A program made the position numbers and the translations under genes. The notes below the pieces were generated by a model. The model did not search any database. It was not told where the DNA came from and was given only the letters and a program-made list of their open reading frames with translations. From Anaerolineae bacterium (GTDB lineage: Bacteria > Chloroflexota > Anaerolineae > DUEN01), in NCBI GenBank assembly GCA_025060615.1, contig JANXBS010000006.1, positions 120,934 through 184,194 on the forward strand: DNA of 63,261 nucleotides, read 5' to 3'. Shown piece by piece: positions 1 to 63,261 of the stretch (positions are counted from its first letter, which is position 1; each line of letters opens with the position of its first letter).

Positions 1-199
1 GACGAGGCAGGGAGAACCAGCCCAGCTCGGCCATCACTAACGTCATCCAGCCCAGGACGAGCGCACCGATAGCTACCGCGGCGAACAGGAGGTCATGGTC
101 CGTGACTTGCAGCCGGCAGCCCACCGCCCAAAGGACGAGCAGACCGGCCCCTCCCATAATGAAGAGAAGGATCGCGGGCACCGCCACCGCCGGCAACAC
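1..199 (-). CDS. Partial hydrophobic membrane protein (3' end outside window)
   Basis: The minus strand from a GTG at 199 is open to the window edge. A GGAGG lies about 11 bases upstream of that GTG. The ~66 visible residues are strongly hydrophobic (LPAVAVPAILLFIMGGAGLL, then a second stretch AAVAIGALVLGWMTLVMAEL), which indicates two N-terminal membrane segments. It follows the coiled-coil gene at 239 on the same strand, so it is probably the next cistron of the glycan locus. It could be a polytopic glycosyltransferase or a polymerase-like protein, but too little is present to name a family. Confidence 0.5.
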   Translation of the reverse strand, partial: MLPAVAVPAILLFIMGGAGLLVLWAVGCRLQVTDHDLLFAAVAIGALVLGWMTLVMAELGWFSLPR

Positions 200-238
200 T
201 ATAGTCCCCACCTCCAAGCAACCAAACCTTCGCCCGTT

Positions 239-688
239 TCATAGGCTGGGCTCCGCCCTTGAGGCCTCCAGAGCGGCCAGCCGGCGCTCCACCTCGTCAA
301 GGCGACGCATGGTGTGGATCAATCGCAGCGTGACCTCGTTCAAGTCGCCGATGGCCGCCGATTGCTCGCGGTCTTGGGCGATCAGCCAGCCTTCATGATC
401 GGTCAGCCTCGTCTTTAACGCGTGAAGTTCCGCTTCACAACCCACCAAACGAGACACCATCTCCTGAAGATGCACCTCATGATCGGCCAAGAGAGCTGCC
501 AGCCGATGATTCACCTCGCTCTGCTGCTGGATGAGCGGCCACACGTACCATCGGGTGGAGACGTTATTCCACATCTCTCGGAAACGGGCGATCAACGGGC
601 CGATGAGCGGGACGCGCGAGCGGAACTGGTGCTCCCGTAGGGTCGCCAACGCTCGCAATTGATCCAGCTCAGAGTCAGATCGGGACAC
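239..688 (-). CDS. Small coiled-coil protein of the glycan locus
   Basis: This is a 149-residue soluble protein. Residues ~1-50 hold a basic/aromatic segment (RVPLIGPLIARFREMWNNVS), followed by a long predicted helix rich in Leu, Glu, Arg and His (LADHEVHLQEMVSRL, LDEVERRLAALEA) with heptad character. This resembles the N-terminal helical region of polysaccharide-locus methyltransferases and glycosyltransferases, here without a catalytic domain. It begins 2 bases downstream of the Wzt-like ATPase stop, so it is co-transcribed and probably translationally coupled. A scaffold or chain-length role beside the exporter is possible, but that is inference only. Confidence 0.6.
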   Translation of the reverse strand: MSRSDSELDQLRALATLREHQFRSRVPLIGPLIARFREMWNNVSTRWYVWPLIQQQSEVNHRLAALLADHEVHLQEMVSRLVGCEAELHALKTRLTDHEGWLIAQDREQSAAIGDLNEVTLRLIHTMRRLDEVERRLAALEASRAEPSL

Positions 689-690
689 GA

Positions 691-1995
691 TCAGGCCTCC
701 TCTTCACGATGCACCCACCGACAAGGGATAAAGACCATCCCATCCTGCCGCTCGAAGTCGCTGGAGGTCACGACGAAACTGTCCATGCGATGCCAGTGAT
801 CGTAGGGATGGGTCACGGTGGCATCATATACGGCGACGGTTAACTCGTAGCGACCCGGCAACAGGGGTAGCGCGTCCACGATGTAGTCCACGCAGCCACG
901 CCCTTGAACCCGATCGATGGGCGCTCCGCTCCAAACCGTGTTAGGGCCGTTGATGCGAACCCCATCTTCGTTGTATAGGGAGACGCCAAACGCAGGTGCG
1001 GAGATCGGCCGATCCGCACGGTACCACATCCGCACTACGAAGGTCTCACCCGTGCGAAACACGCGACGGCTCAACCCACAAGCATCTAAGATCTCCGCTT
1101 TTTCGATGCGGATCTCGCCCGAACCCCAGCGCGCTGTACGGCTTGGCGCGTCATCAGATGCCTGGCAAACCAGCGACAGAGAGCCATCTCCTGAGGTCTC
1201 TTGAGCTATCTCGACGAGCTGAGCGGGCTCGGCCACAGCCTTGCTCTGCTCGAGGGTCCAAGCTGCCTCTAGGTATTGGGCGATGATGGCATCCGTCGGC
1301 CCATCGGCTCGAACATGCCCTTCGTCCAACCAGATCGCGCGTCTACACAGCCTGCGTGCGGATTCCAGGTCATGCGAGACCAGGATCACCGTGGCCCCCT
1401 TCTCTTGGATCTCCCGGATCCGGCGCAAGCATCGGTCCTGGAACACCTGATCGCCTACAGCCAGGACCTCATCAATGAGCAGGATCTCCGGCTGAAAGGC
1501 GGTGGCGACGGCGAAACCCAGCCGCATCAACATCCCTGAGGAATAGTTGCGCACCGGCATGTCAATAAAATGCTCTAGCCCGGCAAATGCAACGATCTCG
1601 TCCATCTGGCGACGGATGAAGCGGCGGTTCAAGCCCAAGATGGAGCCGTTTAGGGCGATGTTCTCCCGCCCCGTCAAGTCGGGATGAAAGCCGGCTCCTA
1701 ACTCCAGCAGCGCCGCCACCCGGCCATGGACGGCGATATACCCGCTCGTCGGTACGAGGATGCGCGCGATTAACTTAAGCAGAGTGCTCTTGCCCGCGCC
1801 ATTGGCGCCGATGACCGCTAGGGACTCACCCGCTTGGACGTCGAAACTGACGTCACGCAAAGCCCAGAAGCTCTCCGTCCGCTGCGGGCGCGTCCTTGTC
1901 AAGGCGGCGATTACCGCCTCTTGAAGAGAATAAGGCTGTTGGCTGTTCAGCGTAAACAGCTTAGAGACCTTTTCGAGCCGAACCGCAACGCTCAT
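691..1995 (-). CDS. Wzt/TagH-like polysaccharide ABC exporter ATPase with C-terminal sugar-binding domain
   Basis: This is the ATP-binding subunit of an ABC-2 exporter for O-antigen- or teichoic-acid-like polymers. Walker A is GANGAGKST at ~63-71. The signature is YSSGMLMRLGF at ~150 and Walker B is ILLIDEVLAVGD at ~170, with a switch His in LVSHD. At 434 residues it is much longer than a bare ~240-residue ATPase. Residues ~275-430 form a beta-rich domain like the Wzt C-terminal domain, which recognises the modified end of the finished glycan. Its start overlaps the stop of the upstream GT39 gene by 4 bases (ATGA). The likely partner permease is at 5570-6436, two genes upstream. Confidence 0.93.
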   Translation of the reverse strand: MSVAVRLEKVSKLFTLNSQQPYSLQEAVIAALTRTRPQRTESFWALRDVSFDVQAGESLAVIGANGAGKSTLLKLIARILVPTSGYIAVHGRVAALLELGAGFHPDLTGRENIALNGSILGLNRRFIRRQMDEIVAFAGLEHFIDMPVRNYSSGMLMRLGFAVATAFQPEILLIDEVLAVGDQVFQDRCLRRIREIQEKGATVILVSHDLESARRLCRRAIWLDEGHVRADGPTDAIIAQYLEAAWTLEQSKAVAEPAQLVEIAQETSGDGSLSLVCQASDDAPSRTARWGSGEIRIEKAEILDACGLSRRVFRTGETFVVRMWYRADRPISAPAFGVSLYNEDGVRINGPNTVWSGAPIDRVQGRGCVDYIVDALPLLPGRYELTVAVYDATVTHPYDHWHRMDSFVVTSSDFERQDGMVFIPCRWVHREEEA

Positions 1996-3560
1996 CGGTA
2001 GATCAACACCTCGCGGTCCCTATCCCGGATGACCTGTTCTACTCGAAATCGCTCCTGGATCTCCTGGCGGAGATCGGCCACCTCGGATGGCGTCAGAGCC
2101 AAGAAAGTGGGGTCATCCCAGACCAGATAGCGAGTCCGGGCCAGGATGGCGTCGATTGCATCCTTTGACAAGGTATAGAGCATGTAGTAGTGGCGGTCTG
2201 CATAGTAAGCGACCACCGTCGCTTGATGGGCCACTGTGATCACCTCATCCGGCTTGGTGTGTTCCCGCAGGTATTCACCGGCTAGCCGCAACACCCGATA
2301 GAAGCGGTCATTCTCCAGTAGGCGCCAGGCATAGAGCGGATCCAACCAGGACGCGGCTTGGTTCAAGGGGCCTGCTGGCAGGCGAAGGGGAGACGCTGAC
2401 AACAGGAAAAGGGCCATGGCCAGTACAAGACCGAGCCGCTTCAGCCGACCGGGACCATACCGAATGCGGCGAGTCACCCCTTCCCAGTCCAAGTTTGTGC
2501 CGATCAGCAGCGCGGCGGTCGGTAACAGACCAATCAAAAGCCGCAGCTCCTTTAAACGTAGAACAAAGGAGATAACAAGGCTTAAGAAGAGATATCCCCA
2601 TAACAGGCCTTTCTCCGGATCTAAGCGCCTCTTAGGGCCTGTCAAAGTAGTCACCAAACTGATCAACAACCCAGCCACCATCGCTGCCCCCAACAGATCG
2701 AAAGCGATTTGCTGTGACCATTGCTCCACGCTAGTATGTGCGCGAGGATCGAGCAAATTAGCAGCAGTCACTAAGCTTAGCCAACGTTGTACTGTAGCCA
2801 TAAAATCGGTAGGTGACAAACTATAAGCCCATAAGACCCATGAACCCCATGCTAAAGCCGTGGGCCCAGCAAGAGCTGCTAGATCACGCAGGCACTTATG
2901 TGGGGCACCCCGATCGTACCACCACACATAGACGACACAACAGGCTGTGAAAAAGACAACTACTTCCTTACACAGCGCTGCAATGGCCAATAGGATGCCT
3001 GCCCACAATATCCTCCGCTGTAAAAGCAGGTAAAAGCCTGCCAACATAGCGGCCATCATAGGTATTTCTTCTCTAACAAAGAAACTATAAAGGGCGAAAA
3101 ATGGGTTAACCGCTAGAAGAGTAGCTGCAATCCATCCTCCCCACGAATTGCTCAGATACTGACCTATAGCGAAGGTTAATGCCATAGCGATCAGAGCGAA
3201 GAGCACAGTTATCGAACGCGCTATGAAGATGTTCCAGTTTGATAAGCTTGCATATAAGCTCAATAAATAAAGGTACAGATGATGAGGATGATAGAACCAA
3301 AAGACGCCATGAACCCCTAGGGAGCGCAATGGCATACCGGATTCCTGAATGTTGCGCGCAATGTCCATATAGAGGGCTTCATCATATTCTAGGACATGGA
3401 CCTTAAGCATAAGGGGTAGCGCCGTTCCAAGAGCCAGGATGGTGGCTGTTAATAGGGCAAATACCCACTGATATGTTTTTCCATATAGCAACTGGCCCTG
3501 ATATCCTGAGGCTATATGTCGCTCGCTATCGACACGGATACTCATCATAGAGGCTACCAA
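1992..3560 (-). CDS. GT39-family polytopic glycosyltransferase
   Basis: A GT-C fold membrane enzyme that would transfer a sugar from a polyprenyl-phosphate donor on the outer face of the membrane. The acidic catalytic motif follows the first membrane helix (VLEYDEALYMDIARN). About ten hydrophobic segments follow, then a soluble C-terminal tail (EHTKPDEVITVAHQATVVAYY). I place the start at TTG 3560, which has AAGGAG 5 bases upstream. ATG 3548 is the alternative, and the frame stays open up to TTG 3632 without a good ribosome site. The 3' end overlaps the Wzt-like gene by 4 bases, which implies coupling. The acceptor is unknown. Confidence 0.85.
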   Translation of the reverse strand: MVASMMSIRVDSERHIASGYQGQLLYGKTYQWVFALLTATILALGTALPLMLKVHVLEYDEALYMDIARNIQESGMPLRSLGVHGVFWFYHPHHLYLYLLSLYASLSNWNIFIARSITVLFALIAMALTFAIGQYLSNSWGGWIAATLLAVNPFFALYSFFVREEIPMMAAMLAGFYLLLQRRILWAGILLAIAALCKEVVVFFTACCVVYVWWYDRGAPHKCLRDLAALAGPTALAWGSWVLWAYSLSPTDFMATVQRWLSLVTAANLLDPRAHTSVEQWSQQIAFDLLGAAMVAGLLISLVTTLTGPKRRLDPEKGLLWGYLFLSLVISFVLRLKELRLLIGLLPTAALLIGTNLDWEGVTRRIRYGPGRLKRLGLVLAMALFLLSASPLRLPAGPLNQAASWLDPLYAWRLLENDRFYRVLRLAGEYLREHTKPDEVITVAHQATVVAYYADRHYYMLYTLSKDAIDAILARTRYLVWDDPTFLALTPSEVADLRQEIQERFRVEQVIRDRDREVLIYR

Positions 3561-3702
3561 AGGCTCTCCTTTTGGGGAAAGGCATCTTTGTATTGGATCA
3601 CTGGGGAGGTGCGAAGGAGACTCCCTCCGCAAAAAACCATCTTTCAGCCCTTACCTACCCCTTTCTGGATTGACTGGCCTCCCTGGCAAACCAGGAAAGG
3701 CA

Positions 3703-3727
3703 AGTAAAAAGGCTGATGAAAAGCCTT
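3703..3727 (-). terminator. Rho-independent terminator after the GH/CARDB gene
   Basis: Read on the minus strand, AAGGCT and AGCCTT form a 6-bp perfect stem with a 7-base loop, followed immediately by TTTTTAC. It lies ~140 bases past the stop of the gene at 3864-5504 and before the GT39 gene. It therefore separates the GT4-permease-GH transcript from the GT39-Wzt transcript. The rest of the 303-base gap (3561-3863) has a second small hairpin at 3682-3695 (CCTGG/CCAGG) and nothing else I can name. Confidence 0.65.
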
Positions 3728-3863
3728 CCCGAAGGGATAGGCCTCTCCAGACCTCCCCACTTCTTTACCCCCTGAAGTGGAATGGCACCCAAGGTACTGC
3801 CGAGAGTAGGAAAGTCAAAAGTCATGCGGTAATGCTAAACCCGACGGCTACGTTTGCCCATTA

Positions 3864-5504
3864 CTAGCGCCGAATTAGGGGCAGGAAACTCGGATGGGCA
3901 GTCACGATCACCGTCCCCTGGCCGACATTGTCCGTCTCATCGGTCTCGACAAGGCTGTCCCAACTATCCACCTTAACCCAAAAGCGGTGAACCCCCACAG
4001 GGAGATCAGCCCAGGTGACATATGCCGTCCGGGCTCGGCTGGCACAGCCCGGCACCGTATCCGAGACGATCGCTGTGCCAATCACTTGAGTCAAATCCTG
4101 ATCGGCATAGAAGGTTACAGCAAACGGCCCAAGAGTCGCCACTGAACCGTTGTTGAAAATTTGGACGTAAAGTTGAACAGTCGCCCTGTCCCCAGGGCTT
4201 TTTACATATCCAGGCGAGCTGCCTACCGAACCAGGCCTCAAGTTCACCGTCGAGGCGTGGCGCGCCACTTCGTCGCGATACCGCTCTCCAACCGCCGAGA
4301 GCGCATTCAACGTGGGCGTGAGCAGGCTGCTATCCCTCCCTGCCCCTCTGTAGTAGGCTGAAAACCATAGCCAACGCTGGACTAGGCGATACCCATCCAT
4401 GGGATAGCCCAACGCTGGATCCGCAGCATTTTCTAAGTACTCGAAAGTACGCGACATAAAGGTTTGGACACGCTCTGGCGTAAAGCACTGGCCAAACTCG
4501 TCTTTGAAGCAAGTCTCTGAGTGCTCATGGGGATACCGATACGGATACAGGATGGAATATTCCGACAGAATGAGTGGCTTATTCTGCTGCCCATGGGCCT
4601 TCATCCAAGCCCGCATAGCAACTACCTGCTCGGCAAACACTTCCAGGCTATCATGCTCCGCATAGCAATAGACCTGCGGATCGGGACATCGCCTCGGATC
4701 GTCGCCACTTTCACGCTTGGCCAGCGCCGGATCCGTCCCCAGCGCAATATTGGCAATGCCATTCGGTCGGCCATCAGGCCGGGCCTCAGGGAGGATGTAC
4801 AAGTGCATGTTCCAGACATCTACCGGCATGGCCTGACCATACCGCTGCTGATATGCCTCCCAAACCTTGTCTAGGTATTGCAGGCGCCCAGGCGTGACCT
4901 GAACCAGGCCCGCATTGGCCACTTGGGCCGTCGGATCGCGCTGCTTGATGAAAGTGTAAATGTCGTGATAGGCCTGAGCATATACTTCGGGTAGAGTATC
5001 ATCCTGAACTCGAGCGGTACAGCTCAGATCTTCAGGATTGGGCCCTCGATCCGGCTCGTTGCCGACGATCCACAGAGAGCCAGGAGCTGCCCGGATGAAC
5101 GCCCCTAGACCATCTTCAGTCAACGTAGGGATAGTGGTGTACCCATCAAGGTAGGTGCAGCCCATCTTATTCTGGCGGACCCTGACCACCTGCACGAACT
5201 CGGCGGTGACGCCAGGGATCGGCCGAGAGGTGCTAAAGTTTAACCACCACCCCGCTCGCCACGTCGGCAGCCAGTGAAGCTGATCAGTGCTCAACACCGC
5301 CACGCCGTAGCGACAGAGCGGCGCGGAGGAATCGGGGAAGGTCGGGTCTTCGCTGCGGAAAACCATGGGCAGGAACGCCCTCGGGGTCTCGGAAGGGGAC
5401 TGGGCTATACGAGATGCCTCTCCCGGCGGGGGGATCAATCCCAGTGCCATCCCTCCCAAGACAAGCCATCCGATGATATAGCGCATCCACCTTTGATTTC
5501 TCAT
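3864..5504 (-). CDS. Secreted GH-A-like TIM-barrel protein with CARDB C-terminal domain
   Basis: A 546-residue exported protein. Residues 10-28 form the signal helix (IIGWLVLGGMALGLI). Residues ~65-400 resemble a clan GH-A glycosidase: GNEP places Glu150 as acid/base, and LILSEY places Glu315 as nucleophile. Residues ~420-535 form a CARDB-like immunoglobulin fold (YVQIFNNGSVATLGPF, ETDETDNVGQG). The chain ends with FLPLIRR, and a similar FLPMVFR follows the signal peptide. I chose ATG 5504 because GGAG lies 7 bases upstream. The longer frame to 5690 would overlap the permease gene. Sitting between exporter permease and ATPase, it may trim or bind the exported glycan; that is inference. Confidence 0.8.
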   Translation of the reverse strand: MRNQRWMRYIIGWLVLGGMALGLIPPPGEASRIAQSPSETPRAFLPMVFRSEDPTFPDSSAPLCRYGVAVLSTDQLHWLPTWRAGWWLNFSTSRPIPGVTAEFVQVVRVRQNKMGCTYLDGYTTIPTLTEDGLGAFIRAAPGSLWIVGNEPDRGPNPEDLSCTARVQDDTLPEVYAQAYHDIYTFIKQRDPTAQVANAGLVQVTPGRLQYLDKVWEAYQQRYGQAMPVDVWNMHLYILPEARPDGRPNGIANIALGTDPALAKRESGDDPRRCPDPQVYCYAEHDSLEVFAEQVVAMRAWMKAHGQQNKPLILSEYSILYPYRYPHEHSETCFKDEFGQCFTPERVQTFMSRTFEYLENAADPALGYPMDGYRLVQRWLWFSAYYRGAGRDSSLLTPTLNALSAVGERYRDEVARHASTVNLRPGSVGSSPGYVKSPGDRATVQLYVQIFNNGSVATLGPFAVTFYADQDLTQVIGTAIVSDTVPGCASRARTAYVTWADLPVGVHRFWVKVDSWDSLVETDETDNVGQGTVIVTAHPSFLPLIRR

Positions 5505-5569
5505 GGCAATGCTCCAACCGAGCCAGTATGGGCAGAGGGGGAATGCTTTACGAACTTTTCTCCCAACGG

Positions 5570-6436
5570 TCAAACCCACTCGCCAAAGCGATCCCGGAAG
5601 TGCAGGAAGAATCGGTATCCGATCAATAAGATGACCAGCGATGTCACGGCTGTGCGGAGGAGGAAATCTAGATCGGTGCGATATCCCCAATAGAGCAGAT
5701 CACGATACGCTGCGATCAGCGAAGCCATCGGGTTGAGGATGTACATCAGGCGATGAACGTTCAACGGGATACCCCCCAACTGATAGGTTTGAGGCAGCGC
5801 TGTGACCGGATAAACCACGGGCGTCAGAAAGAACCAAGCCAGCATCACCACATCCATGATCATGTTGGTGTCCCGATAGAAGACGTTCACCGCGCTCAAC
5901 ACCAATGCGATGCCCAAGACGAAGCAGGTCTGGATCAAGATCACCAGGGGCAACAGCCAAAGCCAGGGGCTCAGCGGCGAGCGAAAAGCTAGCAACACCG
6001 CGAAGAGCACCAACAAGCCCAGCAGGAAGTTCACCAAGTTGGCCAAGACGCTGCTAATGGGCAACACCTCTCGCGGGAAGTACACCTTCTTCACGAGGTT
6101 TGCATTCCCAGTGATGCTGTTGATCCCCACCATGACCCCTGCGCTGAAGAAGTTCCAAGGTAGGAGTCCACACAACAGAAAGAGCGGATAACGTTCGATC
6201 CGGCTGGGGAGGATCAAGGTGAACACGGCCGTAAAGACGAGCATCATCCCCAGCGGGTTCAGCAGCGTCCACAAAAACCCCAACACGCTGCTTTTGTAGC
6301 GCGCTTTAAGATCGCGCAGGATGAGGTTGAGCACGAGATCCCGGTACCGATACAGCTCCCATAATGGTACAAGCAACGGGATCCGTCGCCACCACACTTG
6401 GAGATGAGCCATATCAGCCATCATTAGGTGTCTCAC
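5570..6436 (-). CDS. ABC-2 type polysaccharide export permease (Wzm/TagG-like)
   Basis: A 288-residue, six-helix membrane protein of the ABC-2 family, the channel half of the exporter whose ATPase is at 691-1995. Typical features are the amphipathic N-terminal RDLVLNLILRDLKARYKSSVLGFLW, then LLPWNFFSAGVMVGINSITGNANLVKKVYFPREVLPISSV split over helices 2-3, and a DTNMIMDVVMLAWFFLTPVVYP segment. The GTG at 6436 overlaps the upstream GT4 stop (GTGA); ATG 6424 is an alternative. Unusually, permease and ATPase are not adjacent: a secreted glycosidase-like gene, a terminator and a GT39 gene lie between them. Confidence 0.92.
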   Translation of the reverse strand: MRHLMMADMAHLQVWWRRIPLLVPLWELYRYRDLVLNLILRDLKARYKSSVLGFLWTLLNPLGMMLVFTAVFTLILPSRIERYPLFLLCGLLPWNFFSAGVMVGINSITGNANLVKKVYFPREVLPISSVLANLVNFLLGLLVLFAVLLAFRSPLSPWLWLLPLVILIQTCFVLGIALVLSAVNVFYRDTNMIMDVVMLAWFFLTPVVYPVTALPQTYQLGGIPLNVHRLMYILNPMASLIAAYRDLLYWGYRTDLDFLLRTAVTSLVILLIGYRFFLHFRDRFGEWV

Positions 6437-7734
6437 GTTCGAGGCATCTTTCCCGAGGGAGTCTCCTCAGATTTCGCCTTGACGTTCCCCATCAATCGTC
6501 GGAGCCAAAAGAGGCGCGCTCTATGACCCTGCACCACTTGCTCGTAAACCTGAGCGATCTCGCGACCAGCTACATCCCAACTGAATCTCCCCATGGCCCT
6601 CTCTCGCAGGCGCGCTCCTAGAGACTGTATTCGAGCGATATCCTGTGACGATGGGAACAAGGCCTCATAAAGCCGCTCTGCCAACTCCACAGCATCTCCA
6701 GGGGCAGCGTACAGGCCAGCATCGCCGAGATACTCGCGAGCCACCGGCGTATCGAACGCTACGGTGGGCAAGCCTACGGCCATGTAATTCAGCAACTTGC
6801 CTGCACCTTCGGTCAAGCTCAGCTTGGGAGACACCGCGACATCGCCCAAGGCGAGATAAATCGGCGCCTGGGCATACGGCACCCGCCCTGTGAACGTAAC
6901 ATGCTCGGCGATCCCCAAACGAAAGGCCTTATCCTGATAAAACTCGAGGTGAGGAAAGCCCATTAGCAGCAAGTGGACATCCTGCCGTCGCTGCAGGATG
7001 TGGCGCAATGCCTCCAAGAGCAGGCTGGTTCCCTGATACTCGGCCAACAACCCCAAATAGACGATCACCTTCCGGTGCGGAGGAATGCCCAACGCCCTCC
7101 GACGGTCTGCCAATTGCTCAGGCGGGTAGTGCGTGCGCGGCACAAAAACCTGCGCATTCACCCCATCGGGCAAGCACCGCACCTGTCCAGGTGGACAGCG
7201 AAACTGGGTCAACAAGAGCTGCCGGGCGTGCTGGGAGCTGGTCAGGATCACGGGCGCGGACGTGGTGATCCAGCGCTCCAGGGCCAAGACCACGCGGTGC
7301 CATCGGCCGCTCGGGTTGAGAAAGCCGTGATCAACCATCTCAGCCGTCAAGCTGCCCTGAAAGTCGAAGACGACGGGGATGTTCCAGAGTTTGCCTAGGG
7401 CTTCGCCGATGAGAGCCCCCTCGTGTAGATGGGCGTGGATGACGTCGAAGCGTTCCCTGGCCAGGAGCTCCAAGGTTTTCATCGCCAGCAGGCCATCAAG
7501 AGCGATCTTGTGCCGGCTGGAGCCCACCTCATAGCCATGCCGCCATGGGATCGGCAACGTCCGGCGGATATCTAGGTCGGGGACAGAAGCGCCTTGTCGA
7601 TAGGTCGCTATCGTGACCCGATGCCCCAGGGCTTGAAGGGAACGCGCTTCTTCAAGGATACGGACATGGCATCCGTAATCGCTGAAGAAGCTCGTGGGGG
7701 CGATCATCAACACGCGAAAGGAGCGTAGACTCAT
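6433..7734 (-). CDS. GT4-family glycosyltransferase
   Basis: A retaining GT-B glycosyltransferase (433 residues) of the glycan locus. The N-terminal Rossmann domain carries FFSDYGCHVRILEEARSLQ. The C-terminal nucleotide-sugar domain carries VYLGLLAEYQGTSLLLEAL and EGAGKLLNYMAVGLPTVAF. The ATG at 7734 is preferred over the TTG one codon earlier. Its stop overlaps the permease start, so transport and synthesis genes are coupled here. Donor and acceptor cannot be read from sequence. Confidence 0.88.
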   Translation of the reverse strand: MSLRSFRVLMIAPTSFFSDYGCHVRILEEARSLQALGHRVTIATYRQGASVPDLDIRRTLPIPWRHGYEVGSSRHKIALDGLLAMKTLELLARERFDVIHAHLHEGALIGEALGKLWNIPVVFDFQGSLTAEMVDHGFLNPSGRWHRVVLALERWITTSAPVILTSSQHARQLLLTQFRCPPGQVRCLPDGVNAQVFVPRTHYPPEQLADRRRALGIPPHRKVIVYLGLLAEYQGTSLLLEALRHILQRRQDVHLLLMGFPHLEFYQDKAFRLGIAEHVTFTGRVPYAQAPIYLALGDVAVSPKLSLTEGAGKLLNYMAVGLPTVAFDTPVAREYLGDAGLYAAPGDAVELAERLYEALFPSSQDIARIQSLGARLRERAMGRFSWDVAGREIAQVYEQVVQGHRARLFWLRRLMGNVKAKSEETPSGKMPRT

Positions 7735-7927
7735 CAAGATGCCTGTCAGGCTTCTGCTATGCGCTATTGCTCTGATTATCGCGGCCGGGGCACCTCAAGA
7801 ATCGGCGTTCACACGGCGTCCAGCCCATGAGAAGCCCATCGTTCGCAGGTTGATCCCCTACCGCGCGACCTGTACCATTCTAACCGTGAAGGCCCCTCTT
7901 GCCAAATCGGGTCACTACGGCCTTGGT

Positions 7928-9193
7928 TCAAAGTCTCTCATGGCCTGATGGCTGCCGTGAGGAGACGACTGTGGCCAACAGGGCTTCCATCTCGTCCAGG
8001 TACTCCGCAAACGTCCGGACCGGCGGGAGATGGCTTCGCAGATGAGCTCTCAAAACGGGATCGGAAGCCAGCTGCCTCAAGGCAACCGTCCAGGCGTCGA
8101 CGTCTCCCGGCGGCACCAGGATCCCGTTTACTTCGTGCTGGACGACCTCCGGCAATGCCCCGACCGCTGAAGCGACAACGGGGACTCCTACCAAGAAGGC
8201 CTCATGGGCCAGATACGAAAAGGTCTCGTGCCACAGCGAGGGCACGGCTACGACATCCGCCTCAGCCATTAGAGGCCACAGGTCATCCCGCGCCACCCGC
8301 CCCAGGAAGCGAATCCCGGGATGACGAGCGCTCATCCGAAGGCGTTCCACGTAGGCCGGAAAGGCCTGAACGTCCCCGGCGATCCACAGTTCCGCGGGCG
8401 CATCCGCCCGCTGAAACGCCTCGATCAAGACGTGGAGACCCTTCTGGGGCGCAAGGCCGCCCGCGTACAAAAAGCGGACGGGACCCTCCAAGCGCGTGCG
8501 CCTCGGGATCACCTCTGGCCCTCGGATGCCCATTCGAACCCGGACGAGCCGCTCGGCAGGGGTACCGTGACGCAAGTACCAGGTGCGCACAAACTCGGAG
8601 AAGGCCAGGATCCGATCGGCCCGTTCTAGACCGGATCTCAGACGCCGGCCTCGAAGGGCCATTGCCGGGGCCAAAGCGGGAGCCAGCGGGGCAAGCCTCC
8701 GCCATCCCAAGCGCGCCAGCCCACAGCGGGCGCAGTTCACCCAATAGCGCGGCCCATCGCAAAGCTCCTCCGTGTCGTTGGTGATAAGCTGGGCGTTAGC
8801 ACAAACCCACCAATAGTCGTGCAGGGAAAGCACCCAGGGAATATGCAACCGTCGTAGCTCCGCTGTCAACGCGATGGGAAGCCCCATGAGGTGGGCCAGG
8901 TAAATCACGTCGGGCCGAAACGAGGAAACCACCTGGCGGAAGAGCGCCGTCAGACGGGGATCATAGAGGGTACTTAGGAAGACGGGTAGCGGCTGCAGAG
9001 GGCCAGCCTGGGCCCTGTACGTTGGAATGCCATCCCACTCCGATAGCTGCAGGCCCGCGGGGCCCGTCGCACGATAGAACACGGCGACCTCGTGCCCTCG
9101 CTCGCGCAGCCCATGGGCCAGATCCCACACGTGTTGTTCTGTGCCCCCTATGGAATCAGGGAAGAATCGGTGCAGGACGAACAACACCTTCAT
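7928..9193 (-). CDS. GT4-family glycosyltransferase
   Basis: A 421-residue GT-B enzyme. The N-terminus has the typical GGTE acceptor-side loop (FFPDSIGGTEQHVWDLAHGL). The C-terminal domain has FLYAGGLAPQKGLHVLIEAF and an EX7E pair in WHETFSYLAHEAFLVG. A Cys-containing stretch (YWVNCARCGLARLG) is often seen in GT4 enzymes of capsule loci. The ATG overlaps the stop of the next upstream gene by 4 bases (ATGA), so the pair is translationally coupled. The 193 bases between this gene and the next one (7735-7927) show no clear signal. Confidence 0.88.
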   Translation of the reverse strand: MKVLFVLHRFFPDSIGGTEQHVWDLAHGLRERGHEVAVFYRATGPAGLQLSEWDGIPTYRAQAGPLQPLPVFLSTLYDPRLTALFRQVVSSFRPDVIYLAHLMGLPIALTAELRRLHIPWVLSLHDYWWVCANAQLITNDTEELCDGPRYWVNCARCGLARLGWRRLAPLAPALAPAMALRGRRLRSGLERADRILAFSEFVRTWYLRHGTPAERLVRVRMGIRGPEVIPRRTRLEGPVRFLYAGGLAPQKGLHVLIEAFQRADAPAELWIAGDVQAFPAYVERLRMSARHPGIRFLGRVARDDLWPLMAEADVVAVPSLWHETFSYLAHEAFLVGVPVVASAVGALPEVVQHEVNGILVPPGDVDAWTVALRQLASDPVLRAHLRSHLPPVRTFAEYLDEMEALLATVVSSRQPSGHERL

Positions 9194-10482
9194 CGCCAGC
9201 TCTCAGGCTTTCGCTGTAGGGCTAAGCGCTGGTAGAACGCTCGCACCTGAAGATACTTGTGATCCCATGTATGGTGGCGATACACTTTCTCCTCGCCGCG
9301 CGCTCCCATCGCCTCCCGCGCCTCGGGATGGTCCACGAGGTACACAATGGCGTCCGCCAACGAGGCAACATCCCCAAACGGCACTAGCAGCCCATCTTTT
9401 CCGTCCTCGATCACGTCGGCAATCCCCCACGCGCGCGCGCCGATCACCGGCTTCCGATACAGCCAAGCCTCCAGATAGACGATGCCGAAGGAATCGGCGC
9501 GCGAGGGCATTGCGAAAACGTCGCACGCTGCCAATAGGTCGCGCTTCTCTTGGTCCTCCACTGGTCCCAACACGTGAAGGCGCGCTCGATCCGCTTGCGG
9601 GAGCCGCTCCAGGTAGCGCCGAAAGGGGCCCAGGACCGTGCCGGCCAGGGCCAGATGAATCTGCCGGCCAGCTCGCCATAGGGTGCGCATAGCTTCGACC
9701 AGGTGAACGGATCCTTTGTCATAAGAGAGGGTTGACAGACAAGCCACAAGAGGGCCTTGGATTCCGTAACGCCGACGAAAGCGCTGGCTATCTCCGCCCA
9801 GAACCTGTGAGGGACTCACTCCGGGGCCCGCTACGATGATTCGCTCCTCCGGAATCCCGTGTTGGAGGTAGAAAGCCCGCTCCTGAGGCGTTTGAGCGAC
9901 TACCCCGCTGCTCGCCCGCACGAGGGCCACTTGATGTCGCATCGTGTAGAATCGGCTAAGCGCGTCCGCCCCAGGCTTACTGCCTGCGCCAAGATGGGTG
10001 AGGGGGTAAACCACAAAGGGGATTCCCCGCCTCTGAGCGAAGCGCAAGCCAGCCTCCAGCAAGGGCTCGAAACAGATCGTCATCCCAGCTACGAGGTCAA
10101 ATGGCTCTTCTGTGGAGTGAAGCCAGCGCCACAGCTCGGGCACCCAGGGGGTAAAGCGGGCTAGGCGGGACAAGACAGAAGTGGGCACCGGGCACAGCGC
10201 TGAGAGGAGCCAGAGCCCGCGGCGCCAGGCGGAATAGCTCAGGGGAGATCCCGGCAGATGGCGCACAGGGAACCGCAAGATGCGGACTCCGCGGTGTTCA
10301 TCCTCCCGCTGAACGATTCGACGACGGCGAGGATCCCAGAGCAACTCGAAATCCCATGCATCGGTCGTAGCGATGGTCACCCGGCAGCCCTCGGCAGCCA
10401 GGCGGGACGAGAGCTCCTCCATGTGAGTCTCGGCGCCACCCCGGGCCGGCCAGTAGCGTTGGATGATGTGTAGGATGCGCAT
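9190..10482 (-). CDS. GT4-family glycosyltransferase
   Basis: A 430-residue GT-B enzyme. The N-terminal motif is YWPARGGAETHMEELSSRLA. The donor domain has VACLSTLSYDKGSVHLVEAM and SRADSFGIVYLEAWLYRKP. It is the first of a three-gene GT4 run with 4-base overlaps that continues into the ABC permease, so this cistron may lead the operon. The sequence downstream of AAGGCGACG upstream of the ATG gives only a weak ribosome site. Confidence 0.88.
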   Translation of the reverse strand: MRILHIIQRYWPARGGAETHMEELSSRLAAEGCRVTIATTDAWDFELLWDPRRRRIVQREDEHRGVRILRFPVRHLPGSPLSYSAWRRGLWLLSALCPVPTSVLSRLARFTPWVPELWRWLHSTEEPFDLVAGMTICFEPLLEAGLRFAQRRGIPFVVYPLTHLGAGSKPGADALSRFYTMRHQVALVRASSGVVAQTPQERAFYLQHGIPEERIIVAGPGVSPSQVLGGDSQRFRRRYGIQGPLVACLSTLSYDKGSVHLVEAMRTLWRAGRQIHLALAGTVLGPFRRYLERLPQADRARLHVLGPVEDQEKRDLLAACDVFAMPSRADSFGIVYLEAWLYRKPVIGARAWGIADVIEDGKDGLLVPFGDVASLADAIVYLVDHPEAREAMGARGEEKVYRHHTWDHKYLQVRAFYQRLALQRKPESWR

Positions 10483-10554
10483 GGGGAGATACGTCGCCTT
10501 TTTCCACTCGGATGAGGCTTAAGATTCAGAATCCAAAGGCCAATCCTGCCCCCG

Positions 10555-11094
10555 CTATTCTCCATCTGGATATCGATACTCCACAACTAGACTCCCGAGC
10601 GAGAGAACCTGGCCAGCCTGGAGCTGAAAGATGATCGGCTTTCCATTAGCATCTTGTAGCAACACCAGCCCAAATGGGCTCTGGGCGATCAGAGCATATT
10701 CGCCGGGGACCAGATTTTCAAAAACAAAAGTGCCGGTCGCATCCGTTTCGGCGCGAGGATCAACCAATGGATCTACCGAGGCAAGGCGAAGGGCATCGTG
10801 CATATCAATAGCGCCAGCGTAGAGGATCACCTTCCTAAGCGGTGTACCGTCAGGGCGATCGAGACTACCTGAGACTGTTCCTGTGCCCACCATTGGGGCC
10901 GAACCGATGGAGGGAGTTGTCGCCGGCGAGGGGATCGGGCTTGTCCAGGTAAGGGCCGTATCAGGGGTGGGCGTCAGAACTTCAGGAGGCTCCGGATTGG
11001 CCGGCATCGCTTGCATCCATGGGGCGCACCCGGTCAGTGTGAAGGCAAAAAGTAGGACAAACCACAGAACATGCGAAGTGTTGACTTGAAACAT
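10555..11094 (-). CDS. Lipoprotein with carboxypeptidase-regulatory/CNA-B-like beta domain
   Basis: A 179-residue exported lipoprotein. A signal helix (VLWFVLLFAFT) ends in the lipobox LTGC, followed by a Pro/Thr-rich linker. Residues ~75-175 resemble a transthyretin-like beta sandwich (GTPLRKVILYAGAI, TDATGTFVFENLVPGEYALI), a fold used in surface adhesion and stalk proteins. ATG 11094 is chosen because AGAGG lies 5 bases upstream and it places the signal peptide correctly; the frame itself extends to 11136. It sits between the GT4 run and the SPASM stump. Confidence 0.8.
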   Translation of the reverse strand: MFQVNTSHVLWFVLLFAFTLTGCAPWMQAMPANPEPPEVLTPTPDTALTWTSPIPSPATTPSIGSAPMVGTGTVSGSLDRPDGTPLRKVILYAGAIDMHDALRLASVDPLVDPRAETDATGTFVFENLVPGEYALIAQSPFGLVLLQDANGKPIIFQLQAGQVLSLGSLVVEYRYPDGE

Positions 11095-11102
11095 GAAGGC
11101 CT

Positions 11103-11378
11103 CTACATTTTGAGATAATGTGGGCGTCCCCGGCATTCAATACAAATCACCTTTCGGGGGCCTACCTGTGGACCGCCAACGGCGAACAACCGTCGGGCGC
11201 TCAGATAAGCATCTCCATTCCACATCGCATGAATCGGTTGCTCGAATGCGTTCGCAAAATCATTGGCAGCATCGTGGATCCAGCAGCAGGGCGCTATACC
11301 CCCACCCCAATTGATCGTCATGCTTTCCCATAAGTCAGAATGGAGTGCTATTTTGTACAAACTGGGAAAGGAAAAATG
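11103..11378 (-). pseudogene. C-terminal stump of a radical-SAM/SPASM protein
   Basis: The minus-strand frame reads LWESMTINWGGGIAPCCWIH, then an FANAFEQPIHAMWNGDAY block, then VICIECRGRPHY before TAG. This matches the SPASM auxiliary-cluster region at the end of radical-SAM enzymes: CC in a WGGG-APCC context, the WNG hallmark, and a final CxxC-type Cys pair. An in-frame TAA at 11379-11381 closes the frame on the N-terminal side. The whole radical-SAM barrel with its CX3CX2C motif is absent. I read this as the remnant of a deleted gene. The remainder of the gap 11137-11559 holds only the terminator at 11479-11516. Confidence 0.65.
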
Positions 11379-11478
11379 TTATTTGCTTAATTGTGCCACG
11401 CAGGCCACGATTTCTGACACGCTAAAACGCCCTTCACTTCAAAAGATTAATCCCTCATCCCTGACTTCAAGAGAACAA

Positions 11479-11516
11479 AGAGAGGGGCTGCGATGACCAG
11501 ATAGCAACCCCTCTCT
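11479..11516 (-). terminator. Rho-independent terminator of the surface repeat-protein gene
   Basis: The arms 11479-11491 and 11504-11516 form a 13-bp stem (AGAGAGGGG core) with one wobble pair and a 12-base loop. On the minus strand it is followed by TTTGTTCTC. It lies 43 bases after the stop of the gene at 11560-12990 and would end that transcript. Confidence 0.8.
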
Positions 11517-11559
11517 CCTGTCCGCAGCCCGCATAGGGCCACGAGTTAAATGGGCAGTT

Positions 11560-12990
11560 TTAGTAGTTGAAGGCATCAGTGGTAGCAAACTGATCACCCG
11601 GCCGGCTGAGGCTCAATTGGTTGACGATTGCCACGATGTTGCCAGTAGCTGTGATCGTCGCTGAGCCGATATATCTGTTAGTGCCCCAATTGTTCACCGC
11701 GCTACCATTGGCGGGGGGCGCACCGTTCTGGATGATCGTCTTAGAGGCGCCAGCGGGCAACGTGAAGACCTCATTTGCTGGGTCGAAAGAGCCTGCTGTA
11801 TTAGGCCCATAGTCTATGGTAACCGTCACATCACTACTGCTGACATTCTGCACCTGAATACCAGTAAAATAGGTGTTATTGTTTGCCATAATAAGGGGCG
11901 CGCTAACCTTGGTCGTAGCTGATGCCGGGTTAAATCCCTCATAAGCACTGCCTAATGCACTCGAGCCAGGCCGCACCTGGTTCACGATAGCTACTAGCGG
12001 CTGGTTCGCATCATTGGTGATGATGGCGCCACCAATGTATCGGCCAATTGCATTCCAGTCGTTCACGGCGCTACCGTTGGCGGGCGGTGCACCGTTCTGG
12101 ATGATCGTCTTCGAAGCGCCCGGCGCTAAGTTAAAGACCTCGTCCGCAGGATTGCCAGCGCCAACCGTATTAGCAGTGTAATCCACTGTGACATTGGTGC
12201 TGGAACTTCCTACGTTCTGGACCTGGATGCCCGTATAGAAACCGTTGTTGTTGGCCATAATCAGCGGCAGCGCCACCGTGGGAGAGCCACTGGTAAAGCC
12301 ACCATAGCCCATCAACACCTTGAAATTGCTTGTGTTGATCTGCATCACGACGGCTACGATCGGTTGTGTGGCGCTAATTTTCGCAGACCCGATGAATCTG
12401 CCACTACCATCTGCCAAAGTCGAGCAGTTCACAGTGGGGCTGCCGATAGCCTGGCTGAACGTCTTAGCTGCCCCCGGCTTGATGACAGCCGTCTCAGAGC
12501 GCGGGTTGCCGTTTGATCCCGGGATATAGTTGATGGTGACTGTTGCATCAGCCGAGCCGGTGTTCTGCACGTTGAACCATGTATCAAACCCACTGTTGTT
12601 GCACATGATCAACGGCAAGTTGACCTCGGTAGCGCCGCCTTGGAACCCATTAGTTGAAGCGAAATAATCTCCTACGCCCGATCCCAGTAGGTTGTTGATC
12701 GCCCGAATATTTCTATCCGAAGAGATCACCAGGGATCCATTAAACCCGCTAGGGACATCGCTAATGGGGAAGAAAGTACGTGAAGAGTTACCAGCGATAG
12801 TATATGTTGGAGAAGCAACCAGGGTGCCATCTTGACTGTAAAATTGCAACTGAACGGTAGCTTGATCTGCCTCTAGATTCTGGACCTGAAAGCCGCTGGT
12901 ATAGGTAACCCCGCCTTGGGCGCTGACCCAAACAGCACTGCCCAGAGCCAAAGCCAATATCACAACCGCTGTTACGATTCGTTTGCGCAT
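11560..12990 (-). CDS. Secreted surface protein of tandem ~120-residue beta repeats
   Basis: A 476-residue exported protein with a signal peptide (IVTAVVILALALGSAVWVSAQ). It is built from an N-terminal module and three related repeats. Each repeat starts near PLIM(A/C)NN, continues with FxVQNxGSxxxxVTxDY, then a PGA(S/A)KT motif, and ends with GxxxITxxxPIVAVVxQ. Repeats two and three are nearly identical around TIIQNGAPPANGSAV, also at DNA level, which points to recent duplication. ATG 12990 has a perfect AGGAGG 7 bases upstream. With its own promoter and terminator it is a monocistronic, probably highly expressed surface or sheath protein. No enzyme motif is seen. Confidence 0.78.
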   Translation of the reverse strand: MRKRIVTAVVILALALGSAVWVSAQGGVTYTSGFQVQNLEADQATVQLQFYSQDGTLVASPTYTIAGNSSRTFFPISDVPSGFNGSLVISSDRNIRAINNLLGSGVGDYFASTNGFQGGATEVNLPLIMCNNSGFDTWFNVQNTGSADATVTINYIPGSNGNPRSETAVIKPGAAKTFSQAIGSPTVNCSTLADGSGRFIGSAKISATQPIVAVVMQINTSNFKVLMGYGGFTSGSPTVALPLIMANNNGFYTGIQVQNVGSSSTNVTVDYTANTVGAGNPADEVFNLAPGASKTIIQNGAPPANGSAVNDWNAIGRYIGGAIITNDANQPLVAIVNQVRPGSSALGSAYEGFNPASATTKVSAPLIMANNNTYFTGIQVQNVSSSDVTVTIDYGPNTAGSFDPANEVFTLPAGASKTIIQNGAPPANGSAVNNWGTNRYIGSATITATGNIVAIVNQLSLSRPGDQFATTDAFNY

Positions 12991-13038
12991 ATAGATCCTC
13001 CTAGAAAGTGGGTATACAAGAGCTGTCATCTACGATCT

Positions 13039-13067
13039 AATATAGCCCAATTGGCGGCTGAAAGCAA
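13039..13067 (-). promoter_or_regulatory. Sigma70-type promoter of the surface repeat-protein gene
   Basis: On the minus strand, TTGCTT (13062-13067) and TATATT (13039-13044) are separated by exactly 17 bases. They lie ~50 bases before the AGGAGG and ATG at 12990. The good -10 and the strong ribosome site fit an abundant product. Confidence 0.6.
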
Positions 13068-13080
13068 TACTCCAAAGAGA

Positions 13081-14010
13081 TTAATCAGAGGTCGAGGCCC
13101 GTGACAGCAACACTGCCAAGCCTCCCCAAAGGAGATCCAACACGGTGGTCAGCACACGCATGCTTATAGCGGCTAGCGTAGCCAACCCGATTGGCACCAT
13201 AGCGCTGAGCAAGGTGGTCAGGGAAATCTCCATTACTCCTAGGTTGCTAGGAAATATTATGACAAGCATAGAAAGCACGCCTGACAAAGCCCAGATTCCT
13301 ATGATGGCAAGCCGTTGTCCCAAAGAAATCGGTTGAAACACCGAAAGCACTGAGGACAGCAAGAAACCTCCCATCACCCAGCTGGCTGCATACAGAGCGA
13401 TCCACAGATACCACAGCTTCACCGGGAAATGCATGTCTCTTCGCGCTGCATAGCCTCCAATTCGTCGCAACGTCCAAGGATTCAAGGCCCCACACACCAA
13501 AACAGCGCCAATGCTAGTCCACAATCCCCCAAGATCCGACCTGCTTGCGAGCAAGAATAGGACAGCAACCAATATCCCAGAAAGCCCAATCAATGCAGCT
13601 TCGATCCCACTGGCGAGCATCACTGACCGGATGGGAACGCCCTTCCTTGCATAGAGCACCGCTCGGCCGCCAAGATACCAAAGGGTACCAGGAAGACGCT
13701 TGGCAGCGTTAGAGAGGCAGAAGATCCACAGATGATCCAGAAACCTGATTCGATTTCCCAGGTTGTCCAGAATAGAAGCCCAAGCGATCACATGGATGGC
13801 CAGAGCAGCTGTGTACCAACCCAGCGTCTTCGGCAGATGAGTAACATCAGCCGCCTGAATATACTGCACTAGGACCACGCGCTCCCGATAGACGATCACC
13901 CCTATTGCGCTTAAACACCCTCCTGTCAGCCCTATTCCCACCCATAGCCACAATCTCCGCCATTCAAAGCGATGTGCTCTAGAGAGGCACGCCTTCATAA
14001 TACTATGCAT
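13081..14010 (-). CDS. Flippase-like/LPG-synthase transmembrane-domain protein
   Basis: A 309-residue polytopic protein with ~8 hydrophobic segments, similar to the LPG_synthase_TM (UPF0104/AglD C-terminal) family often found beside glycan genes. Recognisable stretches are AAKRLPGTLWYLGGRAVLY and IFPSNLGVMEISLTTLLS, the latter being the family's conserved P-G-G/N-hG-hhE loop. ATG 14010 is preferred: GAGG lies 7 bases upstream, and it overlaps the methyltransferase stop. It may help move lipid-linked glycans or modify the polyprenyl carrier. The exact role is unknown. Confidence 0.75.
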   Translation of the reverse strand: MHSIMKACLSRAHRFEWRRLWLWVGIGLTGGCLSAIGVIVYRERVVLVQYIQAADVTHLPKTLGWYTAALAIHVIAWASILDNLGNRIRFLDHLWIFCLSNAAKRLPGTLWYLGGRAVLYARKGVPIRSVMLASGIEAALIGLSGILVAVLFLLASRSDLGGLWTSIGAVLVCGALNPWTLRRIGGYAARRDMHFPVKLWYLWIALYAASWVMGGFLLSSVLSVFQPISLGQRLAIIGIWALSGVLSMLVIIFPSNLGVMEISLTTLLSAMVPIGLATLAAISMRVLTTVLDLLWGGLAVLLSRASTSD

Positions 14011-14011
14011 A

Positions 14012-14737
14012 CTATGACCTCGTGCAAATATACACCAGGCAGTTCGCAAGATGAAGAGGAATTACTAGCCCCATCAACAAATGACCGATCTTTCGAGGTC
14101 TGCTCAGATACCACCACCGATCTGCCCAGGTCCGAGGCCATGCCATCTCATATTTCACAACGCGAAGCACACGCAGGCCATTCTGCTCTAGAAGCCTTTG
14201 CCAACCCCAGCGCGTATGATAACGCTGGATCGGCTGGCCGTCATCAAAGACATCACCATGGCGCCACGCGTACATCACATTGCCGAGCAGGCTAAACGTG
14301 TTCGGTAGCAGGATGCACGCTCTGCCCCCGGTGCACAGGACGCGCCGAAGCTCATGTATGCCCGCTACCGGATCCACATAATGCTCCAAGCTGCCGATAC
14401 AGGTAACATGCTCAAAAGCCCCGTCTGGAAACGGTAAAGCTGCGCCATCTCCTACGACAAAACTTTTCTCGGAAGTCCCCTGACAAGCCCGACGGACTGC
14501 TATGTTAGATAGGTCGATCCCGTAAGCCATCACCCCTTTACGACGGGCAAATTTGACTAGTGTCCCCTCGCCACAGGCTACATCCAGCAGCCGATCCCCT
14601 ACTTGTGGCCTCAACAAACTGAGCAACCATATGTAGAAAGAGTCTAGCTGACGAATCCCCTTTCCCGTGTAGATGCTCTCATAGGCCAGCCGACTCTGGT
14701 CTGATGAATGTATTTGCGGATGCCAGATTTCAATCAC
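14012..14737 (-). CDS. Class I SAM-dependent methyltransferase
   Basis: A 241-residue Rossmann methyltransferase. Motif I is LLDVACGEGTLVKFA at ~53-67, motif II ends in GIDLS, and motif IV/post-I is EHVTCIGSLEHYVDP. The C-terminal ~40 residues are hydrophobic/basic (IGHLLMGLVIPLHLANCL) and may sit at the membrane. The GTG at 14737 follows the preceding methyltransferase stop by 6 bases, with GGAGAGG upstream. In this context it probably methylates a sugar or a glycan end, but the substrate cannot be read. Confidence 0.82.
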   Translation of the reverse strand: MIEIWHPQIHSSDQSRLAYESIYTGKGIRQLDSFYIWLLSLLRPQVGDRLLDVACGEGTLVKFARRKGVMAYGIDLSNIAVRRACQGTSEKSFVVGDGAALPFPDGAFEHVTCIGSLEHYVDPVAGIHELRRVLCTGGRACILLPNTFSLLGNVMYAWRHGDVFDDGQPIQRYHTRWGWQRLLEQNGLRVLRVVKYEMAWPRTWADRWWYLSRPRKIGHLLMGLVIPLHLANCLVYICTRS

Positions 14738-14743
14738 CTGCGG

Positions 14744-15739
14744 TCATCCTCTCCCCAAACGAGCTTCCTCATATTGAGCGACAATGAGCATCTCTGAACC
14801 TAATCCTAACGAATCAGCAACAAAAAGTGGGACAGCTAGGGCCAAGCGCGTCAGCATATTCTGAGCTAGCGCCATCAATAGCTGTCGGAGCCAGAGCGTA
14901 GACACAACTTCCTCAAGCAAAAAACGCAAGCTGAGCAAACAGACAAAATAACTGCCACTCCCAGTTTTCAACTCTCGTACGACGAAGCCCGCATGAGCTA
15001 ATAGCTTCTTCACGGTACGCCGTGAGTAAATTGCTAAGTGTCGCGGCGAGTCCAGCCCCGCCCAGTAGCGGCCGAACACGCGAGCATCCCAACTATCCAG
15101 CGACGGCGTACGCAGGATAAGCACTCCATCAGGCTTCAACACGCGGCCAATCTCCTTCAACACAGCCACTGGGTCATATAAATGCTCCAGCACATCCCAC
15201 ATCGTGACCACATCAAAGCAACGATCAGGAAATTCGGCCGAAAACAGATCGCCTAGATGAACATCGAGACCCAGAGCCTGGCGCGCGAAGTCAGCAGCCT
15301 CTGTATTCGGCTCCACCCCGGCTAGCTTCCAACCGGGATATCGCCCCATCTCAGCCAAAAATTGGCCTGTGCCGCATCCGAGATCCAGCAGCTTTCCACT
15401 GCGCTTATAGCGCAAAACCCAGCGACAGCGCTTCCACAACCCATAACGCAGGCTATATCGCTGCCACGGCGACAAGTGGCCCGTCCGCCGCTTGATGAAC
15501 GATTCGTAGCTTTTTGGATAGTAGACATGGATATGTGCAGGCACTGGCCTCGGGCTCAGATAAAGCAGGCCACAACTGGCGCACCGTACCAGCGCAAAAC
15601 TCCCTGGCAACCCACAGAGCCGATCTCGCATCGGCCATATGAACTCTCTAGCTTCACCCTCGCATAAAGGACAGCACGCTGTCTCAAGTGCTATCTCAAC
15701 CAGCCTATCCCTCCTGGCGCAGCGAAATTCGATATCCAT
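14744..15739 (-). CDS. Zinc-knuckle class I SAM methyltransferase
   Basis: A 331-residue protein. The N-terminal ~65 residues carry two CxxC knuckles (CCPLC and CASCG), a zinc-binding module that precedes many sugar methyltransferases. The catalytic domain has motif I LLDLGCGTGQFLAEM and VVTMWDVLEHLYDP. A hydrophobic C-terminal stretch (VSTLWLRQLLMALAQ) follows. The ATG at 15739 overlaps the GT2 gene by 35 bases. No better in-frame start lies downstream, although an AGGAGG-like site occurs inside the overlap. Likely role: methylation of a glycan residue. Confidence 0.82.
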   Translation of the reverse strand: MDIEFRCARRDRLVEIALETACCPLCEGEAREFIWPMRDRLCGLPGSFALVRCASCGLLYLSPRPVPAHIHVYYPKSYESFIKRRTGHLSPWQRYSLRYGLWKRCRWVLRYKRSGKLLDLGCGTGQFLAEMGRYPGWKLAGVEPNTEAADFARQALGLDVHLGDLFSAEFPDRCFDVVTMWDVLEHLYDPVAVLKEIGRVLKPDGVLILRTPSLDSWDARVFGRYWAGLDSPRHLAIYSRRTVKKLLAHAGFVVRELKTGSGSYFVCLLSLRFLLEEVVSTLWLRQLLMALAQNMLTRLALAVPLFVADSLGLGSEMLIVAQYEEARLGRG

Positions 15740-16601
15740 CCAGCGCGCCCTGTATGACTGATCGGCTACAAGTCCAGCGTCCTTGCAGGCTATACCGGAG
15801 CGCCATCAGCATTACCTTGCCGGCAACAAAGAAGTGCGGCAACCAGGATATATCGCAGCCAACGTGCTTTCGGTAAAACAAGACCTGCCCCCGCGCTCGC
15901 CAATAGAGATTTGTCGCCATATCGCGGCGCGCCGTGGCCGATACCCTATGCCACATCTTGGCCGCTGGCACACACAGGATGCGAAAGCCCCGAGCCCGAG
16001 CCCTCTTGCAGAAGTCCGCATCCTCATAGTACATGAAGAATCGCTCATCAAACAGGCCGATCGCTTCGATCACCTCACGGCGGATCAGCATCCCGCACCC
16101 TGTGACGTAATCTGCCTCCACGACCTCAGCAGCAACTTCATGGTCGGGAATCCTGCGCGGCATAGGCAACCAGCGGTGATGCCTGTCGCCTAGACGCCAG
16201 AGGCGCGTGGGCGCGTCTACGCGGTAGATCGCTGGCGCCAAGATGCCAGCATCAGGATGCTCCTTAGCGACACGGTTCAGAATCGCCAGCATCTCCTGAT
16301 CAATGACCGTATCGTTATTGAGCACCAGCACCGAGGCAGCCCCTTGTTCCAGCGCGTATAGTACGCCCGCGTTAACCGCTCCCGCAAAGCCCCGATTCCA
16401 ACCCATCTGTACCTGAGCGACCAACTCTCCGAAGGCGCTGGCTAGGGCCTCCGGAGAGCCATCGGTTGAGCCGTTGTCAACGACCACGACTGAAACGTCG
16501 TCATTGCCCGCGGCAGCCAACACCGACGCAACACACTCGATGGTCTCAGCTGGAAGATTCCAATTGGGGATCACGACGCATAACGGGAAGACACCGCCCA
16601 T
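15705..16601 (-). CDS. GT2-family glycosyltransferase (rhamnosyltransferase-like)
   Basis: A 298-residue GT-A inverting glycosyltransferase. It has the N-terminal IPNWNLPAETIECVASVL, the nucleotide-binding VVDNGSTDGS, the metal-binding LNNDT, and the family hallmark GLFDERFFMYYEDADFCKRA. I prefer ATG 16601 (AAGGA 5 bases upstream) over TTG 16619. Even so, the first ~56 bases lie inside the 3' end of the GT4 gene in another frame, a long overlap for this locus. Soluble or peripheral at the cytoplasmic face; the sugar is unknown. Confidence 0.87.
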   Translation of the reverse strand: MGGVFPLCVVIPNWNLPAETIECVASVLAAAGNDDVSVVVVDNGSTDGSPEALASAFGELVAQVQMGWNRGFAGAVNAGVLYALEQGAASVLVLNNDTVIDQEMLAILNRVAKEHPDAGILAPAIYRVDAPTRLWRLGDRHHRWLPMPRRIPDHEVAAEVVEADYVTGCGMLIRREVIEAIGLFDERFFMYYEDADFCKRARARGFRILCVPAAKMWHRVSATARRDMATNLYWRARGQVLFYRKHVGCDISWLPHFFVAGKVMLMALRYSLQGRWTCSRSVIQGALDGYRISLRQEG

Positions 16602-17814
16602 CTCCGTCCTTGTATCCAATCACTGGATCACTGGAGAACGCTTGTGATCTGTCCGCCTGTTGGCTACTGAGTCGGTAGATCTCCTCAACCCTCGCAGCCA
16701 TGTCGTATAAATCAAAACATTCTCGGGCGCGCGCTGGCCCCATTTGGCGCAGTTGCTCAGCCAAAGCGGGTTCCGCTAAGAGGCGTTCCAAGGCCGACGC
16801 GAATGCCTGGCTGTCGCCCGGCGGCACCACCAGGCCAGCATCGCCCACCACCTCCCCTGTTGCGCCTGCCGACGTGGTTACGATGGGCAAGCCGGCCGCC
16901 ATCGCCTCGACGAGTGGGATACCAAATCCTTCCAGCAGCGTCGGAAGCACAAAGATATCGGCAGCGGCAAAATATATGGGCTTTTCAGTATCGGGCACAT
17001 AGCCGGTAAGCCGGACCCGGGACTGCGCATCTCCTAACGCTTCCAGAAAGCGTCTCTGATATCCCCTTTCCCACTGGCCAACCATGACCAGGTACAACGA
17101 CCTGTCTACTGCTCTCAACGCCTGAGCTAGATATTCTACCCCTTTGCGAGGTGTTGAGAAACCGACGTACAATAGAATGGGGACGTCGAGGGGGAGCCCC
17201 AGTTGCCGGCGTGCCTTCTTTTGCTCTGGCAGCGCTTGGAAGCGCTTCAGATCTATACCCAGGTACACCACTGTAGTACGACTTGGATCAACGCGATAAT
17301 GCCTCACGAACTCGCGTTGGGTCGCCTGGCTGGACATCAGCAAGTGCCGCGCGCGTCGGAGGCTGGGACACTCCATCACCTGCCGAGCGACGGAGTAGTA
17401 CAATCGCCGAAAGATATAGTTGCGCCAACCCGTGTGGTATGGCCGCCCATGATGGCTAGTGAGTCGCTGGCGAAACGACTGGAACGCCGAGGCGACGAAC
17501 GGGCTACGAAAGGCGTAAGCAAAGTGAACATCAGCAAAGTGAACCACGTCAAAATCGGCGCAGCGAGAGCGCAGATACCGGGCAGCCTGCCATCCTAGGC
17601 CGATCCAATCGAGACGGCCAATCGGCATACGCAGCACGCGAATGCCGCTGGGTATCGGCACATCATCCACCCGATGAGACTGCGAACGATCCGCAGCGAT
17701 CACTGTCACCTGGTGACCCCGCTCAGCCAGCCCGCGCGCCAAGTTCTCCGCATAAATGGTTAGGCCGGAGGACCGAAAGGGCGCAAAGTCAAGGGTCACT
17801 AGGCAGACGCGCAT
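16546..17814 (-). CDS. GT4-family glycosyltransferase
   Basis: A 422-residue GT-B enzyme. The N-terminal motif is FRSSGLTIYAENLARGLAE. The donor domain has LYVGFSTPRKGVEYLAQAL, and the EX7E motif is in LEGFGIPLVEAMAAG. The last ~25 residues (after YRLSSQQADRSQAF) extend past the usual family end and overlap the GT2 start, so a short 3' extension may have arisen by loss of an older stop. The ATG overlaps the upstream GT4 stop by 16 bases. Confidence 0.88.
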   Translation of the reverse strand: MRVCLVTLDFAPFRSSGLTIYAENLARGLAERGHQVTVIAADRSQSHRVDDVPIPSGIRVLRMPIGRLDWIGLGWQAARYLRSRCADFDVVHFADVHFAYAFRSPFVASAFQSFRQRLTSHHGRPYHTGWRNYIFRRLYYSVARQVMECPSLRRARHLLMSSQATQREFVRHYRVDPSRTTVVYLGIDLKRFQALPEQKKARRQLGLPLDVPILLYVGFSTPRKGVEYLAQALRAVDRSLYLVMVGQWERGYQRRFLEALGDAQSRVRLTGYVPDTEKPIYFAAADIFVLPTLLEGFGIPLVEAMAAGLPIVTTSAGATGEVVGDAGLVVPPGDSQAFASALERLLAEPALAEQLRQMGPARARECFDLYDMAARVEEIYRLSSQQADRSQAFSSDPVIGYKDGDGRCLPVMRRDPQLESSS

Positions 17815-18875
17815 TGCACTTCCTCAATCAGAGACGCCAATTGTCCAGCGATTACATGAGTCGTCAACCGCTCCTGGAATAGCGCGTACCCGCCCGCAGC
17901 AATGCGGTCTCGCAAGACCGCATCATCTGCCAATTCGCTGATCGCCTTCGCTAGCGCAGCCGGGTCACCCATTGGCACAGCATAGACATGCTCCCCCGGC
18001 ACAAAAAGCTCTCGTGTGGCCGCGTTATCCCCCACGATGGTGGGCTTGCGCATGGCGATGAATTGGAACGTCTTGGTCGAGATGACGCGAGCCGCCTTGG
18101 GAATCGTCGAGAAATGTCCGCCCAGACAGATAGAAGCCTCAGCGATGTAAGCAGGCAGGCGCTCCATTGGAATCCATCCTACCAGATCTATATTGCCAAG
18201 CCCCAGCTCCTCTACCATCTGACGCACAGCTTGTAAACCTGCGCCGTCTCCTCCTAGCGTAAAATGAATGTCCGGCCGGCTTTTTAGCAACGCGGCTGCC
18301 TGCACGATGACCTCTGTACCATGCAATGGCAAAAATGAGCTATAGGAGAAGACTTCACAACGACGGGAGGAAGATGATACATTCACACGCGGGTAAAAGA
18401 GCGCTTCATCGCATCCTACGTAGATGGGCCTCAGTTTCGTCTTTGGAATGCCAAATTGGTGCGCAAAGTAGTGGGCATGTGTCCGTGTATCTGTCATCAC
18501 GCGGCTCGCTACTTGGCAACTTCGCTGGTCAAGCCAGTACGCTAGCCGCCCCGGGATCGAGCGTGGACGAAAACGCGCTCGATCCTCACACAGCGTATCA
18601 TAAGTCGAAACGTATGCATCGAGGATGATTGGCTTGCGCTGAAATACCGACAACGCCAGGGCGATAAGTTGCCCGTAGAAGCCAGCCAAGGCTACATCGT
18701 ATATTGGCTGATGCGCGAGCCATCGGGCCAGGCCAGCGACGGTACGGGCCAGGATACCATGGCCACCACCAGTTAGCACGATGACGTCACAATACACCCG
18801 CAAGGCGGCAAGCAGGACACGATTGCGTATATAACCGACCTCGCGTCCAGAAAGAAAGAGCACCCGCGGCCTCAT
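17799..18875 (-). CDS. GT4-like glycosyltransferase (divergent)
   Basis: A 358-residue GT-B-type protein. The N-terminus (VLFLSGREVGYIRNRVLLAAL) and the donor domain (FTLGGDGAGLQAVRQMVEEL, STKTFQFIAMRKPTIVG) fit the GT4/GT1 group, but the classical EX7E pair is not clear. It lies between the GT2 genes and the other GT4 in an uninterrupted minus-strand run. Substrate unknown. Confidence 0.78.
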   Translation of the reverse strand: MRPRVLFLSGREVGYIRNRVLLAALRVYCDVIVLTGGGHGILARTVAGLARWLAHQPIYDVALAGFYGQLIALALSVFQRKPIILDAYVSTYDTLCEDRARFRPRSIPGRLAYWLDQRSCQVASRVMTDTRTHAHYFAHQFGIPKTKLRPIYVGCDEALFYPRVNVSSSSRRCEVFSYSSFLPLHGTEVIVQAAALLKSRPDIHFTLGGDGAGLQAVRQMVEELGLGNIDLVGWIPMERLPAYIAEASICLGGHFSTIPKAARVISTKTFQFIAMRKPTIVGDNAATRELFVPGEHVYAVPMGDPAALAKAISELADDAVLRDRIAAGGYALFQERLTTHVIAGQLASLIEEVQCASA

Positions 18876-18880
18876 GAAGG

Positions 18881-19831
18881 CTAATCCGAAAGGCGTTCTA
18901 TCTCCATCCGTCGCACTCGGTACAGCGTCTCCTCCAGCATTTTACGGTTCATACGCACGAGATCGGCGATCAGCCCGATCAAGCACACCTGCACTCCTAC
19001 AATGCTCAGGATCGCTGCCAAAATCAGGGATTGCACATGGCCGGCTGCACCGCCAGTACGCCAGAAAAAGTACAGGAACCGTAACCCCAGCGCCACACCG
19101 CCCATGACTAGCAGCACACCTATTGTCATGAATACCCGCAAAGGGCGATACATGGTGTAGAAGCGCAGGATGGTGACGGCCGAGAGGACTAAAAACTCGA
19201 CAATACTCCGGATCAACCGCGACTTACGCGTGTCCGCATTGGTCCGCACCGGCACGTATACGACGGCCATGCGCCGCGCGCCGGCCTGGATGAGGGTCTC
19301 CAACGTGTAAGTGTAATCGCTGAGCACCGTCAGCCGCAACGCCGCCTCTCGGGTGAAAGCCCGAAAGCCGCTGGTGGCATCAGGGATCGGAATGCCCGCC
19401 GCCCGCTCTACCACCCAACTCCCCAGCCGCTGAAGCCACCGCTTGAACGGCGAAAACCGTTCCAGCGCTGCCACCCCGCGATCCCCCACCACGATATCCG
19501 CTCGCCCCTCGAGAATCGGCTGGATCAGGCGGGCGATGTCTTCCCCACAGTACTGGTTGTCAGCATCTGTGTTGACGATGATGTCCGCGCCGGCAGCCAA
19601 CGCAGCCTCTAACCCCGCCTGAAAGGCCGCCGCCAGACCGCGATGATGCTGGCGGACGATATGGTGAACCCCCCATGCGCGGGCGACCTCGGCCGTGCGA
19701 TCAGTGCTGCCATCATCCACCACCAGAAATTCGATCTCGTCCACCCCTGGCAACGCGCGGGGTAGATCCTGCAACGTTAACGGAAGGGTGGCTTCCTCGT
19801 TATAGCAGGGGATCTGCACGATCAGCTTCAC
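18881..19831 (-). CDS. GT2 polyprenyl-phosphate sugar transferase with two C-terminal membrane helices
   Basis: A 316-residue DPM1/GtrB-like enzyme that would charge a polyprenyl phosphate with a sugar for the GT39/GT-C enzymes. The GT-A domain has [21 protein letters not shown] and NTDADNQY (DXD). Two helices follow ([18 protein letters not shown] and [20 protein letters not shown]), then a basic tail. The GTG at 19831 overlaps the upstream GT2 stop (GTGA). Together with the neighbour it could supply lipid-linked donors to the GT39 proteins of the window. Confidence 0.87.
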
Positions 19832-20574
19832 CGGCTACTCACCCGATCCTCTCGCCAGAGCTGGACCCGAAATCGCCAAAGCTCGCGGAACGCGCGAGCG
19901 ATGACATCCCACCGCGCCCCGGTGGGAGAGCCAGCCCGCCGGGGCCGATGACTCACCGGCACCTCGACGATCCGATAGCCCGCTCGCTTCGCCCGCACCA
20001 ACCACTCCGCGCTAAACGTAGCCCCGCGCGATCGAATGGCCGGTCCCACGGCCTCAAATACCCCGCGCCGGAACAGCTTGAAGGCGCAATCAATATCGCG
20101 AGCCGTATACCCGAACAGCAACGTCACCAGCGCGCTCCAACCCCACCCGAACAGCACCCGCAGAAAAGGATCACGTCGCGGCGCCCGATATCCGACCACC
20201 AAATCAGCCTCGGCTAGATAGGGCAACAGGCGGTCAATCTCCTCCAACACGAACTGACGATCTGAATCGGTAAAGAAGATGACCTCCTTGGTCGCGTGGC
20301 TGAGCGCCGTGTACACCGCCGCCCCATACCCTTGATTGCGCTCATGGTGAATCGGCCTGAGCTCCGGGTACACCTTTGCCAGTTCCTCCAAAATCTCCCC
20401 TGTCCGATCGCGGCTCCCATCATTGGTCACGACGATCTCGAAGTCCTGGAAGCGAGCTCGCATGACCGCTACTACGTCGGCGATCATGTCGGGGAGGTTG
20501 GCTTCCTCGTTGTACGCCGGCATGCATACTGAGACGCTGCGGACCAGGGGCTCACGGCCAGGAGCAAATGTCAT
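19828..20574 (-). CDS. GT2 family (dolichyl-phosphate-mannose-synthase-like) glycosyltransferase
   Basis: A 248-residue soluble GT-A enzyme with [21 protein letters not shown] and FTDSDRQF (DXD). It lacks the membrane tail of its downstream neighbour. AAGGTGATC precedes the ATG by ~7 bases. The 4-base overlap with the next gene suggests that both are made in fixed ratio. Confidence 0.87.
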
Positions 20575-20607
20575 AGGGTGATCACCTTAACCAGCGCGCT
20601 ACAGCCG

Positions 20608-21576
20608 TTATGGCTTGCGCGGCCATCTGCGGATGCCAAACAGGCTCTGCCAGGGGCTGGGGATCTCCGCCAAGCTCTCCCGCTCGCTCGCCTCCCAGCG
20701 GCCGCTAGCCTTCTGCTGTTGCCATTGCTCTCGAGCTGCCAGCATCTGCTCTAGGCTCTTTTTCAACACGTCCGGCTCGCCTTCGACAATCCGCTGGCGC
20801 CATCGCTGCAAACCGGCGATATAGGTATCAATCCAGCGGACCACGTTCTCCCGGTTCGCCAGCATGGCATCGCAGTAGATGGCCGGATCGCCCGAGCTCA
20901 GCCATGTGGCCGATTGATACTGGGCACCCGCCAGCTTACGCATCTCCTGCCAAGGGGCGGTCAGCGCCGTCACCTCCAGCAGGGCGACAGCCAGCACAGC
21001 GGGCAACTGATCCGCGCCAGCCATCAGCCCATCGTGTTCGCTGGCATCCAAGAAGAGCGGCTGTGCGCCCAAGCGGCTAACCAAGCTGGCGACCACCTGC
21101 ACGGCGTCAGGGGCCGTCGTCGGCGCAGGGCACAGACAATAGATCGCCCCCTGCAGTAGCTCCGCCGAGCCCACACCGGTTGCTGCCCTCCCCTCGGGAT
21201 GGCGCAAGATCGGATCGCCGCCGACGAAATGCGTGGAATCCGGCAGCAGCTCATCCGCCCATCGCAGCACAGGCTCTTTGATGCTCGCCGTGTCGGTGAT
21301 GATGCATCCCGGCTTCAGCACATGCGTGATGGCCTCCATCGTCTCCCGGATGGCCATTACCGGCAGAGCTAGGATGATAAAGTCAGCATCTTCGCACGCG
21401 CGGATCAGGTTCCACTCGGTGCGATCCACCGCGCCGGCCTTACGGGCTGCCGCCGCGACGCCCGGCTCTCGATCGTGGCCGATCACCTCGAACTCGCGAT
21501 CCCCCTGACACAGGGCCATCCCGATCGAGCTGCCGACCACTCCCAAGCCGACAATCGTGATCTTCGCCTTAGCCAT
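20608..21576 (-). CDS. Prephenate-dehydrogenase-like (TyrA-like) oxidoreductase, catalytic His changed
   Basis: A 322-residue protein with an N-terminal NAD(P) Rossmann fold (IVGLGVVGSSIGMAL, residues 7-21) and the TyrA helical domain (residues ~160-270). In typical TyrA the substrate-contacting motif is GGHP; here it reads GGDP (Asp121), and the downstream G-T/S-E is missing. The usual S-H-L-P reads D-Q-L-P (189-192). Tyrosine-pathway activity is therefore doubtful. It could act on another substrate or be a decaying paralogue. A charged C-terminal tail (residues ~270-322) is extra. It is placed 9 bases before the M50 stop on the same strand. Confidence 0.75.
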   Translation of the reverse strand: MAKAKITIVGLGVVGSSIGMALCQGDREFEVIGHDREPGVAAAARKAGAVDRTEWNLIRACEDADFIILALPVMAIRETMEAITHVLKPGCIITDTASIKEPVLRWADELLPDSTHFVGGDPILRHPEGRAATGVGSAELLQGAIYCLCPAPTTAPDAVQVVASLVSRLGAQPLFLDASEHDGLMAGADQLPAVLAVALLEVTALTAPWQEMRKLAGAQYQSATWLSSGDPAIYCDAMLANRENVVRWIDTYIAGLQRWRQRIVEGEPDVLKKSLEQMLAAREQWQQQKASGRWEASERESLAEIPSPWQSLFGIRRWPRKP

Positions 21577-21584
21577 CGGATATG

Positions 21585-22229
21585 TTACCCCAACAACAAA
21601 CGCAACGTCGCCGTCACCGGCGGCGTCAAAATCAACCCAAGCAAGTTGATTGGCAGAATGATCAGAGCTAACAAGATGAAGGGGCCATATGGCTCCAAGC
21701 GTCGAAATTGATATGCCAGGCGAGGGGGCAACAGCCCCACCGCCACCTCAAAACCATCAAGCGGCGTGATGGGCAGGAGGTTAAAGAAGCAGAGTACCAC
21801 GTTCAGTAAGATGAACTGCTGCGTGAAGAGTACCGGGCTGGGCAGGATCGTCCATATGCCGCTACGGCGGTCTACCATCGGCATCTCCACCACTTGGACG
21901 ACCAGCGCCATCAGAAACGCCAGCAAGAGATTGGACAGAGGCCCGGCCGCGGCCACCAAGAGCCGCCCCCATCGGGGGTCTATGCGGATGTTCCAGGGGC
22001 TCCAGCGCACCGGCTTCGCCCAACCAAAGCCGGCGATCAAAAACATGAGCGAGCCCAGCACATCCAGATGGGCACGCGGGTTGAGCGTTAGGCGGCCCTC
22101 GCGCCGCGGCGTCGGGTCGCCGAGGCGGACGGCGACCCAGGCATGGGCGAACTCGTGGACGGTAAGCGCGATAATGAGGATCAGCAAACGCGCAAGCAAT
22201 ACCGGCAACGACATCCCGGAAGTCAGCAC
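21585..22229 (-). CDS. Site-2-protease (M50) family membrane metalloprotease
   Basis: A 214-residue polytopic protein. The zinc site is HEFAH (H25, E26, H29 from the chosen start) in helix 1. The third-ligand region is NLLPITPLDGFEV near residue 155. The LNPRAHLDVLGSL loop is typical of the short M50 proteins without a PDZ domain. I chose GTG 22229 because AAGGAG lies 6 bases upstream; ATG 22214 is an alternative, and the frame to 22319 has no ribosome site. A transmembrane protease of unknown target. Confidence 0.85.
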   Translation of the reverse strand: MLTSGMSLPVLLARLLILIIALTVHEFAHAWVAVRLGDPTPRREGRLTLNPRAHLDVLGSLMFLIAGFGWAKPVRWSPWNIRIDPRWGRLLVAAAGPLSNLLLAFLMALVVQVVEMPMVDRRSGIWTILPSPVLFTQQFILLNVVLCFFNLLPITPLDGFEVAVGLLPPRLAYQFRRLEPYGPFILLALIILPINLLGLILTPPVTATLRLLLG

Positions 22230-22410
22230 AGCCCTCTCCTTGATCTCATCCAAGCGACCCGTGATCCACTTCGATTTTGACCGCAACAGGATTATAACAC
22301 ACCTCATCCGCTCGCCCAAGTCGCGGAAGAAAAACAGAGCCGTCTGCTCGGCCCTGCCTCCAAATAGCTACCTGGTGAGCGATGGATCTTAGAAATAGGC
22401 CATTTGGCGG

Positions 22411-22439
22411 TTGACGAGACGCGAGAGATGATATACAGT
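22411..22439 (+). promoter_or_regulatory. Sigma70-type promoter before the structured RNA
   Basis: TTGACG (22411-22416) is followed 17 bases later by TACAGT (22434-22439); TATACA at 22432 is an alternative with a 15-base spacer. Transcription would start near 22446, just before the structured stretch. No ORF starts downstream for ~480 bases. Confidence 0.5.
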
Positions 22440-22702
22440 AATATCAAACTGGTTTAAACGGAGCGCAGCGAGATGAGGCTACTTCCAGTAGCCATGTGGA
22501 TGCTGTTTGCGGTGCAAGCCATCCAGTGCATCTGTCCCAGGCGGGGGCGTTAGCATCCTCGTCTGGGAGGTACTTGCTGCGTAGTAACTGAAGACCAACC
22601 GACGAGTCGGTGCGACCTGCCCCCGCAGTGAGGAGTGAAACGCGCGGGGTGCCGGCGTCGAGAGCAAGCGAAGAGCTCAGGGCCAGCCCCTGGGCTCTTT
22701 TC
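22440..22702 (+). ncRNA. Candidate structured RNA (leader or small RNA) of unknown class
   Basis: This is a ~260-base non-coding stretch between a promoter and a Rho-independent terminator. Visible pairings are GGCTACT/AGTAGCC (22477-22493), GGATG/CATCC enclosing TTGC/GCAA (22498-22524), CCCAG/CTGGG (22536-22567), and ACCGA/TCGGT (about 22598-22611). The 8-base GCGGGGGC (22541-22548) is complementary to GCCCCCGC (22619-22626). Because the first arm lies in the loop of CCCAG/CTGGG, this forms a pseudoknot or an alternative fold. It sits upstream of the sulfite-reductase gene. It shows no RNase P, tmRNA, SRP or 6S hallmark. It could be a riboswitch-type leader or an independent small RNA. Confidence 0.45.
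22672..22701 (+). terminator. Rho-independent terminator of the structured RNA
   Basis: AGAGCTCAGGG pairs with CCCTGGGCTCT (11 bp, one G-U) around a 5-base loop, and the run TTTT follows. It ends the RNA candidate, or acts as its attenuator in front of the sulfite-reductase gene. Confidence 0.75.
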
Positions 22703-22730
22703 ACATCTCCGGCCGGGGCTCCTGTCAGGT

Positions 22731-22766
22731 GACGCCAACGCCGACGTCGTCGTGTTGGTCTTTTTC
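22731..22766 (+). terminator. Possible second terminator
   Basis: CCAAC (22735) pairs with GTTGG (22754-22758), enclosing a CG-rich inner stem, and is followed by TCTTTTTC. With the preceding hairpin it makes a tandem terminator. From 22767 to 22931 there is only one more small hairpin (GCGGC/GCCGC near 22790) and no gene. Confidence 0.5.
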
Positions 22767-22931
22767 TTATGTCAATGTAGTCTTATGGCGGCTGTGCTGC
22801 CGCAAAACCACCCCCGATGGAACCCCATCCCCGCGTGCGAGGGCGGAGCCAGGAATGGCTCACTTACAGTGGGTTTGGCCTCTTCAGTCGGGCGGTGAAT
22901 TGCTAAGTGACGAACAAATGGAAGGGTGGAT

Positions 22932-24563
22932 ATGGATCGCGAACCAATGGCGGAGATCTATCGCTTCGCCGAGCTGATTGAGCGGAGGCGACGTGGCGAG
23001 GTAGACGAGGAGGATTTCCGTCGTTTCCGCCTGCAGCACGGGGTCTACAGCATCCGCGGCCAAACTGATGTTCAGATGATACGGGTGAAAGTCCCTCACG
23101 GCGCCCTGACGGCCACGCAACTGGAGCGCCTGGGGGACATCGCCGAGCGGTTCACCTCAGGGATCGGCCACATCACCACCCGTCAGGATGTCCAATTCCA
23201 TTGGGTACGTCTGGAATCGGTACCCGAAGTGCTGCGCCTGCTGGCCGAAGTGGGGCTCACCACGCGCGAGGCGTGCGGCAATGTCGTCCGCAACGTGACG
23301 GCTTGCCCGTTGGCAGGGGTTTGCCGCACCGAGGCCTTCGATGTCACCCCCTACGCGGCTGCGCTCTCGCGTCACTTGTTGCACAACCCCATTTGCCAGA
23401 CGTTGCCGCGCAAGTTCAAAATCGCCCTCTCCGGATGCGCCACCGATTGCGCCATGGCCGGCATCCACGACATCGGCGCTGTAGCGACGGCTCAGGAGGA
23501 AAACGGTACGGCTCGCTGGGGATTCCGGCTGTAAGTGGGCGGCGGGCTGGGGCCGGCGCCACGGGCAGCGCAACTGCTGGAGCCGTTCACGCCAGCCGAA
23601 GACCTCATCCTGACGGCCACAGCAATCGTGCGCGTGTTCGACCGCCTGGGCAACCGCCAGAACCGGATGCGGGCTCGCATGAAATTCCTCATCGAGGAGC
23701 TGGGCATCGAAGCGTTTCGCCGGCTGGTCTTCGAGGAACGGCGAGCGCTGTGGGCATCCTGGCCTGACGGATCGCCATCGGCACCAGAGGTTCAAGAGCC
23801 GGCGGCGCCGGCTGTAATCCCACCACGGGCGATTCACTCAGCTCCCCCTGGGTTCGATATCTGGCGAAGGACGAACGTGGTGGCCCAAAAACAGGCCGGC
23901 TTTTACGCAGCTTACGTGACCGTACCCGGAGGCGACCTGATGGCAGCCCAGTTCCGGGCTCTGGCGACCCTGTTGTGGGAACTTCCAGGCGTGGAACTGC
24001 GCACGGTGATCACGCAGAACCTAGTCTTGCGCTGGGTGCCAGAGGCCTGGCTGCCGGCCCTCTACGCAAGGCTGGTAGAAGCGGACCTGGGCTGGCCCGG
24101 GGTGCACGGCATCGGTGATGTGGTGGGCTGTCCTGGGGCCGATACCTGCAACCTGGCCGTGACCTATTCACATCGCCTGGCGCTAGAGCTGACGCGGCGG
24201 CTGGCGGAGCGCCCAGATGTGGCCCTGGCGGATGAGCTGAGAGATGTGACCATCAAGATCAGCGGCTGCCCTAACTCGTGCGGCCAGCACCACATCGCGA
24301 CTATCGGGCTATACGGCGCCGCGCGTAAGGTGGGCGAGCGCCAGGTGCCGTTCTACCAGCTCTTGCTGGGCGGCAGAGCGCACGATGGGGAGGTGATCTT
24401 TGCCAGGCCTATCCTGCGCATCCCTGCCCGTCAGGTGCCGGAAGCCATCTTCCGGCTGGTGGACGCGTATCGAAGCGAGCGGCGGGATGGCGAATCGTTC
24501 GTGGACTGGCTCGAACGGAAGGAGGCGGGTGACGGGGATACGGACGAAACCCTGCAATGGTGA
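22932..24563 (+). pseudogene. Ferredoxin-type sulfite/nitrite reductase interrupted by one in-frame TAA
   Basis: Siroheme/4Fe-4S reductase that would reduce sulfite to sulfide (or nitrite to ammonia). The reading frame runs from ATG 22932 (AAGG 6 bases upstream) to the stop at 24563, but codon 201 (23532-23534) is TAA. It falls where homologues have Tyr in GFR-h-Y-VGGGLG. Frame and homology continue at the next codon. First part: ferredoxin-like half (~1-105), then CPLAGVC (C125, C131) and GCATDC (C169, C173). Second part from GTG 23535: GCPGADTC and GCPNSC (C199, C205, C245, C249 of that part). The stop lies inside a catalytic domain rather than at a boundary, which favours inactivation. Readthrough, reinitiation at the abutting GTG, or a sequencing error remain possible. 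Confidence 0.85.
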
Positions 24564-24646
24564 TGAGAGTGGTCAGGTGGCGAATAGAAAGCCCAGAGGC
24601 GAAGCCCAACAGCTTCGAGGCCAGCACATTCTTGAAGGAGGGGACC

Positions 24647-24844
24647 ATGTTGCAGACGAACGTCGTCACATCAGCACTTGTTCGGACGGAGCGCCGCGAG
24701 AACCGGTTGGCGCGCGCCGTCCAACAGTTATTGGACGACTTGGCCCAACTCCCGCCGTACGAGCAGGCCCCAGAGCTCTACACAGATTGGGGTGAGCAAG
24801 GAGAGTTCAAGGTCCAGGTCGGCCGGGGCGAGTGCGCCCTGTGA
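24647..24844 (+). CDS. Small acidic protein of unknown function
   Basis: A 65-residue ORF starting at ATG 24647 with an excellent AAGGAGG 6 bases upstream; the frame itself opens at 24557, inside the end of the sulfite reductase. The N-terminal half is a charged helix (RRENRLARAVQQLLDDLAQL), followed by a Tyr/Trp/Gly-rich tail ending GRGECAL. I do not recognise a family. Its place between sulfite reductase and the cysH fragment, and the good ribosome site, suggest a real accessory protein of sulfur assimilation. Confidence 0.55.
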   Translation: MLQTNVVTSALVRTERRENRLARAVQQLLDDLAQLPPYEQAPELYTDWGEQGEFKVQVGRGECAL

Positions 24845-24860
24845 GGCGTAAAGACGCAGG

Positions 24861-24925
24861 GATGAGGGGAGACAAGGGGACAAGGAGAGGATCCGCCTTG
24901 CTCTTCGTCCCCTTATCTCCTCGCC
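24861..24925. repeat. Imperfect inverted purine/pyrimidine-rich repeat
   Basis: A purine-rich left arm (24864-24889, containing GGAGACAAGGGGAC) and a pyrimidine-rich right arm (24901-24925, containing GTCCCCTTATCTCC) are complementary over ~19 of 24 positions. The right arm resembles short pyrimidine tracts found inside coding genes at 27431, 31942, 41030 and 41603. It lies directly before the cysH fragment. Confidence 0.55.
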
Positions 24926-24955
24926 ACAGAGAGCAGTGCCATTAGACTAGAGAGA

Positions 24956-25174
24956 GTAAATGAGCCAGCTATCGCGCCCCTGGAGATCCCCGTTGCTGAT
25001 TTGGAGGCTGCTACGCCTCAGGTCTGCGTGGCTGCTAGCTTTGGGAAGGACAGCGTCACGGTGCTTCACATGCTGCGCGACATCAAGCCCGACATCGAGG
25101 TGATCTATCTGAACGCGGGATACGAGTTCCCGGAGACCTTGATGTTCATCGAGCGCTTGAAGCAAGATTTGAAC
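24956..25174 (+). pseudogene. cysH: Truncated PAPS/APS reductase (cysH-like) fragment
   Basis: The frame reads a PP-loop start (VCVAASFGKDSVTVLHML) and continues IKPDIEVIYLNAGYEFPETL, the nucleotide-binding half of phospho-adenylylsulfate reductases. Homology stops after ERLKQDLN, about 60-75 residues in. The rest of the ~230-residue enzyme, including the C-terminal Cys region, is missing. The frame then runs into the YHS gene without a stop. The start is unclear: no ATG with a ribosome site occurs in this frame. I read it as a 3'-deleted gene of the same decaying locus. Confidence 0.7.
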
Positions 25175-25279
25175 GGGCCGGCCGTTGGGCAGGCACTGCC
25201 AAAGAGAGAGGAGAGTGCGGCATCCATGTGGGCTCTGCTTACGGCTTTGAATACCAAAACCAAGGAAAGGCGCGTTGTC

Positions 25280-25459
25280 ATGGCGAAAGATGTCGTTTGC
25301 GGGATGGAAGTAGACCCTAAGAAGGCGGCTGGGAAGTCCGAATATCAAGGGCAAACGTACTACTTTTGCTCCCGCGGCTGCAAAGCGGCATTTGACAAGG
25401 AGCCACAGAAGTACGTCGGCCGGGCACAGGGCCACGGCGTTCATCGCAGTCACTATTGA
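25280..25459 (+). CDS. YHS-domain protein
   Basis: A 59-residue protein from ATG 25280 (AAGGAAAGG ~9 bases upstream). It carries a single YHS domain: DVVCGMEVDPKKA, then YQGQTYYFCSRGCKAAFDKEP. The Cys residues (VCGM and FCSRGC) are the usual metal- or heme-binding positions. It ends in a His-rich tail (GHGVHRSHY). YHS proteins go with metal ATPases and metal stress; here it is in frame with, and just behind, the cysH fragment, as if a deletion brought them together. Confidence 0.8.
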   Translation: MAKDVVCGMEVDPKKAAGKSEYQGQTYYFCSRGCKAAFDKEPQKYVGRAQGHGVHRSHY

Positions 25460-25565
25460 TCGAGGTTTCAGACCAGCCTCGCAGGCCGCCACCATGAGGT
25501 TTTCCAGAGGGGCAGCCCTTCCAGGAAACCCTTTTGGCCCATTGAGAGGATAGAGCCGATTCCTG

Positions 25566-26174
25566 ATGATTAGCCTCTATCATCGCTTCGTGCATTGGAT
25601 GCTTTCGCCGTGGATCGTCACAGCCATCTTCATTGGCAATATGATCGGCGCGGTGGCCGGGATGATCTACTGGTATGGCGGCCACTTCGCTGCTAGTCCA
25701 TGGTATTTGTGGCCCTTCATCCCCGATTCGCCCGGCAGCACGTTCCTGGTATTGCCCGCCCTGGCTCTGATCTTATGGAAGCGTCCAGGCTGGCCACTGC
25801 TCAACGCCTTCGCGGCCTTCGGCGTGATTAAGTATGGGCTGTGGACGGTGGCATTTTGGTCACTGTTTTGGCTGAGCGGCGGCCCGTTCACATTGGAAAA
25901 CGTGGCAATGACCTTCACCCATCTGGTGATGACGGGCGAAGGGCTTTTCCTGCTGTATTATGCGCGGTTGACGCGGCGCGCGGCCATCGGGCTGAGCCTA
26001 TGGTTCGCCTTCAACGATTGGACGGACTACGGCCCGTTGCAGACACGGCCGGGCTTACCTCTAGGGGTGTCGATTGCGACCATGATGTGGGTAGCCGTCG
26101 CGTTGACCGGGCTGCTCAGCGCGGTTTGTATCTGGATTGCAGATCGAGGGGAACAACGATGGATGGGCCGATGA
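25566..26174 (+). CDS. DUF1405 (YpjA-like) membrane protein
   Basis: A 202-residue protein with about six hydrophobic segments. The family marks are WIVTAIFIGNMIGAVAGMIYWYG, WPFIPDSPGSTFL and a conserved FNDWTDYG near the C-terminus. Function is unknown in the family. It overlaps the DUF2085 gene by 16 bases, so the two are coupled. Confidence 0.85.
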   Translation: MISLYHRFVHWMLSPWIVTAIFIGNMIGAVAGMIYWYGGHFAASPWYLWPFIPDSPGSTFLVLPALALILWKRPGWPLLNAFAAFGVIKYGLWTVAFWSLFWLSGGPFTLENVAMTFTHLVMTGEGLFLLYYARLTRRAAIGLSLWFAFNDWTDYGPLQTRPGLPLGVSIATMMWVAVALTGLLSAVCIWIADRGEQRWMGR

Positions 26175-26947
26175 GTTCTGCAGCGAACCCTTCCTATTCA
26201 AAGCCCGGAAGAGCCTCGGTGGTTCGGCGACAGTCGCCGGTAGAAACGGCTCTGGTACGTGCGATCGACGCATTCCCTGTAGGCATCGCCCGCCACTGGC
26301 TGCCGGCCCTCTTGATCGCGCTGGGGATTTTCGTCACGTTACCGTTCCTGGCACCAGTCGCCATGGCTGCCGGCTGGGTTTGGCTAGGGAAACTGATCTA
26401 TGTGATGTATATCCCGTTTTGTCACCAGTTGCCTCAGCGTAGCTGGTTCCTCTTTGGCCCCCAGCTCACGTATCGTCTGGACGAGATCGCTCAGGTCTAT
26501 CCGTTCCTCGATCCTTGGCGGCTGCGCTTCTTCTACGGCACAGCAGAGATGGGCTGGAAGGTGGCCTGGAGCGATCGGATGATCAGCTTTTTCGGCCTGT
26601 TGCCGGTCTTTGGGCTCCTCTATGCCGGGATCAGACGATGGCGTAGGCCGGCACCGCGCCCTTTATCTCTGTGGCTATTCCTGGCAGCCCTGACGCCGCT
26701 GGCCCTGGATGGCCTCACCCACTTGGTGAATGACGCGCTCTTTGGCGTTGCCGGCGGCTTTCTCGATACCAACGCCTGGCTGGCAAAGCTCACTGAGAAC
26801 GCGTTTCCGGGCTTCTATGCAGGGGATCATTATGGGACGTTCAATTGGTGGATGCGATTGGTGACCGGAGCGCTGGGAGCCTGGGCCATCGTGTTCTTTG
26901 GTTTCCCCTGGCTGAATCGTTTATTCAGGGACGATCAGGCGAAATGA
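26159..26947 (+). CDS. DUF2085 membrane protein
   Basis: A 262-residue polytopic protein. The DUF2085 hallmark IYVMYIPFCHQLPQRSWFLF (Cys-His-Gln) is near residue 85, followed by LFAL-like helices and GLTHLVNDALF. ATG 26159 has GAGGGG 6 bases upstream; the longer open frame back to 25841 is only a shadow of the DUF1405 gene. Function unknown. Confidence 0.83.
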   Translation: MDGPMSSAANPSYSKPGRASVVRRQSPVETALVRAIDAFPVGIARHWLPALLIALGIFVTLPFLAPVAMAAGWVWLGKLIYVMYIPFCHQLPQRSWFLFGPQLTYRLDEIAQVYPFLDPWRLRFFYGTAEMGWKVAWSDRMISFFGLLPVFGLLYAGIRRWRRPAPRPLSLWLFLAALTPLALDGLTHLVNDALFGVAGGFLDTNAWLAKLTENAFPGFYAGDHYGTFNWWMRLVTGALGAWAIVFFGFPWLNRLFRDDQAK

Positions 26948-27090
26948 GCTTCTTAACTCGGCAAGGAAGTGTATAATGTAAAGTCCCTGCAAAGACCCAT
27001 GTTCAAAATGAGTGCAACCTATCCTTAATTAGCACCGTTTTCTAGCCCTTTCGCCTCTCAGATGGGGCTGAAGATGCTTTCTGAGGACGA

Positions 27091-27972
27091 ATGAACGTTC
27101 ACGAGATCTTACGTCAACACCACTTGCGGCCACGCAAAGGACTGGGGCAGCACTTCTTGGTAGACGAGGTGCACCTGGCGCGTATCGTCGCGGCAGCAGA
27201 GTTGACGAAAGCAGATGTAGTGCTGGAGATCGGCCCCGGCTTGGGGACGCTCACGGAGCGCTTAGCTGAAGCCGCAGGCCGCGTCATCGCTGTGGAACTG
27301 GATTCACGCATGGTGGCCATTCTAGCGGAAACGCTAGCCGGACGAACGAACGTGCATATTGTCCACGGCGATATCCTCTCCTTGGATCCTGCCCAGCTTG
27401 TCACTGAGGGTCCAAATGTCGACATATCATCGCTTTGTCCTTCGTCCCTCGTCTGCCCTATTTCCTATAAGGTGGTCGCCAATTTGCCCTACTACATCAC
27501 CTCGGCCGTAATTCGTCACCTGTTGGAAGCACGACTCCCTCCATCTCTGATGGTGCTCACCGTGCAACGCGAGGTGGCTCAACGTATGATCGCCCGTCCG
27601 CCAGAGATGAACCTGTTGGCCATTAGCGTTCAGCTCTACGCCAGCGTCGAGATCGTAGATCGCATCCCGGCCGGTGCCTTCTACCCAGCCCCGAAGGTGG
27701 ATTCCGCAGTAGTACGCCTGCGGCGCTATGAGCGACCAGCCGTAGATGTGACGGACGTGGAGAGCTTCTTCGAGGTGGTAAAGGCCGGGTTCGGACAACG
27801 TCGCAAACAATTACGCAACGCGCTTGCCTCCGGCCTGGGTCGCTCACCAGCCAGTGTGGCCGCCGTGTTGCGGACAGCCCAAGTAGATCCACACCGACGG
27901 GCGGAAACATTAACGTTAGAAGAGTGGGCGCGGCTGGCCAGAGCCGTTGACAGCCTTCCTGCGCAATGCTAG
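27091..27972 (+). CDS. rsmA: 16S rRNA (adenine1518/1519-N6)-dimethyltransferase
   Basis: KsgA/RsmA dimethylates two adjacent adenines near the 3' end of 16S rRNA during 30S maturation. At 293 residues it has the expected length. Motifs are KGLGQHFLVD, VLEIGPGLGTLTERL, AVELDSRM and the catalytic NLPYYITS, and the C-terminal helical domain ends near ALASGLGRSP. Just before NLPYY is an extra ~12-residue stretch (VDISSLCPSSLVCPIS) encoded by a pyrimidine-rich tract not typical of the family. A TATAAT-like -10 lies at 26972-26977, ~115 bases upstream. Confidence 0.95.
   Translation: MNVHEILRQHHLRPRKGLGQHFLVDEVHLARIVAAAELTKADVVLEIGPGLGTLTERLAEAAGRVIAVELDSRMVAILAETLAGRTNVHIVHGDILSLDPAQLVTEGPNVDISSLCPSSLVCPISYKVVANLPYYITSAVIRHLLEARLPPSLMVLTVQREVAQRMIARPPEMNLLAISVQLYASVEIVDRIPAGAFYPAPKVDSAVVRLRRYERPAVDVTDVESFFEVVKAGFGQRRKQLRNALASGLGRSPASVAAVLRTAQVDPHRRAETLTLEEWARLARAVDSLPAQC
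27431..27465. repeat. Short pyrimidine-rich insertion inside ksgA
   Basis: The segment CTTTGTCCTTCGTCCCTCG followed by TCTGCCCTATTTCC resembles the repeat arm at 24901-24925 and the reverse complement of 41030-41054, sharing CCCTCGTCTGC with the latter. It keeps the ksgA frame and adds residues before the catalytic NLPYY motif. Confidence 0.45.
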
Positions 27973-28009
27973 AATGAGGTCATCCGACGCCAGACTTGGA
28001 GAGACACAA

Positions 28010-29215
28010 ATGGCGATGGCGACCTCAGCCTCTACCGAGCTAGATGCGCTGAGGCTGGACCCAGAACGACAGGCTCAGGCTAAGGAGTATGCGCGCATTC
28101 GCCGTCGGCTTTTGGCGGTGGAACTGGGAATAGGGCTAGCGTTTCTGTTAATCTGGTGGTGGAGTGGCCTCACTTTCCGCCTGCGCGATGCCCTGGCAGG
28201 TCTGCCAGCATGGGCCGGCCTGGCCCTCTATCTCATTGCCTTCGGTGCCAGCTACACAGCCTTGACCCTGCCGCTATCCTGGTATGCCGGCTTTGCTCTA
28301 CCGCACCGCTATGGCCTGTCCACGCGATCACTGCGCTCCTGGGCCCTAGACGAGGTCAAAGGGCTGGCGGTCGCTGGGTTTCTTCTCTTGTCTTTAGCCG
28401 AGGCGATATACGCGCTGTTGCGCGCCCAGCCGGATCGCTGGTGGATATGGGCCGGCCTTGCTTACCTGGCCTTCACCGTGGCACTTGTCCATCTAGCTCC
28501 CGTGCTGATCGCGCCGCTGTTCTACAAGTTCGAGCCGCTCATAGAGCGTTCGGACGATGCCCAGGAGCGAGCTCGCGCTCAAGCGCTGGCGGATCGGCTC
28601 ACACGGCTGGCGGAACGGGCCGGCACGCGAGTGCGCGGCGTGTATGCCTTTAACATGAGCCGCACGACCACGGCTGCGAACGCGGCGTTGATCGGGTTGG
28701 GCAACACCCGCCGTATCATCCTGGCTGATACCCTTTTAGATCGCTACACTCCTGACGAGATCGAAACGATCCTGGCTCATGAGTTAGCCCACCAAGTTCA
28801 CAACGATACGGGCAAGGGGATCGCCTTTGCCACCGCCCTGATCCTCCCGGGGTTTTACCTAGCTCATCTAGCGTTATGGTGGGGTGCAAGCCACTTCGGA
28901 TTCCAAGGGATCGCTGACCTGGCGGCCATACCATGGTTTGCCCTGGTCATGAGCGGCTTCCTGCTTGTCACGCTCCCGTTGCAGAACGCCTGGTCGCGCT
29001 GGAGAGAGCGCCTAGCCGACCGATACGCATTAGAGGCCACTGGACGCCCGCACGCATTCGCGTCAGCCATGATGCGACTAGCTAATCAAAACCTGGCTGA
29101 GGCAGAGCCACCGCGCTGGGTAGTATGGCTGCTCCACAGCCATCCGCCCACCGGCGAACGGATACGTATGGCTGAGCGGTATGCACAGGCGATGAGAGAT
29201 CGTTCCTCGTCTTAA
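28010..29215 (+). CDS. M48 (Ste24/HtpX-like) membrane metalloprotease
   Basis: A 401-residue polytopic protein with zinc motif HELAH in ETILAHELAHQVHND near residue 240 and the third ligand in RWRERLADRYALE. Several membrane helices precede it. The conserved NMSRTTTAANAALIGLG region matches CAAX-prenyl-protease-type M48A enzymes. I chose ATG 28010 (GGAGAG 7 bases upstream); the frame opens at 27947 inside ksgA. It probably does membrane protein quality control. Confidence 0.9.
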   Translation: MAMATSASTELDALRLDPERQAQAKEYARIRRRLLAVELGIGLAFLLIWWWSGLTFRLRDALAGLPAWAGLALYLIAFGASYTALTLPLSWYAGFALPHRYGLSTRSLRSWALDEVKGLAVAGFLLLSLAEAIYALLRAQPDRWWIWAGLAYLAFTVALVHLAPVLIAPLFYKFEPLIERSDDAQERARAQALADRLTRLAERAGTRVRGVYAFNMSRTTTAANAALIGLGNTRRIILADTLLDRYTPDEIETILAHELAHQVHNDTGKGIAFATALILPGFYLAHLALWWGASHFGFQGIADLAAIPWFALVMSGFLLVTLPLQNAWSRWRERLADRYALEATGRPHAFASAMMRLANQNLAEAEPPRWVVWLLHSHPPTGERIRMAERYAQAMRDRSSS

Positions 29216-29232
29216 ATCCGGAGGAGCCTCTC

Positions 29233-30147
29233 ATGCAGCCACTAGTCGAATGCGTGCCTAACTTTTCAGAAGGGCGGCGACCCGAGGTGATCCGGGCCAT
29301 TCGCGATGCCATCGCCAGCGTCTCGGGTGTGCGGGTGCTGGATGTTCACTCAGATGCCGATCACAACCGTTCAGTGATCACCTTCGCTGGACTACCGGAA
29401 CCCGTGCTGGAGGCGGCGTTTCAGGGGATCGCTATGGCGGCTCGCCTGATTGACATGGAACAGCACCGCGGCCAGCATCCACGCCTAGGTGCAGCTGATG
29501 TGGTGCCATTCGTGCCCCTCCGAGGAGTGACCCTTGCCGATTGCGTGGCTTTGGCTCGACGGCTGGGCCAGCGTGTGGGCGACGAACTGGGCATCCCCGT
29601 CTATCTGTACGAGGCAGCGGCCACTCGACCTGATCGCGTGAACCTGGCGGATGTGCGCCGAGGCGAATATGAACGGTTGAAGGAGGAGATCGCGACCAAT
29701 CCAGACCGAGCCCCGGACTTTGGGCCGCGGACAGTGGGATCGGCCGGTGCCTGCATCATCGGCGCGCGCATGCCGCTAATCGCTTTTAACGTCTATCTGA
29801 ACACAGACGACGTCTCCATCGCTAAAGCCATCGCCAAGGCAGTGCGTCATTCCAGCGGTGGCTTACGCTATGTGAAGGCGCTAGGTGTGAAGGCAGGTGG
29901 ACTAGCTCAAGTGACGATGAACCTGACGGACTTCCGACATACTCCACTGCATCGAGTGGTGGAGCTGATCCGCCGTGAGGCCGCGCGCTATGGCACTACC
30001 ATCCATCATAGCGAGCTGGTGGGGCTGATCCCACAAGAGGCGGTGTTGGATGCGGCGGCCTGGTACTTGCAACTGGACGATCTAACCCCAGACCGCATCC
30101 TGGAAAACCGGCTGAACCAAGAGCAGCTGTGCCAGTGGAATGGTTGA
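29233..30147 (+). CDS. ftcD: Glutamate formimidoyltransferase
   Basis: A 304-residue protein covering the two transferase domains of FTCD (the N-subdomain begins VECVPNFSEGRRPEVI). It transfers the formimino group of formiminoglutamate to tetrahydrofolate in histidine breakdown. Visible marks are DADHNRSVITFAG, RGQHPRLGAADVVPFVP, and YEAAATRPDRVNLADVRRGE. The cyclodeaminase domain is absent, so it is the stand-alone form. A GGAGG precedes the ATG by ~7 bases. No other hut gene is visible here. Confidence 0.93.
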   Translation: MQPLVECVPNFSEGRRPEVIRAIRDAIASVSGVRVLDVHSDADHNRSVITFAGLPEPVLEAAFQGIAMAARLIDMEQHRGQHPRLGAADVVPFVPLRGVTLADCVALARRLGQRVGDELGIPVYLYEAAATRPDRVNLADVRRGEYERLKEEIATNPDRAPDFGPRTVGSAGACIIGARMPLIAFNVYLNTDDVSIAKAIAKAVRHSSGGLRYVKALGVKAGGLAQVTMNLTDFRHTPLHRVVELIRREAARYGTTIHHSELVGLIPQEAVLDAAAWYLQLDDLTPDRILENRLNQEQLCQWNG

Positions 30148-30202
30148 GTCAAGCGTATTGCATTTATCTGTAGCACGTCAACGGATAGTAAGGAAATAGA
30201 AA

Positions 30203-30231
30203 TTGACAAGCATGATAGCGATGGCTATACT
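30203..30231 (+). promoter_or_regulatory. Sigma70 promoter of the IMS-like protein gene
   Basis: TTGACA (30203-30208), a 17-base spacer and TATACT (30226-30231) form a near-consensus promoter, 36 bases before the ATG at 30267. Confidence 0.75.
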
Positions 30232-30266
30232 GGACAGAGAGGATCAATGCCACAAGAGGTGCAGAG

Positions 30267-31118
30267 ATGGCATTCCAGTCTCTGGAAGGTATAGCGCTGA
30301 TCGCAGTGGGGGTCTTGTTCCTCCTCCCCGCTCTGGTAGGCTTTCTAAGCTGGCTGTTCGGTCGGGAGTCGTGGTTCTTTGGCTGGCCACTGGGAGCGAG
30401 ACTTGCCATTCCAGGGTTAGGGATCGCGCTCGTTGTGGCTGGGCTGGGGGTCTTGTTCATGCCAGAGGCGTTCTTGCCTCCGAAAGCGGTGACGCCCACC
30501 CCGATCGTGATCCTGCCCTCGCCTACTAGCACCCCGACGGTGACCGCGACGCCTACTCATACCCCCACTAAGGTCCCATCTCCGTCCCCCACTGCGACCG
30601 CTACCGCAACGCCCACGGACACGCCAATTCCCACACCAGCGCCTGCCCTTGTTCCCACGCCGACCTTCACCCCTCAGGGCGATTGCGCCGAGCCAATCGT
30701 CCGCGCCATTCTGGCCGCCGGGGATGCGCAGGCCCGGTACATAGAAGGCCGCCTCTCTGCTGATGATCTGGCTCAGACTTGGGGCGGGGCTGCCGGAGAA
30801 GCTCGCCGGCAAGCTGATCGGATGATCCAGTATCGGGCCGTTGGGATTCGTAACATCCAGATCTCTCGGGTGAGCTGGCAGCTCGTGGCATGCCGGGTAG
30901 TGGAAACCATAGGCGAAGATCGGGTTCGGGTAGTCACTGAAGAGCACTGGACCTACGAGGCGAACCTGGACTGCGGCCAGGCCACCCTTCAGCCGTCGAT
31001 ATGGCTGGATCGTTTCCCCGCAGAGGAATATGTGCTGGTCCGCCAGGATAGCGAATGGCGCATCGAAGGCTGGGCGATCGGTCAGGGCACTAAACCTTCC
31101 CGCTGGCAATGCCCGTAG
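30267..31118 (+). CDS. Membrane-anchored surface protein with Thr-Pro linker and IMS-like domain
   Basis: A 283-residue protein. Two N-terminal membrane helices (ALIAVGVLFLLPALVGFLSWLF and AIPGLGIALVVAGLGVLFM) are followed by a ~55-residue TPTP-rich spacer. The C-terminal domain of ~140 residues (EPIVRAILAAGDAQARYIEG, HWTYEANLD, YVLVRQDSEWRIEGW) resembles the IMS/ARC6-like (DUF4101) fold. The domain would be extracytoplasmic. It has its own strong promoter and is probably monocistronic. Function unknown. Confidence 0.75.
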   Translation: MAFQSLEGIALIAVGVLFLLPALVGFLSWLFGRESWFFGWPLGARLAIPGLGIALVVAGLGVLFMPEAFLPPKAVTPTPIVILPSPTSTPTVTATPTHTPTKVPSPSPTATATATPTDTPIPTPAPALVPTPTFTPQGDCAEPIVRAILAAGDAQARYIEGRLSADDLAQTWGGAAGEARRQADRMIQYRAVGIRNIQISRVSWQLVACRVVETIGEDRVRVVTEEHWTYEANLDCGQATLQPSIWLDRFPAEEYVLVRQDSEWRIEGWAIGQGTKPSRWQCP

Positions 31119-31127
31119 CCCTCGGCG

Positions 31128-33107
31128 TTATCCGGTATGCACGAGACCTAGCTCCACGAAATCGGCCCCGGTCACGGTCAACCATCGCGGTGAGCCCTCT
31201 TTCGCCGGGTCATATAGCCCAACGAGCAGCCGGTATTCCCCAGGTGGCAAGATGTTGGGCAACAAGATCCCGTAGCTGACGGTGGACATCTGCAGCTCTG
31301 TGACGCCGAAAGGGCGATCGGTTTGGGCCACCAGCGCTCCGTCGGCATCCACCAAATGGAGAAAGATCTTCTCGCTTCCCCTCAGCGCGTTGGCGGTACC
31401 TCGCCAGCGCAAGTGCACTGCCAACACTCCTCCTGGCGCGAGCCTCGATGGTTGTACGGAGGCTTCCACCAACGTCAACCCGTTCGCGAAAGCGACGTGG
31501 ATCGGCGTCATCTCCTGCGGCGGCCGAACGTACACCTGGACGGTCCACACACCGACCGGCATTTCAGCGATCAACGCAAAGCGTTCGCTCAACACGGCCT
31601 GGGCGATGCCATCTTCATCCCATCCTTTACTGGTCTTCATGGCCAGGACCACGCGTTGAACCCCCGACTGGACCCAGGCAGCCACCTCCTGCTTGGCCCC
31701 CTCTCTGTCATAAGCGGCTGGAGGCAGAGTACCGTGAGGTACGGGTCCGGTGTAGTAGTACCAGAGCGTGGGATCCGGCCGATTATCCACTAGGCGGACC
31801 ATTTCAGCCGGCATCCCGGCCGACAAGCGATCCAGCGCGGCTGCCAGCTCGCGCCAGCCCAGCGTCTTGCTATAAGCTGGGTCAGCATAGTAATGATAAA
31901 GCGAGGCGACATCGCCGAACAGCAAGATGGAGAACGCTGCAAAGGAGAGGAGACGAGGGGCGAAGGATAGAAAGTAAGGACTTCGCTTCCGCCCTCCGTT
32001 GTTCCCGATAGCAGCGGCGATCAACAGATAGAACGGCGGCACCGCCGCGATCAGATAGCGTTCGTTGAAAATAGGCCGGCTGCGCGCGCCGGCCCAGGTG
32101 GCCAACAGCGGAATGGCCAGATACAACGTCAACAGCCCCAATGCCCGCTGACTATGAGGATGGGTAGAAGCCAACCGCCATGCGCCGCAAAGCGAAAGTG
32201 CGGCAGCAAGCCAGGTGAAGATCACGCGCGGTTCAGCAGGAAGAGTCTCCCCTACGGCGAAAGCGCTCAAAGAACGATGCAGCATCACTCCTATCGGGGG
32301 CGAATCGCCGGTGCCCTGATAGCTGACAAGGATGCCGCGAGCCAGCACCAACCAGGGCAGGTAAAGCAGCCCTAGAAGGATTTGCAGCCTGAGCCATTGG
32401 TTGAATCGCTGTCGCTGATCTCGTTGCAGGGCCACGCCGACCGCAAAAACGTTCTGAGCGAGAATTACAAAGGCAGCGAAGTAATGGGTATGCAGAGCCA
32501 GCCAGCTCACAAGCACATAGAGGTAGCCGGCCATGCAACCTCGTCCCTGCCACACTCTAATCGCCAAACCGGTGCTGGCCAAGGTAAAGGCCAGGCTGAT
32601 GGTATACATGCGGGCGTCTTGGCTATGCCAGACAGCATAAGGGCTGATAGCCAGCAACATGGTGGCCAGCGTGGCCGTGGATACCGGCAACATCAACTGC
32701 CGGCCCAGCCAATAGATCAATGCCACAGCTAGCACACCGAACCAGGTGCTGATGAAACGTAGCGCGAACTCGGTATGCCCAGCCAGCCCTATCCAGGCCT
32801 TTTGCAGGAAGTAACTGGCGACCGGGTGCGGTTCATGCAGTCTAAGGGTGTCACGGAGGATGCTGCCGTAGGAGCGCAGGCTGAAGAAGTACCCGAAAGC
32901 CTCATCACCGCGCAGCTCCTGATCGCCCAGCCGGAACACGCGCAGCGCAAAGGCGACGAAGATGATCGCCAGTAAGCTCAGCTGTGTAATTGTCCCATGT
33001 GCAGAGTTCCTCACTCCTTTGCTACCTGCTCCTGGCAGCGTTATGCTTTTGAGAAGTAGGCCTGGGGACCAAGCCCAGGCCCGTGGGGAAAGCAGAGGTC
33101 CCCTCAA
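31128..33107 (-). CDS. GT39-family (ArnT-like) membrane glycosyltransferase
   Basis: A protein of up to 659 residues. The first helix is followed by the acidic motif ELRGDEAFGYFF, then ~11 further helices. From residue ~390 comes a soluble region, and the last ~120 residues form a beta domain (GGVLAVHLRWRGTA, LPPGEYRLLVGLYDP). The start is uncertain: the frame opens at 33107, but residues 1-31 look non-native, and GTG 33014 or a later codon is likely. The stretch at 31942-31980 encodes a basic insert (GRKRSPYF). It is alone between convergent and divergent genes. Confidence 0.82.
   Translation of the reverse strand: MRGPLLSPRAWAWSPGLLLKSITLPGAGSKGVRNSAHGTITQLSLLAIIFVAFALRVFRLGDQELRGDEAFGYFFSLRSYGSILRDTLRLHEPHPVASYFLQKAWIGLAGHTEFALRFISTWFGVLAVALIYWLGRQLMLPVSTATLATMLLAISPYAVWHSQDARMYTISLAFTLASTGLAIRVWQGRGCMAGYLYVLVSWLALHTHYFAAFVILAQNVFAVGVALQRDQRQRFNQWLRLQILLGLLYLPWLVLARGILVSYQGTGDSPPIGVMLHRSLSAFAVGETLPAEPRVIFTWLAAALSLCGAWRLASTHPHSQRALGLLTLYLAIPLLATWAGARSRPIFNERYLIAAVPPFYLLIAAAIGNNGGRKRSPYFLSFAPRLLSFAAFSILLFGDVASLYHYYADPAYSKTLGWRELAAALDRLSAGMPAEMVRLVDNRPDPTLWYYYTGPVPHGTLPPAAYDREGAKQEVAAWVQSGVQRVVLAMKTSKGWDEDGIAQAVLSERFALIAEMPVGVWTVQVYVRPPQEMTPIHVAFANGLTLVEASVQPSRLAPGGVLAVHLRWRGTANALRGSEKIFLHLVDADGALVAQTDRPFGVTELQMSTVSYGILLPNILPPGEYRLLVGLYDPAKEGSPRWLTVTGADFVELGLVHTG
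31942..31980. repeat. Short purine/pyrimidine-rich insertion inside the GT39 gene
   Basis: On the minus strand this reads TTTCTATCCTTCGCCCCTCG followed by TCTCCTCTCC. It closely matches the reverse complement of 41603-41630 (TTTCTATCTCCCTCGCCCCT) inside another GT39 gene, and the arm at 24901-24925. Confidence 0.5.
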
Positions 33108-33149
33108 CGTCCAACCCAGGTCAAACGCGGCATGCGAAGCCTGCTGCGG

Positions 33150-33593
33150 TTACTGACCATATCCGCCACCAATGATGTAGTTTTCGAGCTGCTGAATGGT
33201 GATCCCCTGTTCGGCGATGATCTCCTTGACCACGTCTCCAATCGAGACAATGCCGACAAGCTGATCGTTTTCGAGCACAGGCAGATGACGAATGCGCTTA
33301 TCCGTCATCAGCACCATACACTCATCCAGCGTTTGGTCAGGGCGAACGCAGTATACCTCGGAGGTCATAATGTCCTTCACAGGTGTGTTGAGCGAGGATC
33401 TGCCCTTAAGGATCACCTTACGGGCGTAATCGCGCTCGGAGAAGATGCCAACTAGCTTCCCATTTTCCAGCACTACCAGCGCTCCCACGTTCTTTTCGGC
33501 CATCTTCACCAGGGCCTCGTAGACCGTGGAGTTGGCCTCGACGCACCAGACATCATGACCCTTGACCTTTAGGATGTCTCTGACGGTTCTCAT
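33150..33593 (-). CDS. Two-CBS-domain protein
   Basis: A 147-residue protein made of a CBS pair. CBS 1 (residues ~7-65) holds TVYEALVKMAEKNVGALVVL and GIFSERDYARK. CBS 2 (~75-130) holds TLDECMVLMTDKRIRHLPVL and GIVSIGDVVKE. Such stand-alone pairs bind adenosine nucleotides and regulate partners. A perfect GGAGG lies 6 bases before the ATG. It is divergent from the HAD gene. The partner is unknown. Confidence 0.92.
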   Translation of the reverse strand: MRTVRDILKVKGHDVWCVEANSTVYEALVKMAEKNVGALVVLENGKLVGIFSERDYARKVILKGRSSLNTPVKDIMTSEVYCVRPDQTLDECMVLMTDKRIRHLPVLENDQLVGIVSIGDVVKEIIAEQGITIQQLENYIIGGGYGQ

Positions 33594-33718
33594 GATCTTC
33601 CTCCGTACGTAAAAAAGGAATCAATAAACCAGACGCTCCCAACAAATTGGGTGATACTGATATTATACATGAGTTCGATAGAAACCGCAGAAGGATCCAA
33701 CCTCTACTAGTGTTGAGC

Positions 33719-34375
33719 ATGCGTTCCATCCCTATCCAGTGCGTCCTCTTCGACTTAGACGATACTCTCTACCCTCGCCACGTCGGATTGATGGATCGCG
33801 TCCATGAGCGAATGGACGAATGGATCGTTCGGCATCTGGGCATATCCTATTGGGAATCGGCCATGTTACGACAGCGCTTCTACGAGCAATATGGCACCTC
33901 GATGGCCGGCCTGTTAGCGGAATACCATATCGATCCCGATGATTTCTTGCATTACGTGCACGATTTCAGCCCCAGCGATCTTTTGCAGCCAGATCCAGCA
34001 CTGCATCAGGCCTTATGCCGTATCCCTCTTCGTCGCGTCGTGTTCACAAACGGGACGCGCGCCCACGCGTACCGAGTATTGGATGCCCTGGGGATTGAGA
34101 CGCTGTTTGAGCGCGTGATAGACGTAGTGGATGTCGGCTATGTCAGTAAACCGGCCCCCTTGGCCTACCAACGGGCTTTAGCCCTGCTTCACCTTGCGCC
34201 GGGCCAGTGCATAATGGTTGAGGATAGTCCACGCAACCTAGCCCCGGCCAGAGCGATGGGGATGATCACGGTCCTGGTGGGCGACAAGCCGCATCAGGTC
34301 GCCGACTATCATGTGCCAGAGATCACCTGGGTGGCAGAGGTGGTAGACTACGTTTTGAGGATATCGAAGGCATGA
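33719..34375 (+). CDS. HAD-superfamily hydrolase (pyrimidine 5'-nucleotidase-like)
   Basis: A 218-residue phosphatase. Motif I is FDLDDTLYP (nucleophile and acid Asp), motif II VFTNGTRAHA, motif III KPAPLAY and motif IV MVEDSPRNLAPARAMGM. The helical cap between motifs I and II and the TLYP signature match the SDT1/pyrimidine-nucleotidase group. The start is ATG 33719; the frame opens at 33647 with no ribosome site for either. Likely a cytoplasmic nucleotide phosphatase; its exact substrate is open. Confidence 0.85.
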   Translation: MRSIPIQCVLFDLDDTLYPRHVGLMDRVHERMDEWIVRHLGISYWESAMLRQRFYEQYGTSMAGLLAEYHIDPDDFLHYVHDFSPSDLLQPDPALHQALCRIPLRRVVFTNGTRAHAYRVLDALGIETLFERVIDVVDVGYVSKPAPLAYQRALALLHLAPGQCIMVEDSPRNLAPARAMGMITVLVGDKPHQVADYHVPEITWVAEVVDYVLRISKA

Positions 34376-34429
34376 ACGCGAAAGGAGGGTGCAAACGTTC
34401 TTTCAACGCCCGCTGAACCCCTCTTCGGC

Positions 34430-35755
34430 TCAAGCAGAGGGGCGGCGGCGCGGGCGCGTCCTTCTAGAAGGGCGGGCGAAGGCCAGGCGTTGGAACATGT
34501 CCTGTAGATCCTTTGGTGCTGGGGAAGACGCTGGCTCCTTTGGCTCATTCTCCGGCGTCAGTGGAAAAGTGGGCCGAGGGCGGGGCCGTTCGGATACACG
34601 CACCCCGATCTGACCACCGGCATATCCGGCCAGAGATCGTCGAGCACGAGGGGAGCGCAACTTGCGCAGCGCGCGCGACTCGATCTGGCGCACGCGCTCA
34701 CGGGTAACCCCCAGTTCCTCGGCTACTTCCTGCAGTGTGCGCATATCTCCACCATCCAGCCCGTAGCGAAGGTACAATACCTCAGCCTCCCGTTTGTTGA
34801 GCGCTTGCAGGGCAATCCGCACGTCCTCACGCAGCTGGCTGAGCGAAGCTACGTCAAAGGGCGTAGGGGCATCCATGTCCACGATGAGCTCGCCCAGGGT
34901 CGTCTCCTCGTCCTCACCTACAGGCTGATCCAGAGAGATGGTGCGCACGGACAGCCGTTGCAGCTCGGCCAGCTCCTGAGGTGAAAGCCCGAGCTCTTCC
35001 GCTAACTCCTCATCGGTGGGCTCGCGTCCCAAGGTCCGGTACATTTCCTCCTTGACGCGCCGCATACGGCGGATCGCGTCGCGTTTATGAACGGGAAGGC
35101 GAATAGCGTGCCCGCGGTTGCTGAGCGCCCGGAGGATGCTCTGACGAATCCACCATGAGGCGTAAGTGCTGAAGCGATTACCCAGCGAGGGGTCGAAACG
35201 CTCCGTCGCCTTGATCAGCCCAATGTTGCCCTCCTGGATCAGGTCCAGAAACGGCAAGCCCATGTTGATGTACCGCTTAGCGAGGCTGACAACGAGGCGG
35301 GTGTTGGCCTTGATCAGATGCTCTCTGGCCACCTCACCATCCTTGACGGCCTGTTCCAGCTCAGCACGCGTCGCCTCATCTAGGTTATTTTCCGTGCGCA
35401 AGCGCTGAGCCGCTTCCTGGCCACGCACGACGCGCCAGGCTAGCTCCCGTTCCTCATCAGCCGTCAGAAGAGGAGTCCGGCTAATCTGCTGCATGTAGTA
35501 ACGGGCCAGATCTTGCAGAGGAGCTGTCGGCTCGAGGGGTTCCTCCTCGATGGTTTCAAATCCCTCGCTGTCCTCGCGCAGAGTAATTCCGGCTTCGCGC
35601 AGCGCGCTCAGGGTGCTCTCCCAGTCTTCCGGCTCATCACCAGCCTCGGGGATCGCATTCAACACTTCGTCAATGGTGACAAACCCTCGCTCGCGCCCAG
35701 CCTCAAGAAGCCATGCCGGAAGCTCTTCGACGGTGGCATCATCCTCGCTGATCAT
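34430..35755 (-). CDS. RpoD-like sigma70 factor (paralogue 1)
   Basis: A 441-residue sigma factor with regions 1.2 (ARYYMQQISRTPLLTADEE), 2 (LVVSLAKRYINMGLPFLDLI, FSTYASWWIRQSILRAL), 3 and 4 (EVAEELGVTRERVRQIESRA). The acidic ~90-residue N-terminus is region-1.1-like. A Pro/Arg-rich ~60-residue C-terminal tail (after LRSPRARRSL) is unusual, because group 1 factors end soon after region 4.2. ATG 35755 is my start; the frame opens at TTG 35788. It lies 47 bases behind a second sigma gene on the same strand and is probably co-transcribed with it. Confidence 0.9.
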   Translation of the reverse strand: MISEDDATVEELPAWLLEAGRERGFVTIDEVLNAIPEAGDEPEDWESTLSALREAGITLREDSEGFETIEEEPLEPTAPLQDLARYYMQQISRTPLLTADEERELAWRVVRGQEAAQRLRTENNLDEATRAELEQAVKDGEVAREHLIKANTRLVVSLAKRYINMGLPFLDLIQEGNIGLIKATERFDPSLGNRFSTYASWWIRQSILRALSNRGHAIRLPVHKRDAIRRMRRVKEEMYRTLGREPTDEELAEELGLSPQELAELQRLSVRTISLDQPVGEDEETTLGELIVDMDAPTPFDVASLSQLREDVRIALQALNKREAEVLYLRYGLDGGDMRTLQEVAEELGVTRERVRQIESRALRKLRSPRARRSLAGYAGGQIGVRVSERPRPRPTFPLTPENEPKEPASSPAPKDLQDMFQRLAFARPSRRTRPRRRPSA

Positions 35756-35802
35756 AGCGTCGCCAACTTCCTCTATGACTTCGTTCAATGGTCAATGGTC
35801 GG

Positions 35803-36948
35803 TTAATCCACGAAATCGCGCAGCAGGCGGCTGCGACTTGGATGGCGCAAATGGCTCAACGCCTCTGCTTCGATCTGCCGGATCCGCTCACGGGTCAATC
35901 CAAACTTATCGCCGATCTCCTTTAGGGTATAACTGTGGCCATCGTACAGGCCATACCGCATGCGCAGAATACGGGCTTCTCGCGGGCTCAATGTGTCTAG
36001 CAGCTCGTCAATCCGCTCCCGCAGCAGGCCATGCTCCACCGCCTCAGGTGGCGCTGGCGAATCCTCATCCTCGATGAACTGGCCCAGGGTGCTGTCCTCC
36101 TCCTCACCTACAGGCTGCTCCAACGAGAGAGGCTGTGTAGCTACCTGCAGATACCCGCGCACGCGATCGGCCGGCAAATCGGTAGCATCGGCTACCTCTT
36201 CCGGGCTGGGAGCGCGCCCCAGCTCCTGCTCTAACATCTGCGAGGCACGCCGCAGGCGGAGCAGCTTCTCTCCGACGTGTACCGGGAGCCGAATCGTGCG
36301 CGACTGGTCGGCGACCGCGCGGCTGACCGCCTGACGGATCCACCAAGTAGCGTATGTGCTGAACTTGTATCCCCGCTCGGGGTCAAAGCGGTCCACGGCG
36401 CGCATGAGGCCGATGTTCCCTTCTTGGATCAAGTCCAGAAAGGGGACACCCTGCCCAATGTAGCGCTTGGCGATACTGATCACCAAGCGGGTGTTGGCCT
36501 CGACCATGCGCCGGCGCGCCTGCTTACCGCGCCGGATGATGCGCTTTAGCCGAGCGCGCTCCGCCGGGTCCAGATCCGGCTCCTGGCGCAGGCGACGGCG
36601 AGCTTGGCGGGCGGCTACCACCTGACGGGCCAATTCAGTCTCCTCTTCCGCGGTTAGCAGACGCGCGCGCCCCATCTCCCGGAAATACAGATCCGTAGCG
36701 TCACTGGTCGGGAGATCTGCCAGCTCAGCTTCCTCCTCTAAACCCTCGCCCTCCAGCGCGCGGGCCATGACGCGGTCAATCTCACTTTCCTCGACCAGCG
36801 GAATGCCTTGCTCCTGAAGGCGTGCGAAAAGTTCCTCCAGGATATCCATACTCTGCTCGGCATCCGGCAAGACCTGCAGGATCTCATCATAAGTGATATA
36901 CCCTTGAGCAGATGCCTGGTTCACAAGCTCTGTCAAAATATCCGACAT
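35803..36948 (-). CDS. rpoD: RpoD-like sigma70 factor (paralogue 2)
   Basis: A 381-residue sigma factor with region 1.1 ([20 protein letters not shown]), 1.2 ([22 protein letters not shown]), 2 ([36 protein letters not shown]), 3 and 4 ([20 protein letters not shown]). It ends right after region 4, as the housekeeping factor does. ATG 36948 with GAGGAG 6 bases upstream is preferred over 36975. It is the promoter-proximal gene of the pair, behind a near-consensus promoter at 37186-37215. I assign the housekeeping role to this one, but that is inference. Confidence 0.88.
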
Positions 36949-37185
36949 CTGCATCTCCTCATCCATCTTCCGCATATCTCATCTACGCGTCCCTCCCGTC
37001 CATCTCAGAGATCCCAACGAGAGCATCATGGACTCCTGAATGGATTTGGATCGTCTAAGAAGTCTAACCGATAGGCCATCCTTTGTCAAACGAGACGAAC
37101 GTATTTCTCTAAATAATGAAGATGTGCGAATCGGGCCGAAAGTTACGCCCAAATTGGGGATGGCGAAGGTATCCAACTTTCATTA

Positions 37186-37215
37186 ATTATAACCTCTAAC
37201 CACCATAGCTGTCAC
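37186..37215 (-). promoter_or_regulatory. Sigma70 promoter of the tandem sigma-factor genes
   Basis: On the minus strand GTGACA (37210-37215), an 18-base spacer and TATAAT (37186-37191) lie ~240 bases before the first sigma ATG. This leaves a long 5' untranslated leader. It is divergent to the tRNA promoter only 8 bases away. No further gene is visible in 36949-37263. Confidence 0.7.
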
Positions 37216-37222
37216 GGGGTTT

Positions 37223-37251
37223 TTGCCTTTTCATCCCCCTTCTGATATAAT
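37223..37251 (+). promoter_or_regulatory. Promoter of tRNA-Pro
   Basis: TTGCCT (37223-37228), a 17-base spacer and a perfect TATAAT (37246-37251) lie 12 bases before the mature tRNA 5' end, an ordinary tRNA promoter. Confidence 0.8.
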
Positions 37252-37263
37252 GGGCCTATACGT

Positions 37264-37340
37264 CGGGGCGTAGCGCAGCCAGGGAGCGCACTTGAATGGG
37301 GTTCAAGTGGTCGGCGGTTCAAATCCGCCCGCCCCGACCA
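37264..37340 (+). tRNA. tRNA-Pro (anticodon GGG)
   Basis: A 77-base cloverleaf. The acceptor stem is CGGGGCG/CGCCCCG with the C1-G72 pair typical of tRNA-Pro, and 3' ACCA is encoded. The D arm is AGCGCAG...GGAGCGC. The anticodon stem CTTGA/TCAAG encloses loop ATGGGGT, so the anticodon is GGG. The T arm is GGCGG-TTCAAAT-CCGCC. Confidence 0.97.
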
Positions 37341-37426
37341 GAAGGACGGTTGCCCTATCCCGGGTTTGGCGCGGGGAGCGGGCATCCTGTCGAGGTGGCC
37401 AAGATGCTGCCTGCAGCCACTCCGGG

Positions 37427-37460
37427 GCCGATGGCTTGCAACGCCGTCGGCTTTTGTTGT
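37427..37460 (+). terminator. Rho-independent terminator after tRNA-Pro
   Basis: GCCGATGGC (37427-37435) pairs with GCCGTCGGC (37443-37451) over 9 bp with one wobble, followed by TTTTGTTGT. It separates the tRNA from the histidine kinase gene. Confidence 0.8.
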
Positions 37461-37521
37461 ATATTGCGTTAGGGTCAGATTCTTCAAATCTTGAGGACAT
37501 CGGAAGTCTGAGAAGTGCCTA

Positions 37522-39021
37522 ATGGAATTGGGCACGATGCATCCTATTGTCCGTAGTTGCCAGGGGCTTAGCGAGGCAGATATCCAATTCCTTCAACAGG
37601 TGGAAGATGGTCTGGCCATTACCGCTGACGTGAGCCGGGCTGATGTGTTGTTGTACGGACGACAAAGCGAGCGCTCCGCCGTGATCATCGGCCAAGCCCG
37701 GCCGCGGTCTATCTCTCCCTTACATCCTGGTGATCTGCTGGGACGGACCGTCCGGCAGACGGATGAGCCGCTGGTCTTACGTGCTTTAAACGAAGGTCAA
37801 CCAGGTCATCAACAACGGATAGTCGAGGTCGGTGCCCCGGTCATCCAGGAAGTTCACCCGATCCGTAACGCCAATGGGCAAGTGATCGCTGCATTGGCAA
37901 TCGAGACCAACCTGATCGAGCGCGAGCGCCATCGCCGGCGTTCCCGGGTGTTCCAGCGGGCTCTTTTCTGGCTGCAGCAGATGGCCGTGCGGGGGGATCT
38001 GCGCAACGCAAAGCATCTGGGTCCGTTCGGCGAGTGGGATGGCATCGTGTATGCCGATGCGCAGCGCCGAATCGTCTATCTCAGCGGCATCGCCACGCAC
38101 CTGTATCGGCACCTGGGTTATCTAGAGGACCTGCGCGGCAAGCGGCTGGGCGACCTGCAGACCAAGGATGATGAGCTGGCCGCGGCCGCCTTGCGGACTG
38201 GTCTGTGCCAGCAGTGGGAGGGGGAAGAGCAGGCTCGCTACTGGATCCGCCAGGTGATCCCATTGTTGCGATATGATCCTCCCTGGCCGCTGCCCTCTGC
38301 TTTGTGTGATCGCCTGGCATGGCGATCGAACTATCGGCGCCAGGCCGGCGTGTTGATCCTTGTGCACGACGACACCGAGGCACGTCATAAACAGCAGGAG
38401 CTTAATGTACAGCGGGCAATGGTGCAGGAGGTACACCATCGCGTCAAGAACAACCTGCAAAACATTGCCGCAATGCTACGTCTGCAAGCTCGCCGTTGCC
38501 AAACAGCAGAGGCGCGCGAACAACTCGAGGAGGCGGTGAACCGCATCCTGAGCGTGGCCGTCATTCACGATTACCTCTCTCACGACAAAGGTCGGCAGAT
38601 CAACATCCGAGAGGTGTTTCAGCGCATCATTGCCCAGACTGAGCAGGTGGCCTTGGTCCCCGATCACAAGATTCGCTTCGAACTGAGAGGACCCAGTGTG
38701 TATCTACACAAAGACCAGGTCACCGCTTGTGTGTTGGTCTTCAATGAGCTTTTGCTGAATGCTGTCAAACATGGCTTCGATCGTAAAGCGGAAGGGTTTG
38801 TGCGAGTGGACCTTAGCAACATTGCGGATCGGGTGGTGATCCGCATCACGGATAACGGCGATGGGCTGCCAAACGGATTCTCGCTGGAGAAGGCCCAAAA
38901 CTTAGGTCTGCAGATCGTCCAAACGCTCGTCCGAGATGACCTGAAGGGGACCTTTGCGCTGTATCAGGATGGTGGCGTCGTAGCAGAGGTCTCCTTCCCA
39001 AAACTACCGGTGGGAGGATGA
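37522..39021 (+). CDS. pdtaS: PdtaS-like sensor histidine kinase
   Basis: A 499-residue soluble sensor kinase. Residues ~1-145 form a GAF-like N-terminal domain ([37 protein letters not shown]). A PAS-like region follows (~175-290). The HisKA_2 box is [20 protein letters not shown], with His as phospho-acceptor. The HATPase domain has [14 protein letters not shown] and [12 protein letters not shown]. No membrane segment is seen. It lies 6 bases before an ANTAR response regulator, matching the PdtaS-PdtaR pairs of Actinobacteria. ATG 37537 is a possible later start. Confidence 0.88.
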
Positions 39022-39027
39022 GAAGCC

Positions 39028-39612
39028 GTGGAAAAAGTCCGGGTTGTGATCGCTGATGACGAATCTTTGATCCGAATGGATTTGCGGGAGATGTTGAATA
39101 ACCTCGGCTACTTGGTTATCGGTGAGGTTGGCGACGGGCGTAGTGCCGTCAACCTGGCTAGGGAGCTAAAGCCTGACATCGTCATTATGGACATCAAGAT
39201 GCCGGACATGGACGGGATCCAAGCGGCTAAGATCTTGACGGAGGAACGCATCGCTCCGGTGTTGCTGCTGAGCGCATACAGCCAGCAGGACTTGATCGAA
39301 CGGGCGCGTGAGGCCGGCGTCATCGGCTATCTGGTGAAGCCCGTACGTGAGAGCGATCTGGCCCCCGCCATCGAGGTGGCGCTGGCGCGCTTCCGTGAGT
39401 TTATGGAGATGCAAAAGCAAGTCGCTAACCTACAAGATGCCCTGGAAACGCGCAAGTTGGTAGACCGCGCCAAGGGAATCCTGATGGATCGCCAGGGGTT
39501 GACCGAGGCCGAGGCCTTCCGCAAGATCCAGAAGATGTCCATGAACAACCGCAAGCCCATGAAAGAGGTAGCCTGGGCGATCATCCTGGCGCATCAGGTG
39601 GGCGAGGGGTAA
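39028..39612 (+). CDS. pdtaR: ANTAR-domain response regulator (PdtaR-like)
   Basis: A 194-residue regulator. The receiver domain (residues 1-~120) has VIADDESLIRMDLREML, the phosphorylation site in VIMDIKMPDMDG, and K in YLVKPVRESD. A short coiled coil (MQKQVANLQDALETRKL) leads to a C-terminal ANTAR RNA-binding domain (RAKGILMDRQGLTEAEAFRK). ANTAR proteins bind two-hexaloop RNA and act by antitermination. The GTG start has GGAGG 10 bases upstream. It is co-transcribed with the kinase at 37522. Confidence 0.94.
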   Translation: MEKVRVVIADDESLIRMDLREMLNNLGYLVIGEVGDGRSAVNLARELKPDIVIMDIKMPDMDGIQAAKILTEERIAPVLLLSAYSQQDLIERAREAGVIGYLVKPVRESDLAPAIEVALARFREFMEMQKQVANLQDALETRKLVDRAKGILMDRQGLTEAEAFRKIQKMSMNNRKPMKEVAWAIILAHQVGEG

Positions 39613-39641
39613 CCCGCCGGCCGGGCATGGCCCATCGGCTT

Positions 39642-39667
39642 ATCGCCCCGTCTTATGGCGGGGCGAT
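39642..39667 (+). terminator. Strong hairpin after the ANTAR regulator gene
   Basis: ATCGCCCCG and CGGGGCGAT form a perfect 9-bp stem with an 8-base loop, 30 bases past the stop. The 3' side (TGCGCG) lacks a T-run, so it may act as an mRNA end or a weak terminator. Confidence 0.45.
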
Positions 39668-39734
39668 TGCGCGTCTATAGAACCGGAACAAGAGCCGGTA
39701 CGTTCTCCTCAGGGAAAGAGGTCACCTGGATGAC

Positions 39735-40484
39735 ATGGAGGTCACTTTGAAGCTTTCCATCCTCATGCCCGTGTACAATGAGCGAGCCACCATTCGCGAG
39801 ATCTTGGCCCGGGTGCGGGCGGTGCCGCTTGAGGTAGACGGCGATATTGCAATCGTGTTACATCGGCCAGGCCCGATCGTCTTGGAAAAGGAGATCGTGG
39901 TCGTGGACGACGGCTCGTCGGATGGCACGCGTGAAATCCTACAAGAGGAGGAAGCCGCCGGCGACATCCGCGTGTTTTATCACCCATGCAACCAGGGCAA
40001 AGGAGCCGCAGTGCGCACGGCGATCCAGCATGCCACGGGCGACATCATGCTCATCCAGGACGCCGATCTGGAATACGACCCGCGCGATTATCCAGCGCTT
40101 CTCAAGCCGATCCTAGAGGGGCGAGCAGCGGTAGTGTATGGCTCACGCTTCCTCGGCGGCCCGCGTAAGGCCATGCTCTTCTGGCATATGGTCGCCAACA
40201 AGTCGCTTACACTGATCACGAATCTTTTGTACGACAGCATCCTCTCTGACATGGAGACATGTTACAAGGCGTTTCGGGCCGATGTGATCCGCAATATCCC
40301 ACTGCGAGCGCGTCGCTTCGACTTCGAGCCCGAGGTGACAGCCAAGGTGCTCAAGCGCGGCTATCGAATCTACGAGGTGCCCATCTCATACACAGGCCGG
40401 GAGTACGTGGAAGGCAAGAAGATCGGCCTGAAAGACGGCTTTGTCGCCCTGTGGACGTTGATCAAGTACCGATTTGTGGACTAG
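39735..40484 (+). CDS. GT2 (dolichyl-phosphate-mannose-synthase-like) glycosyltransferase
   Basis: A 249-residue GT-A enzyme with [41 protein letters not shown] (DXD) and a conserved tail ([21 protein letters not shown]) typical of bacterial polyprenyl-phosphate hexose synthases. An extra ~15-residue segment ([16 protein letters not shown]) sits between the first strand and VVVDDGS. It overlaps or abuts the GT39 gene that follows, so it plausibly makes its lipid-linked donor. Confidence 0.88.
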
Positions 40485-40485
40485 G

Positions 40486-42090
40486 GTGCGTCGGCTAATA
40501 AGCTGGAACAGCCTGGGCGTGGCCAGTATCGTTTTGATCGGACTGGCATTGCGCCTGCCGCCTTTGTGGGCTCATCGGTTCCATCAGGACGAGGCGCTGT
40601 ACGCCTCATGGGCGTTGCTAATCAGCACGCGCCGCGACCTTATGCTGCATACGGTGCCGGTGGACAAGCCGCCCCTCTTTTTCTACATTCTGGCCCGTTT
40701 CTTCACCTGGTTTGGCTCCAGCGAAGTGGTGGCTCGCCTGCCGGGGCTAATCGCCGGCGTGCTCAGCATCTGGCTGGTATACCTGTTGGCCCAGCGACTA
40801 TACGACAAGCGCACCGCATGGCTGGCGACCGCTCTGTTTACGGCTTCGCCGATGGCGATTCTGTTCAGTCCGACCGCGTTCACCGACCCGCTGATGCTCT
40901 TCTTCGGGTTGGCAGGCTGTCTGGCGGGGGCATATGGAGCCTGGGGATTGGCTGGGTTGGGGGTCGGACTGGCGGCCGTCACCAAGCAGCAGGGAATTCT
41001 CTTCCTGCCGCTGGCCCTGGGCCTAGGATGGATAAGCAGACGAGGGAACGAATCAGCGGGCCGGCGAGGAAGTGAGATGGCGGGGAAACACGGCTTGATC
41101 GCTCATCCTGGCCTCTGGCCCCTTGCTCTGCCCGGGTACCATTGGGTTATCCCTCTGTCTCTCTTCGTCCTGGGCACGGCTTATCCGATCTGGAAAGCGA
41201 TCCAGTGGGATGGATGGCGACATCTGCCGCCGGATCGGCCCGGCTTTCTGGTACAGAGCGTGATCTCCTACGGCGGGCTCGCTCTGGTCCCCGTGGCCAA
41301 GTGGCCCGCTCGTGTGATGGAATGGTTGCCATGGCTGGGCTACCTCACTGGCTCACCTCTGCTGAACGCGCTGTTGGCGGTCGGGCTGCCCTGGCTAGGT
41401 TGGCGCGCTTGGCGGTGGCGAGGAGAGTCCGCCGCGCGCGTCGATGGAGTGCTCCTGAGCTATGGGCTGGCCTATATGGCGTTGCATGTGGTCCTCAGCT
41501 TCCAGGTTTGGGACCGCTATCTGCTGCCGCTAGCACCCATCGTTGCGCTGTTAGGAGCTAGAGTATTATGGGCCTTGACGGCAAAAGTGAAGACGGCTAA
41601 GCTGACAAGGGGCGAGGGAGATAGAAAACGCGCAAGGCTGGTCACGGCGATCCTGGTGGCTCTGTTGGCTGTCTTGCTGGCCGTCCCAGCGGTGAAGGCA
41701 GCGCGCAGCGGGTTTCCGGTCGGTTCCGATCACGGCGCGTATGATGGAATTGATCAAGTGGCGGCGTTTCTCAAGGCGGAGCTGCCCACGGGCGCGGTGT
41801 TGTACCATCGCTGGCTGGGCTGGCATTGGCGTTATTACCTCTTTGATGTGCTTTTCAACTTCCGCTATTACGATTCCACAGAGGCGCTGGTGGCCGACGC
41901 GGATGGCCCACCTGAGATCATCCGATACATCGTCTTCCCTGGCTGGCATCTGGCTGAACGTGACGAGGTCCAGGCTGCGCTGGCCGAACGGGGAATCGCC
42001 CTGATCCATCGCTTCGAGACGCGCCGGGCCGATGGCAGCGTCTCGTTCATCGTGTATCGCATCGAGCGGATAAGGCCTCATGCTCCGTGA
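40486..42090 (+). CDS. GT39-family membrane glycosyltransferase
   Basis: A 534-residue GT-C protein with acidic motif RFHQDEALYASWALLIST after helix 1, PPLFFYILARFFTWFG, and ~11 helices. The end is a soluble domain (YHRWLGWHWRYYLFDVLF). GTG 40486, just after the GT2 stop, is my start; the frame opens at 40474. Two basic hydrophilic stretches (RRGNESAGRRGSEMAG and KTAKLTRGEGDRKRAR) interrupt loops and coincide with the purine-rich inserts at 41030 and 41603. It overlaps the next gene by 11 bases. Confidence 0.86.
   Translation: MRRLISWNSLGVASIVLIGLALRLPPLWAHRFHQDEALYASWALLISTRRDLMLHTVPVDKPPLFFYILARFFTWFGSSEVVARLPGLIAGVLSIWLVYLLAQRLYDKRTAWLATALFTASPMAILFSPTAFTDPLMLFFGLAGCLAGAYGAWGLAGLGVGLAAVTKQQGILFLPLALGLGWISRRGNESAGRRGSEMAGKHGLIAHPGLWPLALPGYHWVIPLSLFVLGTAYPIWKAIQWDGWRHLPPDRPGFLVQSVISYGGLALVPVAKWPARVMEWLPWLGYLTGSPLLNALLAVGLPWLGWRAWRWRGESAARVDGVLLSYGLAYMALHVVLSFQVWDRYLLPLAPIVALLGARVLWALTAKVKTAKLTRGEGDRKRARLVTAILVALLAVLLAVPAVKAARSGFPVGSDHGAYDGIDQVAAFLKAELPTGAVLYHRWLGWHWRYYLFDVLFNFRYYDSTEALVADADGPPEIIRYIVFPGWHLAERDEVQAALAERGIALIHRFETRRADGSVSFIVYRIERIRPHAP
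41030..41054. repeat. Short purine-rich insertion inside the GT39 gene
   Basis: The reverse complement reads GATTCGTTCCCTCGTCTGCT followed by TATC. It shares CCCTCGTCTGC with the insertion in ksgA at 27431-27465. It encodes the start of a basic hydrophilic loop. Confidence 0.45.
41603..41630. repeat. Second purine-rich insertion inside the same GT39 gene
   Basis: The reverse complement TTTCTATCTCCCTCGCCCCT followed by TGTC matches the tract at 31942-31980. It encodes RGEGDRKR in frame. Confidence 0.5.
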
Positions 42091-44983
42091 AAGCCGTGCC
42101 CAGCGGCCGGTAAGGCTCTTGCGCGACCCGCGGGTGGAGCCAGTGTTGATTGCGCTTGCGCTTTTGGCCCTCAGCGTGTGGGCATTTCGACACACTGTGC
42201 TCACCAACAAAGTGCTGGCGCGCGGCGACACTTTCACCTATTTCACGCCCTATTGGGCCTATCGAGCCGAGGCACTACGAGCCGGCCGCCTGCCGCTGTG
42301 GAATCCATACCTGTTCTTAGGCGTCCCCTTTCTGGCCAATCCTCAGGCCGCCGTCCTGTATCCGCTACATTGGCCGCTGATTTGGCTGCGCCCGGAACGG
42401 GCGTTGATTTGGTCGCTGGTCCTCCATATCTGGCTGGCCGCCTGTTTTACCTATGCGCTGGCCCGCCATTGGAGGGTTGGACGAATAGGGGCATTGGCTG
42501 CTGCGATCGGATACGCAATGGGTGGGCATCTGATGGGACACACCGGCCAAGTCAATCAGGTGAATGTGCTGGCGTGGTTTCCTTTGGCTTTGTTACTCCT
42601 CGACCGCACCATATCCTCTTCCTCTTCTTGGCCCAGGTTGGACGCGCTAACTGGACTGTCGTGCGTGCTAGCTCTACAACTGCTGGCCGGGCATACGCAA
42701 GCCACCTACATCTCTACGGCCGGGTTGGGCATGTACATCATAGCAGGACCGCTGTGGGAAGCTATCCAGCAGCGCCTAGGCGTTCGCCTTCTGATCCGTC
42801 GGCTCGTGGCCTGGCTAGGGGCATTGGCCCTTGCGGTGATGCTCGCCCTGGCGATTGCGGCGATGCAGATCCTTCCCACGCTGGAGCTAACCCGGCTTTC
42901 AATCCGATCGGGCGGATTGGGATATCTCGAAACGGTGGCCTTCTCGCTGAAACCGCACCAGTTGCTGCTGGCTTTGCTGCCGCCGTATGCGATGGCTCCT
43001 GAGGCCGCGTTCAACACGCCGGCCTTCGCCGAGTATCTAGCCTACTTAGGCATATCGGGCCTGATGTTGGCAGTCTTAGGGGTGACCTCACCGCTGTCGC
43101 CACATCGTCCGTTGCGTATGCCGATGATGACGCTGGCAACCGGCGGCCTTCTCCTGGCTCTAGGGGGATATACGCCGCTGTACTTCGTGCTCTATAAGGC
43201 CATCCCCGGTTTTGACCTGTTTCGCGTGCCACCACGCTGGCTGGCCTGGTACGCACTGGCAATGGCTGTTCTGGCCGGGTTGGGGTTGGATCGTTTGGTC
43301 ACTCCCGGCGAGCTCTCACTGCGGGCGAAAGCGCTGGCCGCTTGGAGCCGGGTTGTCACTTGCCGCTGGCGTCAGGCTGTGGTAGGAGCCACGGCCTTGC
43401 TGGCTGCAGCGCTCCTGCTCTTGCAGCACTGGCCCAGCTGGAACACCATCGCCGCGTGGACAGGGCTGGTTATCCTCACGGCGACGTTGATCGCGCTGGG
43501 GCAGTGGTCCGCCCGGCTACGTCTGTGGATCGGGCTGTTGCTGTTGGCCGTGTTGTACGGTGAGCTGCTCATCGCGGCGTGGCCGCTGGACCTCAACCAT
43601 CCCTCAGCACCGGAGGCAGTGACCTCGCTGCGCACCGCGCCCACCCACCTGCTGGCCTCGCCTGGCCGCTTCCTGTCCATGTCGAGCATTCGCTTCGACC
43701 CCGGGGACCTGTCGGAGATGCATCAGCTCCTAGGTGATCAGTTGGATGAGGCCGGCTTCCGGGACTATGTGACAGCCGCCAAACTCAAGGAGATCATCGC
43801 CCCTAACCTGTCCATGGGGCTGCACCTCCCCAGCATTGACGGCTACGATGGCGGGGTGCTACCGCTGGCTCGTTACACCTGGTTCCAGACCCTATTCATC
43901 ACGCCCGACCGATTGCTGCCAGATGGCCGGCTGCGCGAGCAATTGCAGGAGATCCCTGCCAGTCGCATGCTGGACCTGGCCGGCGTGCGCTATGTCATCA
44001 CCGACAAAGTGCGCGATGTCTGGGTGGACGGCGTCTATTACGATCTACAGGGAAGGGTGGCGCTCACGCCAGGCCAGTCGTTCACGCTTCGCAACCTTCC
44101 CAGCTTCTCGGCCACGGCCATCGGCCTGATTTCCTACTTAGAATCCCCGTTCCCTCCCGCGGGTGCGCAAGCCGGAGAGGTTGAGGTGATCGGCCAAGAT
44201 GGCGAGATGGTACGGCTGGATGTGCTCGTTGAGCGGGACACGGCGCCGGGAACGGCGTTGAGACCCCAGGTGCGGGTGGCCTATCATGACGATCTGTGGG
44301 GCGTGAACTACTATCAAGCGACGCTCTCGTTGCCGCGGCCGATGCGGCCGGAGGCCCTCACGTTTCGGTCCACGCTGCCGGCGGGAAACTGGGTCGTGCG
44401 CGGGGTGACGCTGGTAGATGGACGCACTGGGCAATTCGTGGCGTTGGTAGCCTCGCCAGACGGCCGGCTGCGCCGCGTGCATTCGGGCGACGTTAAAGTA
44501 TACGAGCTAGAGGGCGCGCTAGGGCGCGCCTTTGTCATCGGCCGGGCGCGCGTGATCCCAGATGATGAAGCAGCCATCGCCGCCCTGGCTGATTGGTCCT
44601 TTGACCCGCGTCAGGAGGTGATCCTATCGGCGGGAAAGCCGCTCTGGGGGCCGGCAGCCGTGGGAAGCGCGCACATCGTGATAGACCAGCCGGAGATGGT
44701 AGTCATCGAGGCGTCCTTGACTGCGCCCGGCTATCTGGTCTTAACCGATGCGGAGTATCCAGGCTGGCAGGCGATGGTGGATGGACGCCCCGCGCCGATT
44801 TTCAGAGCGAACTTCCTCTTCCGGGCCGTCGCGTTGACGCCCGGGAAGCATCAAGTCGTGTTTCTCTACCGGCCAGAGGTCGTACGGCGAGGGGCCTGGC
44901 TCAGCCTCATGGGGTTAGGTGTGGCGATGGGCTTGAGTGGCGTTGGCTTTTGGGCTTCGCGAAGAGGTAAGGGCGGCGTTTGA
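42080..44983 (+). CDS. YfhO-like giant membrane protein
   Basis: A 967-residue protein of the YfhO/GT-C-like family. About 12-13 helices fill residues 20-520 (the motif GDTFTYFTPYWAYRAEALRAG and LPLWNPYLFLGVPFLANPQ lie after helix 1). A soluble ~380-residue C-terminal domain follows (SRMLDLAGVRYVITD, LVLTDAEYPGWQAMVDG), and a last helix ends the chain. In Gram-positives such proteins add sugars to lipoteichoic acid; the substrate here is unknown. It shares an operon with the GT2 and GT39 genes (11-base overlap). Confidence 0.87.
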   Translation: MLRESRAQRPVRLLRDPRVEPVLIALALLALSVWAFRHTVLTNKVLARGDTFTYFTPYWAYRAEALRAGRLPLWNPYLFLGVPFLANPQAAVLYPLHWPLIWLRPERALIWSLVLHIWLAACFTYALARHWRVGRIGALAAAIGYAMGGHLMGHTGQVNQVNVLAWFPLALLLLDRTISSSSSWPRLDALTGLSCVLALQLLAGHTQATYISTAGLGMYIIAGPLWEAIQQRLGVRLLIRRLVAWLGALALAVMLALAIAAMQILPTLELTRLSIRSGGLGYLETVAFSLKPHQLLLALLPPYAMAPEAAFNTPAFAEYLAYLGISGLMLAVLGVTSPLSPHRPLRMPMMTLATGGLLLALGGYTPLYFVLYKAIPGFDLFRVPPRWLAWYALAMAVLAGLGLDRLVTPGELSLRAKALAAWSRVVTCRWRQAVVGATALLAAALLLLQHWPSWNTIAAWTGLVILTATLIALGQWSARLRLWIGLLLLAVLYGELLIAAWPLDLNHPSAPEAVTSLRTAPTHLLASPGRFLSMSSIRFDPGDLSEMHQLLGDQLDEAGFRDYVTAAKLKEIIAPNLSMGLHLPSIDGYDGGVLPLARYTWFQTLFITPDRLLPDGRLREQLQEIPASRMLDLAGVRYVITDKVRDVWVDGVYYDLQGRVALTPGQSFTLRNLPSFSATAIGLISYLESPFPPAGAQAGEVEVIGQDGEMVRLDVLVERDTAPGTALRPQVRVAYHDDLWGVNYYQATLSLPRPMRPEALTFRSTLPAGNWVVRGVTLVDGRTGQFVALVASPDGRLRRVHSGDVKVYELEGALGRAFVIGRARVIPDDEAAIAALADWSFDPRQEVILSAGKPLWGPAAVGSAHIVIDQPEMVVIEASLTAPGYLVLTDAEYPGWQAMVDGRPAPIFRANFLFRAVALTPGKHQVVFLYRPEVVRRGAWLSLMGLGVAMGLSGVGFWASRRGKGGV

Positions 44984-45009
44984 CGGACCTTTTGGCTCTC
45001 CATTATAAT
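44980..45009 (+). promoter_or_regulatory. Near-consensus promoter overlapping the YfhO stop
   Basis: TTGACG (44980-44985), an 18-base spacer and TATAAT (45004-45009; a second TATAAT-like run follows at once) lie in front of the MNT/HEPN remnant. This promoter could also feed the GT4 and epimerase genes downstream. Confidence 0.7.
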
Positions 45010-45070
45010 TATAATCCCTCCGTCATCGGGCCATCTGCGAGAAGGGCTTGCGTTGCCCAAAGGATGGGGG

Positions 45071-45445
45071 ATGAGCGATAAGAAGGCAGAGACGCTGGCA
45101 GCGGCCCAAGCGTGTGCTGAGCTGTTAAATACCTGTTTCGGCGCCCGACGGGTGATCCTTTTCGGTTCTCTCGCTGGCCAGGGTCCCTGGCATGAACTTT
45201 CCGATATTGACTTAGCACTCGACCTGGTGCCTCTGGAGGAAGCTCGTTCTGAAATACGGGCTCGCATTCTGGGAGAAACGGCTATGCCATTTGCAGCGGA
45301 TGACCTTCCCCTGGGCCGAAGTGCGTCCGGCGGTGATTCATCGGGCGCTGGCCAACCGGCTGTCAGACTATCTGCGTTTCCGGCACCTCTTTCGCCATAC
45401 ATACGGGTTCGACCTAGAGTGGGAGAAACGCCGACCATTGGCTGA
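45071..45445 (+). pseudogene. Minimal nucleotidyltransferase (MNT antitoxin-type) remnant
   Basis: From ATG 45071 (AAGGAT upstream) the protein starts like an MNT: VILFGSLAGQGPWHELSDID, with the GS...DXD active site. Directly after DIDLA it jumps to LDLVPLEEARSEIRARILGE, which in family members is the C-terminal end. The ~30 residues between (helix and third-Asp strand) are missing. After residue ~75 the frame becomes junk (LPLGRSASGGDSSGAG) because it overlaps the HEPN frame. I read it as internally deleted and fused out of frame to a HEPN remnant. Confidence 0.65.
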
Positions 45446-45524
45446 GGGGATGGCAGGAACGCTAGAGGAATTACGGACGGAGTTGACGGCTTTTCTAAAA
45501 GAAAAAGAATTGAAGGGGCGCTAA
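45300..45524 (+). pseudogene. HEPN (HepT toxin-type) C-terminal remnant
   Basis: This frame, shifted relative to the MNT, reads RLSDYLRFRHLFRHTYGFDL followed by EWEKRRPLAEGMAGTLEELRTEL. It contains RHLFRHTY, an exact RX4HXY motif of HepT ribonuclease/AMPylation-target proteins. Only ~75 residues are left of the usual ~110-150, because the N-terminal helices are missing. Together with the MNT stump it represents a collapsed MNT/HEPN toxin-antitoxin pair. A short functional variant cannot be excluded. Confidence 0.65.
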
Positions 45525-45531
45525 GCTCGAT

Positions 45532-46659
45532 GTGAACTATGTCCTCGATCTGCGCACCATCACCGATCATTTCCCCGGCATCGGCCGCTATGGGTTCAAT
45601 CTGGCTCAGGCTATAGCCTCACTCCTGGAGCGCTCTGAGCGGCTTATCCTTCTGCGCGATCCCACTGCGCCCTCCCGTTGGGACGTGAGCGCTCTGGCCA
45701 GCGAGAGAGTACGGGTGATAGAAGCCCCTCTTTCCCCCTTTTCCTTTTGCCAGCAATGGGTCATCCCCTCTTTGCTACGTCGCCTGACGAATGCTGGCGA
45801 TCATTGGCTTTACCACAGCCTTTATTATCTGATGCCTTACCGGCCCGGTATCCCGGCCGTGTTCACTTGCTATGACTTGATCCCCCTGATCTGCCCGCGC
45901 TACTTCAGCCCGCTACAACGACTGGTTTATCGCCTGGCCCATCGGCTGGCTTTGAGCACCGCTTGTGTAGTCCTGGCCATCTCCGAAGCCACCAAGGCTG
46001 ACTTGATACGCCATTTCTCCATCGCCTCGGACCAGGTCGTTGTAACCCCTCTGGCCGCTGACACCCGTTTCACGCCGCGCTCGCCTGAGGAGGTCGCTGC
46101 AGTGCGTCAGAAATATACTCTATCTGATCCGTACGTGCTCTACATAGGCAGCAACAAGCCCCACAAGAATTTGGTGCGGTTGGTGGAAGCTCTCAGCCGT
46201 CAGCCTTCACCTATCACTCTGGTCATTGGTGGAACATGGGATCATCGCTATCCCCAAGCCCGTCAGCGAGCCTATGAGCTGGGGATGAGCGGGCGGGTGC
46301 GTTGGCTGGGACCGGTGCCCGAGTGTGACCTGCCCGCGCTCTATAGCGGGGCGATCCTTTTTGCGTTTCCTTCGGAGTACGAAGGGTTTGGCCTGCCGGT
46401 GTTGGAGGCGATGGCCTGTGGCACGCCTGTGGTATGCTCTCGCACTTCGAGCCTGCCGGAGCTCGCCGGCGATGCAGCGCTGCTGGTGGATCCGTTGGAC
46501 GTGGAGGAAATCGCAACAGGCATCCGTTGCATCCTAGAGGATGAGGAATTGCGATGGCAGATGCGTGAGCGAGGGCTAATGCGGGCGGCTCTCTTCTCGT
46601 GGGAGCGGACCGCCCGAATGACGTTGGCCGCGTACGAAAGGGCTTTATCTGGCACGTGA
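45532..46659 (+). CDS. GT4-family glycosyltransferase
   Basis: A 375-residue GT-B enzyme. The N-terminal loop is DHFPGIGRYGFNLAQAI. The donor domain has VLYIGSNKPHKNLVRLVEAL, and the EX7E motif is in SEYEGFGLPVLEAMACG. The start is GTG 45532, 7 bases after the HEPN stop. It resembles mannosyl- or rhamnosyltransferases of lipid-linked oligosaccharide loci. It may be driven by the promoter at 44980. Confidence 0.88.
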   Translation: MNYVLDLRTITDHFPGIGRYGFNLAQAIASLLERSERLILLRDPTAPSRWDVSALASERVRVIEAPLSPFSFCQQWVIPSLLRRLTNAGDHWLYHSLYYLMPYRPGIPAVFTCYDLIPLICPRYFSPLQRLVYRLAHRLALSTACVVLAISEATKADLIRHFSIASDQVVVTPLAADTRFTPRSPEEVAAVRQKYTLSDPYVLYIGSNKPHKNLVRLVEALSRQPSPITLVIGGTWDHRYPQARQRAYELGMSGRVRWLGPVPECDLPALYSGAILFAFPSEYEGFGLPVLEAMACGTPVVCSRTSSLPELAGDAALLVDPLDVEEIATGIRCILEDEELRWQMRERGLMRAALFSWERTARMTLAAYERALSGT

Positions 46660-46697
46660 ACAAATCCATCAGACAAGCTTGATAGGAGGAAGACACG

Positions 46698-47606
46698 ATG
46701 AAGGCAGTGGTCACCGGTGGAACGGGATTGATTGGACGGGCCTTAGTGGCCCAGTTAACAGCCGATGGCTGGGATGTGGTGGTGCTCACTCGCAATCCAG
46801 CGCGAGCGACCGGGCTTCCCGCCAGGGCCCAAGCCGTGTATTGGGATGGGCAAACGGCCCGCGAGTGGGGGAAGCTGATGGATGGTGCCACAGCAGTGGT
46901 CAACCTGGCCGGGGAGAACATCTCAGCGGGGCGATGGACTCACGAACAGAAGCGGCGCATCCGCGAAAGCCGATTGGCCGCAGGACGTGCCATCGTTGAG
47001 GCCATCCAACAGGCAACGGTGAAGCCTCAGGTCCTGATCCAATCATCGGCAGTAGGGTTCTATGGCAATCGTGGTGCTGAAGAGCTGGACGAGCGTTCAG
47101 CTCCAGGCCGCGGTTTCCTCCCCGACCTGTGCCAGGAGTGGGAGCGCTCTACTGAGGCCGTGGAGGCCTTGGGGATCCGACGCGCGGTAATTCGAACGGG
47201 GATAGTCCTGAGCCTAGCTGGCGGGGCGCTGCCACGTCTCCTCCTGCCCTTTAGATTCTTCGTGGGCGGTCCCTTGGGGGACGGACGTCAGTGGTTCCCT
47301 TGGATTCACCTCGCCGATGAGATTCGCGCGATTCGCTACCTGATGGACAACCCTAACGGAACAGGGGTCTTCAACCTTACGGCGCCACAGCCGGTGACCA
47401 ACGCGGAGTTGAGCCGTGTCGTGGGGCGGGTATTGCGGCGTCCATCCTTGATCCCGGTACCTGCGTTAGCTCTTCGACTGGCTTTTGGCGAGATGGCGAC
47501 CATTTTGTTGGACAGTCAGCGGGTGTTCCCGCGGCGACTGCTGGAACTAGGCTTCACATTCCGGTTTCCGGACATCACATCCGCGCTACACGATCTACTA
47601 CGATAA
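46698..47606 (+). CDS. TIGR01777-family SDR epimerase-like protein
   Basis: A 302-residue extended SDR protein. The NADP motif is VTGGTGLIGRALV (residues 5-17); AVVNLAGENISAGRWT and SSAVGFYG follow, with PWIHLADEI and a C-terminal DUF1731-like end (LLELGFTFRFPDITSAL). The family (YfcH/SDR39U1) has no firm function. AGGAGG lies ~9 bases before the ATG. Confidence 0.92.
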   Translation: MKAVVTGGTGLIGRALVAQLTADGWDVVVLTRNPARATGLPARAQAVYWDGQTAREWGKLMDGATAVVNLAGENISAGRWTHEQKRRIRESRLAAGRAIVEAIQQATVKPQVLIQSSAVGFYGNRGAEELDERSAPGRGFLPDLCQEWERSTEAVEALGIRRAVIRTGIVLSLAGGALPRLLLPFRFFVGGPLGDGRQWFPWIHLADEIRAIRYLMDNPNGTGVFNLTAPQPVTNAELSRVVGRVLRRPSLIPVPALALRLAFGEMATILLDSQRVFPRRLLELGFTFRFPDITSALHDLLR

Positions 47607-47714
47607 GAAGGGATCGCTTGCAGCGTGTGGACAGAGCTTTCCCTAGCGAGTACAACGCGCCCCTCCGTGGGTGCAACCATCTCCAAACGGCGTCGCATTC
47701 TGTGCCCTATCGGC

Positions 47715-47743
47715 TTGACAAATCAGCCCCCTGACGATAACAT
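47715..47743 (+). promoter_or_regulatory. Promoter of the metal P-type ATPase gene
   Basis: A perfect TTGACA (47715-47720), a 17-base spacer and TAACAT (47738-47743) lie ~110 bases before the ATG. The operator at 47742-47761 begins inside the -10 box, so a bound repressor would block RNA polymerase. The rest of the gap 47607-47852 shows nothing else. Confidence 0.72.
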
Positions 47744-47761
47744 ATGAACATCAATTCATAT
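47742..47761 (+). promoter_or_regulatory. ArsR/SmtB-type operator
   Basis: ATATGAA-N6-TTCATAT is a perfect 7-bp inverted repeat. It matches the TGAA...TTCA pattern bound by SmtB/ZiaR/CadC-type metal-sensing repressors. A further half-site TATGAAC follows at ~47765. It overlaps the -10 and the start site of the metal ATPase promoter. No repressor gene is in the window. Confidence 0.65.
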
Positions 47762-47852
47762 ATTGTATGAACGCTGAGGGTTCCTGCGTGGCTGTTCGAC
47801 TTCTCCGGGGCCCTCCCTTTGTGATTACCAACGGAGATGAAGAGCACAGACT

Positions 47853-50186
47853 ATGTCTAACATGGAATCACCGATAAACATAGACGATCGAGAGGCCGTC
47901 CAGCATCTCAACAGCCAGATCAGCCTGCACGTCACTGGCATAGACTGTGCCGAATGCGCGCAGAAGCTGGCAAAGGCCGTCGGTCAGATGGAAGGGGCTG
48001 AGCAGTGCCGGGTTCACTTTAGCACTGCGCGGATGACATTGGAAGTAAACCCGCAGCAGATCAGTTTGGATGCCATTGAGTCGCGCGTCCGCAGCCTAGA
48101 CTATGGCATAAGCTTTTCCCCTACAGGGCAGCCTCAGCTCGTTAAGAACCAGGGCCTACATCAGTGGGCGCGCTTTGCAACGCGCCTTCGGCAGGATATG
48201 CTCACATGGATAGCCGGCGGCCTGATCGCTTTAGCGTTCGCCGTGAGCCTGGCCGGCGCGCCATCGCTTTACTCGCAGGCGTTCTATGGGCTGGCCATCG
48301 TCATCGGTGGGTATCCTATTGCCCGTAAGGGGGTTGGCACCCTGCGCATCAACCGCACGCTGGACATGAATTTCTTGATGACCATCGCCGTGCTGGGCGC
48401 GGCGGCAATTGGCGAGCTGGCCGAAGGCGCCTGGGTAGTGTTCCTCTTCAGCCTAGGGGAGGCATTGGAAGGGTACACCTTAGACCGGGCACGGCAGAGC
48501 ATCCGCAGCCTGATGTCGCTGGCGCCGGCCGAGGCTACTGTGTTGCGTCCCTGCCTGGACTGCACAGGGCATCGAGGATGGGCACTGCCTAACGGCGATA
48601 TCTATACTGGCGGTCCCTGTCCCTGGTGTGGCGACTCAGAGCATCGGGTGCCGGTGGAGTCGCTGGCCGTGGGGGATCGCATCTTGGTCAAGGCGGGCGA
48701 GCGCATCCCAATGGATGGCCGAGTCACCAAAGGCCATTCCGCTGTGGATCAAGCTCCCATCACCGGAGAGAGTGTGCCGGTGGACAAGGGGCCGGGCGAT
48801 GAAGTGTTCGCCGGCACAATCAATGGAAGCGGCGTCCTAGAGATCGAGGTAACGCGGCTGGCGGCGGACAACACGTTGAGCCGAATCATCCGCATGGTCG
48901 AGGAGGCACAAGAACAAAGGGCTCCCATCCAGCGCTGGATTGACACCTTCGCTCGCTACTATACCCCCGCTGTTATCGTTGCCGCAATCCTAGTGGCCAC
49001 GATACCCCCACTGCTGTTTGGCCAGCCGTTTCTGGATTCGCCGGGAGGTACGCGCGGCTGGCTGTATCGAGCGCTAGCCTTGCTAGTCATCGCCTGTCCG
49101 TGCGCATTAGTGATCTCGACGCCGGTGAGCATCGTCAGCGCCATCAGCGCGGCCGCCCGCAATGGGGTTTTGATCAAAGGAGGGGCATATCTGGAAGCGA
49201 TCGGCCAGGTAGCTGCCCTGGCCTTTGACAAAACGGGTACGCTGACCGAGGGCCGCCCGGTCTTGCAGCACATCTACTCGATCGGCGGCAACGGCCATTG
49301 CACGGCGGCCGAGGCATGTCCTAATTGTGCCGAGGTGTTGGCACTTGCAGCAGCGGTGGAACGCCGATCGGAGCATCCGCTAGCTCAAGCTGTGGTTGAG
49401 GGAGCACGCACACGGGGTGTGGAGGAAATGTATGCGGCAGCTGAGGAGGTCTTCACTTTAACGGGCCGTGGGATTCGCGGCTGGGTCAACGGCGGGCTCG
49501 TTACTGTGGGCAGCCACCGCTACTTTGATGCAGAATACCCACACGACCCAGAGTTCTGCCAGCTGGTGAGCCAATCGGAGCAGGCGGGTCAGACGACGAT
49601 GCTGGTATATGATGGTCAACGGGTGCGAGGATATCTTTCAGTGGCGGACCAGGCGCGCGTGAGCAGCCGGTTAGCCATAAGCCAACTGAAAGAGGCGGGC
49701 ATTCGCCGCGTCGTCATGCTTACCGGCGATAACTTTTCCACTGCGCAAGCGATCGCTCGCGGGTTGGGCATTGATGAGGTGCACGCCAACCTGCTCCCTG
49801 AAGATAAAGTGGCTGCGGTAAAGAGCCTGACAGCCCGCTACCAAAAGGTAGCCATGGTGGGCGACGGCGTGAACGACGCGCCTGCGTTGGCCGCAGCGAC
49901 GGTAGGCATCGCTATGGGTGGCGCAGGCACAGCTCAGGCGCTGGAGACCGCTGATATCGTCCTAATGGCAGACGACCTAGGTAAGCTACCGTGGATTGTG
50001 CGGCTCAGCCAGGCCACGCGGACTGTAATCCTCCAGAACGTTGCGTTCAGCCTGGGGGTCAAGGCGCTCTTTCTCATGCTGGCGCTACCCGGACTGGCGA
50101 CGTTATGGATGGCGGTTTTCGCCGATGTGGGGACATCGCTGTTCGTGATCCTGAACGGCATGAGGCTCCTGCGTCGGCGGGCATAG
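47853..50186 (+). CDS. Zn/Cd-type heavy-metal P1B ATPase with two extra Cys-rich inserts
   Basis: A 777-residue metal exporter (ZntA/CadA group). The N-terminal HMA domain has GIDCAEC (C32, C35). TGES is at 304-307, the transmembrane metal site is CPC at 415-417, DKTGT has Asp459, and HP is at 508-509. Between the two halves of the actuator domain, where relatives have a short loop, sits a ~30-residue insert with C234-x2-C237 and C256-x2-C259, a zinc-ribbon-like knuckle. A second insert in the nucleotide domain holds C483, C489 and C492. CPC plus the operator suggests Zn/Cd/Pb rather than Cu. ATG 47853 follows AACGGAGATG-type ribosome signals. Confidence 0.93.
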   Translation: MSNMESPINIDDREAVQHLNSQISLHVTGIDCAECAQKLAKAVGQMEGAEQCRVHFSTARMTLEVNPQQISLDAIESRVRSLDYGISFSPTGQPQLVKNQGLHQWARFATRLRQDMLTWIAGGLIALAFAVSLAGAPSLYSQAFYGLAIVIGGYPIARKGVGTLRINRTLDMNFLMTIAVLGAAAIGELAEGAWVVFLFSLGEALEGYTLDRARQSIRSLMSLAPAEATVLRPCLDCTGHRGWALPNGDIYTGGPCPWCGDSEHRVPVESLAVGDRILVKAGERIPMDGRVTKGHSAVDQAPITGESVPVDKGPGDEVFAGTINGSGVLEIEVTRLAADNTLSRIIRMVEEAQEQRAPIQRWIDTFARYYTPAVIVAAILVATIPPLLFGQPFLDSPGGTRGWLYRALALLVIACPCALVISTPVSIVSAISAAARNGVLIKGGAYLEAIGQVAALAFDKTGTLTEGRPVLQHIYSIGGNGHCTAAEACPNCAEVLALAAAVERRSEHPLAQAVVEGARTRGVEEMYAAAEEVFTLTGRGIRGWVNGGLVTVGSHRYFDAEYPHDPEFCQLVSQSEQAGQTTMLVYDGQRVRGYLSVADQARVSSRLAISQLKEAGIRRVVMLTGDNFSTAQAIARGLGIDEVHANLLPEDKVAAVKSLTARYQKVAMVGDGVNDAPALAAATVGIAMGGAGTAQALETADIVLMADDLGKLPWIVRLSQATRTVILQNVAFSLGVKALFLMLALPGLATLWMAVFADVGTSLFVILNGMRLLRRRA

Positions 50187-50195
50187 CATCCAAGT

Positions 50196-50759
50196 ATGAC
50201 GTTGACCTCATGGCCTGCTTATCGAGCATTAGCATTTGGCCCTGTTGGACGCACAGTAGCGGAATTCGCCCGTCGTCGGCCCATACGTCTCTGGGTTCTC
50301 CCCGTGGACTTCCCTTGGGCTGGCGCCTGGTGGTTCGGCTTGATCCTCTTTCCACGTCGATTTCGCGCGATGCCCGCCCCCATCGCCGCGCCCTGGTTGG
50401 CTCATGAGATCACTCATCAGATGCAGGGCCGGGCACGCGGAATGCGCACGCCGCTGCGTGGTACTCTATACAGGGAGCTGGAAGCGGAGATCGTCCGTTG
50501 GGCCGTCCGCGGCGAGATCGCCGAAGCAGAGAACGATCAAGAGGGCCTTAACCAGGCTCGACAATGGCTGCGCCTCTTTACAGGGGAGCCCTCTACAGCA
50601 TACCAAATGATACGTAGCTATCACTGGATTTACCGCACGCCGCTCTACCGCTGGCGGGAGCCAGCGGCTGAGGCTACTGGTTGGCGGATAACGCTGCCAG
50701 CGCTTGGCTTCGGCCCAGAGGCTATGGCTGTTATTGAGAGGTATTGCAAAGCGCCTTAA
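50196..50759 (+). CDS. HEXXH-motif protein of unknown family
   Basis: A 187-residue protein. WLAHEITHQMQGR gives a zinc-type HEITH (H70, E71, H74), and YRELEAEIVRW ~20 residues on offers a possible third Glu ligand, as in gluzincin-type peptidases. A hydrophobic stretch (FPWAGAWWFGLILFPRRF) precedes the motif. It starts 9 bases after the ATPase stop, so it is co-transcribed and may work in metal stress. Family unknown; it could be a minimal metallopeptidase. Confidence 0.6.
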   Translation: MTLTSWPAYRALAFGPVGRTVAEFARRRPIRLWVLPVDFPWAGAWWFGLILFPRRFRAMPAPIAAPWLAHEITHQMQGRARGMRTPLRGTLYRELEAEIVRWAVRGEIAEAENDQEGLNQARQWLRLFTGEPSTAYQMIRSYHWIYRTPLYRWREPAAEATGWRITLPALGFGPEAMAVIERYCKAP

Positions 50760-50836
50760 GGATCTTCAAAAGCTTCAAACCCATACTAAAACCTGTGCTG
50801 TGAGGACCCGACTAACGGACCTATTAAGCCCCCTTC

Positions 50837-52114
50837 TCAGGATAGAAGCGCACGCCAGACCTGCGGGGTAAACGCCATATGGGGCAAAACGAATCCCAGG
50901 GTGATATGGATGATGACACGAGCTAGCTCGGAGTGCCGCAGGCTCTGGCGGATCAGGATGTCCAACGCTCGCGGCCTCATCGCCAACCGCACCATCCAAC
51001 GCATTTCCCAAAAGAAGCGGGCGAAACGGGCGCGCAACTCGCGCTCATAGGGGCTCAGCCCCCTCATATTGGGGCGCCCATCTCGCAGGGCCCGATCAGC
51101 CACTTCAGCAGCCAACAGACCGCTCTCCAGCGCCAGGTCAATTCCCTCGCCCGTCACCGGGTTGACCAGTCCGCAAGCCTCGCCTACCAGCATCACACCG
51201 TCCCGCACTACCGGATGGCGTGGGAAATCGGTGCGCAGCGGATACCCTTTGACCGGTCCCGCGCGCCGTGCGCCCTGCAGCCGCTGGGCTAATGCTGGGT
51301 GCTGCTCTAGGAAAGGCAACAGCTCGCGCGCCGCTGATGGAGGCTCCTGGCGGCCGTGGGGAAACAACCCCAAGCCGATGTTGGCCCGACCCCCCCCCAA
51401 GGGAAACAACCAGGCGTATCCGCGATCGAGCCGGCGATCGAAGTAAAACTCGAAGTTTTCTGAGGGATCCCTTACCCCCTCCCAATAGGCGCGTGCGGCT
51501 GAGACAGTCGGAGGCATACGATTCACAAAGCCCCAAGCACGTAAAAGCGGCAGGTTGACCCCCGTGGCGAGGATCACCAGGCGGGCGCGCAGGAGACATG
51601 GCTCTCCGCCGCATTGGCCCAGGAGGTCACCTCTCCCCACCACGTCAGATGCAACAGGGCCAAGGACCTTGCAGTCGGGCAGAAAGCGAGCGCCCTGAGC
51701 GCGCGCGTGCTCTCGTAGTGTGTCATCCAGCTGAAAACGGGGAATGGTCAGGCCGAAATGCGGCCATCCATCGAGATAATCGGCGAAGTTGACGTGAAGC
51801 CGATATCCGGAAGGGGAGAACAGATCGGCTCCAGTCACGCAATGGGCCTGCGCGGCGACCTTGTCTAGCACACCTAGCTCCTGGAGCGCTTTCACCGCGC
51901 GAGGGGTAAGCCCATCGCCACAGGTCTTATCTCGGGGAAAACGAGCGCGATCCACCAGGAGCACGTCCCAATCAGCCACGGCAAGCTGCATGGCCACCGC
52001 GCTGCCAGCCGGCCCAGCCCCCACGACGAGGACATCTGCCTCCCAGACGCGTCGAGTAACCTGCCGGCCAGAAGTTGTTATCTGTCCGATCGTTGTGGCA
52101 TCAGGCCGAGGCAT
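50837..52114 (-). CDS. FAD-dependent geranylgeranyl-reductase-family oxidoreductase
   Basis: A 425-residue flavoprotein. The dinucleotide fold is VLVVGAGPAGSAVAMQLA (~29-46). The family motif DRARFPRDKTCGDGLTPRAV follows, then VMLVGEACGLVNPVTGEGID, the second FAD site. The group reduces prenyl chains of lipids, quinones or chlorophyll. In a membrane-lipid context it probably saturates polyprenyl chains. The first ~25 residues are not conserved-looking. It overlaps the TtcA-like gene by 14 bases. Confidence 0.9.
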   Translation of the reverse strand: MPRPDATTIGQITTSGRQVTRRVWEADVLVVGAGPAGSAVAMQLAVADWDVLLVDRARFPRDKTCGDGLTPRAVKALQELGVLDKVAAQAHCVTGADLFSPSGYRLHVNFADYLDGWPHFGLTIPRFQLDDTLREHARAQGARFLPDCKVLGPVASDVVGRGDLLGQCGGEPCLLRARLVILATGVNLPLLRAWGFVNRMPPTVSAARAYWEGVRDPSENFEFYFDRRLDRGYAWLFPLGGGRANIGLGLFPHGRQEPPSAARELLPFLEQHPALAQRLQGARRAGPVKGYPLRTDFPRHPVVRDGVMLVGEACGLVNPVTGEGIDLALESGLLAAEVADRALRDGRPNMRGLSPYERELRARFARFFWEMRWMVRLAMRPRALDILIRQSLRHSELARVIIHITLGFVLPHMAFTPQVWRALLS

Positions 52115-52919
52115 CGCGCCCTCTTAAGGGTTCAGGGGTCGGCTGATGGACACCCTCAGCCCAGCACGAACGCATGTCCGAGAGCTCTGAGGATCGTAAA
52201 GCTGCTCTGAGCGCGATGCGACACAGGTGTAGCCGAGCGTGAGGGAAGTCCAAATCCGCCAGATGCAATAGCGCTGCGGCTTTTTCGCGAAGGGTGTTCT
52301 GACTGCGCGGACAAACCGGCGGCGGCGGAGGAAGCTCGAGCGCGCGCGCAAAGCAGCGCAACTCCTTCTCCCAGACATAGATCAGCGGGCGGATCAGACG
52401 AAGTCGGCCTCCAAAGTACTCTGCGCAAGGTGCCATCCCATCCACGCGCCCATGCCGAAACAAGTTCAGCAAAGCGGTCTCAGCCAGATCATCGGCATGG
52501 TGGCCCAAAGCGACCACATTACATCCCAATCGGTCGGCGGCGAGGAAAAGCTGCTTGCGGCGGTTCCAGGTACAGCGTTGGCAGTTCATCGGGAGTGGCT
52601 CATCGGCCGGAAGCTCGAAATCCTCTGCCACAAACGGGATCCCAGATCTTGCCAGCCAGTCTTCCAGCGGAGTATGAGGCGGAGAAGGGCCACGCGCGTC
52701 GCCGCGGATATGAATGGCCACCAATTCATAGCGCTCCGGAGCGCGACGCCGACGAGCGTTCAGCAGATACAGCAGGCTCAGGCTATCCTTGCCGCCAGAT
52801 ACTGCTACTGCGATGCGGTCTCCATCGTGGATCATGTTGTAATCGCGGATGGCCCGGTTAACCGATTTCAACAGAAAGAAAGCCTGGTGTTCGATTCGGC
52901 GCGCAGCGCTTCTACTCAT
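52101..52919 (-). CDS. TtcA/TIGR00269-like tRNA-thiolation PP-loop ATPase
   Basis: A 272-residue N-type ATP pyrophosphatase. The PP-loop is AVAVSGGKDSLSLLYLL (~36-52). CQRCTWNRRKQLF gives the CxxC pair, and a third Cys lies in PVCPRSQ; the three could hold a 4Fe-4S cluster as in TtcA. LGHHADDLAETALLNL is the conserved His-Asp loop. It probably thiolates a tRNA cytidine or uridine. It overlaps the small membrane-protein gene by 8 bases. Confidence 0.85.
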   Translation of the reverse strand: MSRSAARRIEHQAFFLLKSVNRAIRDYNMIHDGDRIAVAVSGGKDSLSLLYLLNARRRRAPERYELVAIHIRGDARGPSPPHTPLEDWLARSGIPFVAEDFELPADEPLPMNCQRCTWNRRKQLFLAADRLGCNVVALGHHADDLAETALLNLFRHGRVDGMAPCAEYFGGRLRLIRPLIYVWEKELRCFARALELPPPPPVCPRSQNTLREKAAALLHLADLDFPHARLHLCRIALRAALRSSELSDMRSCWAEGVHQPTPEPLRGRDASA

Positions 52920-53151
52920 CCCGGCCTACCCATCGCTCGATCAGCGATAGAACACCCCACAATAGCAGGATCACCCCGGCCCCCATAGCTAGGCAGCCCA
53001 GCCCTAGGACGAGCGCGCCTCCACCATAGATCAGGCCGATCAGGCCACCCCCCACGACCAAGAGCAGCGCGATCACCCAAAACAACAGCTCACGATCGAG
53101 GCGGCGACGCCATCCCCGATAGTCGGTCGGCCCCCGAGAGCGACCGGACAT
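52912..53151 (-). CDS. Small two-helix membrane protein
   Basis: A 79-residue protein. A basic N-terminus (SRGPTDYRGWRRRLDR) is followed by two hydrophobic segments (LFWVIALLLVVGGGLIGLIY and LVLGLGCLAMGAGVILLLWG) and a short acidic end. ATG 53151 has GGAG 6 bases upstream; GTG 53163 is the alternative. It lies between the FtsH-like protease and the TtcA-like gene. Function unknown. Confidence 0.65.
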   Translation of the reverse strand: MSGRSRGPTDYRGWRRRLDRELLFWVIALLLVVGGGLIGLIYGGGALVLGLGCLAMGAGVILLLWGVLSLIERWVGRDE

Positions 53152-53193
53152 CCCTCTCTCCACGCCACACCATGTGGGCGCTCCGTCGCCTTT

Positions 53194-55089
53194 TTATGGC
53201 CTTGCCGCCTCGCCCTCTGTCGGCAGGGCTGGTTGAGGAACCTGGTCGCCGTTAGGTGAAGCGGAGGCCACCGCCATCGCTTCGGGGACCAGGGCCTCTA
53301 CAGTCGCTTGGCCATCCTCTCGGTGGCCGTCTTGGGCAGCCGCTTTCGCCATGATCTCCAAGCACTCCTTCCCCGTCAGGTCTCCTTTGGCCAGCAGGGC
53401 CTGGGCCACCGCTTCAACCTCGCGGGCATGCTGACGCAGGAGCTGCTCAACGCTCTCCTCGGCCTGCTTCCAAAAGCGTTCGATCTCCGGATGTCGGACA
53501 TCGCCGCGCGCTAGGAAAGCCGGGTCAACAATCGGGGGACCGAAGTAGCCTAGGCTGGCCAGTGTCCACAGGCGATTCCGGATCTGCTGGAAGTCCGATT
53601 GTGCGCCGGTCCAATATTCACCCAGGAAGAGCTTCACCGCTACATGGCCGGCCAACGACACCATGATATCGGCCACGATCGTGCGCAGGGGCAGGGCATA
53701 AATGTCGTAGTTGGGCACTGGCAGCACGTAGCCCAGCGCCTCTGAACGCCGGATGATGCTCACGCGCACGATCCGTTCGTCGGGGCGCAGGTAATGCTGC
53801 GCGACGGCATGGCCGGCCTCATGGTAGGCGACCTGTCGGCGCTGGTCTTCCTGCATTTCCTCAATGGGGTTCTCTAGGCCCATCGCCTGCTCTTGGAAGG
53901 CGAGCTCAATGTCGCGCTGGCTCACCTTATCGCGGCCATCGAAGAGAGCAAGGCGCACGGCGTCCTTGGTGATGGCCGACATGATCTTGGCTGGCGTGGC
54001 CCAGGCGGTGTCGCTGACGATGGCCTCGATGTCCACCGTATCATCGTGCTTGATCTTGCTCAAATAGTACTTGATGATCTCCCGCCGCCCCGCGCGATCG
54101 GGCTTATCCACCACGATGATGCGATCAAAGCGGCCTGGTCGAGTGAGGGCCGGATCGAGCACATCCGGGCGATTAGTCGAGCCCATAAACAGTACATGCC
54201 AATTGCGCGGTGGAATGGGCTTCTTGCGGAATTGATACCACTTGGCACGCCATTTCTCCCAGCGCGTCATCTCCCCGATGCCGTCCATCTCATAGAGCAG
54301 CCGGGTGAGCGCGCCGGTGCCCCCGAAGAAGGGGAATCCCCCTCCCCAGCCCACGCCGGTCTGCCCCTGGCCACCCATTACCCCGCCGCGTGATACGCCC
54401 ACAGCATCAATCTCATCAATATAGGCAATACACGCGCCATACTCGCGAGCCAGCTTACGGGCCTTACGTACGAACCAGATCATGCGCAGCACATCCACAC
54501 CCCAGAACATCGCCCGAAAGCCGGAGCCCTCGATCGAGATGAAAGCCACGCCTGCCTCACCAGCCATCGCTTTGGCCAGGAACGTCTTGCCTGTCCCCGG
54601 CTCGCCATACAACAGCAAGCCGTTGATGAATTGCCCCCCCATCTCCTGAAACTTGCTGCGGTCTGATAGGAGCGAGATCCACTGCCGGACCAGCTTCAAC
54701 AGGTTGGGCTGTCCCTTGTAATCGGCGAAGGTGACCTGCTTGGGATCACCAGGACGGATGATCTCGACCTTGGTCTGGGCCATGAACCAGAAGATCGCTA
54801 CGAATTGGATGATGACGAACGCGATGGCGAACAGAAGGCGGAAAATGAAGCTCAGGCCAATTAACAGGAGGTTAAGCACTTCTGGGTCCTGATAGGCCCA
54901 AAAACCGAGGCCGATTAGAGTCAGCCACAGCCAGGTTGAGCGAATAAAACGGAGCAGGCGGCGAAGGGGATGTTTTCGTCTCGCCTCTAGAGTTTGCGAC
55001 TTCGGCCTAGCCTCTTTCGGACGACGGCGTAGCCAACCTCTTGATCGGGGAACCGTTTCAGCGCTCGGCTCAGATACAGTTGTAGCCAT
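53194..55089 (-). CDS. FtsH-like membrane AAA+ metalloprotease
   Basis: A 631-residue protein. An N-terminal charged segment precedes three hydrophobic stretches (residues ~45-115). The AAA domain has Walker A GEPGTGKT, Walker B IAYIDEID and the SRH STNRPDVLDPALTRPGRFDR. The M41 peptidase has HEAGHAVAQHYL and the third-ligand region GAQSDFQQIRN. Between AAA and peptidase it matches FtsH order, but the N-terminus lacks a typical periplasmic domain and a Gly-rich insert (GGVMGGQGQTGVGWGGGFPF) sits after Walker B. This looks like a divergent FtsH paralogue. ATG 55089 has GGGAG ~9 bases upstream; the GTG at 55110 is less likely. Confidence 0.88.
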   Translation of the reverse strand: MATTVSEPSAETVPRSRGWLRRRPKEARPKSQTLEARRKHPLRRLLRFIRSTWLWLTLIGLGFWAYQDPEVLNLLLIGLSFIFRLLFAIAFVIIQFVAIFWFMAQTKVEIIRPGDPKQVTFADYKGQPNLLKLVRQWISLLSDRSKFQEMGGQFINGLLLYGEPGTGKTFLAKAMAGEAGVAFISIEGSGFRAMFWGVDVLRMIWFVRKARKLAREYGACIAYIDEIDAVGVSRGGVMGGQGQTGVGWGGGFPFFGGTGALTRLLYEMDGIGEMTRWEKWRAKWYQFRKKPIPPRNWHVLFMGSTNRPDVLDPALTRPGRFDRIIVVDKPDRAGRREIIKYYLSKIKHDDTVDIEAIVSDTAWATPAKIMSAITKDAVRLALFDGRDKVSQRDIELAFQEQAMGLENPIEEMQEDQRRQVAYHEAGHAVAQHYLRPDERIVRVSIIRRSEALGYVLPVPNYDIYALPLRTIVADIMVSLAGHVAVKLFLGEYWTGAQSDFQQIRNRLWTLASLGYFGPPIVDPAFLARGDVRHPEIERFWKQAEESVEQLLRQHAREVEAVAQALLAKGDLTGKECLEIMAKAAAQDGHREDGQATVEALVPEAMAVASASPNGDQVPQPALPTEGEAARP

Positions 55090-55315
55090 CGCTTTCCACT
55101 CCCTAATCACATCTCACCCAATAAACAGATCGAAGGGCCTGGTTAGGGCGCACTGTCGCTGCGCCTCTATCTCGCCCTCTAACTGATAAGATACATCATA
55201 CGCAGAGGAAGGAAACCAACGGTGTAAGGAATCTACCGAACGAACAAAAGCGTGAGCGACCAGGAAGCGACGATCGCAACCGCCGTATTTCTGTTCAGTC
55301 CATAGAGCTCTGTCA

Positions 55316-56737
55316 TCACGGCGGATAGTTTGTTAGGAACTCGTACGTGATGCGGGCAATATCGGCCATGACAGCGGAGCTGAGCGGCCATTCCAGCCAT
55401 ACCGGCTTGTACAGAAAGACGGAGAGCACGAAAGGCCCATTTGGCCCCCAGACTACCCCCACATCGCCGTGGGTATCGTCAATGAAGCCATGCTTGTGCG
55501 CGAACGGTGTCCCCTCTGGCAATCCCAGCTCCAGCAAGGCCCCCACGCGTAGCTTGAGCATCCAGTCAATCATTTGGTGACACTCGTCCGGGGTGATCTG
55601 GCCAGGATACGCGGCCAACAACGTGCCCCCTCCGTCGGCACACTGTACGATCATCTCCATCAGCAGGCCCATGTCTTTGGCTGTCGTTTGCATGAACGGA
55701 TCTGGCTTGGTGTCCAAGTCTTTACGCTGGTTGGCCGGTGTCACGATATGGGGAACCGTCTCCGATGAGCTATAGAATGGGGCAGCCATAAACGTGTTGC
55801 GCAGCCCGAGCCGGCGCACCGACTCTGTCAGCACCTGCGCGCCCCGCTCAGGGTCACCATCGCCGATGAACTCCAGCAACTGATTGGAGGAATAGTTGCC
55901 ACTCTGCAGCATCATGTCAGAGATCAGGGCCTGCATCGAAGCGTCCGGCGCGGCATTCAGCCGGCGATACACCTCGATCAGAATGGGTATCTTGAGCGTG
56001 CTCATCGCCGCATAGGCCACTTCCTCGTTGATGCCGATCTCACGTCGGTTACGGAGATCGCGCACCCATACGGCTGGAATCCCTGGAAAGCCCTTCAAGC
56101 GATCTAGCAACAGTTCACGCAGCAGTGAGATCTCAGGCCCGGGCGCCGGCTCCTCAACCACTACCAGGTCTACTTGCCGATTGGTAGTGCTAGTCAAGGC
56201 GGCGACCAGGCCTGCCACCGAGGCCTGCGCGTCCAGTCGGCGTCCTGGCTTGCCTGGCGCAATCTGGCCGGTGCCCGGAATAACCCGAGGAGGTTGCGGG
56301 GCGCGATCATTACGAGAGGCGACTTCCTGAAACCAGCGGGCCAGTGCCGTGGTGTCGAGGGTGAAATGCAAGGGGACTTCCACTCGGGGTGGCGGCTGAT
56401 GGGCGATTTGAGCCCAGAAGCCGCGCCAGAAGTGCTCACCGCGCCGGTGACTTGCTGCCTCCGCTAGCGTCGCCTGCAGATCAGGCTGGAAGCCGATCTC
56501 AGAGGGGTACAAAACCAGGCGCTGTTCAGCATAACGAACGATCACCGGCTGGGCAAGGGATTCACCCAATTGCCGGGCAGCCTCGTCCAAGGTCTGAACC
56601 CCGCTTAGGTCCATCCCAGCCACAATTACCCCTGGCGGAATGGGCCCCATTTCTTGCTCGTAGGCCCAGAGCCGAGGACCGAGAGAAACCGCCAGAAAGG
56701 CCACCATCCCCAGCAAAAACAGGCGAGACTTACGCAT
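55316..56737 (-). CDS. Exported class-A-beta-lactamase-fold serine hydrolase with YoaR-like N-terminal domain
   Basis: A 473-residue protein. A signal anchor (LFLLGMVAFLAVSLG) is followed by a peptidoglycan-binding-like domain at ~30-200 (PPGVIVAGMDLSGVQTLDEA). The C-terminal ~250 residues have the serine-hydrolase motifs: S246-T-L-K249 as SxxK, YSSN (282-285) at the SxN position, and HKHG in place of K-T/S-G. The third motif differs from true beta-lactamases. A cell-wall-linked peptidase or transferase is more likely than drug hydrolysis. Gap 55111-55315 shows no clear signal. Confidence 0.82.
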   Translation of the reverse strand: MRKSRLFLLGMVAFLAVSLGPRLWAYEQEMGPIPPGVIVAGMDLSGVQTLDEAARQLGESLAQPVIVRYAEQRLVLYPSEIGFQPDLQATLAEAASHRRGEHFWRGFWAQIAHQPPPRVEVPLHFTLDTTALARWFQEVASRNDRAPQPPRVIPGTGQIAPGKPGRRLDAQASVAGLVAALTSTTNRQVDLVVVEEPAPGPEISLLRELLLDRLKGFPGIPAVWVRDLRNRREIGINEEVAYAAMSTLKIPILIEVYRRLNAAPDASMQALISDMMLQSGNYSSNQLLEFIGDGDPERGAQVLTESVRRLGLRNTFMAAPFYSSSETVPHIVTPANQRKDLDTKPDPFMQTTAKDMGLLMEMIVQCADGGGTLLAAYPGQITPDECHQMIDWMLKLRVGALLELGLPEGTPFAHKHGFIDDTHGDVGVVWGPNGPFVLSVFLYKPVWLEWPLSSAVMADIARITYEFLTNYPP

Positions 56738-56796
56738 TTGCTCAGCCTTGACCGTCTCACAGCAGAAGGCATAGTGGCGTCGCCCTGCTCACCTTC

Positions 56797-58341
56797 TCAT
56801 TCCCACTCGATGGTACCGGGCGGCTTGGAAGTAATGTCATAGACGACTCGGTTGACGCCCGGCACCTCGTTCACAATGCGGCTGCTGATGCGCGCTAGCA
56901 ACTCGTAAGGGAGCCGCGCCCAATCGGCGGTCATGAAGTCCTCCGTGGTCACCGCCCGTAAGGCCACCACATCGGCATAGGTGCGGCCATCCCCCATCAC
57001 GCCCACGGATCGCACCGGCAGCAACACCGCAAAGACCTGCGCCGTTTGCCGATAGAGGCCTGCGGCGCGCAGCTCCTCCAGCAGGATTGCGTCCGCTTTG
57101 CGCAACGTCTCCAGGCGCGGCCAGGTCACCTCTCCCAAGACGCGAATGGCTAGTCCTGGGCCTGGGAAGGGATGCCGCCAAACGATCTCCTCGGGCAACC
57201 CCAATGCTTCACCCACCGCCCGCACCTCGTCCTTGAAGAGATAGCGCAGCGGCTCGATCAACCGGAATGGCAGATCAGGTGGCAGGCCTCCCACGTTGTG
57301 GTGCGTCTTGATTTTCTGCGCCGCCCGTGTCTCCGCTGTGGTAGACTCGATCACATCCGGATACAAGGTCCCCTGGGCCAGAAAATCCACCCGCCCTAAG
57401 GCCCGTGCCTCGCGCTCGAACACGCGAATGAAACGAGCGCCGATCCGCTTGCGCTTTTCTTCGGGATCGGTTATGCCCTCCAGATCGGCCAGGAACTCCT
57501 CACTGGCGTCCACGGCTATCAACCGTAACCCTAACGAGCGCTCGAAGGTCTCCACGACCTGTTGTGGCTCGCCTTGGCGTAATAGCCCAGTGTTGACGAA
57601 AATGCAGGTGAGTTGGTCGCCGATGGCGCGGCCGACCAGTGCCGCCGTCACAGCCGAATCCACACCACCGCTCAACCCACAGACCACGCGGCCATCGCCC
57701 ACCTGCTTGCGAATGTCCGCCACCGCCTCGTCAATGAAAGCCCCTGGCGTCCAGGTCCCCTGGCATCCACACACACGGTAGAGGAAGTTGTGCAGGATCT
57801 CGCGGCCATAGCGAGTGTGCGCGACCTCGGGATGAAACTGCAGGCCATACCAGCCGCGCGCCACATCACCCATTGCGGCCACCGGTGAATTCTCAGTGCG
57901 GGCCAAGATGGACCAACCGGGCGGCAAGGCTTCAATCCGATCGCCGTGGCTCATCCAGACTAGTTCACACAGGGGTAGGCCCGCAAATAATGGCACATCG
58001 GGGGCCAATACGGCCAACTCTGCCGGGCCGTATTCGCGCTCGGCTGCTGGGGCTACGCGCCCACCCAGCTCATGGGCGAGCACCTGCATCCCATAACAGA
58101 TACCCAGCACTGGCTTCCCTGCTTGGACTACGGCACGAGGCAACCGCGGTGCGCCTGGCTCGTAGACGCTGGCCGGCCCTCCAGAGAGGATGAATCCACG
58201 CGGCTCCAGGCGCTGGAAGGCCTCATCCGGCGCATCCCAGGGGATCAGTTCACAGTAGACATGCGCCTCGCGCACGCGCCGGGCGATCAATTGCGCGTAT
58301 TGGGAACCGAAATCCACCACGGCGATCGCTTCACGCGTCAT
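56797..58341 (-). CDS. guaA: GMP synthase (glutamine-hydrolysing)
   Basis: A 514-residue enzyme making GMP from XMP, ATP and glutamine. The class I amidotransferase domain (1-~195) has the catalytic Cys in GICYGMQ and His/Glu in [10 protein letters not shown]. The ATP-pyrophosphatase domain has [19 protein letters not shown]. The dimerisation domain ends with the usual KPPGTIEWE. Length and order are standard. Confidence 0.97.
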
Positions 58342-58440
58342 CCCTGAACCTCTTGCTGTGCTTTCGTTACGCCTTTATCATGCCTCGGACATCAAGAATG
58401 CGCAAGTGCAGTCTTCCAACCCCGGAGGTTTAAGCCTTGT

Positions 58441-61400
58441 TCAGGATTGGGAATTCCTGTTGAAACGGCGCCGGGCCTCAATAGGGGCGAACGCTTGGAC
58501 CCGGCAGGAAACGCTGTCCGCCACGTAAATGCGTCCCAAGGCATCCACAGCTATGCCCACTGGCTTCTGGAATTGGCCTGGTTCGCTCCCTTGCTGCCCA
58601 AACTGTGCTATCGGTCGGCCGTCTGGCTCGTACACTATCACTCGCCATCGCTCCGGATCGGTGACATATACCCAGCCATCTGGCCCTACTGCTACATGCG
58701 GCCCATCCACCGTGTTCGCATTCGCCACTGCGACCCAGCTCGCAGCGCTGCCATCGGGTGATAACCGCCAGATCAATCCCCTCTCAGCCTCGGTTAGGTA
58801 GATCGCTCCATCCGAAGCTACGGCAACATCCACCGGCTGCCCGGCTCCGATCGCTGCGCCGCGGCCTCCCCACTGCTGTATGATCTCACCCTCCGGTGAA
58901 AGGCGCAACAGCCGCAAGCCGCCAGTATCTGCCACGTATAGCTTACCTGAGGTATCCACTCCCAGCCCGCGCGGCCGATACATCGCCAACTCCTCCCCAA
59001 AGACGGCTAAGAACTGCCCATCCGATGAGAAGCGCTGCAATCGCTGGGCGGCGGCATCGAGGACGACCACGTTGCCATCTGGTTCTACTACTACATCGAA
59101 TGGTTCAAGGAATTGCCCTTTGCGCTCACCCCGACGGCCGAAGCTCAGCAGGACTTGGCCCTCCGCGTTCAACTTGACCACGCGGTGGTTGCCGACATCA
59201 GCCAGGTATAGGTTCCCCTGTCCATCCACAGCAAGCCCTGCAGGCGATTGGAATTGGCCCAAGCCCGTCCCGCAGCTCCCAACGGCCCATAGCAGACGAA
59301 CATTGACCTCCGGCGCCGTCGGTGGCCTCGCCGGTGCCCGTTCCGATGCTGTAGAGGGCGCCGGCTGTCCGATCCCTTCAGCCTTCGGTAACGCCTGCAA
59401 CTCAGCTAGGGTGGGGAGGGCCACCCGCTGATAGCTCCCTTGTGGCGGGAACAGCACCTCGGCCGGCACGATCTGGCGCACCCCACCCGGGGGAGTCCAG
59501 TACAAGTTGATATGCGTATGGTTCGTGCGATCGCTAAAGCGGACGCGGATCTCGTGCAGCCCTGCCTGCAGGTCTATCTCCCCCTCCTGGTATTGGTTAG
59601 GGATAAGCCCGGCAGTCACCTGCTGTCCGTCAATGTACAGGACTGACTCGTCAATAGATTCCAAGCCGAAAAGGTAACGTCCACTCTGCGGAACGAAGAG
59701 CTTTCCCTCCCACTCTACCGTATACGGCCTAGGCAAAGGGGTGACGTGAAAGTACATGTTCAGCCTAGAGTCAATCCGAGCGAGGGCCACAGGCGGCCGC
59801 CACTCGCTGTTGGGATAGTACTTGCCGAGCAAGCCATTGTTGGTCACCGGCGGCCTGTACAGCGCCCAAGTTGGCACCGTTTGCATCTCCTCCCCTGGGG
59901 GCTGCCAGGCTAACTCGAAATACCCTTCGGCCCCTACCGCGCGCAGGCGCAGCGCGTGGTTTCCCTGTGCCATGGTCACCTCGGCCGAGAGCTTCCCCTG
60001 CCCTTGAAGCAACAGCGTCTCATCCAAGTATAGCTCGGTCCAGCCAGGCGCCTGAAGGACTAGCCGATAGGAGCCATACCGAGTTGCGCGCAGCACCCCC
60101 TGCCACTCTACCGAGAACGGCAGTGGCAGTGGGTCACCATCTCGCCAGTTGAACTGTAACGTTAGGTCCCGGCGTGTCAGAGCCGGCTCTCCCGACCAGT
60201 TGCGGCCGAGATAGTAATTCGCCTCTAGCCCTTGGATGCCAGCGATATCAGCTGGTGTGAGGCGAACCACATATAGCACCGTCGGCCCGCCAAAAGGTGG
60301 TTGATACTCCTGAAAGCTTGCGTTCGGATAGAAGCGTTGAGCATCTCGGTAGACAGTCTGGCGCTCCGGGTCCAGGACCAGGATGACGTCGCGAGTGGCT
60401 GGCCGTTGCAGGGGTAAGGTATCATCGGTTTCAAAGCGATGATACGGGCCTGCGTTGCGCGCCAGAAAGCGCACAGTTGGATGGTTGTAGTAGAGGGAAA
60501 TCACATAAAAATCTGCCTGATCTCCCAACTCGGCTAGGAGCCGGCCTGTGAGCGTCTCAGCCGTGGAGAAGGCATTCCACGAGGCGAAGTCGTTTGCCTG
60601 CCGGTGAAAGTATACATGATAATTAGCATAGCCGATCTGCGCCAACAGGAGCAGCAGTGGCCAGACAAAGTGGCCAGTATAGCGTTGGCCGAGCCCGCGC
60701 TCCCAAGCACGCCACAATCCATCCAGGGGTACCACGGCCAAGAGATAGACAGCCGGCAGGCTGCCGATCCCTCGCAGCGATTGTGGCGCTTCAAAATCTA
60801 ACGAGAAGATCGCGGGGGCCAACATGCTTAACAGCCACACGGGCAGCATGAGCGAAGCTGGCCGCCTCGCTCGCCAGAGGCTCACCCCAAGCCCCAAGGC
60901 CATGAGCGCCCCCGTGGCCGGGTCGAGCATGGGCTCGCCAGGCAGATTGTGCCGACCGTTAGGGTCGCCTCGGTAATGAAACATCAGTAAATGCTTGCGG
61001 GCACTCTCGCGAACTGCCTGCCATCCCTCTGCACGGGTTTTGCCGGCGAAGATGGAAGTGGTGCGCGTGCGGGCCCAGAACTCTTTGGGATGCAGGACAG
61101 CGTACTCGGCTACAGGAGCGATCGTGATCAGCGTAGCTAAAGCAAAGACAAGCAAACCGGGCCAGGAGCGACACAGGAAGCCGCGCTCGGCCAACGCCTG
61201 ATGCGCTAAGAAAACGCCGACTACGAGCGGGAAAACACGGAAAGCAGTATAGAAGCACATCCCTAGCCCCAGTGCCAGCCCTGCCCAAGCGAAATCGGTA
61301 TAACGCCCTCGCCGTAGGCCCCGCAGCAGAAAGCCGATGGTCAACAACTCAAATAAGGGAGTGCTCACGTTGTACATCCCGATGCGGCTAAAGTTCACAT

Positions 61401-62169
61401 CCCAGCGCGAGACGGCTAGGAGAAACGCCAGAACCAGCCCCATGCGTCGATTGAACAGCTCCCGGCCCACTAGATAAGCAGCGGCCACCGTGGCCAACCC
61501 CATCGCAACGCTCACTGCGCGGATCGCCTGGGTGGTGACGCCCAACAAGCGGAAGGAGAAGGCAATCAAATACAGGTAATGGCCTACGGAGTTGATCGCA
61601 GGCACATACACCGGACGATAGTGCGGGTCGTTGAGGATCCGAAGCGCCTCTAGCCCGTTATCAGCCTCATCGTACCAGGTGCCGAAAGGGAGGTCTCCAA
61701 AACGGTACAGGCGCATAAAGGCGGCCATAGCAAAGATGAGCACGAGCGTTGTCAATTCCCTGCGAGTCCAAGGCGGCTGATTCTCATGTGGAGCGGGCTG
61801 GTTTACGTCCAGCAGCCCGGCCGCGAGCACGAAGAAGGCCATACCACCCAGATACAGCCACCAGGCGGAAGGCGACGGCATTGGGGAGGCGAACTGCCGC
61901 AACGCCAGCGCGGTGAGCATCCCAGATGCGGTACCGGCTAGCCATCCCCACCGTCTGAGAAGACCCGAATAGTACGGTGAGATAGGCGCGGTGGACACTA
62001 CGGGGCCTGGCTGCCGACGCAAAGCGTAAACGATGAAGAGGATGGCAGCCAGATATAAGATCACAGCATCGGCGGTAAGGTGATTGCGCAGTGCTCGCTG
62101 TGCAGCCATCGCCAGCGCTATCGCTGCGATGCCCCAGACTAAGTTGCGGATTCGGCGTATCTCGCTCAT
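58441..62169 (-). CDS. GT39 - PA14 - PA14 - NHL fusion protein
   Basis: A 1242-residue membrane protein. Residues ~1-640 are a GT39-type glycosyltransferase with the acidic motif TWYDEADNGLEALRI after the early helices. Two PA14-like beta domains follow (~660-790, with YGSYRLVLQAPGWTELYLDE; ~800-905, with SGRYLFGLESIDESVLYIDG). Residues ~950-1235 form an NHL six-bladed propeller (FQSPAGLAVDGQGNLYLADV, GNHRVVKL, YRPRGLGVDTSGKLYVADT). PA14 domains bind carbohydrates, and NHL propellers mediate binding. The soluble part would be outside the membrane. It is monocistronic, divergent from the lipoprotein at 62497. Confidence 0.87.
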   Translation of the reverse strand: MSEIRRIRNLVWGIAAIALAMAAQRALRNHLTADAVILYLAAILFIVYALRRQPGPVVSTAPISPYYSGLLRRWGWLAGTASGMLTALALRQFASPMPSPSAWWLYLGGMAFFVLAAGLLDVNQPAPHENQPPWTRRELTTLVLIFAMAAFMRLYRFGDLPFGTWYDEADNGLEALRILNDPHYRPVYVPAINSVGHYLYLIAFSFRLLGVTTQAIRAVSVAMGLATVAAAYLVGRELFNRRMGLVLAFLLAVSRWDVNFSRIGMYNVSTPLFELLTIGFLLRGLRRGRYTDFAWAGLALGLGMCFYTAFRVFPLVVGVFLAHQALAERGFLCRSWPGLLVFALATLITIAPVAEYAVLHPKEFWARTRTTSIFAGKTRAEGWQAVRESARKHLLMFHYRGDPNGRHNLPGEPMLDPATGALMALGLGVSLWRARRPASLMLPVWLLSMLAPAIFSLDFEAPQSLRGIGSLPAVYLLAVVPLDGLWRAWERGLGQRYTGHFVWPLLLLLAQIGYANYHVYFHRQANDFASWNAFSTAETLTGRLLAELGDQADFYVISLYYNHPTVRFLARNAGPYHRFETDDTLPLQRPATRDVILVLDPERQTVYRDAQRFYPNASFQEYQPPFGGPTVLYVVRLTPADIAGIQGLEANYYLGRNWSGEPALTRRDLTLQFNWRDGDPLPLPFSVEWQGVLRATRYGSYRLVLQAPGWTELYLDETLLLQGQGKLSAEVTMAQGNHALRLRAVGAEGYFELAWQPPGEEMQTVPTWALYRPPVTNNGLLGKYYPNSEWRPPVALARIDSRLNMYFHVTPLPRPYTVEWEGKLFVPQSGRYLFGLESIDESVLYIDGQQVTAGLIPNQYQEGEIDLQAGLHEIRVRFSDRTNHTHINLYWTPPGGVRQIVPAEVLFPPQGSYQRVALPTLAELQALPKAEGIGQPAPSTASERAPARPPTAPEVNVRLLWAVGSCGTGLGQFQSPAGLAVDGQGNLYLADVGNHRVVKLNAEGQVLLSFGRRGERKGQFLEPFDVVVEPDGNVVVLDAAAQRLQRFSSDGQFLAVFGEELAMYRPRGLGVDTSGKLYVADTGGLRLLRLSPEGEIIQQWGGRGAAIGAGQPVDVAVASDGAIYLTEAERGLIWRLSPDGSAASWVAVANANTVDGPHVAVGPDGWVYVTDPERWRVIVYEPDGRPIAQFGQQGSEPGQFQKPVGIAVDALGRIYVADSVSCRVQAFAPIEARRRFNRNSQS

Positions 62170-62496
62170 GGATGGTGCCTTACGAAACCGTACCCATATC
62201 GGGGACCTTACTAGGGACAGCTCTGCTTGTTTTCTTAGCCCGCCATCTTATCTTCAAACTTGCCAACCATCAAATTAGGTTCGCTGTTCGCTGCAAAGGG
62301 CGGGATGATCGAACGTTGTGTTTTTGACCGCCTCAGGAACTCCACTTCACTACAGGAAGCAGAAAAACAAGCAGTGGATTCTCGCCCCATTCCCTTACGT
62401 GGATCGCCCAATCTTGTAGTATAATGAAGATGCTCGCTGTATGTATTTACTCGGCCTCTTTTCATGCCGAGTTCGATGACTAGGGGAGTCCAAACA
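62170..62496. other. Divergent intergenic region with inverted repeats and a -10 box
   Basis: The 327 bases hold an 11-base inverted repeat CTGCTTGTTTT (near 62224) / AAAACAAGCAG (near 62364) and a perfect TATAAT at 62420-62425 with only a weak -35 (TTACGT). A 7-bp hairpin ACTCGGC/GCCGAGT (62449-62472) lies just before the ribosome site. No ORF with coding character is seen. Confidence 0.45.
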
Positions 62497-63261
62497 ATGG
62501 AGGGTCTGTCCCTGTCTCAGCCTAGCCGTCGAGCTGTCATTCTGGCTCTGATCTTGTTGATAACCCTGCTCTCACTGGCTGGCTGCCTAGGACGCTCGTC
62601 AGAAGTTGAGGTTACCGCCACTAGCTCGCCTACGCCCACCCTTACCACCATGCTATTCCAGACTGTAACGCCTACGCCAACGACAGCTTTACCGGCATCG
62701 CCCACGCCCACGTTCACTGCTACCCAGGGCACGCCGCCCATGTCTACGCGGGCTTCGCCTACCGCCACCCCTCTTCCTCCTACGCCTACTCCTACGGCTA
62801 CGCTCACTCCCACTCCTACTGCGACAGTTACACCGAAGCCCACTGCGACTTTCACAGCCACGCCCACACGCCCTTGGGTGGTGGGCACACCTACACCGCT
62901 GCCCGCGGTCACACCGACGCGTCGCTGGGTAGTGGGCACACCCACACCTACACCCATCGCCACTGCCACGCCGAGGCCGGCTACACCGTTGCCTACCAAC
63001 ACAGCCACATCCACCCCTACGCCTACTGTGACGCACACGCCTACCTCAGGGCTTACGGCTACCCCCACCCCTACCTCCACGCCAACACCGGTAATAGGTA
63101 CGCCTACGCCCTCACCTACACCTACTACGCCGCCTGTGTTAGGCGATGTGATAGTACGCAGTCATCGCAGCTATCGGGTGGGCAATGCCTTAGTCGTGGT
63201 GGGCGAGGTGTTGAACCGAGGTACGGCAGATGTTTACTCGGTGACCTTGTCCGCGGCTTTC
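62497..63261 (+). CDS. Thr-Pro-rich lipoprotein with FxLYD-like domain (cut by window end)
   Basis: From ATG 62497 (GGGGAG 9 bases upstream) the frame is open to the window end with no stop. A signal helix ([13 protein letters not shown]) ends in the lipobox SLAGC. About 170 residues of TPTP-type linker follow and contain a repeated [10 protein letters not shown] block. The last visible part ([20 protein letters not shown], then [18 protein letters not shown]) is the start of an FxLYD-like beta domain. The extended linker would carry the domain away from the membrane. Confidence 0.8.

What the first reader, a model, noticed from the sequence alone, without database searches (positions are those of the whole stretch)
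22411..22702. Unclassified structured RNA with a possible pseudoknot and terminator
A promoter, several perfect stem-loops, a long-range 8-bp complement (22541-22548 with 22619-22626) that reaches into another hairpin loop, and an intrinsic terminator lie in a stretch with no coding. It is upstream of a sulfur-assimilation gene and fits no RNA class I know. It could be a new riboswitch-type leader or a free small RNA.
Basis: partly seen in the sequence, partly recalled or inferred. Interest (0 to 1): 0.8.

Follow-up and report, generated by a model that had tools for sequence, protein, structure and literature searches.

The report
Cysteine leader-peptide attenuator of sulfur genes
The stretch is not a riboswitch: it encodes a 26-amino-acid leader peptide with two cysteine codons inside a switchable RNA hairpin set, a cysteine version of the classic trp-operon attenuator that recurs before cysteine and sulfur genes across a class of Chloroflexota and seems not to have been described there.

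Summary
The region has a promoter, a foldback hairpin, the long-range complement (22541-22548 with 22619-22626) and terminators. No Rfam family matches. But TGCATCTGT (22527-22535) is Cys-Ile-Cys near the end of a short ORF, 22473-22553: MRLLPVAMWMLFAVQAIQCICPRRGR*. Homologues show that this is a ribosome-mediated attenuator. In 96 leaders from the same class, C-x-C is kept in 95 while the middle codon takes 16 forms. An in-frame uninterrupted ATG lies upstream in 92, against 6 and 17 in the other two frames. The antiterminator pairing A:A' covaries strongly, and in 81 of 94 testable leaders A' is also locked into a terminator hairpin with a U-run. Downstream genes are cysteine synthase (51), rhodanese (17), sulfite reductase (11), DUF4395 (7) and other sulfur genes. 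The window's own genome has four such leaders; 107 of 396 sampled class genomes have one. Predicted logic: a ribosome stalled at the first Cys codon leaves A free, A:A' forms and transcription continues; a ribosome at the stop covers A and the terminator forms. Known kind (trp/his-type attenuation); apparently new for cysteine with intrinsic terminators and for Chloroflexota. Nothing was tested experimentally.

The parts
22411..22439 (+). promoter-like site, -35 TTGACG and -10 TACAGT, spacer 17
   Evidence: 1 found, 0.1 expected in shuffles
22460..22463 (+). GGAG, possible Shine-Dalgarno of the leader ORF, 9 nt before its ATG
   Evidence: sequence; about half of the homologous leaders show such a motif
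22473..22553 (+). leader peptide ORF MRLLPVAMWMLFAVQAIQCICPRRGR*
   Evidence: frame conserved in homologues; ATG in frame 92/96 against 6 and 17 in control frames
22527..22535 (+). control codons TGC ATC TGT (Cys-Ile-Cys)
   Evidence: Cys kept in 95/96 leaders, 16 different middle codons
22535..22569 (+). P1, local hairpin (anti-antiterminator; segment 1:2), 5' arm overlaps the last codons of the leader ORF
   Evidence: seen in 95/95 leaders with 77 different outer arm pairs (shuffles of this GC-rich stretch also fold often, so the arm-pair variety is the evidence)
22541..22563 (+). A, 5' strand of the antiterminator
   Evidence: covariation
22600..22626 (+). A', 3' strand of the antiterminator, also sequestered in the terminator structures
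22671..22701 (+). internal terminator-like hairpin followed by TTTT
   Evidence: also in several relatives with the sulfite reductase type of leader
22593..22605 (+). B, 5' arm of the main terminator (GACCAACCGACGA), overlaps A'
22748..22766 (+). B' and U-run: 3' arm of the main terminator (TCGTCG.GTTGGTC) then TTTTT
22932..24563 (+). nitrite/sulfite reductase hemoprotein gene downstream, with an in-frame TAA at 23532-23534

Best explanation
The region is a cysteine-specific, ribosome-mediated transcription attenuator in front of a sulfite reductase operon. RNA polymerase transcribes a short leader ORF whose 19th and 21st codons are Cys. If Cys-tRNA is scarce, the leading ribosome stalls at the first Cys codon; it covers the RNA only to about position 22539 and breaks the foot of P1. 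Strand A (22541 onward) is then free, pairs with A' (22600-22626) and keeps A' out of the terminator, so the sulfur genes are transcribed. If cysteine is plentiful, the ribosome reaches the stop codon (22551) and covers A, so A' falls into the terminator structure (B:B' plus U-run, and the internal hairpin) and transcription stops. Without translation P1 should form first and hide A, giving termination. Shown by comparison: the reading frame, the Cys codons, the A:A' helix, the terminators and the sulfur regulon. Inferred: ribosome stalling, the direction of the response, and that the RNA is made.
For: Reading frame: in 56 distinct leaders an ATG within 60 nt upstream, uninterrupted, exists in 55 in the Cys frame and in 4 and 10 in the other frames; the stop is exactly 24 nt after the first Cys codon in 46; the stop is TAG, TAA or TGA. 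In 40 further hits found by a nucleotide covariance model, 39 have C-x-C and 37 the ATG, against 2 and 7 in control frames. Cys codons are kept while the middle codon takes 16 forms and the first Cys codon is TGC or TGT. Antiterminator: 143 cells with changes on both sides of A:A' pairs against 54.5 in shuffles and at most 24 in slid registers. Terminator: 81 of 94 leaders have a hairpin plus U-run whose stem includes A'. Switch logic by folding transcripts cut just after A': A:A' is optimal in 56/56 with a ribosome at the first Cys codon and in 0/56 with a ribosome at the stop. Regulon: of 96 leaders, the first recognised downstream gene is cysteine synthase 51, rhodanese 17, sulfite reductase 11, DUF4395 7, OAH/OAS sulfhydrylase 4, others sulfur-related 3. 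Four leaders lie in the window's own genome, before sulfite reductase, two rhodanese-type sulfurtransferases and, less directly, an ABC transporter operon.
Against: No transcript, ribosome or reporter data. About half of the leaders lack an obvious Shine-Dalgarno motif before the likely start. Folding without a ribosome favours A:A' in 51/56 at the point where A' emerges, so termination without translation relies on P1 forming first. Full-length equilibrium folds do not separate the states well in all leaders. A few variants (L061, L063, L064) lack a clear terminator. In this genome the sulfite reductase gene carries an in-frame stop, so the regulated operon may be decaying or the assembly may be wrong.
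Confidence: 0.92

Rival explanations
1. A metabolite-binding riboswitch (for cysteine, O-acetylserine, sulfide or similar): P1 is an aptamer helix stabilised by the ligand, with A:A' as antiterminator.
For: Alternative helices with a terminator and a consistent sulfur regulon would look the same at the level of structure.
Against: The invariant unpaired letters are codons of a frame that nearly always has a start and a stop. The stretch between promoter and Cys codons varies freely in length (from about 3 codons upward) and sequence, leaving no room for a conserved aptamer. The middle codon is free. No Rfam match.
Confidence: 0.03
2. A T-box leader that reads uncharged tRNA-Cys.
For: TGC is a Cys codon; T-boxes control cysteine genes in Firmicutes (established knowledge; PMC6004538 listed).
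Against: No T-box match even at E<=10. Two Cys codons in a translated frame with a stop, and no conserved upstream stem I, are not T-box features.
Confidence: 0.01
3. A free small RNA ending at the 22702 terminator.
For: Promoter and terminator bracket about 260 nt.
Against: Homologues sit upstream of sulfur genes in the same orientation and carry a leader ORF.
Confidence: 0.02
4. A true attenuator by descent, but no longer useful here: the downstream sulfite reductase has an in-frame TAA and the PAPS reductase gene is truncated and joined to a YHS domain.
For:: the in-frame stop lies in the only NIR_SIR gene of the genome, and only the N-terminal part of PAPS reductase is present.
Against: This is a draft assembly and a one-base error would explain the TAA. 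The leader itself is intact in frame, helices and terminators. Three other leaders exist in the genome. This changes the usefulness, not the identity.
Confidence: 0.15
5. The leader acts through Rho or through blocking of translation start rather than through the intrinsic terminator.
For: Variants without a clear U-run terminator exist (L061, L063, L064); mycobacterial cysteine leaders lack terminator hairpins (PMC1262725).
Against: 81 of 94 leaders do have an intrinsic terminator that includes A'.
Confidence: 0.06

Closest known systems
Classical leader-peptide transcription attenuators (trp, his, leu, ilv operons of Proteobacteria and Actinobacteria)
   Same: short ORF with codons of the product amino acid, competing 1:2, 2:3 and 3:4 helices, U-run terminator, biosynthetic genes downstream
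   Different: cysteine codons in a C-x-C pair; the antiterminator strand lies within the last codons of the leader ORF itself; a phylum where PMC2965389 (2010) knew none; one element used for a whole sulfur regulon, in tandem in some genomes
Polycysteine leader ORFs of mycobacteria (Canestrari et al. 2020, known here only through citing papers) and of Propionibacterium and Bifidobacterium (Seliverstov et al. 2005, PMC1262725)
   Same: leader ORFs with Cys codons near the stop, upstream of cys genes; reported as cysteine-responsive in mycobacteria
   Different: those have runs of Cys codons, are leaderless in mycobacteria and have no conserved terminator hairpins (PMC1262725); here C-x-C, with antiterminator and intrinsic terminator conserved
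ilvB-II motif of Corynebacterium (Narunsky et al. 2023, PMC10272879)
   Same: a conserved 'structured RNA' that turned out to be an upstream ORF working by attenuation
   Different: branched-chain amino acids, another phylum, unrelated sequence
T-box and S-box leaders of cysteine and methionine genes
   Same: regulate the same pathway by antitermination
   Different: no leader peptide; no match to any such Rfam family

Membership tests
classical leader-peptide transcription attenuator | short translatable ORF between promoter and first gene | tested here: met
   ATG in frame in 92/96, control frames 6 and 17
classical leader-peptide transcription attenuator | control codons for the end product of the operon, near the stop codon | tested here: met
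   C-x-C in 95/96, followed by cysteine and sulfur genes
classical leader-peptide transcription attenuator | mutually exclusive antiterminator and terminator helices supported by covariation | tested here: met
   antiterminator covariation (alignment fitted to the structure); terminator sharing A' in 81/94
classical leader-peptide transcription attenuator | intrinsic terminator with U-run | tested here: met
classical leader-peptide transcription attenuator | expression rises when the amino acid or its charged tRNA is scarce, through ribosome stalling | not testable with these tools
   needs reporter, term-seq or ribosome profiling
mycobacterial-type polycysteine leader ORF | run of consecutive Cys codons, leaderless start | tested here: not met
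   C-x-C with a separating codon in 95/96; a 5' UTR of about 25 nt is predicted in the window
riboswitch of a known class | match to a known aptamer family | tested here: not met
riboswitch (any) | conserved ligand-binding core independent of translation | tested here: not met
   conserved positions reduce to codons and the A:A' and P1 helices; upstream part free in length and sequence
T-box | T-box sequence and stem I specifier architecture | tested here: not met
   no T-box match at E<=10

The most novel reading that the evidence does not exclude
A C-x-C-x-R-R-G leader peptide is a widespread cysteine sensor shared by several phyla. Outside Chloroflexota, MAGs labelled Armatimonadetes, 'Bacterium HR32' and an unclassified bacterium carry leaders such as (K)PRECICPRRG* or FAPRQCICPRRG before MoeB/ThiF-like, TusA-like, sulfonate-transport, DUF4395 and sat-sulfite reductase genes, with a short hairpin after the Cys codons and no evident terminator. 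One ancestral leader would thus have been adapted to transcriptional and to translational or Rho-dependent control, possibly with a role for the nascent peptide itself.
Probability: 0.25. Interest if true: 0.75.

Novelty: new member of a known kind. Interest (0 to 1): 0.62.

Why it matters
It explains how a large, mostly uncultured group of bacteria probably controls sulfur assimilation and cysteine synthesis: one translation-sensing leader reused before many genes, as a regulon that needs no dedicated protein regulator. It adds cysteine to the amino acids with fully built (antiterminator plus intrinsic terminator) attenuators and extends that mechanism to Chloroflexota. It marks genes of unknown role (DUF4395, M67 peptidase, YeeE-type transporters) as probably cysteine-regulated. 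It also warns that conserved structured leaders without an Rfam match should be read in three frames before they are called riboswitch candidates.

Tried and rejected
Rfam at gathering score and at E<=10: nothing relevant. Riboswitch reading: held until the homologues were aligned and the conserved TGCATCTGT proved to be TGY-NNN-TGT in an open frame; then dropped. T-box reading: no match. Static pseudoknot reading: P1, A:A' and the terminator share strands, so they are better taken as alternatives. Leader peptide against Pfam and NCBIfam: no family. Equilibrium folding of whole leaders as proof of the switch: not decisive. P1 against shuffled sequence: not decisive, because 63% of shuffles of this GC-rich stretch also fold. 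Pattern and model hits L006, L012, L020, L021, L059, L067 and most non-Chloroflexota pattern hits (e.g. L079, L081) were rejected as coding or chance.

Full report
What is there. The window 22411-22766 lies between a site-2-protease-like gene on the minus strand (upstream end at 22319) and a nitrite/sulfite reductase gene on the plus strand (from 22932). A promoter-like site sits at 22411-22439. The transcript folds better than shuffled sequence (z -3.44). Two terminators follow: an independent hairpin at 22671-22701 with TTTT, and a 13-pair stem, 22593-22605 with 22748-22760, followed by TTTTT. Nothing in Rfam matches.

How it was identified. A nucleotide search of 60 class relatives with the region gave only two short hits, of 28 and 29 nt, around TGCATCTGTCCCAGGCGGGGGCGTTAGC, one before a rhodanese gene and one before a cysteine synthase gene. 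A pattern search of 396 class genomes found matches in 26 genomes against 4 for the reversed pattern. The true ones lay before cysteine synthase, rhodanese, DUF4395 and sulfite reductase genes, with tandem copies in L017 and L018. A covariance model of the long-range helix (R1) found 31 genomes in a 400-genome sample of the phylum, including four copies in the window's own genome (C6, the window; C7; C9; C18). A second model (R2) found 107 of 396 class genomes, 74 of 234 good-quality ones. Loci shared with named records of the pattern scan place the group in Anaerolineae of the Chloroflexota (inference from matching contig lengths).

Why it is a leader peptide. The conserved TGCATCTGT reads Cys-Ile-Cys. 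In 56 distinct leaders the first and third codons are always Cys while the second takes ten forms; the first Cys codon is TGC 48 times and TGT 8 times; the stop falls 24 nt later in 46 leaders and is TAG, TAA or TGA. An uninterrupted in-frame ATG lies within 60 nt in 55 of 56, but in only 4 and 10 in the other two frames. The ATG was not part of any search pattern. Forty further loci found by R2 gave C-x-C in 39 and the ATG in 37, against 2 and 7 in control frames; R2 was trained on sequences that contain the Cys codons, so the ATG is the independent part of this test. The peptide can be as short as MLTCMCLRRG* (Ornatilinea apprima). The window's version is MRLLPVAMWMLFAVQAIQCICPRRGR*, 22473-22553, with GGAG nine bases before the ATG. 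The part before the Cys codons varies freely in length and sequence, which leaves no room for an aptamer.

The switch. Three sets of helices share strands. P1 is a local hairpin whose 5' arm is the end of the ORF (95 of 95 leaders, 77 different outer arm pairs; shuffles also fold often, so the variety of arm pairs is the evidence). A:A' joins the last codons and the stop region with a downstream strand in every one of 56 leaders; its pairs covary (143 cells with changes on both sides, 54.5 in shuffles, at most 24 in slid registers; the alignment was fitted to the structure, which favours it somewhat). The terminator includes A' in 81 of 94 leaders. With transcripts cut just after A', A:A' is the best fold in 56 of 56 when a ribosome is placed at the first Cys codon, in 53 of 56 at the second, and in none when it stands at the stop. 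The ribosome footprint used, 15-16 nt beyond the first base of the P-site codon, is general knowledge, not measured here. Without a ribosome A:A' is also the best fold in 51 of 56, so the default state depends on P1 forming first.

What it controls. For 96 leaders the first recognised downstream gene is cysteine synthase 51, rhodanese 17, sulfite reductase 11, DUF4395 7, OAH/OAS sulfhydrylase 4, and PAPS reductase, M67 peptidase and a TsuA-like transporter once each; three had none. Serine acetyltransferase (cysE), the M67 peptidase or PAPS reductase often follow as second gene. The expected response is therefore more transcription when Cys-tRNA is short. This direction is inferred from the trp and his precedents.

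Comparison with what is known. All structural features that define a classical attenuator and that could be tested are met; ribosome stalling and the response to cysteine are untested. Cysteine leader ORFs have been predicted in Mycobacterium, Propionibacterium and Bifidobacterium, without terminator hairpins (PMC1262725), and were reported as cysteine-responsive attenuators in mycobacteria (Canestrari et al. 2020, seen only as a citation; the paper itself is not held). A survey of 2010 knew leader-peptide systems only in Proteobacteria and Actinobacteria and added Firmicutes (PMC2965389). No paper in the library holds the phrase 'cysteine riboswitch', and searches for this element in Chloroflexi found nothing. 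A 2010 comparative survey of attenuators (Lopatovskaya et al.) is cited but not held, so an earlier mention cannot be excluded. The nearest story is the ilvB-II motif, a conserved RNA that proved to be an upstream ORF (PMC10272879).

Beyond Chloroflexota. The pattern scan also brought leaders such as MKGLCKPRECICPRRG* and FAPRQCICPRRG in records labelled Armatimonadetes, Bacterium HR32 and an unclassified bacterium, before MoeB/ThiF-like, TusA-like, sulfonate-transport and sat-sulfite reductase genes, several per genome. These carry a short hairpin instead of the long antiterminator and show no evident terminator. Contaminated bins cannot be excluded, but the shared and distinct architecture argues against it.

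Limits. No expression data. The sulfite reductase gene of the window, the only one with NIR_SIR domains in this genome, has an in-frame TAA, and PAPS reductase is truncated; whether this is decay or an assembly error cannot be told.

Noticed in passing
window 23532-23534: In-frame TAA inside the nitrite/sulfite reductase gene (ORFs 22926-23534 and 23535-24563 are in one frame; relatives such as L252 and L068 carry an aromatic residue at this place). It is the only NIR_SIR gene found in the genome.
   Followed up: partly
window 25001-25459: ORF that joins the N-terminal third of a PAPS reductase domain to a YHS domain; looks like a truncated cysH gene fused to a neighbour.
   Followed up: partly
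L063 5045-5130 (own genome, C18:39544-39629): An inverted element GCATCTGTC ... GACAGATGC with GCGGGAGC/GTGCCCCCGC that matches the model on both strands, about 1.9 kb from a true leader; no clear leader ORF was established. Role unknown.
   Followed up: partly
L017, L018, L068 (and G188:C306, L259): Two attenuators in tandem before one sulfite reductase operon, each with its own leader peptide.
   Followed up: partly
L071, L095, L100, L138, L077, L215-L219: CICPRRG-type leader peptides outside Chloroflexota before sulfur-carrier, sulfonate-transport and sulfate-assimilation genes, with a short hairpin and no clear terminator.
   Followed up: partly
L220/L282 (Thermoflexus, C1): Leader MARACICPRRGWEIAARFGLAPR* before a YeeE/YedE (TsuA-like) transporter gene, suggesting thiosulfate uptake under cysteine control.
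   Followed up: no
L014, L015, L042, L077, L248, L257: DUF4395 genes, in some cases followed by a thioredoxin-like gene, recur under this cysteine leader; points to a sulfur role for DUF4395.
   Followed up: no
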